Source of the DNA: Bacteroidales bacterium
GTDB taxonomy: Bacteria; Bacteroidota; Bacteroidia; Bacteroidales; UBA932
NCBI GenBank assembly: GCA_017560825.1
Contig: JAFZED010000025.1
Location: 1-37,412, forward strand
DNA: 37,412 bases
Direction: 5' to 3'
Shown here: piece by piece, positions 1-37,412 of the stretch
How positions within the stretch are numbered: position 1 is the stretch's first letter
How the letters are laid out: the number at the start of each line of letters is the position of its first letter
Made by a program: the position numbers and the translations under genes
Notes under the pieces: model-generated
Told to the model about the DNA's origin: nothing
Databases searched by the model: none
Seen by the model: the letters and a program-made list of their open reading frames with translations, nothing else

Positions 1-59
1 AATAGTTCCGATGGGAACATTAGTTTTGCCAACGATAGCATCAACTCTTCCTGCTTCAT
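1..59 (-). CDS. 5' end of a probable ISAon1-type transposase N-terminal protein (partial)
   Basis: A reading frame starts at an ATG at 59 on the minus strand and runs off the window after 19 codons, beginning MKQEELMLSLAKLMFPSEL. From memory this resembles the opening of the small N-terminal protein of ISAon1-family insertion sequences in Bacteroidota, which start with a similar helix ending in MLFP-type residues. A near-consensus Bacteroidota promoter lies just upstream, so this is an intact 5' end and not a random frame. The rest of the element lies outside the window. The family assignment rests on 19 residues and is tentative. Confidence 0.4.
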   Translation of the reverse strand, partial: MKQEELMLSLAKLMFPSEL

Positions 60-66
60 AATAAAT

Positions 67-100
67 AAGGTATCTCTGGTTTTGAATACAAAGATACCTT
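67..100. repeat. 9-bp inverted repeat upstream of the transposase-like ORF
   Basis: AAGGTATCT at 67-75 is the exact reverse complement of AGATACCTT at 92-100, with a 16-bp spacer. The right arm overlaps the -7 box of the minus-strand promoter, so the palindrome could be an operator, or the outer end of an insertion sequence. Seen directly; function inferred. Confidence 0.5.
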
Positions 101-119
101 AAGATTATTCAATCACAAA
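89..119 (-). promoter_or_regulatory. Bacteroidota sigma-ABfr-type promoter
   Basis: On the minus strand TTTG (116-119) is followed by exactly 19 bp and then TATCTTTG (89-96). This matches the published -33 TTTG / -7 TAnnTTTG consensus. It points at the partial ORF starting at 59. Confidence 0.7.
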
Positions 120-158
120 CACAGGGTTTTCCCGGTGATCCCATAAAAGATTAAGATT

Positions 159-275
159 ATGAGGAAGAAGAGATCTAAAGAAGAATTCGAGAAAGCTATT
201 CAACAATCGCATAGCATAGCAAAATGTTTTCAAACGAGTTCCGACATCTTGAAGAATAAATCCATATCTTTGTAG
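159..275 (+). CDS. Short ORF, possible N-terminal remnant of a larger gene
   Basis: ATG at 159 opens a 38-codon frame ending in TAG at 273-275. The peptide begins MRKKRSKEEFEKAIQQSHSI, which resembles the lysine-rich first helix of some phage-type HNH or helix-turn-helix proteins in Bacteroidota. It ends abruptly after about 38 residues. Its 3' end overlaps the -7 box of the next gene. It may be a truncated remnant or a chance frame. Confidence 0.2.
   Translation: MRKKRSKEEFEKAIQQSHSIAKCFQTSSDILKNKSISL
265..272 (+). promoter_or_regulatory. -7 box for the BRO-N/DinD-like gene
   Basis: TATCTTTG fits TAnnTTTG and lies 24 bases before the ATG at 297. No good TTTG is found 19 bp upstream, so only the -7 half is convincing. 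Confidence 0.5.
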
Positions 276-296
276 AAAGTCTAAAACGCATACGCT

Positions 297-1148
297 ATGT
301 CTGATATTGAAAAAATAAGATTGTTTGATAACCAGAAGATCAGAACTGTTTGGGTGGAGGAAGAGGAGGAGTGGTACTTTTCTGTCAAGGATGTTGTCAC
401 AATATTGACAGAAACGACTAATGCCAAGGACTATATTTCCAAAATGAGAAGAAGGGACGAGGAACTATCCAAAGGGTGGGGACAAATTGTCCACCCCCTT
501 ACAGTTCAGACGGCAGGAGGACCTCAAAAGGAGAACTGCGCTACACTGGAAGGGATTTTCCGTATCATCCAGTCAATCCCATCAAAGAAAGCAGAGCCGT
601 TCAAGCAATGGATGGCAGCGGTGGCTACAGAGAGAATCAACCAGATGATTGATCCGGAGCGAAGTATAGATCAGGCGATGGCTGATTATCGACGTCTTGG
701 TTATTCTGAATCTTGGATTACACGACGTATTAAAACCATTGAGATCCGCAAGGGACTGACAGATGAATGGAAGAGAGGCGGTATCACAAAGGAGATTGAT
801 TTTGCGATGCTGACTGACTTGATGTCAAAGACCTGGAGTGGACTGACCACTAGGGAATACAAGAAGCATAAAGGATTGACAAAAGAGAATCTTCGTGACA
901 ATATGACGAATATGGAACTGCTTCTGAATGCCCTGGCGGAAGAAACTGCTACTGAAATCAGCAAGGAACGTAATCCTCGGGGGTTGACAGAAAATGCAAG
1001 GATTGCCAAGGAGGGTGCAGATGTCGCAAAGGCCGCTCGTGAAGATGTGGAGAAACGTCTCGGAAGAAGTGTCGTTTCATCTGAGAAAGCCATCGACTAC
1101 ATCCAATCTCCCGAAGAACTGCCTTTTGAAAAGCCAGACGAACAATAA
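297..1148 (+). CDS. BRO-N domain / DNA-damage-inducible protein D (DinD)-like protein
   Basis: The 283-aa protein has an N-terminal BRO-N-type domain (about residues 8-115, with WYFSVKDVV and the LEGIFRIIQSIPSKKAEPFKQW stretch split across residues 84-105). Its C-terminal half resembles E. coli DinD: an EYKKHKGL motif near residue 187, then a NMTNMELLLNALAEE region and a charged tail containing RNPRGLTENARIAKEGADV-like sequence. Length is close to E. coli DinD (about 274 aa), which is SOS-induced and reported to inhibit RecA. BRO-N domains bind DNA in phages and insect viruses. It has its own promoter box and is followed by a terminator, so it is monocistronic. Composition is AT-richer than the genes after 1.8 kb, and it lies beside an IS-like ORF, which suggests acquisition. 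Function is inferred from family only. Confidence 0.75.
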   Translation: MSDIEKIRLFDNQKIRTVWVEEEEEWYFSVKDVVTILTETTNAKDYISKMRRRDEELSKGWGQIVHPLTVQTAGGPQKENCATLEGIFRIIQSIPSKKAEPFKQWMAAVATERINQMIDPERSIDQAMADYRRLGYSESWITRRIKTIEIRKGLTDEWKRGGITKEIDFAMLTDLMSKTWSGLTTREYKKHKGLTKENLRDNMTNMELLLNALAEETATEISKERNPRGLTENARIAKEGADVAKAAREDVEKRLGRSVVSSEKAIDYIQSPEELPFEKPDEQ

Positions 1149-1201
1149 AGACAGATTTTACAAAAATCTTCCGCAACCGCTTCCCGTCCGGAGCACGCAA
1201 G

Positions 1202-1235
1202 CCCCTCTTGGAAGAAGTTCCCGGAGGGGTTTTTG
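1202..1235 (+). terminator. Rho-independent terminator after the DinD-like gene
   Basis: CCCCTC (1202-1207) pairs with GAGGGG (1224-1229). An inner GGAA-gaag-TTCC stem lies between them, and a TTTTTG tract follows immediately. It separates the DinD-like gene from vsr. Confidence 0.75.
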
Positions 1236-1268
1236 TTTGGGCTATACTCCAAAAAAGAGTTATATTTG
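1236..1268 (+). promoter_or_regulatory. Promoter of vsr
   Basis: TTTG at 1236-1239 and TATATTTG at 1261-1268 are separated by 21 bp, slightly longer than the 19-bp optimum. The ATG of vsr begins only five bases after the -7 box, so the transcript should start at or next to the start codon. Confidence 0.6.
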
Positions 1269-1272
1269 CCTT

Positions 1273-1854
1273 ATGGCAGATAAGCTCACCCCTAGTCAGC
1301 GACATCGTTGTATGTCCCGTATTCGCGGGAAGGACACCAGACCGGAGGTTCTGGTGAGGCGGGGACTGCACGCCAGGGGTTTCAGATTCAGGCTGCAGGA
1401 CAGGAAACTTCCGGGGAAGCCTGACATCACCTTGCCAAGGTGGGGTGTCGCAATAATGGTGAACGGATGCTTCTGGCACGGGCACAAGGGATGTCGATAT
1501 GCAACCAAACCTCAGACGAATCCGGAATTTTGGGAGGCCAAGATTGCAAGGAACAGGCACCGTGATGAGGTGACTGAGGCACATCTGGAGGCTCTTGGCT
1601 GGACCGTCATCACTGTGTGGGAATGCGAGCTTAAGGGCAAAGAGACTGCTGAAGCGAGGCTTGAAGCCCTGGCTGATGAGATACGGCAGGCCGGAGAAAG
1701 GAGAAAGCAGTCCGAAAGCCAGAGAAGGATCAGCCGCCTGAATGCCAAGAGAGAAAGAGAACAACTGCTTGCAAGACAGGCCAGACTTGAAGAAGAGCTC
1801 AAACGCAGGTTCCCTATTCCAAGAAAAATAAAAAACGAATCCAAAAGCGAATAG
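1273..1854 (+). CDS. vsr: Very short patch repair endonuclease
   Basis: The 193-aa protein matches Vsr, which nicks 5' of T in T:G mismatches that arise by deamination of 5-methylcytosine. Visible family motifs are SRIRGKDTRPE (15-25), LPGKPDI with the catalytic aspartate D51, NGCFWHGHKGC with H69 (both numbered as in E. coli Vsr), and WTVITVWECEL. The start at 1273 is chosen because MADKL aligns with the E. coli N terminus and sits just after a promoter box. Residues from about 135 on form an extra arginine/glutamate-rich, probably coiled-coil tail (RRKQSESQRR to the end) not present in E. coli Vsr. Vsr usually neighbours a Dcm-type cytosine methyltransferase; none is visible here. PAP2 follows after 6 bp. 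Confidence 0.9.
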   Translation: MADKLTPSQRHRCMSRIRGKDTRPEVLVRRGLHARGFRFRLQDRKLPGKPDITLPRWGVAIMVNGCFWHGHKGCRYATKPQTNPEFWEAKIARNRHRDEVTEAHLEALGWTVITVWECELKGKETAEARLEALADEIRQAGERRKQSESQRRISRLNAKREREQLLARQARLEEELKRRFPIPRKIKNESKSE

Positions 1855-1860
1855 ACCTAT

Positions 1861-2937
1861 ATGACATTCCGCCATTTCATATTATCCCTGACCCTCTGCC
1901 TGGCGTTTTGCGTCCGCATCGATGCACAGATGCCTGAGCGTCATAGCATTGACTCCGACATCGCGGCCTTGCGCAACAATTGGATGCCGGCGTTCGATTA
2001 CAGCTATGACGACTACCTCCAGTACGCACCGGCCGGGGTAATGCTCGGCCTGAAGATAAGCGGATATGAGGGCAGAAGCGAATGGGGCCGGATGCTGGTA
2101 AGCGACGGTTTTTCGGCAGCGATAATGGCAGGTACTGTAAACGGAATGAAATATTCCATAGCCCGTATGCGACCAGACGGAAGCCGCCGCAACTCTTTCC
2201 CGTCGGGCCACACAGCAACCGCCTTCCTGACGGCGACAATGCTTCATAAGGAATATGGATGGAAGGACCCGTGGATGAGCATAGGGGGATATACCGCCGC
2301 GGCCGTGACCGGCCTGTCACGCATCCTCAACAACCGCCACTGGCTAACTGACGTGATCGCAGGGGCAGGCATAGGAATAGGCTCAGTACATCTGGGCTAC
2401 TACCTGACAGACAGGATCTTCGGCAACCGCCAGCTCAGCAGCGGCTACTACAGGAGCGAGCCATTCTACGACACGACTAAAAAACATTACACAGCCGAAC
2501 TTGTCTTCGGCCAGCGATTCATACTCGGGGCCGATGCATATATGGACTCCGGCGAGCTGCCGATGAGAGGCGGAATGGCCGGAGTGTCTGCAGACATACC
2601 TCTCTCGCCAGGCAAGGGCCTGACCGGCAGAGCGTCTGCAAGCTCCCTCACCTACTCTTCTTCCGAAGTCACCACCCTGTACTCAATAATGGGTGGAGGA
2701 TTCTACAACTTCAACTTCGCAAAAGTTATGGAACTCCAGCTGAAGGCAATGATCGGATATGCATCCGAAAACAGCAGCTCAGGCGTGTGCCTTGGAGCCG
2801 GAGCGGGACTCAACATAATCATCGCTGACAACTTCAAGGTCAAGTTCTTCACCGAGTTGGAGTCAGCCTCATTGAACCGGAATCTGCCTTGGCTCAACAC
2901 CCTCATAACAGGCTTCGGCACCGGATGGTTCTGGTAA
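1861..2937 (+). CDS. PAP2-superfamily phosphatase with C-terminal barrel-like region
   Basis: The 358-aa protein has a signal peptide (residues 1-22, ending in DAQ) and a complete PAP2/acid phosphatase signature: K97-YSIARMRP105, PSGH at 114-117, and SRILNNRHWLTD at 153-164 with H160 and D164. Such enzymes dephosphorylate lipid phosphates or undecaprenyl pyrophosphate on the outer side of the membrane. The final 150 residues are rich in alternating aromatic and small residues and end in GFGTGWFW, a terminal-aromatic pattern of outer-membrane beta-barrels. The enzyme may therefore be tethered to the outer membrane, like LpxE-type or PagP-neighbouring PAP2 proteins in Bacteroidota. It is probably cotranscribed with vsr (6-bp gap) and the nitroreductase-like gene (30-bp gap). 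Confidence 0.8.
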   Translation: MTFRHFILSLTLCLAFCVRIDAQMPERHSIDSDIAALRNNWMPAFDYSYDDYLQYAPAGVMLGLKISGYEGRSEWGRMLVSDGFSAAIMAGTVNGMKYSIARMRPDGSRRNSFPSGHTATAFLTATMLHKEYGWKDPWMSIGGYTAAAVTGLSRILNNRHWLTDVIAGAGIGIGSVHLGYYLTDRIFGNRQLSSGYYRSEPFYDTTKKHYTAELVFGQRFILGADAYMDSGELPMRGGMAGVSADIPLSPGKGLTGRASASSLTYSSSEVTTLYSIMGGGFYNFNFAKVMELQLKAMIGYASENSSSGVCLGAGAGLNIIIADNFKVKFFTELESASLNRNLPWLNTLITGFGTGWFW

Positions 2938-2967
2938 CAGAAAGAACAAACTAAAAACCAACAATAT

Positions 2968-3597
2968 ATGAAAACTTTCAACATCCTTTCAGCAGCCATC
3001 CTCCTTCTGGTGGCTTCAGCCTGTTGCCAGAATCAGGCACAGAGTAGCGGGAACAATTCAGACGCAGTCATCGAGAACATAATGGCTCGCCGCAGCATCA
3101 GACAGTACAAGGACATCCCTGTAGGACGAGACACAATGAATGTCATCCTCGAATGTGGAATCAATGCCCCTAACGGCCAGAACAGACAGTCTTGGGAGGT
3201 ACGCGTTGTCGATAGCCCTGCACTTATGGACGAGATCAAGGAAGCTATGGCTCAGGGCCATCCTGATATGGAGCCGAAAGCCGTAAAGGGATGCTTCAGA
3301 GATGCACCGGTTATGGTGTTCATAGCACGCGATCCTTCATATGACTTCTCGGCATACGACTGCGGCCTCCTCGCCGAAAATATGATGCTTTCAGCCTGGT
3401 CGCTCGGAATAGGTTCCATCTGCCTCGGCAGTCCGGTACGCTTCCTCACAGACAATGACGCCTGCAGGCCGGTCCTTGAAAAACTAGGCTTCAGCGCGGG
3501 CTACGAACTTTGCCTCTGCGTCGGCTTCGGCTACGCCGACGAAGCCCCTGCAGCAAAACAGCGCAACCCGGAGAAAGTAAAATTCGTAGAACCATAA
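2968..3597 (+). CDS. Nitroreductase-family lipoprotein
   Basis: The 209-aa protein begins with a lipoprotein signal peptide (LLLVASAC, acylated C19). The mature part fits the FMN-dependent nitroreductase fold: the RRSIRQYKD FMN-phosphate motif (about 41-49), the NAPNGQNRQSWEV segment (67-79), and AYDCGLLAENMMLSAWSLGI, the long helix at the dimer interface. It ends in the GYADEAP-type loop typical of the family. Secreted lipoprotein versions occur in Bacteroidota, but their substrates are unknown. It is probably the last gene of the vsr-PAP2 run and is followed by a large palindrome facing the convergent transporter gene. Confidence 0.8.
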   Translation: MKTFNILSAAILLLVASACCQNQAQSSGNNSDAVIENIMARRSIRQYKDIPVGRDTMNVILECGINAPNGQNRQSWEVRVVDSPALMDEIKEAMAQGHPDMEPKAVKGCFRDAPVMVFIARDPSYDFSAYDCGLLAENMMLSAWSLGIGSICLGSPVRFLTDNDACRPVLEKLGFSAGYELCLCVGFGYADEAPAAKQRNPEKVKFVEP

Positions 3598-3622
3598 TCA
3601 CTAATAAGCTGACAATCAACAC

Positions 3623-3670
3623 TTTCCCCTGAATCACCTGCTCCATTTGCCGCAGGTGATTCAGGGGAAA
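3623..3670. terminator. 18-bp perfect palindrome between convergent genes
   Basis: Bases 3623-3640 (ending GAATCACCTG) are the exact reverse complement of 3653-3670 (starting CAGGTGATTC), with a 12-base loop. It lies between two convergent genes and should form a strong hairpin from either side. T-runs are on the 5' arm and A-runs on the 3' arm, so it lacks the usual U-tract. Termination is likely but not of the standard type. Confidence 0.6.
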
Positions 3671-3700
3671 ACATTATTATTCAACCAGTTAGCGAAACTG

Positions 3701-5560
3701 CTAAAATGGGAAGAAGAGCGGCAGGACGATGACCATCACGACTCCCATCAGGATCTGGAGCGGAAGGCCGACCTTCACGTAGTCCATAAAGGTGTATTGT
3801 CCTGCTGACATCACCAGGGCGTTAGGCGGTGTGGAGAACGGTGAGGCGAAGCACATACTTGCAGCGACTGTCACCGCAAACATAAACGGCACCGGACTTA
3901 CGCCGATCTGCATAGCACACTGGAGTGCGATAGGGGCCATAAGGACAGCTGTCACGGTGTTGCTGATGAATATGGTCATCACAGATGTGGCGGCATAGAT
4001 ACCTGCAAGAAGGAGGCGCGGACCGCTTGCTCCAAGACCGGTAACGATAGCACCCGAAATCATCTCCGACACACCTGTCTTCTCAAGAGCGATTGACATC
4101 GGAAGCATAGCGGCAAACAGCACTATTGTCTGCCAGTTGATGGTCTTGTAGGCTGCCTCGACACTGCGGACACAACCGGTAATCACCATCAGCACGGCTG
4201 CAAGAAGCACTGAAGTCACAGGAGCCACAGGAATGCTGTCCACAACCATCATCACGATCATAGCGACCATAATGGCAGCCGCAACAGGAGCCTTGTAGTC
4301 CAACGTCACCTTTGCAGCCTCCTGAAGTGGCTCACCCAGAACCACCCAGTTTGTAGACTCCTTCTTCATACGCGCAATGTCCTTCCACGCGCCCTGAACC
4401 AGAAGCACATCTCCGCTAAGCATCTTTACATTGCCAAGGTCATTCAATATATACTCCTTCTTTCTTCTGATACCCAGCACATTGACGCTGAACTTGCTGC
4501 GGAAGCCGGCATCGATGATGGTGCGGTTGATCATCGACGAAGAAGGCATTATGAGGATCTCCGCAACACCTATATCGAAGAAATCAAGAGAAGCATTTGA
4601 AGAGCTGCCGTCGATCTCGTCGGTATGATTGTCCAGAAGACGGAGGGTGTAGTCCTCTGCAAACTTTGCAATCATCTCAGGATCACCCGAAAGATACAGG
4701 ACATCATTCTGCTTCAGCATAAGGTCAGGCGAGGCAAGCTGCTGGTTGACAGTACGCACAAACCTGTTCTGACCTGTACTGCGTCGCAGCTCAAGGACAT
4801 TGATTCCGTACTCACGATAGATATTCAGATCCACTACAGTCTGACCGATAGCCTTCGAATCGTGGCTCTTGATGTGCACGCGGAAAAGGTTGTCCGACAC
4901 TCCATACTCCTTCACAAGCTCCTTAAATGACTTGCCCGAATCCTTGCCATCCTTCACCTTGTCCTTGGCTGTCAGCATCTTTGTGGCAGGAAGAAGGTAG
5001 AGAATACCCACTCCAAGAGTCACGAGACCGACAGGGAGGAAGGAGAAGAAGCCAAGCGAACCGAAGCCTGCTGAGGCGAGGGTGTCGCTGACGATAAGGT
5101 TGGGCGGCGTACCGATGAGGGTCATCATACCACCCATACTGCTGGCAAAGGCCAGAGGCATAAGAAGACGGCGCGAAGAAGTACCGGCAGCAGCGGCCAT
5201 ACTCACAACGATAGGGAGCATAAGGGCAACTGTACCGGTGTTGCTGACAAACATTCCGATGGCCGAAGTCACGATCATAACAAGCAGGAACAGACGGAGT
5301 TCGCTGTTTCCCGCAAGGGTCATCACCTTACTTCCGATCATCTTCGCAAGGCCGGTCTGGAATATACCGCCGCCGACGATGAAAAGGCCCACCATCATTA
5401 TCACAGTCGTGTTTGAGAAGCCCGACAAAGCCTCGGTCGGGTTCAGTACCTGGCACAGAAGCAGTGCCAGAAGGGCGCATATTGCCACGAGGTCAGAACG
5501 GACCTTGCCGCTGACGAACAATATGGCCGAAATCAATAATATTATAAGGGTTGCTATCAT
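3701..5560 (-). CDS. SLC13/DASS-family transporter with two TrkA-C domains
   Basis: The 619-aa inner-membrane protein has two homologous membrane halves separated by a soluble insert. In the first half are VSNTGT (105-110) and IGTPPN (149-154); in the second, ISNTVT (532-537) and STPPN (576-580). These paired SNT and TPP motifs bind sodium and the anion in divalent-anion:sodium symporters (dicarboxylates or sulfate). Residues about 215-420 hold two RCK_C/TrkA-C-like regulatory domains, typical of the SAC1/YbiR-like subgroup. The frame is open further upstream, but that would overlap the lrp gene. ATG at 5560 begins directly with the first membrane helix (MIATLIILLISAILF) and is preferred. The adjacent Lrp gene on the same strand (41-bp gap) may regulate it. 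The substrate cannot be read from the sequence. Confidence 0.85.
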   Translation of the reverse strand: MIATLIILLISAILFVSGKVRSDLVAICALLALLLCQVLNPTEALSGFSNTTVIMMVGLFIVGGGIFQTGLAKMIGSKVMTLAGNSELRLFLLVMIVTSAIGMFVSNTGTVALMLPIVVSMAAAAGTSSRRLLMPLAFASSMGGMMTLIGTPPNLIVSDTLASAGFGSLGFFSFLPVGLVTLGVGILYLLPATKMLTAKDKVKDGKDSGKSFKELVKEYGVSDNLFRVHIKSHDSKAIGQTVVDLNIYREYGINVLELRRSTGQNRFVRTVNQQLASPDLMLKQNDVLYLSGDPEMIAKFAEDYTLRLLDNHTDEIDGSSSNASLDFFDIGVAEILIMPSSSMINRTIIDAGFRSKFSVNVLGIRRKKEYILNDLGNVKMLSGDVLLVQGAWKDIARMKKESTNWVVLGEPLQEAAKVTLDYKAPVAAAIMVAMIVMMVVDSIPVAPVTSVLLAAVLMVITGCVRSVEAAYKTINWQTIVLFAAMLPMSIALEKTGVSEMISGAIVTGLGASGPRLLLAGIYAATSVMTIFISNTVTAVLMAPIALQCAMQIGVSPVPFMFAVTVAASMCFASPFSTPPNALVMSAGQYTFMDYVKVGLPLQILMGVVMVIVLPLFFPF

Positions 5561-5601
5561 AATTCCGAAAAAGACTGCAAAGATATAAAAAAAAGAACGC
5601 A

Positions 5602-6069
5602 CTACGCTTTCAACGGCACCGACAAGGTGTTCTTGACCTCTCCGATCACGAATATACTGTGGAGCGAACCGATACATTCCAGGTCGCCGAGAGTTCCGAG
5701 GACAAAATTCTGATAGTCCTGCATACTGCGGGCATATATCTTCAGCTGATAGTCATAATCGCCCGAAGTGTTGAAGCACTCCACTACCTCCTCTATATCC
5801 GCTATCACTGAAACAAACTGCTTGCTGAATTCCTTGCTGTGGTGCTTCAGGCGCACATTGCAGAGGACCATAAGGCCGTTTCCGGCCTTGATCGGGTCCA
5901 CGACGGCGATATATTTCTTTATATATCCCTCTCTTTCAAGGCGTTTCTGCCTCTCGAACACGGGCGAGGGCGAAAGATTCACCTTCGCCGCGAGCTCCTT
6001 TGTCGTCAGTTTTGCATCCTTCTGCAGTTCACGCAGAATCAGGATGTCGGTACGATCCAATGTCTCCAT
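5602..6069 (-). CDS. Lrp/AsnC-family transcriptional regulator
   Basis: The 155-aa protein opens with METLDRTDILILRELQKDAK, the classic Lrp N terminus. A winged helix-turn-helix follows (TTKELAAKVNLSPSPVFERQ, about 22-41, with the RLEREGYI wing). The C-terminal half is the RAM/AsnC ligand-binding and oligomerisation domain (VECFNTSGDYDYQLKIYA, about 97-114). Family members sense amino acids and control their metabolism or transport. It is followed on the same strand by the SLC13-type transporter and lies back to back with metX, so both are plausible targets. This is inferred from position only. Confidence 0.9.
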   Translation of the reverse strand: METLDRTDILILRELQKDAKLTTKELAAKVNLSPSPVFERQKRLEREGYIKKYIAVVDPIKAGNGLMVLCNVRLKHHSKEFSKQFVSVIADIEEVVECFNTSGDYDYQLKIYARSMQDYQNFVLGTLGDLECIGSLHSIFVIGEVKNTLSVPLKA

Positions 6070-6131
6070 ATTTACAATCCAAAAAGAAAGCGTTTCACAG
6101 AATATTATTCCGTATTTTATGCCATTTCAAG

Positions 6132-6139
6132 CAAATATA
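6132..6139 (-). promoter_or_regulatory. -7 box of the lrp gene
   Basis: TATATTTG on the minus strand lies 62 bases upstream of the lrp ATG at 6069. The -33 region is not consensus. AT-rich dyad-like sequence (AATATT repeats, 6140-6200) surrounds it and could bind the regulator itself. Confidence 0.55.
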
Positions 6140-6269
6140 GAATATTTTCCCGAAATATTCAGAAAGGTTGCATATATTATTCCAATATATCATCTTTGCA
6201 GCCCGATTCAGCAATAAAAATACTATCTTTGCACGTTTTTGCGCGAAGCGGATAACATACTGATTATTA

Positions 6270-6452
6270 CTTAACTTTCGCTCTGCGAAAGACCTTATAT
6301 TTGAGACCTTTAGGTCGATAGTAAGTCCTCCTCCAGGGAGGAGGATTTAGGAGGAGGGAGCAATAAACAAACAAAGGCGCGGTGGGGAGAAGTTTCGCAA
6401 GTTTCACCAGCCTTCAATTAATCAATGATTTATCACTTGCGAAACTTGAGTT
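6270..6452 (+). promoter_or_regulatory. Structured leader/repeat element, copy 1, upstream of metX
   Basis: In order it holds CTTTCGC-tct-GCGAAAG (6275-6291), a -7 box (6296-6303), GACC-TTTA-GGTC, the hairpin TCCTCCTCC-AG-GGAGGAGGA, a second purine arm (TTTAGGAGGAGGG), and a 13-bp inverted repeat: AAGTTTCGCAAGT at 6390-6402 with ACTTGCGAAACTT at 6435-6447. The right arm ends five bases before the metX ATG. A closely matching copy lies at 23740-23924 on the minus strand, and the central hairpin recurs near 11670. It fills most of the 383-bp gap between lrp and metX. The rest of the gap is AT-rich lrp promoter and a second possible -7 box (TATCTTTG, 6224-6231). I see no match to SAM-I or SAM-II riboswitch cores. 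Confidence 0.65.
6296..6303 (+). promoter_or_regulatory. Probable -7 box for metX
   Basis: TATATTTG fits TAnnTTTG and sits inside the repeated leader element. The equivalent base positions in the other copy read TATTTTTG, which also fits. Use of this box would give a 5' leader of about 145 nt. Confidence 0.5.
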
Positions 6453-7475
6453 ATGATAAAGAAGGAATATATACATAATGATATTTTCGAGTTCGAGGCA
6501 GGCGGCAGCATCGAAGGGCTGAAAGTGGTATATCACTGCTCGGAGCGTCCTTGGCAGGAAGATGACGAAAGGAAGGTGATCTGGATCTGCCACGCGCTCA
6601 CCGCAAACTCGGACGCAGAGGACTGGTGGCCAGAGCTCGTCGGACCCGGAAAACTCTTCGACACGCAGAAGTACTTCGTAGTCTGTGCAAATATGCTCGG
6701 CTCCGCCTATGGCTCCTCAGGACCTTCAAGCATAGACCCGAAGACAGGAAAGCCCTACTACTTTGACTTCCCGAAGATCACAGTACGTGACATCGTACGC
6801 GCCAATTCCCTTGTACGCAAGCACTTGGGTATCAACAAGATCGACTTTATGGTCGGCGGATCCATCGGAGGATTCCAGTCGGTAGAATGGTCGATTATGG
6901 AGCCGGAAGTCATCAAGAAGGCCGTGTATATCGCCTGCGGCACAAGAGTAACCCCTTGGCTGACAGCCTACAACGAGTCTATGAGAATGGCTCTTGAGAC
7001 TGACCCTACATTCCGCGAGTGCGCAAGCCTCAAAGGCGGTGAAACAGGTCTGCGATGCGCACGAAGCATAGCCTTGATCTCATACAGAAGCTACGAGGGC
7101 TACAATGCGACCCAGTGGGAAAAGGACGAGGACTGCCTCTTTGCAGACAGGGCCGGATCTTACCAGAGATACCAGGGAAAGAAGCTCTCAGACCGTTTTG
7201 ACGCATACTCCTACTACTATCTCTGCGGATCAGTGGACAGCAACAACGTCGGCAGAGGCCGCGGAGGAGTGGAGAAGGCTTTGGGAACTATCAGGACAGA
7301 ATGCACCGTGATCGGTATTGACAGCGACAGGCTGTTCCCTGTGGAGGAGCAGAAGTTCATAGCTTCCTGCATCCCGGGAGCAACCTACCACGAGATCACA
7401 TCGAAGTTCGGCCACGACGGCTTCCTTCTTGAGAACGACCAGCTTACATCAATCATAGAGCCGCTGCTCCCATAG
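6453..7475 (+). CDS. metX: Homoserine O-acetyltransferase
   Basis: The 340-aa cytoplasmic enzyme transfers acetyl from acetyl-CoA to homoserine, the committed step of methionine synthesis by direct sulfhydrylation. It has the alpha/beta-hydrolase fold with the family catalytic triad: S137 in GGSIGG, D292 in DSDRLFP, and H321 in FGHDGFLLE. HALTANSD (47-54) is the oxyanion segment, and NMLGSAYGSSGP (80-91) is diagnostic for MetX. Length is within the usual 330-380 aa. The first residues (MIKKEYIHNDIFEFEAGG) match the family start. thrA follows after 66 bp and metY lies after thrA, completing the route. Distinguishing acetyl from succinyl specificity is not certain, but metY downstream supports acetyl. 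Confidence 0.92.
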   Translation: MIKKEYIHNDIFEFEAGGSIEGLKVVYHCSERPWQEDDERKVIWICHALTANSDAEDWWPELVGPGKLFDTQKYFVVCANMLGSAYGSSGPSSIDPKTGKPYYFDFPKITVRDIVRANSLVRKHLGINKIDFMVGGSIGGFQSVEWSIMEPEVIKKAVYIACGTRVTPWLTAYNESMRMALETDPTFRECASLKGGETGLRCARSIALISYRSYEGYNATQWEKDEDCLFADRAGSYQRYQGKKLSDRFDAYSYYYLCGSVDSNNVGRGRGGVEKALGTIRTECTVIGIDSDRLFPVEEQKFIASCIPGATYHEITSKFGHDGFLLENDQLTSIIEPLLP

Positions 7476-7541
7476 ATTGCAAGCCAGACACCCGACCGGA
7501 ACGGGACTATGAAAAAGAAAAATTAAAAAGCATCAACACAT

Positions 7542-10004
7542 ATGCAGGTATTGAAATTCGGCGGTTCATCAGTAGCGAACGCCCAGAATATGTCTAAGGT
7601 AGTGGACATCGTAGCCAATGCCGTAGACCGCGACAGAACCATTCTTGTAGCATCGGCAATCAGCGGATGCACAGACACATTGATACAGATCGGAACCCTT
7701 GCATCCCAGCGCGACGAGACCTACAAGTCTCTCATCGACGAGCTTCAGGAGAAACACCACACAGTGATCAGGGAGTTCCTGCCTCGCGAGAAGCAGGAGG
7801 ATTCCATCGAGGTGTGCGACTCACTCTTTGACTCGCTTAGAAGCATTGCACAGGGAGTGTTCCTCCTCGGAGAACTCTCCCCTGCCAGCCTCGATGCCAT
7901 CCAGGGATTCGGCGAGCTCTGGTCGACAAAGATCCTCGCCACAAAGCTCGCTTCAATAGGCATATCCACAAAGTGGATCGACTCACGCCAGATCATCCGC
8001 ACCTATGCCAAGGGCGACAAGAACGTAGTGGATGTCCAGAAGACATATTCACGAGTGAATGCGATGGTGGAGAACAACCCTATCACCCAGCTCTTCGTGC
8101 TTCCGGGTTTCATCGCATCAGACAAGCAGGGACGTACCACAACTCTCGGCCGCGGCGGTTCTGACTACACTGCGTCGTTATATGCCGTAGGCTGCAAGGC
8201 CCGTATCCTCGAGATATGGACAGACGTACCGGGAATGATGACGTCAAATCCGAAGGTCGTACCTACCGCACGCACAATCAGCAATATATCATATAAAGCC
8301 GCGCTCGAACTCTCGCACTTCGGAGCGAAGGTGATATATCCACCTACAATCCAGCCGGTTGTGGCCGAAGGCATTCCTATATATGTAAAGAACACCTTCG
8401 ATCCTGAGGCTCACGGAACCCTCATCGAGAAAAATCCTCCGCGCAGGAAGGATCCGGTGATTGGTATATCGAACTCCGACAACATCGCCCTCCTTTCACT
8501 CGAAGGAAGCGGTATGGTCGGCATTCCTGGCTTCTCAAGCCGTCTTTTCGAGACTCTGAGCCAGAACGACATCAACATAATCCTGATCACCCAGGCATCT
8601 TCCGTACACACAATGTGTATCGCCGTTTCCGAGAAGGATGCAGAGAAGGCACGCGAAGCTGCCGACAGATGTTTTGCCTACGAGATCTCTCTGGGCAAGC
8701 TCAATCCGCTCAAGGTGGAGAAGGGATTCTCGATCGTCTGCCTTGTCGGCGATGACGTGCTCAACCACAGCGGAGCTACAGGACGTATGCTTGCGGCACT
8801 CGGAAGAAACAGTATCCCTGTAAGAGCGACAGCTCAGGGATCTTCTGAGAGAAACATCTCCGTGATCATCTCTTCATCAGACACAGACGGAGCCATCCGC
8901 ACCATCCACAACGAATTCTTCGACCGCAAGAGCGGTAAGGACATCCACCTCTTCATAGCAGGATACGGAGTTGTAGGAAAGGCCCTGGTGGACATCATTT
9001 CAAAGAATAGAGACAGGATCGAGGCACGCACAGGTAGAAGACTCCACGTGTGCGGACTTGCAAACAGCCGCAGATTTGTGATCGACAAGAACGGACTCGA
9101 CCTGGAGAACATATCCGCAAGACTTGCAGAAGGAGACAACGCCGCTGACGAGGCATACTTCACACAGCTTGCGACTCTTACACTTGAGAACTCTGTGTTT
9201 GTAGACTGTACTGCATCAGCAGACATCGCATTCAAGTATATGAACCTCTTCAAGAGAGGCTATTCAGTGGTTGCCTGCAACAAGATCACATTCTCGGCAC
9301 CATACAAGCATTATGCAACCCTCAAGGAGGCGGCTATCGAGATCGGAGCGACCCTCCGCTACGAGACTACCGTAGGTGCAGCGCTTCCTATCCTTGAGTC
9401 AATCTCACGCAGCGTGCACAGCGGTGACGAAATCGTCCGTATCGAGGCTGTCCTCAGCGGCACCCTGAACTACATCTTCAGCAACTACGCCGGCGGCGAG
9501 GGCGGGACATTCGCGGAGGTAGTCAGGAGAGCACAGGATGCAGGCTACACAGAGCCTGACCCAAGACTCGACCTGAGCGGACGCGACGTTCTCAGAAAGC
9601 TCCTCATCCTCTCACGTGAGGCCGGAGTTCCACTCGATGAAAAGGACGTGCAGATCTCCCCTATCCTTGGAGACGAGTTCTTCGAGGGTGACGTAGATGC
9701 ATTCTATGCAAAGCTTGCAGAGAACGAGGCAGAGTTCGCTGCCCGCTACAACGAAGCTGCTTCCAAGGGCCTGAGACAGAGATTTGTGGCATCACTCGTA
9801 AAGGATGAAGAGGCACCTCTTGGCTACAGAGCTAAGATCGGACTTGAGAACATCGCAGAGTCACACCCTCTCTACAGCCTCAGCGGCACAGACAACTGCG
9901 CGATCATCCAGACTGACTTCTATCCGTCGCCGCTGGTAGTGCAGGGAGCAGGCGCGGGCGCATACCAGACAGCTTCAGGTGTGTTAAACGATATCATTAT
10001 GTAA
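7542..10004 (+). CDS. thrA: Bifunctional aspartokinase / homoserine dehydrogenase
   Basis: The 820-aa fusion catalyses the first and third steps of the aspartate pathway. The kinase domain starts with KFGGSSVAN (5-13) and contains GFIASDKQGRTTTLGRGGSD (189-208). Two ACT-type regulatory regions lie at about 310-460 (VGIPGFSSRLFETLSQNDIN; then a second with GATGRMLAALGRNSIPV), implying feedback control by threonine or a related product. The homoserine dehydrogenase domain begins with IAGYGVVGKALVD (472-484) for NAD(P) binding and carries the ACNKITFS and DPRLDLSGRDVLRKL motifs. Length equals that of ThrA of E. coli (820 aa). It lies between metX and metY, so it feeds homoserine to both methionine and threonine synthesis. 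No threonine genes follow here. Confidence 0.95.
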   Translation: MQVLKFGGSSVANAQNMSKVVDIVANAVDRDRTILVASAISGCTDTLIQIGTLASQRDETYKSLIDELQEKHHTVIREFLPREKQEDSIEVCDSLFDSLRSIAQGVFLLGELSPASLDAIQGFGELWSTKILATKLASIGISTKWIDSRQIIRTYAKGDKNVVDVQKTYSRVNAMVENNPITQLFVLPGFIASDKQGRTTTLGRGGSDYTASLYAVGCKARILEIWTDVPGMMTSNPKVVPTARTISNISYKAALELSHFGAKVIYPPTIQPVVAEGIPIYVKNTFDPEAHGTLIEKNPPRRKDPVIGISNSDNIALLSLEGSGMVGIPGFSSRLFETLSQNDINIILITQASSVHTMCIAVSEKDAEKAREAADRCFAYEISLGKLNPLKVEKGFSIVCLVGDDVLNHSGATGRMLAALGRNSIPVRATAQGSSERNISVIISSSDTDGAIRTIHNEFFDRKSGKDIHLFIAGYGVVGKALVDIISKNRDRIEARTGRRLHVCGLANSRRFVIDKNGLDLENISARLAEGDNAADEAYFTQLATLTLENSVFVDCTASADIAFKYMNLFKRGYSVVACNKITFSAPYKHYATLKEAAIEIGATLRYETTVGAALPILESISRSVHSGDEIVRIEAVLSGTLNYIFSNYAGGEGGTFAEVVRRAQDAGYTEPDPRLDLSGRDVLRKLLILSREAGVPLDEKDVQISPILGDEFFEGDVDAFYAKLAENEAEFAARYNEAASKGLRQRFVASLVKDEEAPLGYRAKIGLENIAESHPLYSLSGTDNCAIIQTDFYPSPLVVQGAGAGAYQTASGVLNDIIM

Positions 10005-10006
10005 TT

Positions 10007-10089
10007 CTGTCCACGGAAAGGGGCATTTTTATGGACAAAGCTGACAATAACTACCGTCTGTCCACAAAAAGGGGCGTTTTTATGGACAG
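10007..10089 (+). repeat. Two copies of a 31-bp palindromic unit upstream of metY
   Basis: Units at 10007-10037 and 10058-10089 are nearly identical (period 51 bp). Each starts CTGTCCAC, has AAAGGGGC in the middle and ends TTTTTATGGACA, so each can fold by pairing TGTCCA with TGGACA. They fill the thrA-metY gap and would lie in the metY leader. Unknown function. Confidence 0.7.
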
Positions 10090-10098
10090 AGAAAGAAA

Positions 10099-11379
10099 AT
10101 GAATATGGAAAAGAAGAATTATAAATTCGAGACCCTTCAGGTGAGGGCAGGACAGGAGATCGACCCTGTTTCAAAAGGCACTGCAGTTCCTATATATCAG
10201 AGTACTGCATATACCTTCGACAGTATGGAGTACGGCGCGGAGCTCTTCGAGCTGAAGCGCCCTGGCAATATATATACACGAATCACCAACACCACCAACG
10301 AGGTGTTCGAGAAGAGGATGGCGGCGCTTGAGGGCGGAGTTGCGGCTGTGTCGACAGCATCCGGCCAGTCTGCAGTGTTCCTCTCCATCACCAACATCTG
10401 CGGCCCCGGCGACAACATCGTGGCACAGCCGTTCCTCTATGGCGGCACCTTCACAATGTTCGCCATCACACTCCGCGATATGGGCATACAGGTACGCTTT
10501 GCGAAAAGCGACAGCGCCTCTGACCTCGAGGCCCTCGTAGACAGCCGCACCAAGGCCATATTCCTTGAAAACATCGGCAATCCGGCCTTCAATATTCCTG
10601 ATTATGAGCCGATTGTGGAAATGGCTCGCCGCAAAGGCATATGCGTGATGGTGGACAACACCTTCGGTATGGGCGGCTACCTTTTCCGTCCGTTCGAGTG
10701 GGGTGCGAACGTGTCGATCCACTCTGCGACCAAATGGATATGCGGACACGGAACAGCACTCGGCGGAATCGTCGTGGACGGAGGCAACTTCGACTGGACT
10801 CCGGAGAAGTACCCTCTTCTGGCAGCTCCGTCAGAAAGCTATCACGGACTTGTATATAAGGAAGTGTTCGGCGACGCAGCCTTCGCAGGCCGCGTGCGCG
10901 TGGACGGACTCCGCAACATCGGACCGGCTGCCTCACCGTTCAACTCCTTCCTTATGCTCCAGGGCCTCGAGACGCTGTCGCTCAGAGCTGAGCGCTGCTG
11001 CGACAACGCCCTTGCAGTTGCAGAGTTCCTCGAGAACCACCCTGCAGTGGAAAGCGTGAACTACCCTGGCCTGAAGAGCAACCAGTACCACGAACTCGGC
11101 TGCAAGTATCTCAAGCACGGCTTCGGAGGCGTACTCACCTTCCGTGTCAAAGGAGGCTTTGAAGCAGCTGCAGCCCTCGTGACCCGCCTTGAGCTCATCC
11201 TCCACGTGGGCAGCGTAGGAGACGCCAAGTCACTGATCGTACACCCGGCATCCACAACCCACTCCCAGCTCAGCCCTGAGGAGCAGGTAGCAGCAGGCGT
11301 CTACCCAAATATGCTCCGCCTCAGCGTCGGCATAGAAAACGTGGACGACCTCATCGCAGACCTCAAAGCTGCGCTTTAA
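10099..11379 (+). CDS. metY: O-acetylhomoserine aminocarboxypropyltransferase (sulfhydrylase)
   Basis: The 426-aa PLP enzyme makes homocysteine from O-acetylhomoserine and sulfide. It belongs to the Cys/Met-metabolism family: YQSTAYTF (33-40), the SGQSA loop (88-92), VDNTFGMGGYLF (185-196) with the PLP-ring aspartate D186, and SIHSATKW with the Schiff-base lysine K212. The insertion around 230-270 (DFDWTPEKYPLL-like, then SYHGLVYKEVFG) and the length over 420 aa distinguish MetY from MetB/MetC (about 380 aa). SLIVHPASTTHSQL (379-392) is the conserved C-terminal motif. An alternative start is the ATG at 10105. It follows thrA after two palindromic repeats and matches the MetX chemistry upstream. 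Confidence 0.93.
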   Translation: MNMEKKNYKFETLQVRAGQEIDPVSKGTAVPIYQSTAYTFDSMEYGAELFELKRPGNIYTRITNTTNEVFEKRMAALEGGVAAVSTASGQSAVFLSITNICGPGDNIVAQPFLYGGTFTMFAITLRDMGIQVRFAKSDSASDLEALVDSRTKAIFLENIGNPAFNIPDYEPIVEMARRKGICVMVDNTFGMGGYLFRPFEWGANVSIHSATKWICGHGTALGGIVVDGGNFDWTPEKYPLLAAPSESYHGLVYKEVFGDAAFAGRVRVDGLRNIGPAASPFNSFLMLQGLETLSLRAERCCDNALAVAEFLENHPAVESVNYPGLKSNQYHELGCKYLKHGFGGVLTFRVKGGFEAAAALVTRLELILHVGSVGDAKSLIVHPASTTHSQLSPEEQVAAGVYPNMLRLSVGIENVDDLIADLKAAL

Positions 11380-11401
11380 GGTCTGCTACCTTTAACCCCC
11401 A

Positions 11402-11525
11402 GTCGCCTGCGGCGACAGCCCCCAGGGGCATACCGACCACTCACTTCGTTCGGGTCGGGCGACATCGCTGCTTCGATGTTGCAAGCAACATCTCGCTGAC
11501 GCGAGTGTCGCGGCGCTGAAGCGCC
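11402..11525. repeat. Run of consecutive short hairpins between metY and asd
   Basis: Within 124 bp there are at least five perfect stem-loops: GTCGCC-tgc-GGCGAC (11402-11416), ACATCG/CGATGT (11462-11479), GATGTTGC-aa-GCAACATC (11475-11492, competing with the former), CTCGC-tgac-GCGAG (11492-11505) and GGCGCT-ga-AGCGCC (11512-11525). A looser CCGACC/GGTCGG pair lies at 11433-11458. No coding frame is convincing. It begins 22 bp after the metY stop and may include its terminator. Confidence 0.65.
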
Positions 11526-11576
11526 TTTGAACCTTAAGAACGAATAGAAGAAATCTTTGAGCGAAGCGATGGTAAG

Positions 11577-11647
11577 TATATTTTCATATTTATGTACCAC
11601 CTTTGAACAAAGTGATAAGTTGATTGAAAATAATAAAAGATATAACG
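11577..11647. repeat. 71-bp direct repeat, copy 1
   Basis: Starts TATATTTTCATATTTATG and ends AGATATAACG. It matches 11720-11790 at 69 of 71 positions; the only difference is AA versus CG near position 52. It contains the small palindrome CTTTG-AA-CAAAG. It is preceded by CTTTGAGCGAAGCGAT (11555-11570), which also recurs at 11655-11670. Confidence 0.8.
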
Positions 11648-11654
11648 ACAAGAA

Positions 11655-11719
11655 CTTTGAGCGAAGCGATAGCAAGTCCCTTTCCCGAGGAAAGGGATTT
11701 AGGGATAGGGTAACGTAGA
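11655..11719 (+). repeat. Structured leader/repeat element, copy 3 (short form), upstream of asd
   Basis: CTTTGAGCGAAGCGATAGCAAGTCC leads (25 bp, positions 11655-11679) into the hairpin TCCCTTTCC-CGA-GGAAAGGGA, then TTTAGGGATAGGG and TAACGTAGATATA. The GATAG-AAGTCC lead, the CGA loop, the TTTAGG tail and the TAACGTAGATATA end are shared with the copy at 23740-23924. Both arms of the stem have changed together relative to the other copies (TCCTCCTCC/GGAGGAGGA). Confidence 0.65.
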
Positions 11720-11790
11720 TATATTTTCATATTTATGTACCACCTTTGAACAAAGTGATAAGTTGATTGACGATAATAAAAGATATAACG
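11720..11790. repeat. 71-bp direct repeat, copy 2
   Basis: Second copy of the repeat at 11577-11647 (period 143 bp), ending nine bases before the asd start codon. It therefore forms the immediate 5' leader of asd. The duplication brackets the hairpin element at 11655-11719. No consensus TAnnTTTG box is visible inside it. Confidence 0.8.
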
Positions 11791-11799
11791 TTAGAAAAT

Positions 11800-12807
11800 A
11801 TGAAAGTAGCTGTAGTAGGTGCCACAGGCTTGGTTGGCACAAGAATGCTGGAAGTTCTCGCAGAGAGAAACTTCCCGGTAACAGAGCTCCTTCCGGTTGC
11901 TTCGGCAAAGTCGGTGGGACGCAAGATCACATTCCAGGGTAAGGAATGGACAGTAGTGAGCGCAGAGGAAGCTATCGCAGCACGCCCTGACCTCGCTCTT
12001 TTCTCAGCAGGCGGAAGCACATCTGCAGAGCTTGCTCCTAAATTCGCAGAGGTAGGCTGCCGCGTGGTAGACAACTCCTCACACTGGCGTATGGACCCTA
12101 CCAAGAAACTCGTGGTTCCTGAAGTGAACGGAGACGTCATCGAAGCTGATGACTACATCATAGCAAACCCCAACTGTTCTACAATCCAGATGCTCCTCCC
12201 TCTGTGGCCACTCCACAAGGCATACACAATCAAGCGCGTGGTAGTGTCTACATACCAGTCTGTCACAGGAACAGGCTACAGGGCTATGGACCAGATGACC
12301 GCAGAGAGAGCGGGCGGAAAGTGGGGAGAATATGACGCCGTATACCCACATCCTATCGACCAGAACATCCTCCCTCACATCGACTCATTCCTTGAGACAG
12401 GCTACACCAAGGAGGAAATGAAGATGGTCAATGAGACTCACAAGATCTTCGGCGACGACACTATCGGAGTGTCTCCGACAACAGTCCGCGTCCCTGTACA
12501 GGGTGGTCACTCAGAGTCCATCAACCTCGAGTTCGAGAAGGAGTTCACCCTCGAGGATGTACGCAAGATGATGGAGGAGACTCCAGGCGTAACCCTTCAG
12601 GACGACCCTGCAAACAACGTTTACCCTATGCCTCTCTACGCTTGGGGCAAGAACGATGTCTTCGTAGGCCGTATCCGCCGCGACCCGTCTGTAAAGTCAG
12701 GCCTCAACTTCTGGTGTGTTGCTGACAACCTCCGCAAAGGTGCCGCAACCAACGCTGTCCAGATCGCCGAGAAACTCATCGAGAAGGGCTTCCTCCCTAA
12801 AGAGTAA
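11800..12807 (+). CDS. asd: Aspartate-semialdehyde dehydrogenase
   Basis: The 335-aa enzyme reduces aspartyl phosphate to the semialdehyde, between the two activities of ThrA. It shows MKVAVVGATGLVGTRML at the N terminus (NADP-binding GxxGxxG, 7-13), SAGGSTS (69-75), the catalytic cysteine C126 in NPNCSTIQM, YQSVTGTG (152-159) and the substrate-binding/base histidine H237 in QGGHSESI. The frame is open 11 codons upstream, but ATG at 11800 places the Rossmann motif at the usual position and is preferred. The upstream 420 bp carry hairpins and the 71-bp direct repeats, so the gene probably has a complex leader. Its stop overlaps the start of the GNAT gene (TAATG). Confidence 0.95.
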   Translation: MKVAVVGATGLVGTRMLEVLAERNFPVTELLPVASAKSVGRKITFQGKEWTVVSAEEAIAARPDLALFSAGGSTSAELAPKFAEVGCRVVDNSSHWRMDPTKKLVVPEVNGDVIEADDYIIANPNCSTIQMLLPLWPLHKAYTIKRVVVSTYQSVTGTGYRAMDQMTAERAGGKWGEYDAVYPHPIDQNILPHIDSFLETGYTKEEMKMVNETHKIFGDDTIGVSPTTVRVPVQGGHSESINLEFEKEFTLEDVRKMMEETPGVTLQDDPANNVYPMPLYAWGKNDVFVGRIRRDPSVKSGLNFWCVADNLRKGAATNAVQIAEKLIEKGFLPKE

Positions 12808-13241
12808 TGGAAAAAGTATATAGACTTACATATGCTGACACAGCTGCAACGGAGAGAATCAGCCACCTGCTGAATTCTCTCCGTTCTGCACCTGTCACCC
12901 TGGAGCACAGCCAGTTACAGGAACTGCTGACAAAAGACAGCTTCCACCTGTTCGTAGCAGAAGACGAAGAAGGCGTCATCATCGGAATGCTGACTCTCAC
13001 ATCCTGCAGCACACTCGCAGGAGACAAACTCTGGATAGAAGATGTAATCGTGGACGAATCCCGTCGCGGCCACGGAACCGGCAGAGCACTACTACGCGAA
13101 GCCATCTCCTACGCCCGCAACACCCTCAAAGCGATCTCCATCACCCTAACCTCAAACCCCTCCCGCACCGCAGCCCGCAGCCTCTACCGCTCCGAAGGCT
13201 TCGAAGAGTACAACACCGGGGTATTCAAAAAAGCTCTATAG
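12807..13241 (+). CDS. GNAT-family N-acetyltransferase
   Basis: The 144-aa protein fits the GNAT fold: HLFVAEDEEGVIIGMLTL (47-64, central strands), WIEDVIVDESRRGHGTG (76-92) with the acetyl-CoA pyrophosphate loop RRGHGTG (86-92), and the C-terminal ARSLYRSEGFEEY motif (about 122-134). It starts within the asd stop codon, so the two are translationally coupled. The overlap suggests a link to amino-acid metabolism, but the substrate is unknown. RimI-like or small-molecule acetylation are both possible. A terminator hairpin follows. Confidence 0.85.
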   Translation: MEKVYRLTYADTAATERISHLLNSLRSAPVTLEHSQLQELLTKDSFHLFVAEDEEGVIIGMLTLTSCSTLAGDKLWIEDVIVDESRRGHGTGRALLREAISYARNTLKAISITLTSNPSRTAARSLYRSEGFEEYNTGVFKKAL

Positions 13242-13261
13242 CAACCCACTATACTACACAT

Positions 13262-13292
13262 ATGCCTGCCGTCGTATGAAAGCAGGCATTTA
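13262..13292 (+). terminator. Terminator after asd-GNAT
   Basis: ATGCCTGC (13262-13269) pairs with GCAGGCAT (13282-13289) across a 12-base loop, followed by TTTAG. It closes the asd-GNAT operon. Confidence 0.6.
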
Positions 13293-13337
13293 GCTTAATA
13301 TGTCGATTTCCAAAGATTGCACTTATCTCAGCAGTTC

Positions 13338-13407
13338 ATGCAGCGACGCAAGTTTCAGTTGATGTCGCGACGCAGGTTTTACGGCCCAAAAGCCTGCGTC
13401 GCTGCAC
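13338..13407. repeat. GCGACGCAGG palindromic repeat unit plus half unit
   Basis: A 44-bp unit (13364-13407) folds through GCGACGCAGG (13367-13376) and CCTGCGTCGC (13393-13402), with an inner TTTT/AAAA pairing. A partial inverted unit (GCAGCGACGCAAG, 13340-13352) precedes it. Three related units lie at 20419-20605. This is part of the 780-bp gap between the GNAT gene and the TPR regulator. Confidence 0.7.
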
Positions 13408-13465
13408 TAAAGGCGGCAATCAGGTTCCGCGTATGAACCACTGAGACATTTTTTAAAGAAAATAT

Positions 13466-13520
13466 GACACAGTGGTGGCAAAAATCACATCAAAATGATG
13501 TTTCTAGCTACTACTGTGTC
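13466..13520 (+). repeat. GACACAGTGGT hairpin element
   Basis: GACACAGTGGTGGC (13466-13479) pairs along all 14 positions with GCTACTACTGTGTC (13507-13520) if transcribed on +, using two G-U pairs. The loop contains a nested ACATCA-aaa-TGATGT stem. A further GACACAGTGGTCGACC lies at 13539-13554, and related CCACTGTGACG and TGACACAG sequence occurs at 20614-20649. Both clusters sit next to the GCGACGCAGG units, suggesting a composite repeat. Confidence 0.6.
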
Positions 13521-13609
13521 GATTATTGGTATATAAATGACACAGTGGTCGACCCATAGCCTCTGCTTTCTAAGCCATATATCGCTCAAACACAGACTTC
13601 CATACCTAG

Positions 13610-13955
13610 CCAAACATATAGCCACCTATATCGCAACAAGTTAATATTCTGGAGATTGTATAACCCAAAGGGAGGCAGCAAGGGTGAAACCAATGGCTTC
13701 GATGAACTTTAAAACTTATGAAAATGCCGCCTCCCGAAATCAGTCTGCCTCTTATGGGATGCCGGCACAAAAGATTGGCGCAGAACAACCCATGCTGCTA
13801 TAGGCTCCGCAAAAAGCCAGGCTGATAAATAGGTTGCTCCGCGCCAAAGACACGGAACCACCTACCGCCCTATCAGCCATTCAGTAAATTTTGCGGATTT
13901 ATAGCAGCGACGATAGGGTTGGATATGTATTTAATTTCTATTGAATCTACATTCA
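13610..13955 (-). ncRNA. Candidate structured noncoding RNA with possible pseudoknot
   Basis: No protein frame is convincing here, but the minus strand folds extensively. Domain 1: GCTGCTATA (13900-13908) pairs with TATAGCAGC (13794-13802), stacked on CCGCAAAA (13889-13896)/TTTTGCGG (13807-13814), and encloses GGCTGATA (13871-13878)/TATCAGCC (13820-13827). Within that loop, GGCGCGGAGCAACC (13832-13845) can pair with all 14 bases of GGTTGTTCTGCGCC (13777-13790), outside the stem, forming a pseudoknot. Domain 2: GGGAGGCGGCA (13725-13735) pairs with TGCTGCCTCCC (13670-13680) and encloses GAAGCC-att-GGTTTC (13686-13700). Four positions pair as G-U only on the minus strand and would be A-C mismatches on plus, which sets the orientation. 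A -7 box lies just upstream. I recognise none of RNase P, tmRNA, SRP, 6S or a known riboswitch. Ends are approximate. Confidence 0.55.
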
Positions 13956-13958
13956 CTG

Positions 13959-13966
13959 CAAATATA
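13959..13966 (-). promoter_or_regulatory. -7 box for the ncRNA candidate
   Basis: TATATTTG on the minus strand lies about 50 bases upstream of the first stem of the RNA candidate. The -33 position is not consensus. It lies in the space shared with the divergent TPR-HTH gene. Confidence 0.45.
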
Positions 13967-14019
13967 GATAAACAAAAGGAAATATTAGTTATCTTGCAGA
14001 AGATATTATCAGCATTTCT

Positions 14020-15660
14020 ATGAAAAGATTATTCTACTCAATACTATTGATCTGCCTTGTGGCAAGTTGCAGCATAAGAGATGTCCGAAACCAACTCAAG
14101 GATATCGAGTCCTACATTGCCGACCGCCCGGACAGCGCCCTTGCTGTCATCGAATCCATTGACACAACAGCCCTTAAAACCAACAGTCTCAAAGCTCACC
14201 ACGCGCTCCTTCACGCAATGGCACTGGATAAGAACTACATTGATGTCAAGGATGACTCTCTTGCCCTTACTGCTGTACATTATTACCAAAAGCATGGCCA
14301 GAAGAAATATCTGGCGAGGGCACGCTATTATCTAGCATTGTCGTATTACTATAACAGACAGTACGACAAATCAATAATCGAACTCTCTAAAGCGGAACTT
14401 GTCGCGACAAAATACGATAGCTTATATTGGGGATTTGTCAAGGTTCTACAGGCGGATATACATAGCATAGATTATAATGGAATTGATGAACTTGAAGCTC
14501 TTGAGTATGCATTGAATATATATACTTCCATCAATCAGGGGTATTATATTAACAACACGAAATACAGGCTGGCAGCATCATATCTGAATAACAGGCAATA
14601 TGATAAAGCGCAAACGTTATTAGATGAACTGATTAACTCCAATAATTTGGATCAGCGTATTCTAAATAAGGCGATTAAAGAGTATGCCTTTCTTATGTCT
14701 ACACGTCCTGATGCAAACCACCTCTTGGCTTCATGTAATTATGAAAAAGTTGCAATAGGAGAAAGCTGTAAATATATGTCACTGCAAGATTATTGGGCAT
14801 GGGCTTATTCTTTATCCAAGATTGGAGAGGCAAAGAAGTCACAAGGACTTGTTGAGGAGCTGCAGCAGATAGATTCTTCAGGTACGGCATTTTACTTTAT
14901 GTATCTGATTGCAAAACACGAAAGAAGATATGGGGAAGCTTTAGAGTGCCTGGAGAGGTTTACAGAGCAGAATAACAATGAAGTCGTGCAGATTCTGAAG
15001 CAGTCAGTCTCCACCATACAGCGTGACTACTATCAGTCTCAATATGAAATTTCCAATTACAAAGCAAAAAACAGGTTGTTAATTACCATATTCATTCTTG
15101 TTGGGGCAATTATAACCATACTGTTCACAGTCCTGCTTGTCATCCGCTATAAAAAAATGAAAGAATCTGAGAAAGAGGAATACATCAGATATGCAGAAGA
15201 AGTAAATCGCCAATTGAGAGAACTTCAGAAAGACTCTTACACTTCATTGCAGAAGAAATATGTCCTGATGTATAAATCAAAATACGAAACCTTGAGAGCT
15301 TTATATGAACATTACATGATTTCTAATGGAAGAACTGACGCAGATAAAATCATGTATCGCGAGGTTACTCGTCTCATTGACGAACTTCGTAGTGACATCA
15401 AGGACAGTAAGACGCTTGAAAGGATCTTGGATAATGACCTCAATGGAATCCTCACAATTCTCCGTAACGAAATTCCTAATTTGACAAAGAAGGATCACAT
15501 CCTGATTGGTTATCTCTCCATCGGATTCGATGTAGTGATGATTTCCCACTTTATGGACTGTTCACCTAATTCAATCTACATCCGAAAGAGTCGTCTAAAG
15601 AAGGCGATCGAAGATTCTGGTGCAGAGCATAAAGATGTCTTTCTAGAAATAATCGGATAA
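14020..15660 (+). CDS. Membrane-anchored TPR protein with C-terminal helix-turn-helix
   Basis: The 546-aa protein starts with a lipoprotein-like signal (LVASC, C17). Residues 25-340 are helical repeats of TPR type (ARYYLALSYYYNRQYDKSII, 101-120; YRLAASYLNNRQYDKAQTLL, 182-201). One transmembrane helix follows (353-375), then a basic coiled coil (KEEYIRYAEEVNRQLRELQK). The last 59 residues (488-546, LTKKDHILIGYLSIGFD.. with NSIYIRKSRLKKAI) form a LuxR-like helix-turn-helix found in many Bacteroidales regulators of this architecture. The layout suggests that an envelope signal is sensed by the TPR domain and DNA is bound by the inner end. Its likely targets are the small secreted proteins downstream. 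Codon use is AT-rich like the next genes. Confidence 0.75.
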   Translation: MKRLFYSILLICLVASCSIRDVRNQLKDIESYIADRPDSALAVIESIDTTALKTNSLKAHHALLHAMALDKNYIDVKDDSLALTAVHYYQKHGQKKYLARARYYLALSYYYNRQYDKSIIELSKAELVATKYDSLYWGFVKVLQADIHSIDYNGIDELEALEYALNIYTSINQGYYINNTKYRLAASYLNNRQYDKAQTLLDELINSNNLDQRILNKAIKEYAFLMSTRPDANHLLASCNYEKVAIGESCKYMSLQDYWAWAYSLSKIGEAKKSQGLVEELQQIDSSGTAFYFMYLIAKHERRYGEALECLERFTEQNNNEVVQILKQSVSTIQRDYYQSQYEISNYKAKNRLLITIFILVGAIITILFTVLLVIRYKKMKESEKEEYIRYAEEVNRQLRELQKDSYTSLQKKYVLMYKSKYETLRALYEHYMISNGRTDADKIMYREVTRLIDELRSDIKDSKTLERILDNDLNGILTILRNEIPNLTKKDHILIGYLSIGFDVVMISHFMDCSPNSIYIRKSRLKKAIEDSGAEHKDVFLEIIG

Positions 15661-15696
15661 AACGGCCTTTCGGAGCATAAAAATCCCTTATTGATT

Positions 15697-15754
15697 ATCA
15701 GTGAGTTACAAAATCGAAAGATTGCTATTTCTTTCAATTTTGCAACTCACTGAT
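15697..15754. terminator. 25-bp near-perfect palindrome
   Basis: Bases 15697-15721 (ATCAGTGAGTTACAAAATCG...) and 15730-15754 are inverted repeats with two differences, and both become G-U pairs if transcribed on the minus strand. The loop is 8 bases. It lies between the regulator and the DUF3244-like gene, where it could end the first transcript or serve as an operator. Confidence 0.55.
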
Positions 15755-15837
15755 TTATAATCTATTATCTTCTTGAAAATTCCCATTTTGAAAGATTTTT
15801 GATGGTTCAAAAATTCCCTGAATCACAAGCCACACCT

Positions 15838-15845
15838 TAACTTTG
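15838..15845 (+). promoter_or_regulatory. -7 box of the DUF3244-like operon
   Basis: TAACTTTG fits TAnnTTTG and lies 28 bases before the ATG at 15873. The -33 region is not consensus, which is compatible with activator-dependent expression. Confidence 0.55.
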
Positions 15846-15872
15846 TGGCCGAACTTTAAAATCAAAACACTT

Positions 15873-16271
15873 ATGAAAACAAAAATCATTTTACTTATTA
15901 TGGCTGTATTTCTGCCATTATCTTTCATAACATTAAAAGCTGATGATGACGTATTACAAACTAAAATCCCTTTAAATCGAGTCTTCGGAGAGAACTACGA
16001 AAAGGGTAACCGTGGTATAATCGCACTTCCAATCGATTGCTACTATGCTGCTTTTCTCTCGATCATACAGACTAACGTATCCGATAATCTCGGAGAAATC
16101 ACCATCGAAGTCCTGAACACGACAACAGGAGAGACCTTCTACGAAACTTTCAACTCCACACTTACTCCACAGCACGTACTCCCAATTTCAGGTTCGGCAG
16201 GTTTTTACACGATTACATACACAATATCTGGTGGAGATGAATACATTGGAACATATATGCTTACAGATTAA
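15873..16271 (+). CDS. Small secreted DUF3244-like protein
   Basis: The 132-aa protein has a signal peptide (MKTKIILLIMAVFLPLSF, cleavage near TLKADD). The mature part is beta-rich: a proline turn (IALPIDCYYAAFLSI), a NLGEITIEVLNTTTGE strand pair and a final SGSAGFYTITYTISGGDEY followed by a short strand. This matches the overall pattern of DUF3244, a family of small beta-sandwich proteins that is abundant in Bacteroidales and often follows TPR-HTH regulators. The frame is open 10 codons upstream, but ATG at 15873 begins the signal peptide. The function of the family is unknown. It heads a run with the lipoprotein and lipase genes. Confidence 0.6.
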   Translation: MKTKIILLIMAVFLPLSFITLKADDDVLQTKIPLNRVFGENYEKGNRGIIALPIDCYYAAFLSIIQTNVSDNLGEITIEVLNTTTGETFYETFNSTLTPQHVLPISGSAGFYTITYTISGGDEYIGTYMLTD

Positions 16272-16285
16272 ACACAAAGAAAACA

Positions 16286-16603
16286 ATGAAAGGATTATTC
16301 TATACTATATGTTTGATGTTTCTGATTATTGGTGCAAGCTCTTGTGAGCAACCAGTAGAGGAATCATATGACGTCTCATGTAAAACTTTAGAGATTGAAT
16401 GCAAAATCAAGGAATGCTCTGACTTTGAGTTGCAATCATTAATTCAATCTGACGCTGAATTTATACTACTTCAGCACATAACTATCGTTGATGGGACCTT
16501 TTTTCTTAATATAAGTGAAGAAGAGGCGATGGAATTAAACATTCCCTCTTCTCTTTACGAACAATACCTCAACTATGTAAACAACTTGAATTCTGAGAAA
16601 TGA
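16286..16603 (+). CDS. Small lipoprotein of unknown function
   Basis: The 105-aa protein has a clear lipoprotein signal (MFLIIGASSC, C20). The rest is acidic with four further cysteines (C32, C39, C43 region) in a CKTLEIECKIKECSDFE stretch, and no known family is recognised. It lies 14 bp after the DUF3244-like gene, and its stop overlaps the start of the lipase-like gene by four bases (ATGA). The three are therefore cotranscribed and probably act together at the cell surface. It could be a chaperone or inhibitor of the lipase; this is speculation. Confidence 0.65.
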   Translation: MKGLFYTICLMFLIIGASSCEQPVEESYDVSCKTLEIECKIKECSDFELQSLIQSDAEFILLQHITIVDGTFFLNISEEEAMELNIPSSLYEQYLNYVNNLNSEK

Positions 16604-19572
16604 AACATTTATATAAATTATTAACGATATTTGTAACAATTATCGTATCAGCCAATTCAAGGCTCTATGCGCAGAATATAGAAGCGTATTCTGAGATACG
16701 ATCGGAGCTTGACCATCTGTTTGAAAATTTAGATAAAAACAGAATACCAACTGGCTACCTTTTGGAAAACGCCATAGACTATATTGATCTTACACCATAT
16801 AGCGGGCAGCTATCCGACACCAATTATGTCGATCTTCCAATTTTTGAATCAATACTAAAGACTCTTCAATCATCCTCGGTGAGAAGCAACACCTCTTTGT
16901 CGGGTGTTGACATCAATGGTACTATTCATAATATGCTGGAGGATAACGAAGACGAGGTTGTTCATCTAGGTATTATTGCATATAAGTACAACTATGTCAA
17001 GCCTGACGCGTTGGAAAATAATCTGATTGGATATACCGGAGATCAAGTCTATGACAGATTCGATGTAAATGGTAATTGGCTGAATCCTTATGATGAGTCT
17101 TACGCCGTGGCTTTTGCTCCGTCAAAACACATATGCAAGGGCGAATCGATAACGTTTGATTTCGATGATTATCTGTTTACCAATCTATCTATAAGTACTA
17201 TAGAGTTAGACTATGGCAACGGATATACATTAGTGACAGGAAGCAATAGCTTTTCTATACCTGAAGGATTGATAGAGTTGGCCATAAAAATAACTCTTAA
17301 TGATGGCAAAGTGTTATATTCTCACAGTACTATCAATGCTATTAGGTCGAAAATGGAATTATTTGGCGACGGTATAAGTGGGCCTATTCCTTTTAATGAT
17401 TCCTCTCCTTATTTAGGTTTTCCAGCAAATGCTATGGTAACTATCGACTATATTGATGGGAATACAACTTTGACCAAACCACTCATCGTCGTAGAAGGCT
17501 TTGACCCAGTAAAGCTCGCTGAACTTTTTGGAGAAGACGAGGAGCGCGGATTCTGCGACATAAGCAGTTTCAGAAGTTCATTATCATCCAGTTTAAAAAA
17601 CAACTATGACATCGTATACGTCGATTGGCTCAATAGTGAATCCTATATTCAAGGAAATGCTAACCGCTTGATCGAAATCATCGAATGGGTTAATAGTCAG
17701 AAGGTAACAGATATAAAGAATGTGGTATATGGCCACAGTATGGGAGGTTTAATTGCCAGGTATGCGTTACGTAAGATGGAGCGGTCATCTATTCCTCACG
17801 AAGTTTCTACTTTCATCAGTCATGACACTCCTCATCTTGGAGTAAATCTTCCAATCGGATTCCAGTATGCTTTGTATGATATTTTTTCAAACTTTAAATT
17901 GGAATCGTTAATTGACTTTGATTTTATACTAACGTATCTCCATAGTCCTTCAGCAAAGCAAATGCTATTGCATTATGTTGCAGAGAATGGAGAACTTGAC
18001 AATAGCCTTCATAACTCTTGGCTTACAGAGTTAAGGTCAATCGGATTTCCGAAAGGGGATAACCTGTATTCGCCTATTCGCAATATTGCTATATCTAATG
18101 GCGGAGTATATACGAAGGGGGATATTTTAGCCCAATTTACTGATGGATTTACTATGGATCGATATGGTTTAATACTGTCGTTATTATTAGGTTTCAGCGA
18201 ATGGTATCTTCCAGATGCACTTCAAAACATTCCTATTATTCCTTTTATATTTAAGGGCGATGTTAATTGTAATGCAAATATTACAATACTTCCTTTTAAT
18301 TCTTCAGCTTGTAAGGTGTATGATGCAAAAGTATCGTTAACCAAACACATAAATGCTTTTAACTGGGAGCATACTTATCATACGCACAATGTTGTTAAGT
18401 ATGCTCCGACAGGAATACCAATGGATAACGTTAATGGATCGTATTATTCGTTGCCAGATTTACCAGAAGGATTCCTTGATAGTTTTAGTTATGCCCACCG
18501 TTTTATGTTTGTACCTACCGTTAGCTCATTATGCGTCGGCAGTCACAACATCAATTTGAGTTATAACGATTATCAGCAAACTTACACTAATGCTAGCAAT
18601 ACACCTTTTGATGATGTGTATATCACCTCCTATTCTACATCTCATCAAATGAGCCTCAGCTCAGATATGTGTAATTGGATTGAGGATAACCTCGTGGCAA
18701 GTCTCAATGGACCTATTTGTGCTGTCAGCGGTTCTGCGTATGAAATGCATAATGTAAGTGAGCCTATTGTATGGTCTACGTCAGATACAGATATAGCAAC
18801 AATTTCTTCAACTGGAGTTCTGAATGTCAAATCTGCCGGATATGTTACTGTGTACGCAGATGTGAATTATGGAAGCCACACGTCGAATTTCGAGAAAAGG
18901 GTAATGACGGGTTTACCGACTTTTACTTTGACTGCAGACCGTAAATTGGAAAATGTATCATATAATGTCACTGCCAAATGCCCAATGGGTGAATTGAGTG
19001 ATTTCTGGAGCGCTACAGGATTCAAGTATCAATGGGGAGTAAAAGAGGGCACCGGCAGTATTGTGTGGAGTAATCCGTCAAGTACAGGTCTGTTTTTCAA
19101 CAATAGGGATGACACGATAAATATCATTTATCCCGTTGATGCCTCAACGTCCTCAAAAATGGTGTATTTTAAAATCAGCAATGATGTATATAGCGCTACA
19201 TATAGCATTTCGTGCCCGATGTTGCCGATTGCAAGCCCAATAGACCCTCCGATAATCATAATGTCAGATGGAACTCTTCAACTTCCTGGCAATGAAGTGT
19301 CCATTGAGGTCAAAAGTAGTGATGTAAACACTTATAGATATATCTTCAAAGTAGCTGATATTGCTGAAATGACATTCGATTATGTTCCATCTCAAGAGGT
19401 GTTTATAAAAGAATTACTAAAGATAAGCGACTTTAAGAAAATACTCTATGATATGAAACCTTGGGGCGAAGGCACATTAAAGCTTATTGATGTTCAGATG
19501 TCAATCATTAATGATACAGGCGAAACTGTGAATAGCGGACAAGTTCTTAAGTTAATTTATCAGGAAAATTAG
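16600..19572 (+). CDS. Large secreted lipase/esterase-like protein
   Basis: The 990-aa protein has a signal peptide (1-25, ending LYAQ). An alpha/beta-hydrolase domain covers about 290-540. TKPLIVVEGFDP (292-303) is the oxyanion strand and VVYGHSMGGLIARYAL (375-390) carries the nucleophile S380 in the GHSMGG elbow, followed by FISHDTPHLG (405-414). The fold resembles triacylglycerol lipases of the GPI-deacylase/PGAP1-like group. Residues about 703-770 (with WSTSDTDIATISSTGVLNVK) form a bacterial Ig-like Big2 domain. The C-terminal 200 residues are beta-rich and unassigned. It begins inside the stop of the lipoprotein gene. Its last 33 codons have a decayed copy at 20863-20964, showing a past tandem duplication. 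The substrate is unknown. Confidence 0.7.
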   Translation: MKHLYKLLTIFVTIIVSANSRLYAQNIEAYSEIRSELDHLFENLDKNRIPTGYLLENAIDYIDLTPYSGQLSDTNYVDLPIFESILKTLQSSSVRSNTSLSGVDINGTIHNMLEDNEDEVVHLGIIAYKYNYVKPDALENNLIGYTGDQVYDRFDVNGNWLNPYDESYAVAFAPSKHICKGESITFDFDDYLFTNLSISTIELDYGNGYTLVTGSNSFSIPEGLIELAIKITLNDGKVLYSHSTINAIRSKMELFGDGISGPIPFNDSSPYLGFPANAMVTIDYIDGNTTLTKPLIVVEGFDPVKLAELFGEDEERGFCDISSFRSSLSSSLKNNYDIVYVDWLNSESYIQGNANRLIEIIEWVNSQKVTDIKNVVYGHSMGGLIARYALRKMERSSIPHEVSTFISHDTPHLGVNLPIGFQYALYDIFSNFKLESLIDFDFILTYLHSPSAKQMLLHYVAENGELDNSLHNSWLTELRSIGFPKGDNLYSPIRNIAISNGGVYTKGDILAQFTDGFTMDRYGLILSLLLGFSEWYLPDALQNIPIIPFIFKGDVNCNANITILPFNSSACKVYDAKVSLTKHINAFNWEHTYHTHNVVKYAPTGIPMDNVNGSYYSLPDLPEGFLDSFSYAHRFMFVPTVSSLCVGSHNINLSYNDYQQTYTNASNTPFDDVYITSYSTSHQMSLSSDMCNWIEDNLVASLNGPICAVSGSAYEMHNVSEPIVWSTSDTDIATISSTGVLNVKSAGYVTVYADVNYGSHTSNFEKRVMTGLPTFTLTADRKLENVSYNVTAKCPMGELSDFWSATGFKYQWGVKEGTGSIVWSNPSSTGLFFNNRDDTINIIYPVDASTSSKMVYFKISNDVYSATYSISCPMLPIASPIDPPIIIMSDGTLQLPGNEVSIEVKSSDVNTYRYIFKVADIAEMTFDYVPSQEVFIKELLKISDFKKILYDMKPWGEGTLKLIDVQMSIINDTGETVNSGQVLKLIYQEN

Positions 19573-19641
19573 TAGGTTTCAGATGCAACCTTCGTTAAAG
19601 ATTTACATCTATATTTAGGATTAATTTTAAAGCTTAGTATT

Positions 19642-20223
19642 ATGAAAAAGATGTTGCTTGTGGTGCTGTTTGCTTTGGCAACGGTGTGCGCATCCGCTCA
19701 GTATAAGGGCGATGTCGCTGTGGATTCCCTGGGTGGTATTATGGTAAAGAAGGGTGGCACTCTTGTGCTTGACGGAGTAAAGGTTCGTGGTCATAATGCA
19801 GAAACTATGATACCAGAGTATTACGATCGCTGGAGAAAAGTTAATTTAGGATACAATATTGGTTTAGGATTAACTACAACAGGCTGCACTCTTTTCATTA
19901 CATCAGCCGCAGCATATATGTATGCCAGAAATAACGCTCCTGCCCCACCTTCAACTTGGGCGGAACTCGTCGAGTTCTATGAGCATATTAAGAGTATTGA
20001 CTCTTACCGAGACTTTATGCCTTGGGAGCGAGCATTGATAGAGAGTGCAAGGCTAAAATATTTATCATTCCCTTTCCTTGTAGCCGGCATCCCTACACTA
20101 TGCGTCTACAACTCTCGTCTGAAACAACTTGCAACAGATTACAATGAAGGACACCGAAACCAGGATGTGTCTCTCAGTTTCGGTGGGCAGAATAATGGAA
20201 TCGGCTTCGCTTTGAACTTCTGA
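19642..20223 (+). CDS. Small exported membrane protein, paralog A
   Basis: The 193-aa protein has a signal peptide (1-20, VCASAQ), a short beta-rich N-terminal part (GDVAVDSLGGIMVKKGG), two hydrophobic segments (about 71-95 and 140-160) and a C terminus FGGQNNGIGFALNF. That last pattern is common in uncharacterised Bacteroidota envelope proteins. Its paralog at 21031 has nearly the same first 47 and last 45 residues but a quite different middle. It lies 69 bp after the lipase gene with a near-promoter box (TATATTTA) shared by both paralogs. Function unknown. Confidence 0.7.
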   Translation: MKKMLLVVLFALATVCASAQYKGDVAVDSLGGIMVKKGGTLVLDGVKVRGHNAETMIPEYYDRWRKVNLGYNIGLGLTTTGCTLFITSAAAYMYARNNAPAPPSTWAELVEFYEHIKSIDSYRDFMPWERALIESARLKYLSFPFLVAGIPTLCVYNSRLKQLATDYNEGHRNQDVSLSFGGQNNGIGFALNF

Positions 20224-20247
20224 TTGTGATGACAATCTATGAAGTTC

Positions 20248-20425
20248 CTAAAAAGCAAAGACAATAATCTTCCACATCAGGATGACTGAGACGATGGTCT
20301 TCAGGCCTGTGCCGGTGATGAAGCCAAGGAAGGAGACCGACCATTGCACCGCGTTCAGCGTGGCGGCTACCTCCGGTGAGTTTGGTAAAATACATCGGGA
20401 CAAAGTAGTCAATGACTGTCACGAC
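20248..20425 (-). pseudogene. Remnant of a DUF456 gene
   Basis: This stretch matches the 3' part of the intact DUF456 gene at 21622-22116, including the stop codon (20248-20250). It lacks about 122 bp corresponding to 21704-21825, lost between short repeats of the type AAGGAG-CCGAC, which shifts the frame. Homology stops near GACTGTCACGAC, where the palindromic repeat cluster begins, so about 65 N-terminal codons are missing. It is the decayed partner in a tandem duplication. Confidence 0.8.
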
Positions 20426-20605
20426 ACAGGTTTTTCAGCAGATTTCCTTGCGTCGCTGCACAAAAACACATCAGAAACCCCTATATATGTTCGCGAAACA
20501 GGCTTTTTGCCCGAAAACCCTGCGTCGCTGTACGAAAACAGTTCACAGTGATGCTTTTCTGCTCGCGACGCACGTTTCCCGGCCATTTTTCCTGCGTCGC
20601 TGTAC
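20419..20605. repeat. Three regularly spaced 44-bp palindromic units
   Basis: Units at 20419-20462, 20490-20533 and 20562-20605 start at 71-72 bp intervals with 27-28-bp spacers. Each pairs a left CGCGACGCAGG-like arm with a right CCTGCGTCGCTG arm; left arms are degenerate (ACGACACAGG, CGCGAAACAGG, CGCGACGCACG). Related to 13338-13407. Followed by CCACTGTGACG and TGACACAG motifs (20614-20649). This, the next repeat and the two pseudogenes account for the 807-bp gap between the paralogs. Confidence 0.75.
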
Positions 20606-20719
20606 GTGTGTGGACCACTGTGACGTTTTTGGCTCTGAAAATGACACAGCACTTATAATTTACATAGGAGTGTATATGCAGGTTTACACTATGATGTCAT
20701 ATCGACGGTTTACTCACAC

Positions 20720-20820
20720 TGTCATTCCGACCGAGAGCAGCGAGTGGAGGAATCTTTCACGAGAACATCCATAAAGATGTCTCGTCTCCCTTCGGTTGCT
20801 CGACATAACATCTGAATGTC
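20720..20820. repeat. Imperfect dyad repeat of a common Bacteroidota intergenic type
   Basis: Begins GTCATTCCGACCGAGAGCAG, followed by CGAGTGGAGGAATCT, and ends in CTCGTCTCCCTTCGGTTGCT and CGACATAAC. The two halves are imperfect inverted repeats. Sequences of this type (GTCATTCCGACCGAGCGnAG with a reverse partner) are widespread between genes in this phylum. Identity is from memory. Confidence 0.5.
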
Positions 20821-20862
20821 ATTTCTCGAATAAGTGTAAATATGGCCACACAAGTAGAAGAC

Positions 20863-20964
20863 ACACTAAAACTTATTCATATCCAGATGTCAATCACTGA
20901 TGACATAGGCGATACTGTTGAGGTAAGCCAAGTTCTTAAGTTGATTTATCGAGATAATCAGTAA
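20863..20964 (+). pseudogene. 3' remnant of a duplicated lipase gene
   Basis: Translation gives LKLIHIQMSITDDIGDTV, then EVSQVLKLIYRDNQ and a stop. This aligns with the C terminus of the 990-aa lipase (LKLIDVQMSIINDTGETV, NSGQVLKLIYQEN). Upstream, homology ends abruptly at 20863 where a copy of the element arm found at 22141-22167 begins. A 40-codon frame from ATG 20842 runs through the junction but is unlikely to be a real gene. Confidence 0.85.
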
Positions 20965-21030
20965 GTAGCCGGTGCAACCTTTGTTGGAAATTTACATCTA
21001 TATTTAGGATTAATTTTAAAGCTTAGCATT

Positions 21031-21597
21031 ATGAAAAAGATGTCGCTTGTGGTGCTGTTTGCTTTGGCAACGGTGTGCGCATCCGCTCAGTATAAGGGCG
21101 ATGTCGCTGTGGATTCCCTGGGTGGTATTATGGTAAAGAAGGGAGGTACCCTGGTGCTTGATGGAGTAAAGATTCTCGGTAATAATGCTCCCGCAGTAAT
21201 GGCTGAAGATTATGATCGTTGGAGAAAGGCAGATCTAGGATATAAGATAGGTAAAGGGTTGACTATTACAGGTTCTGCGTTGCTTGCGACATCTGTAGGT
21301 TGCATTACCTATATTCTTTGTTATGATTCGCCGACTGTCAGCGAAGATAAAAGTTTGTGGGAGGTATTGGACGAACTAGACAAAGATTACTACGTTCAAG
21401 ATAAATTAGCTTGCATAGCTACTATAGCTTCTTACGCTGCGATTCCTTGTATACTGGCTGGTGTTCCGACACTGTGTGTATATAACTCTCGATTGAAACA
21501 ACTTGCAACAGATTACAACGAAGGACATCGAAGCCAAGACATATCTCTCAGCTTCGGTGGTCAGAATAACGGAATCGGTTTTGCCTTGAATTTCTGA
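21031..21597 (+). CDS. Small exported membrane protein, paralog B
   Basis: The 188-aa protein shares with paralog A the signal peptide (one change, L5S), the GDVAVDSLGGIMVKKGG segment and the end, which runs from PTLCVYNSRLKQLATDYNEG to GIGFALNF. Residues about 48-140 differ strongly. It has two hydrophobic segments (about 70-95 and 135-155). The upstream 40 bp are also almost identical to those of paralog A, including TATATTTAGG. It lies after the lipase remnant, as paralog A lies after the intact lipase. Function unknown. Confidence 0.7.
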   Translation: MKKMSLVVLFALATVCASAQYKGDVAVDSLGGIMVKKGGTLVLDGVKILGNNAPAVMAEDYDRWRKADLGYKIGKGLTITGSALLATSVGCITYILCYDSPTVSEDKSLWEVLDELDKDYYVQDKLACIATIASYAAIPCILAGVPTLCVYNSRLKQLATDYNEGHRSQDISLSFGGQNNGIGFALNF

Positions 21598-21621
21598 TTG
21601 TGACGAGTGGGGATAACTATC

Positions 21622-22116
21622 CTAAAAAGCAAAGACAATTATCTTCCACATCAGGATGACTGAGACGATGGTCTTCAGGCCTGTGCCGGTGATGAAGCCG
21701 AGGAAGGAGCCGACTGCGGCCTTGAGGGCCTGGGAGGCTCCTTTGTCGTTGTAATAGAGTTCCATCAGGAAGGCACCCAGGAAGGAGCCGAGGATCATTC
21801 CTATCGGTGTGAAAATGATACCGAGAAGGAGGCCGACCATTGCACCGCGTTCGGCGTGGCGGCTGCCGCCGGTAAGCTTGGTGAAATACATCGGGACAAA
21901 GTAGTCTATGATTGACACGACTGCCACAACCACTCCCCAGACAAGGAGCATCTTCGTAGTGACGGGATCACCTGCGGCATTGGTGCCGTTGCCCCATATA
22001 TACAAAAGGAGAAGGCCCACCCAGCTTATGGGCGTCCCGGGCAGTCCCGGCAGAATACTGCCTAATATGCCGACAATTCCGGCAACTATTGCCAATATTG
22101 ATATAACAATATCCAT
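21622..22116 (-). CDS. DUF456-family membrane protein
   Basis: The 164-aa protein consists mostly of membrane helices: an N-terminal hairpin with GSILPGLPGTPISWVGLLLL (19-38), a central helix (LLVWGVVVAVVSIIDYFVP) followed by the GGSRHAERGAMVGLLLG motif, and a glycine-rich GLLLGIIFTPIGMILGSFLG hairpin. It ends with a last helix. This is the DUF456 pattern, a family of small inner-membrane proteins of unknown role whose helices resemble glycine-zipper hairpins. The ATG at 22116 is chosen because it starts the first helix; an upstream extension would run through a hairpin element. A broken copy lies at 20248-20425. Confidence 0.85.
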   Translation of the reverse strand: MDIVISILAIVAGIVGILGSILPGLPGTPISWVGLLLLYIWGNGTNAAGDPVTTKMLLVWGVVVAVVSIIDYFVPMYFTKLTGGSRHAERGAMVGLLLGIIFTPIGMILGSFLGAFLMELYYNDKGASQALKAAVGSFLGFITGTGLKTIVSVILMWKIIVFAF

Positions 22117-22140
22117 AACCCTTCGAATTTGTTTGCCATT

Positions 22141-22246
22141 AAAAATATGGCCACACATGTAGAAGACATGCCACCCCCGGCTAGGGGGTGCCACAGCGCC
22201 GTCAGGCGTAGTGGCGGGGGTCTTCGGAATGTGTGGTCGTATTTTT
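22141..22246 (-). terminator. Three-way-junction hairpin element after pepP
   Basis: The outer arms, 22141-22167 and 22220-22246, are imperfect inverted repeats (AAAAATAYGRCCACACAT, three variable bases, GAAGAC). On the minus strand they enclose two perfect inner hairpins, GCCAC-tac-GCC/GGC-gct-GTGGC and ACCCCC-tagcc-GGGGGT. The structure begins at the pepP stop codon and ends in TTTTT, as expected for a terminator. A copy of one arm lies at the duplication junction (20839-20862), so it may also be a mobile repeat. Confidence 0.7.
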
Positions 22247-23672
22247 ATTCCTGTGCCATTATATCCTCAATATCAGATGATTTGATCGGCAGGCGGTGAG
22301 GGCCGAGACGGCGGGCGCCTTCCGGTGTCACCAGAACGTCGTCCTCAAGGCGGATGCCGCCGAAGTCGTAGTAACCCTCGAGCTTCGAGTAATTGACGAA
22401 GCCCTTGTCGGTTCCTTCCCTCTTCCACTGCTCGATGAGGGCAGGAATGAAATATATTCCCGGCTCGTCAGAGATCACGTGTCCCGGCTTGAGGTTGCGC
22501 GCCATACGGAGGTTGCCCATTCCCAGAAGCGGCGAACGCTGGCGCTCGTCTCCGTAGCCCACGTAGTTCTCGCCCAGGTCCTCCATATCGTGTACATCCA
22601 TACCCATATTGTGACCAAGTCCGTGAGGCATAAAGAGGCCGGAGATACCGCAGGCCACCATTTCATCCACATCACCTCGTACAAAGTCGAGAGCCTTTAG
22701 CTGCTCAAGCATATAGCGGACTGTCGCGCAGTGCACATCCCAATACGATGTGCCCGGCCTTGTGAGGCTGAATGCAAGTTCATTCGCCTGCTCCACTATA
22801 TCATAGATCTCACGCTGCTTTGTCGTGAACTTTCCGCTGCAAGGATAGGTGCGGGTGAAGTCGGAAGCATAGTGAGTGTTGCTCTCCGCGCCGGCGTCCA
22901 CCACCAGGAGGCGTCCCGGAGTGATGATCTGATGGTGCGAGTGATTGTGAAGGGTCTCTCCGTTCTGTGAGAGGATAGTGGTGAAGGAAGGTCCCCAGCC
23001 CTTAGAATAGGTAACGCCCTCCATTCTTCCCACAATTTCCTGCTCGAGCACTCCCGGCTTGCAGCCGCGACGTGCCTCTGTATGCATCCAATAGCCGATT
23101 TCAGCAGCCTTGTCAAGTTCCTCTATCTCACATTCCTCCTTGATCAGACGCATCGAGACCACAGCCTTGACAAGTTCTTCCGATGCTCCGCCTTCCGCTG
23201 CAGGAGCCACCTTGCGCACAGCGGCATTGGAAGCGCCCGTAAGCTCTGCCAGGGTCATCTGGTTGTAGTACCTTGCAGGGGGCAGGAAGTGCACCTGACG
23301 GCCTCCTGCGACAGCTGCAGCTACAGCCTTATGAAAATCAGCAAGAGGAGCAGTCGCAGCACATCCGATGAGGACACCCTTGGAAGCCACCGTAGGCTGA
23401 GGGCCCATCCAGATGATGTCGTCTATGTCCACATCGTTTCCATAAAGACACTCGCCTGCTGTGTCCAGATCAAGGACCGCAGCGAACCAAGGCTCATCTA
23501 TTCCCCAATAGTAGAGGAAGTTGCTGTCCTGACGGAACTTGTAGTCATTGCCACGGTAGTTGGTCGCGGCATCCACATTGCCGAGGAACACAGCGATGCC
23601 GTGCGCTCCCTGAGCCGCCATCCTCTCAACGAGAGTGCGGCGCCTGTTTGCATATACTTCTGAACTGAACAT
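22245..23672 (-). CDS. pepP: Xaa-Pro aminopeptidase (M24B)
   Basis: The 475-aa metallopeptidase removes N-terminal residues that precede proline. The N-terminal creatinase-type domain (about 1-165, with FRQDSNFLYYWGIDEP) is followed by the pita-bread catalytic domain. All five metal ligands are seen: D259 (VVDAGAES), D271 (SDFTRTYP), H354 (PHGLGHNMG), E403 (SDEPGIYF) and E443 (GGIRLEDDVLVT). Length is close to E. coli PepP (441 aa) and other Bacteroidota homologs. It has its own promoter (TTGA-19 bp-TATATTTG, 23703-23733) and ends in a hairpin terminator. Cytoplasmic: no signal peptide. Confidence 0.93.
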   Translation of the reverse strand: MFSSEVYANRRRTLVERMAAQGAHGIAVFLGNVDAATNYRGNDYKFRQDSNFLYYWGIDEPWFAAVLDLDTAGECLYGNDVDIDDIIWMGPQPTVASKGVLIGCAATAPLADFHKAVAAAVAGGRQVHFLPPARYYNQMTLAELTGASNAAVRKVAPAAEGGASEELVKAVVSMRLIKEECEIEELDKAAEIGYWMHTEARRGCKPGVLEQEIVGRMEGVTYSKGWGPSFTTILSQNGETLHNHSHHQIITPGRLLVVDAGAESNTHYASDFTRTYPCSGKFTTKQREIYDIVEQANELAFSLTRPGTSYWDVHCATVRYMLEQLKALDFVRGDVDEMVACGISGLFMPHGLGHNMGMDVHDMEDLGENYVGYGDERQRSPLLGMGNLRMARNLKPGHVISDEPGIYFIPALIEQWKREGTDKGFVNYSKLEGYYDFGGIRLEDDVLVTPEGARRLGPHRLPIKSSDIEDIMAQE

Positions 23673-23702
23673 ATTTTTTACAATTTATTTTCGTCAATCG
23701 TA

Positions 23703-23733
23703 CAAATATAAGAAACTGTTCCGTTTATGTCAA
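23703..23733 (-). promoter_or_regulatory. Promoter of pepP
   Basis: On the minus strand TTGA (23730-23733), 19 bp, then TATATTTG (23703-23710), 31 bases before the ATG at 23672. The spacing is optimal. Confidence 0.65.
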
Positions 23734-23739
23734 TATTTC

Positions 23740-23924
23740 TTACTCAAGTTTCGCAAGTGATAAACTATTGATCTGTTGAAGGTTGTCGATGTTTGCGAAA
23801 CTCCTACCCACCGCACCCTCTATATCTACGTTACCCTCCTCCTAAATCCTCCTCCTCGGGAGGAGGACTTACTATCGACCTAATGGTCTCAAAAATAAGA
23901 TACTTTCGCACTTGCGAAAGTTAT
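23740..23924 (-). repeat. Structured leader/repeat element, copy 2
   Basis: Read on the minus strand it aligns over its whole length (about 185 bp) with the element upstream of metX. It has ACTTTCGCA-ag-TGCGAAAGT (23902-23921), TATTTTTG (23890-23897), GAGACC-atta-GGTC, GATAGTAAGTCC, the hairpin TCCTCCTCC-CGA-GGAGGAGGA, TTTAGGAGGAGGG, AGTTTCGCAA, CCTTCAA, and TTATCACTTGCGAAACTTGA. It also has TAACGTAGATATA, as in the copy near asd. It lies upstream of the pepP promoter and occupies most of the 292-bp space between pepP and the SGNH gene. Confidence 0.7.
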
Positions 23925-23930
23925 ATTTCT

Positions 23931-23938
23931 TATTTTTG
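23931..23938 (+). promoter_or_regulatory. -7 box of the SGNH hydrolase gene
   Basis: TATTTTTG fits TAnnTTTG and lies 27 bases before the ATG at 23965. The -33 region falls inside the TTTCGC palindrome of the repeat and is not consensus. Confidence 0.5.
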
Positions 23939-23964
23939 CATTCACATCAGAAATACTATACCAT

Positions 23965-24633
23965 ATGCATTCAAGACTTTTGACCATCGTGGCACTGACG
24001 GTCCTCACGCTGACACAGCTCCACGCCGCTGCCCAGGACGACTGGGCTAACATAGGAAGATATGCCAAGGCAAACTCCGAAGTCACCGTGCAGCCCAAGG
24101 CTGTATTTATGGGAGACAGCATCACACAGTGCTGGTGGGATGCCGACCAGAACTTCTTCACATCCAACAATTTCCTCTGCAGGGGAATTTCCGGCCAGAC
24201 AACTTCCCATATGCTCGTCAGAATGAGAAAGGACGTCGTTGACCATCACCCGAAATATGTAGTGATCCTGGCCGGCACCAACGACATCGCAAAGAACAAC
24301 GGCTTCATCGAAGTGGACGACATCTATGGCAACATCGTGTCAATGTGCGAGATAGCAAAGGCCAACAGGATCAAGCCCGTAATCTGCTCGGTACTTCCGG
24401 TAAAGCAATACAAATGGAGACCCGAAGTCACCGACTGTGCGGACAGGATCATCAGGCTGAACGCTATGCTGAAGGAATATGCCCGCAAGAACAAGGTCAC
24501 TTACGTCGACTATCATTCGGCAATGAAGGACGAGGAAAACGGACTTCCTGAAAAATGGTCATATGACGGAGTACACCTCAACGGTGAAGGATATGACGTC
24601 ATCGAAAGCCTCATCTTGAAGGCTATCAAATAG
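23965..24633 (+). CDS. Secreted SGNH/GDSL hydrolase
   Basis: The 222-aa protein has a signal peptide (1-24, LHAAAQ) and all SGNH blocks: GDSITQ (50-55, nucleophile S52), G74 in CRGISGQT, GTND (104-107, N106) and DGVHLN (200-205, D200 and H203). It fits the platelet-activating-factor acetylhydrolase-like branch, which removes acetyl or other acyl groups from glycans in Bacteroidota. It is convergent with the DUF4434-like gene, and the two stop codons lie within overlapping 8 bp. Substrate unknown; periplasmic or surface deacetylation of carbohydrate is plausible. Confidence 0.88.
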   Translation: MHSRLLTIVALTVLTLTQLHAAAQDDWANIGRYAKANSEVTVQPKAVFMGDSITQCWWDADQNFFTSNNFLCRGISGQTTSHMLVRMRKDVVDHHPKYVVILAGTNDIAKNNGFIEVDDIYGNIVSMCEIAKANRIKPVICSVLPVKQYKWRPEVTDCADRIIRLNAMLKEYARKNKVTYVDYHSAMKDEENGLPEKWSYDGVHLNGEGYDVIESLILKAIK

Positions 24634-26092
24634 TTGCAAGAATATCAAATGCAGCCTTCGCCTCCACGGTGAAGGCTATTTTCATATATGGGGCAGAGGC
24701 GTCGAAACCGTCGAACAGGACATAGTCCACGAATGCGTCGTGGTTGGTGTTCGGGCTCACCGGAGAGTCCTTTACTGCTGCAAGTGACCATTTATGGCCG
24801 TCTTCACTGGTGAAAAGGAAGATTTTTGACGGAGGTACTATTCCATCCTTATGGGAGTTGAGCATACGCACAAGCAGTCTGCCGGCTTTGCCGCCATCAG
24901 ACGGGATTGCTATCTCGTGGGTACCTTTCTCATAGAAAGTCCATCGTGGGTCGGACGGGTCTTCCGAAGCCGCAGGGCCATAGGCACCTGCATAAGAGGC
25001 TTCTGCCGCCTTCCAGTACATAGAACCGTTCTTCCAGGCCATATATTCCTTATGAAACTCCTGGGACCAATGCGGCTGACCGAGCTGATATGGCGACGAA
25101 GGGTCCTCCACCAGGCCACAGAATATAAATGATATTATCTTTTCGGCCCCTCCTGCAGTCGCAGCGACCTGCTGCGCGAGGAAACGGCTGTACGGAGCCG
25201 GTATCAGGGCTGATGACCTGTCATTGGTTCCCTTTTCCCAGGCGAATGACTCGCAGTTGGCCCACATCTGGATGCCTGTCTTGTCGTGGATAGCACGGAG
25301 CTTCTTCCAGTTCTCCCTCAAGCGCGGCAGAGGGTAACGTTCACGGACACAGCCGATTTCATCCTGATAAGCTATTATATCCACGGTCAGGCGTGCGATC
25401 TGCTGCTCATAGCGAGGGTCCTCAAAGTCGGAGTTGAAGATACCGTACGGAGAAATCATAATCTTTGCAGAAGGAGTCAATTCACGCGCACGGGCGGTGA
25501 GCGCATTCACTGCCTCTACGGCATAATCGGTAAGCACCGGACCGAAGCAGTCCTCGACAGGAAGATACCAGCCGTACATAGCCGGATGGTCTCCGTATAT
25601 TCCTGCAAGCTCCTCCATCATCTGGATCTGGCGTCCCTTGATCTTCGGGTCACGCAGGTTGTCATCCTGATCCTTCGCCCAACCTGTGCTCATAAACACC
25701 TTCATTCCGCACTTAGCCGCCTCGTCCATAATCGCATCCACCGGGCTCTGGCGCCAAGACGGATAGTGCCAGTCCATAAGCTTTGAAGGATAATAGGCTC
25801 TGCACTCGTTGGCCACGGACATAAACACGAGATACTCCATACCCATCGAATGCATCTCACGCACCTTGGCAGCCCACATCTGAGGGTCTGTGTGGTCGAT
25901 GAACTGAGGGTTGGTGTACTTGTTCCGCACATCCTGATAAGGAAGGTTGATGAAGGTTCCGGTGACCGGAAGGGTCTCCTTCACTTCTGCAGAACAATCA
26001 CCACAGTTGCACACATTTCCACGTTTACCGGCATCGCCGCAAGATGTGAGGGCGGCAAGCGCCACAAGAAAGGCTAAGATCAGATTCTTCAT
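24626..26092 (-). CDS. DUF4434-like TIM-barrel lipoprotein
   Basis: The 488-aa protein starts with a lipoprotein signal (ALAALTSC, C18), followed by a cysteine-rich segment (NVCNCGDCSAE, about 26-36). The main part (50-340) looks like a glycosidase-type TIM barrel: GTFINLPYQDV, MEYLVFMSVAN, KVFMSTGWA, GWYLPVEDCFGP, KIMISPYG and IQMWANCESF, with acidic residues at strand ends (E/D in PVED and CES). This agrees with DUF4434 proteins of Bacteroidota. The C-terminal 130 residues form a beta-sandwich (FLFTSEDGHKWSLAAV), perhaps a carbohydrate-binding F5/8-type domain. ATG at 26092 begins the signal peptide and follows a TACATTTG box. Activity unproven. Confidence 0.65.
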   Translation of the reverse strand: MKNLILAFLVALAALTSCGDAGKRGNVCNCGDCSAEVKETLPVTGTFINLPYQDVRNKYTNPQFIDHTDPQMWAAKVREMHSMGMEYLVFMSVANECRAYYPSKLMDWHYPSWRQSPVDAIMDEAAKCGMKVFMSTGWAKDQDDNLRDPKIKGRQIQMMEELAGIYGDHPAMYGWYLPVEDCFGPVLTDYAVEAVNALTARARELTPSAKIMISPYGIFNSDFEDPRYEQQIARLTVDIIAYQDEIGCVRERYPLPRLRENWKKLRAIHDKTGIQMWANCESFAWEKGTNDRSSALIPAPYSRFLAQQVAATAGGAEKIISFIFCGLVEDPSSPYQLGQPHWSQEFHKEYMAWKNGSMYWKAAEASYAGAYGPAASEDPSDPRWTFYEKGTHEIAIPSDGGKAGRLLVRMLNSHKDGIVPPSKIFLFTSEDGHKWSLAAVKDSPVSPNTNHDAFVDYVLFDGFDASAPYMKIAFTVEAKAAFDILATI

Positions 26093-26108
26093 TTTTTCGC
26101 ATTTTATG

Positions 26109-26116
26109 CAAATGTA
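26109..26116 (-). promoter_or_regulatory. -7 box of the DUF4434-like gene
   Basis: TACATTTG on the minus strand, 17 bases before the ATG at 26092. No consensus -33 element. Confidence 0.5.
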
Positions 26117-26173
26117 CATTTTTATCACTAAATTTACACGAGAAAAGGGCTTATATAAAACGAACTCATCGAA

Positions 26174-27328
26174 ATGAAACGCAGAGAATTTCTAAAGACC
26201 GCGACACTTACAGCAGCTGCTGCAGGACTTGCCGGCACAGGTCTGGTCAGTTGCAGTGCAGGACAATCATCAGGAAAACCATTCAATATAAGCAAGCTCG
26301 GCACAGGCAGGCTCAAACTCAGCTTCCAGCCATACGAACTCCAGCTAAGACACACCTTTACCGTCTCGTCGTACTCCCGCAAGGCCACGCCCGGAGTACA
26401 GGTAAGGATTGATTATGAAGGATATACGGGATATGGCGAAGCGTCAATGCCGCCGTACCTTGGCCAAAGCGTCGAGACCGTCACAGCCTTCCTCTCGCGA
26501 GTGAATCTGGAACAGTTCAACGACCCTTTCCGCCTCGAAGAGATTCTGGCATATATAGACAGCCTCTCGCCGGGCGACGGCGCGGCCAAAGCCGCCATCG
26601 ACATAGCCCTTCACGACCTGGTGGGCAAGCTCATCGGCCAGCCGTGGTGGAGACTGTGGGGACTGGATCCGTCCAAGGCGCCTGACACGACATTCACCAT
26701 CGGCATAGACACTCCCGAAGTGGTGCGCGAAAAGACCCGCGAATGTGCCGACCGATTCAACATCCTCAAGGTCAAGGTGGGCCTGGATAACGACAAGGAG
26801 ATGATCAGGACAATACGCGAAGTGACCGACCTGCCGTTGGCGGTTGACGCCAACCAGGGATGGAAGGACCGCGAAGAGGCTCTTGACGAGATATATTGGC
26901 TCAAGGAGCACGGTATCGTGATGGTGGAGCAGCCGATGGCAAAGGAGCGTCTGGACGACAATGCGTGGATAACCGAACGCAGCCCGCTGCCTATCTTCGC
27001 CGATGAGGCCATCCAGCGCCTTGCAGATATCCCTTCCATAAAGGGAGCCTACCACGGCATAAACATAAAGCTGATGAAATGCACAGGTATGCGTGAAGCC
27101 TGGAAAATGGTGAACTACGCACGTGCGGAGGGTATGAAGGTTATGATAGGATGTATGACGGAAACATCTTGTGCGGTTTCGGCCGCAGCCCAGCTCTCCC
27201 CTGCAGTAGACTTCGCCGACCTGGATGGTAATCTGCTGATTACCAACGACCTCTTTAAGGGAATGGAGGTAGTTGACGGCAAGATAACCCTGTCGGACAC
27301 ACCGGGCATAGGCCTGACAAAGCTATAA
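26174..27328 (+). CDS. Exported dipeptide epimerase (enolase superfamily)
   Basis: The 384-aa protein belongs to the muconate-lactonizing/dipeptide-epimerase branch of the enolase superfamily. Visible residues are the acid/base pair K199/K201 in LKVKVG and K299 in NIKLMK, and the magnesium ligands D225 (VDANQGW), E252 (VEQP) and D277 (ADEA). Related enzymes epimerise L-Ala-D/L-Glu from murein peptides. The N terminus (MKRREFLKTATLTAAAAGLA, then LVSC) combines a twin-arginine-like RRxFLK motif with a lipobox at C27, so it is probably exported folded and lipidated. It is divergent from the DUF4434-like gene with an 81-bp spacer. The dipeptide specificity cannot be read directly. Confidence 0.85.
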   Translation: MKRREFLKTATLTAAAAGLAGTGLVSCSAGQSSGKPFNISKLGTGRLKLSFQPYELQLRHTFTVSSYSRKATPGVQVRIDYEGYTGYGEASMPPYLGQSVETVTAFLSRVNLEQFNDPFRLEEILAYIDSLSPGDGAAKAAIDIALHDLVGKLIGQPWWRLWGLDPSKAPDTTFTIGIDTPEVVREKTRECADRFNILKVKVGLDNDKEMIRTIREVTDLPLAVDANQGWKDREEALDEIYWLKEHGIVMVEQPMAKERLDDNAWITERSPLPIFADEAIQRLADIPSIKGAYHGINIKLMKCTGMREAWKMVNYARAEGMKVMIGCMTETSCAVSAAAQLSPAVDFADLDGNLLITNDLFKGMEVVDGKITLSDTPGIGLTKL

Positions 27329-27372
27329 AATCAGATAAATGAACCATTGTGAACTTGAATATATCTCATTAA

Positions 27373-27413
27373 GGCAGTTTCTTTGCAATAAGGTTAGTCC
27401 AAAAGAAACTGCC
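27373..27413 (+). terminator. Hairpin after the epimerase gene
   Basis: GGCAGTTTCTTT (27373-27384) and AAAGAAACTGCC (27402-27413) form a 12-bp stem with a 17-base loop, 44 bp after the stop. There is no U-tract, so the call as terminator is moderate. Confidence 0.5.
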
Positions 27414-27469
27414 CTTAAAGAATTGAATTAAAAAATTGTGTGAGATTGTGTTCAGTTCAAGACAAATCG

Positions 27470-27477
27470 TATCTTTG
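27470..27477 (+). promoter_or_regulatory. -7 box of the LRR lipoprotein gene
   Basis: TATCTTTG ends only four bases before the ATG at 27482, so a leaderless transcript is predicted. A TTG lies at 27446-27448, about 21 bp upstream of the box. Confidence 0.55.
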
Positions 27478-27481
27478 TGAT

Positions 27482-28759
27482 ATGATTCGTCTTCTGAAAG
27501 AGAGATTTAGCGTATGCGCATTGCTTCTGGCAATGTGCATATCGTGTGTACAGAGGCCTGATATCGAAGGCACCCTGCCTCCTGAAATACATTCGGTACA
27601 CCTGTCTCTCTCCGAAACCACTGCTATTCTTGAGGCGCAGATCAGATCACACAACAGCAGTTTCCTTGAAGCAGGATTCTATTTTGGAGCTGCCAAAGAC
27701 AAGATGGAGAAGCGCCCTTGCCAGGCGCACGGATCCACCTTCAGTCTGACATCAGAAGGACTGGCTTATGAGACAGACTATTACTACTGTGCTTACATAA
27801 GCAACGGAATAAATGAGATAAAGACGGACATCCTGAAGTTCACCACAGGCGAAGAACCGATTTTCATCAGAAACATCGAGTTTGAAGACCCTTACGCCGA
27901 GCTGCTGTGCATCAGACATTATGACTCCAACCGTGACGGCTATCTGTCTTACGAGGAGGCAGCACAGGTAACATCGGTCGAGCAGCTGGGTGACGAAGCA
28001 AACAGAAAGAACATCGTGTCTTTCAACGAGCTGAAGCACTTCACATCGCTGAGAGAGTTCAGCCTTCCGGGCTGCCACAGCATAAGAAGTGTGACATTGC
28101 CGGAGAATCTGGAGACTATCGGTGAAGATGCATTCAACGAATGGGAGAGCATCAAAGAGATAACCATTCCGGACAATGTAAGGATCATAGAAGAGCACGC
28201 GTTCAGCCAGATGGGAGCCCTTGAAAGTCTTCAACTGCCGGACAGCCTGAAACGCATAAGTTCCTTTGCCATAATGCACTGCGACAAGCTGGAGGAACTG
28301 CATTTTCCAGAAAGGACTGACACGATAGAGGCGGGAGCTGTCTACCGCTGTCCTAATGTAAGCAGATTCACCGGAGCTATGGCAACTGAGGACGGCCGAC
28401 TGCTTGTGAAAGATGACATTGTACTGTGTTTTGCACCCGGTGGACTGGAGACCTTCACCATACCGGAAAACATCATCGCCCTCGGATCCAACTCGATGAG
28501 AGGAGCCGCGCAGCTGAAGGAACTTCACATCGGAAGCAGCCTGATGATGATCGGAGAGAACGCTGTAGCCGAAATGAGTTCTCTCGAAAAGATGACTTTA
28601 AGGAGAAAGACACCACCCCTCTGCCTGAATGAGCCGAGGCTGAACAAGACACTTGAGATATATGTTCCGGCAGAAGCGCTGGAAGACTACAAAATAACCA
28701 TACACTGGAGGAACTACAGGACAAACATCCATCCTCTGGAAGAATATACAACTAACTGA
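27482..28759 (+). CDS. BspA-type leucine-rich-repeat lipoprotein
   Basis: The 425-aa protein has a lipoprotein signal (LLLAMCISC, C22). Residues about 33-122 form a fibronectin-III-like beta domain. A single EF-hand-like loop follows (DSNRDGYLSYEE, 148-159). Residues 180-410 hold at least six LRR_5 (BspA) repeats of about 23 residues, for example LPENLETIGEDAFNEWESI and IPDNVRIIEEHAFSQMGAL. Such repeats mediate binding at the surface of oral and gut Bacteroidota. The start at 27482 is required to include the signal peptide. The next gene starts two bases after the stop codon. Confidence 0.85.
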   Translation: MIRLLKERFSVCALLLAMCISCVQRPDIEGTLPPEIHSVHLSLSETTAILEAQIRSHNSSFLEAGFYFGAAKDKMEKRPCQAHGSTFSLTSEGLAYETDYYYCAYISNGINEIKTDILKFTTGEEPIFIRNIEFEDPYAELLCIRHYDSNRDGYLSYEEAAQVTSVEQLGDEANRKNIVSFNELKHFTSLREFSLPGCHSIRSVTLPENLETIGEDAFNEWESIKEITIPDNVRIIEEHAFSQMGALESLQLPDSLKRISSFAIMHCDKLEELHFPERTDTIEAGAVYRCPNVSRFTGAMATEDGRLLVKDDIVLCFAPGGLETFTIPENIIALGSNSMRGAAQLKELHIGSSLMMIGENAVAEMSSLEKMTLRRKTPPLCLNEPRLNKTLEIYVPAEALEDYKITIHWRNYRTNIHPLEEYTTN

Positions 28760-28761
28760 TT

Positions 28762-29334
28762 ATGTCAGCAACAAACATTCCCGAACTCTCTCACCTCCTT
28801 TCGGAGGTAGAAAGGACATATGGACGAAGGATCGCCACCTCGACTGACTTCGAGGCCCTGTCTGTGATGATCGAGCACCAGACCAGGGAGTTGATTTCGG
28901 CTTCCACTCTGAAAAGGCTGTGGGGCTACGTGACTCTGAATCCTACTCCAAGGATGACAACCCTGGATGTGCTGGCAAGATACATCGGCCAGTCAAGCTT
29001 CAAGAAGTTCTGCGAAGTGCTGAAGGAGTCAAACATCTCGGTCTCAGGATTCTTCACATCAAGGTGCATTTTGGCTTCCGACCTTGAAGCCGGAGACAAG
29101 ATCGCTGTCGGATGGGCTCCGAACCGACTTGTGACACTCTCATATAAAGGCAATTACGAATTTGAGGTGATAACATCAGAGAACTCGCAGCTCATCGCCG
29201 GAGACGTGCTTGAAATGAATGAAGTGACTATGGGCTACCCCCTTGTCGTTCCAAGAATCCTTCGTAACGGAAATTACACCCCGTCCTACATAGCAGGAAG
29301 AAACGGAGGCATAAACCATCTTAAAAAGATATAG
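28762..29334 (+). CDS. Bacteroidales protein with helix-turn-helix-like N terminus
   Basis: The 190-aa protein has no signal peptide. Residues about 25-85 carry a helical motif, STLKRLWGYV (48-57) then TTLDVLARYIGQSSFKKFC (66-84), which I have seen in many uncharacterised Bacteroidales proteins and which looks like a DNA-binding helix pair. The second half (100-190) is beta-rich with LEAGDKIAVGWAPNRLVTL, a possible sensor or SH3-like barrel. It starts two bases after the LRR gene and probably forms an operon with it. A role in regulation is an inference. Confidence 0.55.
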   Translation: MSATNIPELSHLLSEVERTYGRRIATSTDFEALSVMIEHQTRELISASTLKRLWGYVTLNPTPRMTTLDVLARYIGQSSFKKFCEVLKESNISVSGFFTSRCILASDLEAGDKIAVGWAPNRLVTLSYKGNYEFEVITSENSQLIAGDVLEMNEVTMGYPLVVPRILRNGNYTPSYIAGRNGGINHLKKI

Positions 29335-29338
29335 AAAC

Positions 29339-30364
29339 CTATTTTATCTCGCCGGAAGCGGCATTCAGAAGAGCATCCAGAGAGGCATTGTCGATGTACT
29401 CCTCTGGATTTTTCTTTTCCTCAGCAGGTGCGGGTTCCTCATTTACAAAGACTGTGTCGGCAGGATCTTCGCTGGCAGTTTCCTCTTCTACCGCATCCTC
29501 AAGACCTGCATTCTCGGGAACGACAGTCTCCACCACCGAAGGTTCAACAGTCTCCGATCCCTCTCTGAGAAGACTGAGAGACAGTACCGCCAAGCCCAGA
29601 AAACAAAGAGCAACGGCAATATTGACAGAATTAATTGCAAAATTCCTGTTGAGATCCTCAAACAGTTCAGCCGCCGTACTGTAACGTTCATCCCTGTCAC
29701 GCTTTAGACACTTCTTCACAGCCTTGCCCTTGAAGCCCATTTCACCCAGAATGACACCCAGGGACCACAGGTCACTACGTCCGTCTATCTGCTCTCCTGC
29801 TAGAAGCTCGGGAGAGGCGTACATCCTGGTTCCGGCAGGAGCCTTGAATGAAGCGTATGAATCCGAATCCGAAAGGCCGAAGTCAATGATCTTCACATTG
29901 TTGCCATTGTGGGTCACAATGATGTTCTCAGGCTTAAGGTCGCGATGGTACACCTGCTTCTGCGCCATATAATCAAGGGCATCGCAAAGCTCGCGGACCA
30001 CCTTCATTGCAAGTTTCTTATCCCTCCTGAGCTGCGGCAGCATCTGCTCGAGGGTGACACCGTCGACCCATTCCATCACGATGACATTGCCGATTTCGGG
30101 GATATATGAATATGCATAATACTGGCATATATGCCCGTGCTGAAGCGAGAAACCTATGTTGAAGTCCTTGCGGAGAAGGTCCTCGTACATCATATTACCG
30201 ACATATTCGGGCTTTAGAGCCTTATAGACAAAGAGACGTCCGTTCCTGCTTGCCCTGTAGAGGTCGTTGAAGCCGTCACGGGACGAATGAAAGAGCTCCA
30301 TCTCCTGAGAAGAGACGAAGTCATCAACGCCACCAGGCGTAAAAAATCCGGACGGTCCAAACAT
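29339..30364 (-). CDS. Membrane-anchored serine/threonine protein kinase
   Basis: The 341-aa protein has an N-terminal Hanks-type kinase domain (about 20-240). Visible residues are VYKALKP with the ATP lysine K48, the catalytic loop YHRDLKPENI (139-148), DFG (161-163), the activation-segment end AGTRMYASPE (177-186), and SDLWSLG (197-203). The glycine-rich loop is not recognisable: HSSRDGFNDLYRA (26-38) stands in its place with one glycine. One transmembrane helix (about 245-267) is followed by an acidic, proline- and glutamate-rich tail (270-341). The kinase is thus cytoplasmic with an exported tail. It is convergent with the HTH-like gene and divergent from the outer-membrane-protein gene. 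Confidence 0.85.
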   Translation of the reverse strand: MFGPSGFFTPGGVDDFVSSQEMELFHSSRDGFNDLYRASRNGRLFVYKALKPEYVGNMMYEDLLRKDFNIGFSLQHGHICQYYAYSYIPEIGNVIVMEWVDGVTLEQMLPQLRRDKKLAMKVVRELCDALDYMAQKQVYHRDLKPENIIVTHNGNNVKIIDFGLSDSDSYASFKAPAGTRMYASPELLAGEQIDGRSDLWSLGVILGEMGFKGKAVKKCLKRDRDERYSTAAELFEDLNRNFAINSVNIAVALCFLGLAVLSLSLLREGSETVEPSVVETVVPENAGLEDAVEEETASEDPADTVFVNEEPAPAEEKKNPEEYIDNASLDALLNAASGEIK

Positions 30365-30385
30365 AAAATAACGTCAATATCAAGT

Positions 30386-30393
30386 CAAAGATA
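30386..30393 (-). promoter_or_regulatory. -7 box of the kinase gene
   Basis: TATCTTTG on the minus strand, 22 bases before the ATG at 30364. The -33 region is not consensus. Confidence 0.5.
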
Positions 30394-30446
30394 GTGAATA
30401 TTTGACATTAATCGATTTTCGTGGAAATATTTAGACACTTTATTTT

Positions 30447-30454
30447 TATATTTG
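30447..30454 (+). promoter_or_regulatory. -7 box of the outer-membrane-protein gene
   Basis: TATATTTG ends six bases before the ATG at 30461, predicting no or almost no 5' leader. Confidence 0.55.
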
Positions 30455-30460
30455 TGAGTT

Positions 30461-31360
30461 ATGAGTGTGTGGTTTCGACATATCTTCTGTACTCTGGTCC
30501 TTATTCTTACCACCTGTGCCGCCAAGGCACAGGAAAACATCGGCATTGATGTACTTCTGGACAGGTATCAGAGGTCGTGCGAGGAGTGTCTGAACCTTCG
30601 CGACAGAGTTGAAGGCGGAGAAAAGATCCCCACAGAAGAAGCCGAGAATATGGTTCAGAAATTCATCAACCTGAACCGTCTGCTCAATGATATGGCTCCG
30701 GAACTGAATGACACTCAGATGACTCGTTTCAAGGCAATAGGCAACTGGTTCCGCACAGGCAATAAGCCTTTGGCCCTCAACCAGATGCCTCTTTCAAGAG
30801 TTACAGCAGCACTCCCTTCCGCAAAGGCTGTCACATATTCAGAAAACTTCATACTTCCGCTGCCGGCACAGACCGCTCCGCTCAGTGCCGCCCGGGCCGA
30901 GATTCGCATATACATATTGCCCTCGATTTCATTCTTCCCAAGAACGTACGGCGCTATGGCAGGAGTACAATCCGGAAGATGGGGAGGATATGCAAGATTC
31001 GCCGGCCGCTTCAATGCGGCCACTCCGTCATATTCCTGCACTGATGAAGGAATCCTTGACAACGGCAGCACTATCTGGCCAAATGGGGAAAGCGCGGAAA
31101 AGGCACTTCAGATCACTGCCGGACCGTTGTATGGGCTGAACAGCTGGCTTGACATATATGCCGGCCTCGGCTATGGAAGGTACCAGGTCTTATGGCAGGA
31201 TATCGACGGCAACTGGGCCTCTGTCGGGCAGGGTCTGCGAGGACTCTGCACTGAAGCCGGAGCCCTCGCATCCTGGAAGAACTTCACCTTCGGTGCAGGT
31301 GTTTCCACGATTTCATTCCGCAGTCTCACTCCGACTTTGTCACTCGGAATCAACTTCTAA
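30461..31360 (+). CDS. Exported protein with outer-membrane-barrel-like C terminus
   Basis: The 299-aa protein has a signal peptide (1-24, CAAKAQ). Residues 25-90 are helical and acidic, with two cysteines (RSCEECLNL). The rest is beta-rich with aromatic/glycine alternation (GRWGGYARFAGRFNAATPSY; LDIYAGLGYGRYQVLW) and ends in PTLSLGINF, a typical last strand of an outer-membrane barrel with terminal phenylalanine. No specific family is recognised. Divergent from the kinase, whose tail may face the same compartment. The promoter box abuts the start codon. Confidence 0.65.
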   Translation: MSVWFRHIFCTLVLILTTCAAKAQENIGIDVLLDRYQRSCEECLNLRDRVEGGEKIPTEEAENMVQKFINLNRLLNDMAPELNDTQMTRFKAIGNWFRTGNKPLALNQMPLSRVTAALPSAKAVTYSENFILPLPAQTAPLSAARAEIRIYILPSISFFPRTYGAMAGVQSGRWGGYARFAGRFNAATPSYSCTDEGILDNGSTIWPNGESAEKALQITAGPLYGLNSWLDIYAGLGYGRYQVLWQDIDGNWASVGQGLRGLCTEAGALASWKNFTFGAGVSTISFRSLTPTLSLGINF

Positions 31361-31370
31361 GATTTTTTCG

Positions 31371-31427
31371 TAGAAAAAGTGCTCAAAAGGCACCCGAAAC
31401 GGAGCATAATTCGAGAACTTTTTTCTA
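31371..31427 (+). terminator. Possible terminator hairpin
   Basis: TAGAAAAAGT (31371-31380) pairs imperfectly with ACTTTTTTCTA (31417-31427), extended by CTC/GAG. The T-rich right arm could act as a U-tract. It lies between the two outer-membrane-protein genes. Confidence 0.35.
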
Positions 31428-31481
31428 ATTTTGACTGATTTTTCGTTAAAATGCAGATGAACTAACCTTATTTGTACATAG

Positions 31482-32420
31482 ATGAAGAGATTTCTGGTCT
31501 TTTTGGGGATTGTCCTTTCGACAATCTGCTCTGTAGTCAGGGCACAGGAAGTAGATTACATTCCAGACATATCTTTAGATATGCGAGGCGGATACGCACA
31601 GGACTTCTCAGGAGGAGCCGGGCGTTTTTTCGGTGACGGTCTCTACCTGAATGTGGATGGAATCATCAGCAGCAGTCTGTCATACAGTTTCAACCACAGG
31701 TTGGCATCAAGCTACTACGAAGACAATTCCGGATTCAACGGAACAAACTGGCTCACCCTTACATACGAAACAGGTGACTTTGCCTTCACAGCGGGCAAGG
31801 ATGGCCTGCTGTTCGGTAGCTTTGAGTATGACGCCTACGACCTCGACTCCTACTACGATATGAATTCCGCTTTCTACAACGAATTCGACTGCTGGCAGTG
31901 GGGCGTTTCAGCTGCGTGGTACCCTGCAGAAGATCACGAATTCCTGCTTCAGGTGGCCAGATCTCCCCTTTCAGATGAAAATGTTTCCATCGCGGCAGGA
32001 TGGAGAGGCAGCTGGGAAGGATTCGAATCCTATTGGACCGCCAACTTGTGGGGAAAAGACAGAGGAATGATTCCTGCCGTCGCGCTCGGCAACCGCTTCA
32101 CCTTCGGAAACCTCACGGTTGACCTCGACCTCTCAGCCAGATTCGGAGACACATACCTCAGCGGAGCCGCCGCGATTCTTGCTCCATCCTATCAGATTGG
32201 AGAATGGGGAAGGGCATTTACCAAAATCGGAATAGATCGGGACAACACGTTTTTCGGATGCGGATTCGAGTACTTCCCTCTCAAGGAGAACAAAAGCATA
32301 CGCCTCCACGCAGCATACACCTGCAACGACTACACAGTCGGCAATATGATCAACATCGGCCTCACCTGGAAGCTGAATGTGACCCAGACAATCAAGAACA
32401 TATTCACAAAGCTTAACTGA
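31482..32420 (+). CDS. Porin-like outer-membrane beta-barrel protein
   Basis: The 312-aa protein has a signal peptide (1-21, VVRAQ). It consists of amphipathic beta strands with aromatic girdles (GLYLNVDGIISSSLSYSFNH; WLTLTYETGDFAFTAGKDGL), acidic loops such as YDAYDLDSYYDMNSAF, and strand pairs to the end. The GDFAFTAGKDGLLFG segment resembles the phosphate-selective porin O/P group. It lies six bases before potA on the same strand, so it is probably the first gene of the polyamine operon and may admit the substrate across the outer membrane. The substrate is inferred only from position. Confidence 0.7.
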   Translation: MKRFLVFLGIVLSTICSVVRAQEVDYIPDISLDMRGGYAQDFSGGAGRFFGDGLYLNVDGIISSSLSYSFNHRLASSYYEDNSGFNGTNWLTLTYETGDFAFTAGKDGLLFGSFEYDAYDLDSYYDMNSAFYNEFDCWQWGVSAAWYPAEDHEFLLQVARSPLSDENVSIAAGWRGSWEGFESYWTANLWGKDRGMIPAVALGNRFTFGNLTVDLDLSARFGDTYLSGAAAILAPSYQIGEWGRAFTKIGIDRDNTFFGCGFEYFPLKENKSIRLHAAYTCNDYTVGNMINIGLTWKLNVTQTIKNIFTKLN

Positions 32421-32426
32421 TAAAAG

Positions 32427-33809
32427 ATGAAAGAACATATCATTGAGTTCAAGAACATCTCTAAGAGTTTCGGAGACAAGTGCATCCTCAACGATGTAAG
32501 CCTTAATGTGAAGAAAGGCGAGTTCCTCACCATCCTCGGCCCTTCGGGCTGCGGAAAGACCACCTTGCTCCGACTTCTTGCCGGTTTCGGCTCCCCTGAT
32601 TCCGGAGAGATCCTTATCAATGGAGAAAATATAACAGACTTCCCACCGCACCTGCGTCCTGTGAACACGGTGTTCCAGCGCTATGCCCTCTTCCCACATC
32701 TAGATGTGTACGAGAACATAGCCTTCGGCCTGAAGCTTCAGAAGATGCCGACAGACGCCATCGACAAGAGGGTGCGCAACGTTCTCAAGATGGTGAGCCT
32801 CACCGACTATGAGGACAGAGATGTGGAGTCACTTTCAGGAGGTCAGCAGCAGCGCGTCGCCATTGCCCGCGCCATCGCCAACCAGCCTAAGGTGCTGCTT
32901 CTGGACGAGCCTCTTGCAGCACTCGACCTGAAGATGCGCAAGGATATGCAGATCGAGCTCAAGGAAATGCACAAGAAGCTCGGCATCACCTTCGTCTATG
33001 TGACCCACGACCAGGAGGAGGCCCTTACGCTTTCTGACACCATCATCGTTATGAACGAGGGTAAGATCCAGCAGATCGGTACCCCTACAGACATATACAA
33101 CGAGCCGCAGAATGCCTTCGTGGCAGACTTCATCGGTGAATCCAACATTCTCAACGGAAAGATGATCAAGGACAAGCTCGTGGAATTCGTAGGCCACGAA
33201 TTCGAGTGCGTGGACGAGGGATTCGGCGAGAATGTGGACGTAGATGTGGTTGTCCGTCCTGAGGACATCTACATTATGAACAAAGTCGAGGGCGCTCAGC
33301 TCACAGCAAAGGTAAAGTCCTGCACATTCAAGGGAGTGCATTACGAGATGTTCGTGGACACCGACAAGGGCTACGAGCTTATGATCCAGGACTACAATGC
33401 ATTCGAGCCAGACTCTGAAGTGGGTCTGCTCATAAGACCTGCCGACATCCAGGTAATGCACAAGGAAAGGACCTGCAACACATTTGAGGGCGAAATGGTC
33501 GACGAAACCCACGTCAAGTTCCTGTATGAGACCTTCGAATGTCTGCCTCAGAGCGGATTTGCAGCCGGCGACAAGGTGAAGGTGGAAGTGGCATTCTCGA
33601 AGATAGACCTCATAGACCACCCTGAAGACGGTATGCTCTCGGGAGACGTGTATTTCCTTCTTTACAAGGGAGACCACTACCATCTGACCATTATGACTGA
33701 CGACGGAGACCACATCTGGGTGGACACCAACGACATCTGGGACAAGGGAGACCTTGTAGGTATCAACATAGCCCCTCAGGACATTAAGATTGTTAAGTGC
33801 AATGACTAA
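32427..33809 (+). CDS. potA: Spermidine/putrescine ABC transporter ATP-binding protein
   Basis: The 460-aa ATPase energises uptake by PotBC. It shows Walker [10 protein letters not shown] (38-46), Q-loop Q84 ([10 protein letters not shown]), signature LSGGQQQR (136-143), Walker B LLLDEP (157-162) and switch histidine H194 (VTHDQEEA). The protein is about 90 residues longer than E. coli PotA (378 aa). The extra C-terminal part holds what look like two TOBE-type beta modules ([13 protein letters not shown], about 272-284, and [11 protein letters not shown], about 334-344) plus a final TOBE-like segment ending in [10 protein letters not shown]. Its stop overlaps the potB start. Confidence 0.93.
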
Positions 33810-34572
33810 AAGAAGTACCTGGGCACTGCCCTACGCAATATTCCTGGTGTTCTTTGTCGCCCTGCCTCTGTGCCTGATCATATTCTATGCTTTCCAGGAC
33901 GGAGCCGGCAACTTCACATTGGACAACTTCACCAAGTTCTTTACCGACGCTGACGCGATCGGCACATTCGCGCTTTCGCTCGAAGTCGCGATAGAGAACA
34001 CGGCCATATGCATACTGCTGGGCTATCCCGCAGCCTGGATCCTTGCCAACAAGAAGCTGAACAAAAGCGCCGTGACCATAGTCCTGTTCATCCTGCCTAT
34101 GTGGATCAACGCCCTTATGCGAACCCTCGCGACCGCCGAACTCTTCCATATGCTCGGAATCCAGCTCGGCAAGGGCACCCTCCTGATAGGTATGGTATAT
34201 GACTACCTTCCGTTTATGATATATCCTATCTACAACATCCTCAACAAGATGGACAAGTCATATGCGGAAGCGGCCGCCGACCTCGGCGCAACACCTTGGC
34301 AGGTGTTCTGGAAGGTGCAGGTCCCACTTTCAATGCCGGGAGTGATCAGCGGCGTTATGATGGTGTTTATGCCTACAGTCAGCACATTCGCCATCTCGGA
34401 GTTCCTTACCAACAACAAGATAAAGCTCTTCGGAACCATCATCCAGGAGAACATCAACTCATCGATGTGGAACTACGGAGCCGCACTTTCACTGGTAATG
34501 CTCGTGATCATAGGTATAACATCCTTATTGCAGGACAATAAGAAAGAAGACGTCAGCGGAGGGATTGTATAG
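33802..34572 (+). CDS. potB: Spermidine/putrescine ABC transporter permease
   Basis: The 256-aa permease has six membrane helices and the EAA loop [20 protein letters not shown] (about 155-174) that contacts PotA. The N terminus ([20 protein letters not shown]) and the [12 protein letters not shown] segment match PotB-type proteins. The ATG at 33802 overlaps the last codons of potA (ATGACTAA). A frame start four codons earlier is possible but less likely. Confidence 0.9.
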
Positions 34573-34574
34573 GT

Positions 34575-35375
34575 ATGAAAAGATTTTTTGCACAGTGTTA
34601 TATATGGTTGCTGCTGATAGTGCTCTATGCGCCTATCGTGTTCATCGCCATCTTCTCGTTTACAGAAAGCAAGGTACTCGGCAACTGGACAGGCTTCTCG
34701 ACCAAGCTCTACAGCAACCTTTTTACAGGTGATATGCAGGGCACAGGCTCGCTTATGCTTGCAATCGAGAACACTCTCATAATCGCTCTCATTGCAGCCA
34801 TCGTATCTACGGTTCTCGGCACTATAGCCGCCATCGGAATCCACAATATGAGGGGAAAGACAAAACAGGCGATCACCTTTATGAACAACATTCCGATGCT
34901 GAATCCGGACATCATCACCGGCGTATCGCTCTTCCTGCTGTTTGTTTTCCTTCACATCAGCCAGGGATATGCGACAGTCGTGCTCGCACATATCACCTTC
35001 TGTACACCGTACGTCGTGCTGAACGTGCTCCCAAGACTGACACAGATGAATCCGAACATTTACGAAGCCGCTCTTGACCTTGGAGCCACTCCGTTCCAGG
35101 CGCTGAGAAAGGTGCTCCTGCCTCTTCTCAAGCCAGGTATGATTTCGGGATTCATCCTTGCCTTCACGATGTCCCTTGACGACTTTGCAGTCACATTCTT
35201 CACAAGAGGAACCATCGGACTGGACACTCTCTCTACCTACATCTACACAGATGCCCGCAAGGGAGGTCTTACCCCTGAGCTGCGTCCTCTGATCACTCTT
35301 ATGTTCGTAGGTATCCTCATACTTCTGATCGTGATCAACATAAGGAACATCCGCAACTCAAAGAAAGAAGAATAA
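34575..35375 (+). CDS. potC: Spermidine/putrescine ABC transporter permease
   Basis: The 266-aa permease has the PotC-type N terminus with FIAIFSFTESKVLGNWTGFS (26-45), six helices and the EAA loop EAALDLGATPFQALRKVLLP (about 158-177). SLDDFAVTFFTRG (about 199-211) is a conserved PotC motif. It starts two bases after the potB stop and ends one base before potD, so all four pot genes are coupled. Confidence 0.92.
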   Translation: MKRFFAQCYIWLLLIVLYAPIVFIAIFSFTESKVLGNWTGFSTKLYSNLFTGDMQGTGSLMLAIENTLIIALIAAIVSTVLGTIAAIGIHNMRGKTKQAITFMNNIPMLNPDIITGVSLFLLFVFLHISQGYATVVLAHITFCTPYVVLNVLPRLTQMNPNIYEAALDLGATPFQALRKVLLPLLKPGMISGFILAFTMSLDDFAVTFFTRGTIGLDTLSTYIYTDARKGGLTPELRPLITLMFVGILILLIVINIRNIRNSKKEE

Positions 35376-35376
35376 G

Positions 35377-36675
35377 ATGAAGAAATTATTATATATGATT
35401 GCAGCCGCACTTCTTATCGCCGGCTGCTCAGAAGACAGGGAACACATCCTGAAGGTCTACAACTGGGGCGACTACATCGATGAAGAACTCATCGATGAGT
35501 TTGAAGTCTGGTACGAGGAACAGACCGGAGAGCCTGTAGAAATCATCTACCAGACCTTCGACATCAACGAGACAATGCTCTCGAAGATCGAGCTCGGTCA
35601 CGAAGACTACGACGTAGTCTGTCCTTCAGACTACATCATCGAGCGAATGCTTGCCAACGACCTCCTGCTGCCCCTTGAAAGAGATTTCGGAGAGACTCCG
35701 GACTACACCGGCAATATGGCTCCATTCATCTACGACAAGCTCGCAGAGGTGCAGGGAAACGGCAAGAATGCCAACGACTATTGCGTGGGTTATATGTGGG
35801 GCACAGTAGGACTGATCTACAACCCGAAATACATACCTGAAGAGGAGACCAAAAGCTGGGATGTGCTGAAAAATCCTGCCTACAAGGGCAAAATCCTGAT
35901 GAAGGACGCATTCAGGGACGTATATACCACAATGCACATATCTCTCAACAGAGAGGCTATTGAGGCCGGAGAAAAGGATCTCAAGACTCTGACCTTCGAC
36001 ACCTCCGCCGAATCTATAGAGCGTGTCGAGAATTACCTTCTCTCATTCAAGGAGTCCGTATGCGGCTGGGAAGCTGACTTCGGAAAAGAGCAGATGACCA
36101 AGGAACTCGCCTGGATAAATCTGTCCTGGAGCGGCGACGCCCAGTGGGCCATAGATGAGGCCGCAGACATAGGAATGGAGCTTAAATATGCCATCCCTGA
36201 ATCAGGAAGTTCAGTGTGGTTCGACGGATGGGTAATCCCTAAATACGCCCAGAACACAAAGGCCGCAAGGTACTTCATCAACTTTATGTGCAAGCCTGAG
36301 AACGCGCTCAGAAATATGGATATGACAGGCTATGTAAGCGTCATCGGAGACCGTCAGATTCTCGAGGCTATGAGCGATTCTACTGAGTATGCTCCAATAG
36401 ATGCAAGCTACTTCTTCGGTCCCGAAGCTGACAGTGCGTACGTAAATCCTGTTATGTACCCAGACAGAAAGGTAATCGAGCGTTGCGGAATGATGCACGA
36501 CGGCGGCACAGAAGACCTCCTCAAGATGTGGTCACGCATAAAAGGCGACAGTGCCTCAGCCTGGACCTACATCCTCATCTGCATCGTGTTTGCAGGACTG
36601 ATCTTCGCTGTAATCTACAAGTACACTAAAAAGAGGTACAGAAGACGCAGATACGCCAAGAGAAGAAGGAGATAA
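35377..36675 (+). CDS. potD: Spermidine/putrescine-binding lipoprotein with C-terminal membrane anchor
   Basis: The 432-aa substrate-binding protein has a lipobox (LLIAGC, C17) and the PotD opening KVYNWGDYIDEELIDEFE. DYDVVCPSDYII (about 79-90) and the WGTVGLIYNP strand (about 140-149), WINLSWSGDAQWAIDE (about 245-260) and VWFDGWVIPK (about 278-287) are the binding-cleft segments seen in PotD/PotF. Unusually, the normal fold ends near residue 390 and is followed by a transmembrane helix (YILICIVFAGLIFAVIY, about 398-414) and a strongly basic tail (KKRYRRRRYAKRRRR). The protein thus seems fixed to the inner membrane at both ends. Polyamine identity (spermidine or putrescine) is not settled. 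Confidence 0.9.
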   Translation: MKKLLYMIAAALLIAGCSEDREHILKVYNWGDYIDEELIDEFEVWYEEQTGEPVEIIYQTFDINETMLSKIELGHEDYDVVCPSDYIIERMLANDLLLPLERDFGETPDYTGNMAPFIYDKLAEVQGNGKNANDYCVGYMWGTVGLIYNPKYIPEEETKSWDVLKNPAYKGKILMKDAFRDVYTTMHISLNREAIEAGEKDLKTLTFDTSAESIERVENYLLSFKESVCGWEADFGKEQMTKELAWINLSWSGDAQWAIDEAADIGMELKYAIPESGSSVWFDGWVIPKYAQNTKAARYFINFMCKPENALRNMDMTGYVSVIGDRQILEAMSDSTEYAPIDASYFFGPEADSAYVNPVMYPDRKVIERCGMMHDGGTEDLLKMWSRIKGDSASAWTYILICIVFAGLIFAVIYKYTKKRYRRRRYAKRRRR

Positions 36676-36680
36676 CAACC

Positions 36681-37040
36681 CTATTTCAGCGTCTTATAAG
36701 ACAGAATATGTATCGTTACGCCTGTTGCTATCGCTATGAAGCACAGGCGTAATGTCCAATGTACGTGCAGGAATATGGCACAATAAAGCAAGGTCAGCCA
36801 CAAAGTCGAGATTGCGACAATCTTTACGCGTCTTGGGATAGCCTTATGTTTGAGGAAATTTGATATATAAACACCTAGCCTCGGATGATTCATCAGCCAG
36901 TCATACAGCCTGCGGTTTCCACGCAGGAAAAGGGCCGCTGCCAGAAGCAGCAGAGGTGTAGTGGGCAGAACGGGAAGAAACGCTCCCAAAACGCCCAACC
37001 CGAGTGAAATAAGGCCTAATACAGTATATATTAAATTCAT
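36681..37040 (-). CDS. DUF454 (YbaN-family) inner-membrane protein
   Basis: The 119-aa protein has the YbaN/DUF454 pattern: a first helix (NLIYTVLGLISLGLGVLGAF), the LPVLPTTPLLLLAAALF motif (22-38), a short basic segment with WLMNHPRLGVYI (48-59), and two final helices. YbaN-like proteins are widespread small inner-membrane proteins of unknown role. It is convergent with potD (5-bp gap). It starts 16 bases after the tRNA terminator stem. No consensus promoter is visible, so it may depend on read-through. Confidence 0.85.
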   Translation of the reverse strand: MNLIYTVLGLISLGLGVLGAFLPVLPTTPLLLLAAALFLRGNRRLYDWLMNHPRLGVYISNFLKHKAIPRRVKIVAISTLWLTLLYCAIFLHVHWTLRLCFIAIATGVTIHILSYKTLK

Positions 37041-37056
37041 CTTTCGCTTGGAATAT

Positions 37057-37089
37057 AAAAGCCCGGCATCTGTTTGATGTCGGGCTTTT
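37057..37089 (-). terminator. Terminator after the tRNA gene
   Basis: AAAAGCCCG-CATC pairs with GATG-CGGGCTTTT (14-bp stem with one mismatch, 5-base loop), beginning one base after the tRNA 3' end and ending in TTTT on the minus strand. It is symmetric enough to work on both strands. Confidence 0.75.
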
Positions 37090-37090
37090 G

Positions 37091-37165
37091 TGGTCCCTGC
37101 AGGGCATGATCCTGCGACCCCCTGATTATGAGTCAGGTGCTACTAACCAACTGAGCTAAGGGACC
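37091..37165 (-). tRNA. tRNA with CAU anticodon (elongator Met, or Ile2 if lysidine-modified)
   Basis: The minus strand folds into a full cloverleaf of 75 nt with discriminator A and no encoded CCA. The acceptor stem is GGTCCCT/AGGGACC, the anticodon stem CCTGA/TCAGG with loop CTCATAA (CAU at 37128-37130), and the T stem GCAGG/CCTGC. The T loop reads ATCATGC in place of the usual TTCnAnT, and the D arm has one extra base (GTAGC for GAGC). C4-G69 and C5-G68 occur in both elongator Met and lysidine-type Ile tRNAs, so the amino acid is left open; elongator Met is more likely. Confidence 0.88.
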
Positions 37166-37184
37166 AAACTTATAAAAGAACTAA

Positions 37185-37224
37185 TTTGCAGTGGTTCGGA
37201 GTGGTTACCGAACCACAATGCAAA
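37185..37224 (-). terminator. Hairpin after rpsJ
   Basis: GTGGTTCGG (37191-37199) pairs with CCGAACCAC (37208-37216), extended by TTTGCA (37185-37190) and TGCAAA (37219-37224). It lies 26 bases after the rpsJ stop, and its upstream flank includes the -7 box for the tRNA. A terminator or processing site is likely. Confidence 0.6.
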
Positions 37225-37228
37225 TATA
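37221..37228 (-). promoter_or_regulatory. -7 box for the tRNA gene
   Basis: TATATTTG on the minus strand lies 55 bases upstream of the tRNA 5' end. It overlaps the outer stem of the rpsJ hairpin. No consensus -33. Confidence 0.45.
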
Positions 37229-37250
37229 ATACTTTTTCGATAAACTTCGA

Positions 37251-37412
37251 TTAGTTGAGCTTGATTTCAACCTCAACGCCTGAAGAAAGTTCGAGCTTCA
37301 TAAGAGCGTCAACAGTCTTAGGTGTTGAATCGTAAATATCAAGAAGACGGCAGAAAGAGTTGAGCTCAAACTGCTCACGTGACTTCTTGTTTACGAAAGT
37401 CGAGCGGTTTAC
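37251..37412 (-). CDS. rpsJ: 30S ribosomal protein S10, C-terminal part (partial)
   Basis: The last 53 codons are present and run off the window edge. The translation contains [35 protein letters not shown] and [11 protein letters not shown] before TAA, which is the C-terminal half of ribosomal protein S10 with the Bacteroidota-type [13 protein letters not shown] segment. S10 is part of the small subunit and also of the NusB antitermination complex. Downstream there is a hairpin and a tRNA instead of rplC, which normally follows rpsJ. Confidence 0.95.

Follow-up and report, generated by a model that had tools for sequence, protein, structure and literature searches.

The window, by which we mean the whole 37,412-nt stretch to which all coordinates refer, contains at 13610–13966 a region that the first-pass annotation described as a minus-strand structured RNA divergent from a membrane-bound TPR-HTH regulator. 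The TAnnTTTG box noted there at the upstream end is TATATTTG (13959–13966, minus strand), which we take to be a Bacteroidetes −7 promoter box; transcription would then start near 13952 on the minus strand. The divergent regulator gene (14020–15660, plus strand) encodes a protein with a lipoprotein-like start, TPRs, a TM segment and, judged by eye, an HTH-like C-terminus. Its Pfam TPR matches are weak and below the cut-offs, it has a strong hydrophobic peak at residue 357, and it weakly matches the NCBIfam family BT3442_fam (36.1 bits, cut-off 940). Beyond it lies an exported-protein operon. The first gene of this operon (15873–16271, plus strand), with a −7-like box TAACTTTG ahead of its start (15838–15845, plus strand), encodes a small protein with a signal-peptide-like start that is 39 and 40% identical to two counterparts. 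Searches of Pfam and NCBIfam with this protein returned no match; it might be labeled DUF3244-like, although Pfam gave no such match. The exported proteins that follow are variable, being esterase-like in the window and including a C10 peptidase with a Spi-type propeptide at another locus (L055). No gene lies downstream of the RNA on the RNA's own strand in the window. A palindromic repeat block at 13430–13550, with many diverged copies genome-wide, adjoins the RNA and is separate from it.

Folding of the minus strand of 13610–13966 gave −122.1 kcal/mol (z = −4.43), which none of 100 shuffled sequences matched; the plus strand gave z = −2.74, likewise with 0/100 shuffles as good. The minimum free energy (MFE) structure has nested stems of at least the lengths originally proposed, with 9 + 9 + 9 bp and a hairpin in domain 1 and 11 + 6 bp in domain 2. 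The proposed minus-strand orientation is borne out by a covariance model (R1, described below), whose score was 140.7 bits for the minus strand against 19.2 for the plus strand, with the window copy in its training set. The originally drawn extent proved too long. While the region does hold a structured RNA on the minus strand, 13610–13669 and the long outer closing stem (13610/13930), which is present in the window MFE, fall outside the conserved RNA, and we infer that the latter spans about 13952 to about 13665 on the minus strand, both ends being approximate. The sole open reading frame of at least 60 aa is a 60-codon TTG frame at 13606–13788 (minus strand), in keeping with the earlier view that no credible protein is encoded, and no frame beyond it would make the region a coding gene.

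We also agree with the first-pass annotation that the RNA belongs to no recognized class, as covariance models of Rfam gave no match at the locus at the gathering threshold. With Rfam 15 only a tRNA matched in the whole window at that threshold, and the three matches obtained in the RNA region at E up to 10 were all sub-threshold. Four other members (L136, L137, L078 and L055) searched at E up to 0.1 gave one sub-threshold match, and 6S-Flavo was not found in the window's own genome. We conclude that this is a real structured RNA of gut Bacteroidales with no Rfam match.

Homologs, synteny and the conserved core

When 398 genomes of the family were searched with blastn, three matches were convincing, and all three belong to the same genus; a remnant turned up in G039. 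Although 256 of the 398 genomes matched at E ≤ 1, nearly all of these were short matches with E of 0.003–1 that we dropped as chance, and only those in G445, G459 and G424 C76 were carried forward. Loci in G408, G424 C139, G400 and G415 were rejected as homologs upon inspection of their sequences, and the 23-bp match in G039 is by our reading what a deletion left of hairpin T2 (see below) and not a second RNA. Model R1, built from a hand alignment of the three matches and the window copy, detected members in 26/400 genomes of the genus at E ≤ 0.01 (own genome included; weakest E = 0.0097), and in a search of the order it matched 1/393 genomes, namely the own genome. Model R2, built from 23 copies, matched 5/309 genomes of the family, two of them from another genus, and 2/344 genomes of the order, of which the own genome is one; we did not accept the other (G864, E = 0.02), a weak match. 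These genome counts are lower bounds because the search scores few candidates per genome. Within the own assembly (77% complete), blast found no second copy of the RNA part and the covariance model found a diverged one at G000:C65:25394–25531. A motif scan of genome contigs returned 16 stretches, all titled Bacteroidales MAGs; 12 of the 16 titles name a source, every one of them ruminant colon, cecum or rectum. No copy was accepted among the viral contigs, phages and plasmids searched, where we took the single plasmid match (E = 0.4) as chance. The open-licence literature yielded no description of this RNA, within a scope too narrow to establish its absence from print.

Two loci of one assembly (L060 and L077, on contigs C5 and C13 of G032) have identical RNA and the same flanking genes, which is either a true duplication or an assembly artifact. 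At L046 (G424 C76), sequence a few hundred bases from the RNA appears to resemble group II intron domain V.

The TAnnTTTG box recurs within 70 nt upstream in 24 of the 28 members with enough flank, counting the identical pair L060/L077 twice, compared with 2.3% of random stretches; at L070 it sits closer in, at −21. A TPR homolog is found near the RNA in 21/30 loci (the identical pair again counted twice) and is the immediate divergent neighbor in 19. Among the nine loci with no TPR gene in view, L052 and L064 start at a contig edge, and L071–L076 and L080 were viewed with flanks of 1.5 kb. When stretches of 13 kb were taken, L073 and L074 proved to hold a TPR homolog a few kb off, L076 a weak one, and L071 and L072 none. 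A syntenic subset of 4 to 7 loci has galactokinase-, endonuclease/phosphatase-, YchF- and SurA-like genes in common on the opposite flank of the RNA. The suggestion that this is a guide RNA left by a lost element finds no support in these surroundings, as the recurring neighbors are the TPR gene, its operon and housekeeping-type genes, no recurrent element gene was recognized in the window and among the selected neighbors whose families were searched, and phages, plasmids and viral contigs gave no accepted match. An Exo_endo_phos-type protein does recur at a syntenic site, and a PDDEXK helicase follows one of the divergent members (group II, see below). The other readings offered at first, a large non-coding RNA divergent from the TPR-HTH gene and a riboregulator of the surface operon, are well supported by covariation, synteny and start-codon complementarity.

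A covariation analysis of 22 distinct copies revealed strong compensatory changes in the helices. In a structure comprised of P1a, P1b, P3 and two pseudoknots, 93.4% of cells are paired, 26/47 pairs change on both sides and the covariation score is 0.473; slid versions of it score at most 0.082 and no shuffle reaches 0.473. A version with the A:B hairpin described below has 93.5% of cells paired and scores 0.578 (slid versions ≤ 0.122). Counts for P1a, P1b, P3 and A:B lean toward the nested model because the alignment was fitted to it, whereas the pseudoknots D:D' and B:C are absent from that model.

At the 5' end of the core is strand D, CCTATCGTC (13909–13917), which pairs with D', GGCGGTAGG (13861–13869), so that this pseudoknot links the 5' end to the apical loop (all core coordinates are on the minus strand). 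D:D' is mostly invariant among the 22 copies, with 99.5% of cells paired and both-side changes at 1/9 pairs; D differs strongly in divergent members and yet still pairs (CTTTTACC versus GGTAAAAG in L071 and L072). The 5' arm of P1a (13900–13908) forms 9 bp with 13794–13802, with 99.4% of cells paired and changes on both sides in 7/7 modeled pairs. P1b (13889–13896) forms 8 bp with 13807–13814, 7/8 of which change on both sides, and P3 (13870–13878) forms 9 bp with 13820–13828 (92.9% of cells paired, both-side changes at 4/9 pairs). Between P1a and P1b an AA(A)/GCC internal loop is conserved. Read row by row, its 3' side is GCC in 20, GC in 5, AC or ACC in 4 and GT in 1 of 30 readable members, the loop of L064 being unreadable; a simple pattern count of 8/31 excluded plain GCC. 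That the loop is kept while its flanking helices are rewired is as expected of a binding pocket.

These results bear upon the possibility that the region is what remains of a coding gene or mobile element and folds only by chance. Its patchy presence in the genus and the deletions at some loci would fit such an origin. However, compensatory changes occur in every helix, there is no longer open frame, the promoter box is conserved and no phage or plasmid copy was found. The covariation already refutes this reading, which we regard as extremely improbable.

Two alternative pairings at the end of the core

The first-pass annotation proposed a 14-bp pseudoknot between 13832–13845 and 13777–13790. 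This pairing is real and conserved (14/14 pairs by our reading), but rather than a standalone element it appears to be one half of a terminator/antiterminator switch. Strand B (13832–13845) can pair either with A (13849–13864), giving hairpin P4, or with C (13777–13790). Both pairings are preserved among the copies, with 94.0% of A:B cells and 89.9% of B:C cells paired (both-side changes at 7/14 pairs of the latter), and since they share B they are mutually exclusive. Their duplex energies are alike, at −22.2 for A:B and −25.9 for B:C in the window, with similar values in most copies; L069 is the exception with −6.4 for B:C.

Directly after C lies a T-rich tract, AATCTTTTG (13768–13776, minus strand), which is interrupted in the window. 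At least 5 T in the 9 nt after C were counted in 27/31 distinct members, compared with 7.7% of random and 18% of intergenic 9-mers, and a T-run of at least 4 within the first 12 nt in 25/31 (controls: 4.1% random, 11.2% intergenic). The T fraction is 0.74–0.81 at positions 2–5 after C and 0.13–0.16 at positions 12–14. The position of this tract suggests that B:C is the stem of a terminator, T1, and that A:B is the antiterminator. A consensus scan for short-loop intrinsic terminators found none, because that scan allows loops of at most 8 nt, compared with 41 nt between B and C; a terminator built on B:C would either be pseudoknotted or require P1–P3 to open.

Since D' overlaps the foot of A, D:D' and A:B compete. 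Judged by its pairings and U-tract, the core thus reads as an attenuator or riboswitch-like platform. In the scheme that we propose, a minus-strand RNA would start from the promoter at 13959–13966, and the first ~145 nt of its core would form a compact domain of P1a, P1b, P3 and D:D'. At the end of this domain B would pair either with A as antiterminator or with C, followed by the U-rich tract, as terminator T1. Since some bases at the foot of A:B also belong to D:D', B:C and early termination should be favored as long as the D:D' domain is stable, and release of D:D', presumably upon a signal, would favor A:B and read-through.

A variable seed and the start of the neighboring operon

In the main group of members, to which the window copy belongs (group I), read-through would add a second hairpin, T2 (13670–13735, minus strand), with arms at 13725–13735 and 13670–13680 and an inner hairpin at 13686–13700. 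Its loop contains a segment, TTTTCATAAGTTTTAAAGTTC (13704–13724, minus strand), that is unpaired in the MFE and that we refer to as the seed. In the window 24/27 nt of the loop are unpaired, and in 18 of 21 copies over half of the loop is unpaired; the T2 helix was chosen by script in these copies and is misplaced in a few. A T-run of at least 4 at the 3' end of T2 occurs at 7/21 loci, the window having 3 T. Thus, T2 may be a terminator, clearly so in a minority of loci only, and the scarcity of T-runs makes the 3' end of the read-through RNA uncertain.

Against the first operon gene, the seed shows 21 complementary bases in two blocks across 15851–15879 (plus strand), a site made up of 5' UTR and the start codon (ATG 15873). 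Because whole-locus duplex scans mostly returned chance pairing between G+C-rich stretches, we scored start codons instead. The site at the first gene scored 34.5, whereas the maximum among the 1321 other ATGs of the window was 26.5. The latter is a possible second target (19619–19648, plus strand) at ATG 19642, where a second exported-protein gene (19642–20223) encodes a 193-aa protein with a signal-peptide-like start.

We tested 21 loops and could assess 14 loci, as L051, L052, L053, L056, L061, L064 and L065 either run into a contig end or miss the TPR gene. With the site score taken as the maximum over the ATGs of a 300-nt zone, the best site near the first gene outscored all other ATGs of the locus in 11/14 assessable loci, so that an accessible seed complementary to a translation start is present at these 11. 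Shuffled seeds were as good in 0/1000 cases at 10 of the 11 loci and in 1/1000 at the eleventh. The seed sequence varies by locus and tracks its target; at L060 the first gene comes from another family and the seed still matches. In a cross-test among 17 starts the own start ranked first for 7/11 loops. L058, L062, L063 and L078 are near-interchangeable relatives, and for the L068 seed the starts of L060 (40.0) and L057 (31.0) outscore its own start (25.0). Pairing is weak at L079 (1/517 other ATGs as good) and fails at L067. L066 has no pairing in its first-gene zone and a 17-nt perfect match elsewhere, at the ATG of a 76-codon lipoprotein-like frame. A 27/27 seed match at L073/L122 (G539), on the other strand at +2270, was taken as a probable inverted copy of the hairpin and not as a target.

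These data suggest that the read-through hairpin would present a ~21-nt seed to the 5' UTR and start codon of the neighboring operon's first gene, where pairing would keep ribosomes from entering. The promoter region shared with the divergent gene is probably where the membrane TPR-HTH protein acts. We put about an even chance on this reading as a whole, that of a conditional antisense RNA that blocks a start codon and is placed behind a switch-like platform.

The same complementarity could instead reflect a DNA site of the TPR-HTH protein, present twice in opposite orientation, at the T2 loop and at the operon start, with the core acting as an attenuator that has no antisense action. The regulator gene indeed stands between both copies, and mismatches in the seed alignments (4 G-U, 10 A-C and 14 transversions) show no preference for G-U, so that this comparison did not support RNA pairing. 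In addition, the motif persists at an RNA-less TPR locus (G039 C15), where only a T2 arm and the target motif remain, followed by a short broken frame. Several features are nevertheless difficult to reconcile with an operator. The gap between the two blocks varies and lies on the mRNA side in 11/12 alignments, which would be expected of a bulge but not of a fixed operator. The start codon is included in one of the blocks, the other copy occupies an unpaired hairpin loop, and no same-strand gene follows the RNA in the window. We consider such a DNA site unlikely.

Three TPR loci with damaged or missing RNA, whose gene frames were read by eye, also have a broken or missing first gene. These are G039 C15, G021 C53, where an arm is kept and the first gene is missing, and G021 C36, where the first gene is broken and the best ATG for the retained seed lies elsewhere in the locus. 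Two TPR homologs stand without the RNA, a distant one (32%) with an intact first gene at G005 C17 and one of 26% at G000:C65:31270. The G021 C36 locus (L134), upstream of its TPR gene, is a natural core-less variant that keeps the promoter box, part of the 5' motif and the seed hairpin and lacks P1–P4.

This variant is what one might expect if the RNA were a constitutive structured sRNA, in which the core is no more than a scaffold that stabilizes the RNA or binds a protein, A:B and B:C are intermediates of folding, and the seed RNA is made unconditionally and still blocks the neighboring start codon. The seed and synteny evidence also fits such an RNA. It leaves unexplained, however, why the T-rich tract after C is stronger than that after T2 and why A:B and B:C have similar energies, and it must also account for the members described next, which keep the platform ahead of coding genes. 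We regard it as possible but doubtful.

Probable leaders of defense operons and known counterparts

Four members (L071, L072, L136/L138 and L137/L139), which we refer to as group II, have a common D strand, TCTTTTACC. In 3/4 of them an anti-phage defense operon follows on the same strand, its first start codon 53–57 nt after C; this sample is small (n = 4), and the defense genes were noticed first and counted afterwards. L071/L120 (G389) leads a BREX-like operon (BrxP then BrxC; E = 5e-254 and 7e-137), L138 (G352) a helicase-nuclease and methylase operon (UvrD-PDDEXK then a type III-like methylase) and L139 (G300) a type I R-M operon (HsdM then HsdS). No defense operon is in view at L072. A TAnnTTTG box lies at −74 to −78 in 3/4 group II members, and the run of T after C reaches only 3 T in 3/4. 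The best reading of this arrangement is that the platform serves here as a 5' leader, in which case the read-through product would be the defense mRNA itself.

Similar start-codon targeting has been described in the same phylum. GibS and FopS of B. thetaiotaomicron are sRNAs that anneal around start codons, and FopS represses translation of a surface transporter (PMC7366714, PMC11697453). GibS pairs via its 5' part and is described as largely unstructured, and FopS forms a 14-member family with no strong indication of sub-diversification. Judged by these descriptions, the RNA studied here differs in that its seed is located in a 3' hairpin loop, varies by locus with its adjacent target and follows a large double-pseudoknot platform. 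Another Bacteroides sRNA connected with a TPR protein is MasB, which represses a TPR gene with a predicted site ~40 nt after the start codon (PMC10994844); in our case the TPR gene is the divergent neighbor and the target is another operon. The BT_3442–BT_3433 cluster likewise brings together a TPR protein, a small Ig-like protein and surface proteins (PMC2954219), a likeness matched by the weak BT3442_fam hit of the window's regulator; the passages on the cluster describe no RNA. Our RNA models gave no accepted member outside the window's family among the genomes searched.

A different precedent is provided by EutX and Rli55, sRNAs whose functional 3' part is made or not depending on a riboswitch. 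Those RNAs sequester a protein through ANTAR sites, whereas the 3' part here would be an antisense seed, behind a platform with no Rfam match. Transcription-attenuating riboswitches consist of a pseudoknotted domain, an antiterminator, a terminator and a U-tract. The platform has the same parts and in group II likewise precedes coding genes; it differs in that terminator strand B lies inside the apical loop, making B:C a pseudoknot.

A further step would be to regard the core, with its AA(A)/GCC pocket and D:D', as a new riboswitch-like class of sensor in Bacteroidales, in which a single read-through decision yields either a locus-specific sRNA that silences an exported-protein operon or the leader of a defense operon, thereby linking surface variation and phage defense to a common signal. 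We offer this only tentatively, as somewhat unlikely.

Bacteroidales are a dominant group in the gut, yet few of their regulatory RNAs are understood. If the proposed scheme is true, it would add a modular RNA platform by which a read-through decision silences a neighboring surface operon and which is also used ahead of defense operons. It would thus give a handle on how the level of defense systems is set, and the core, as a candidate new aptamer, would allow a direct search for its ligand.
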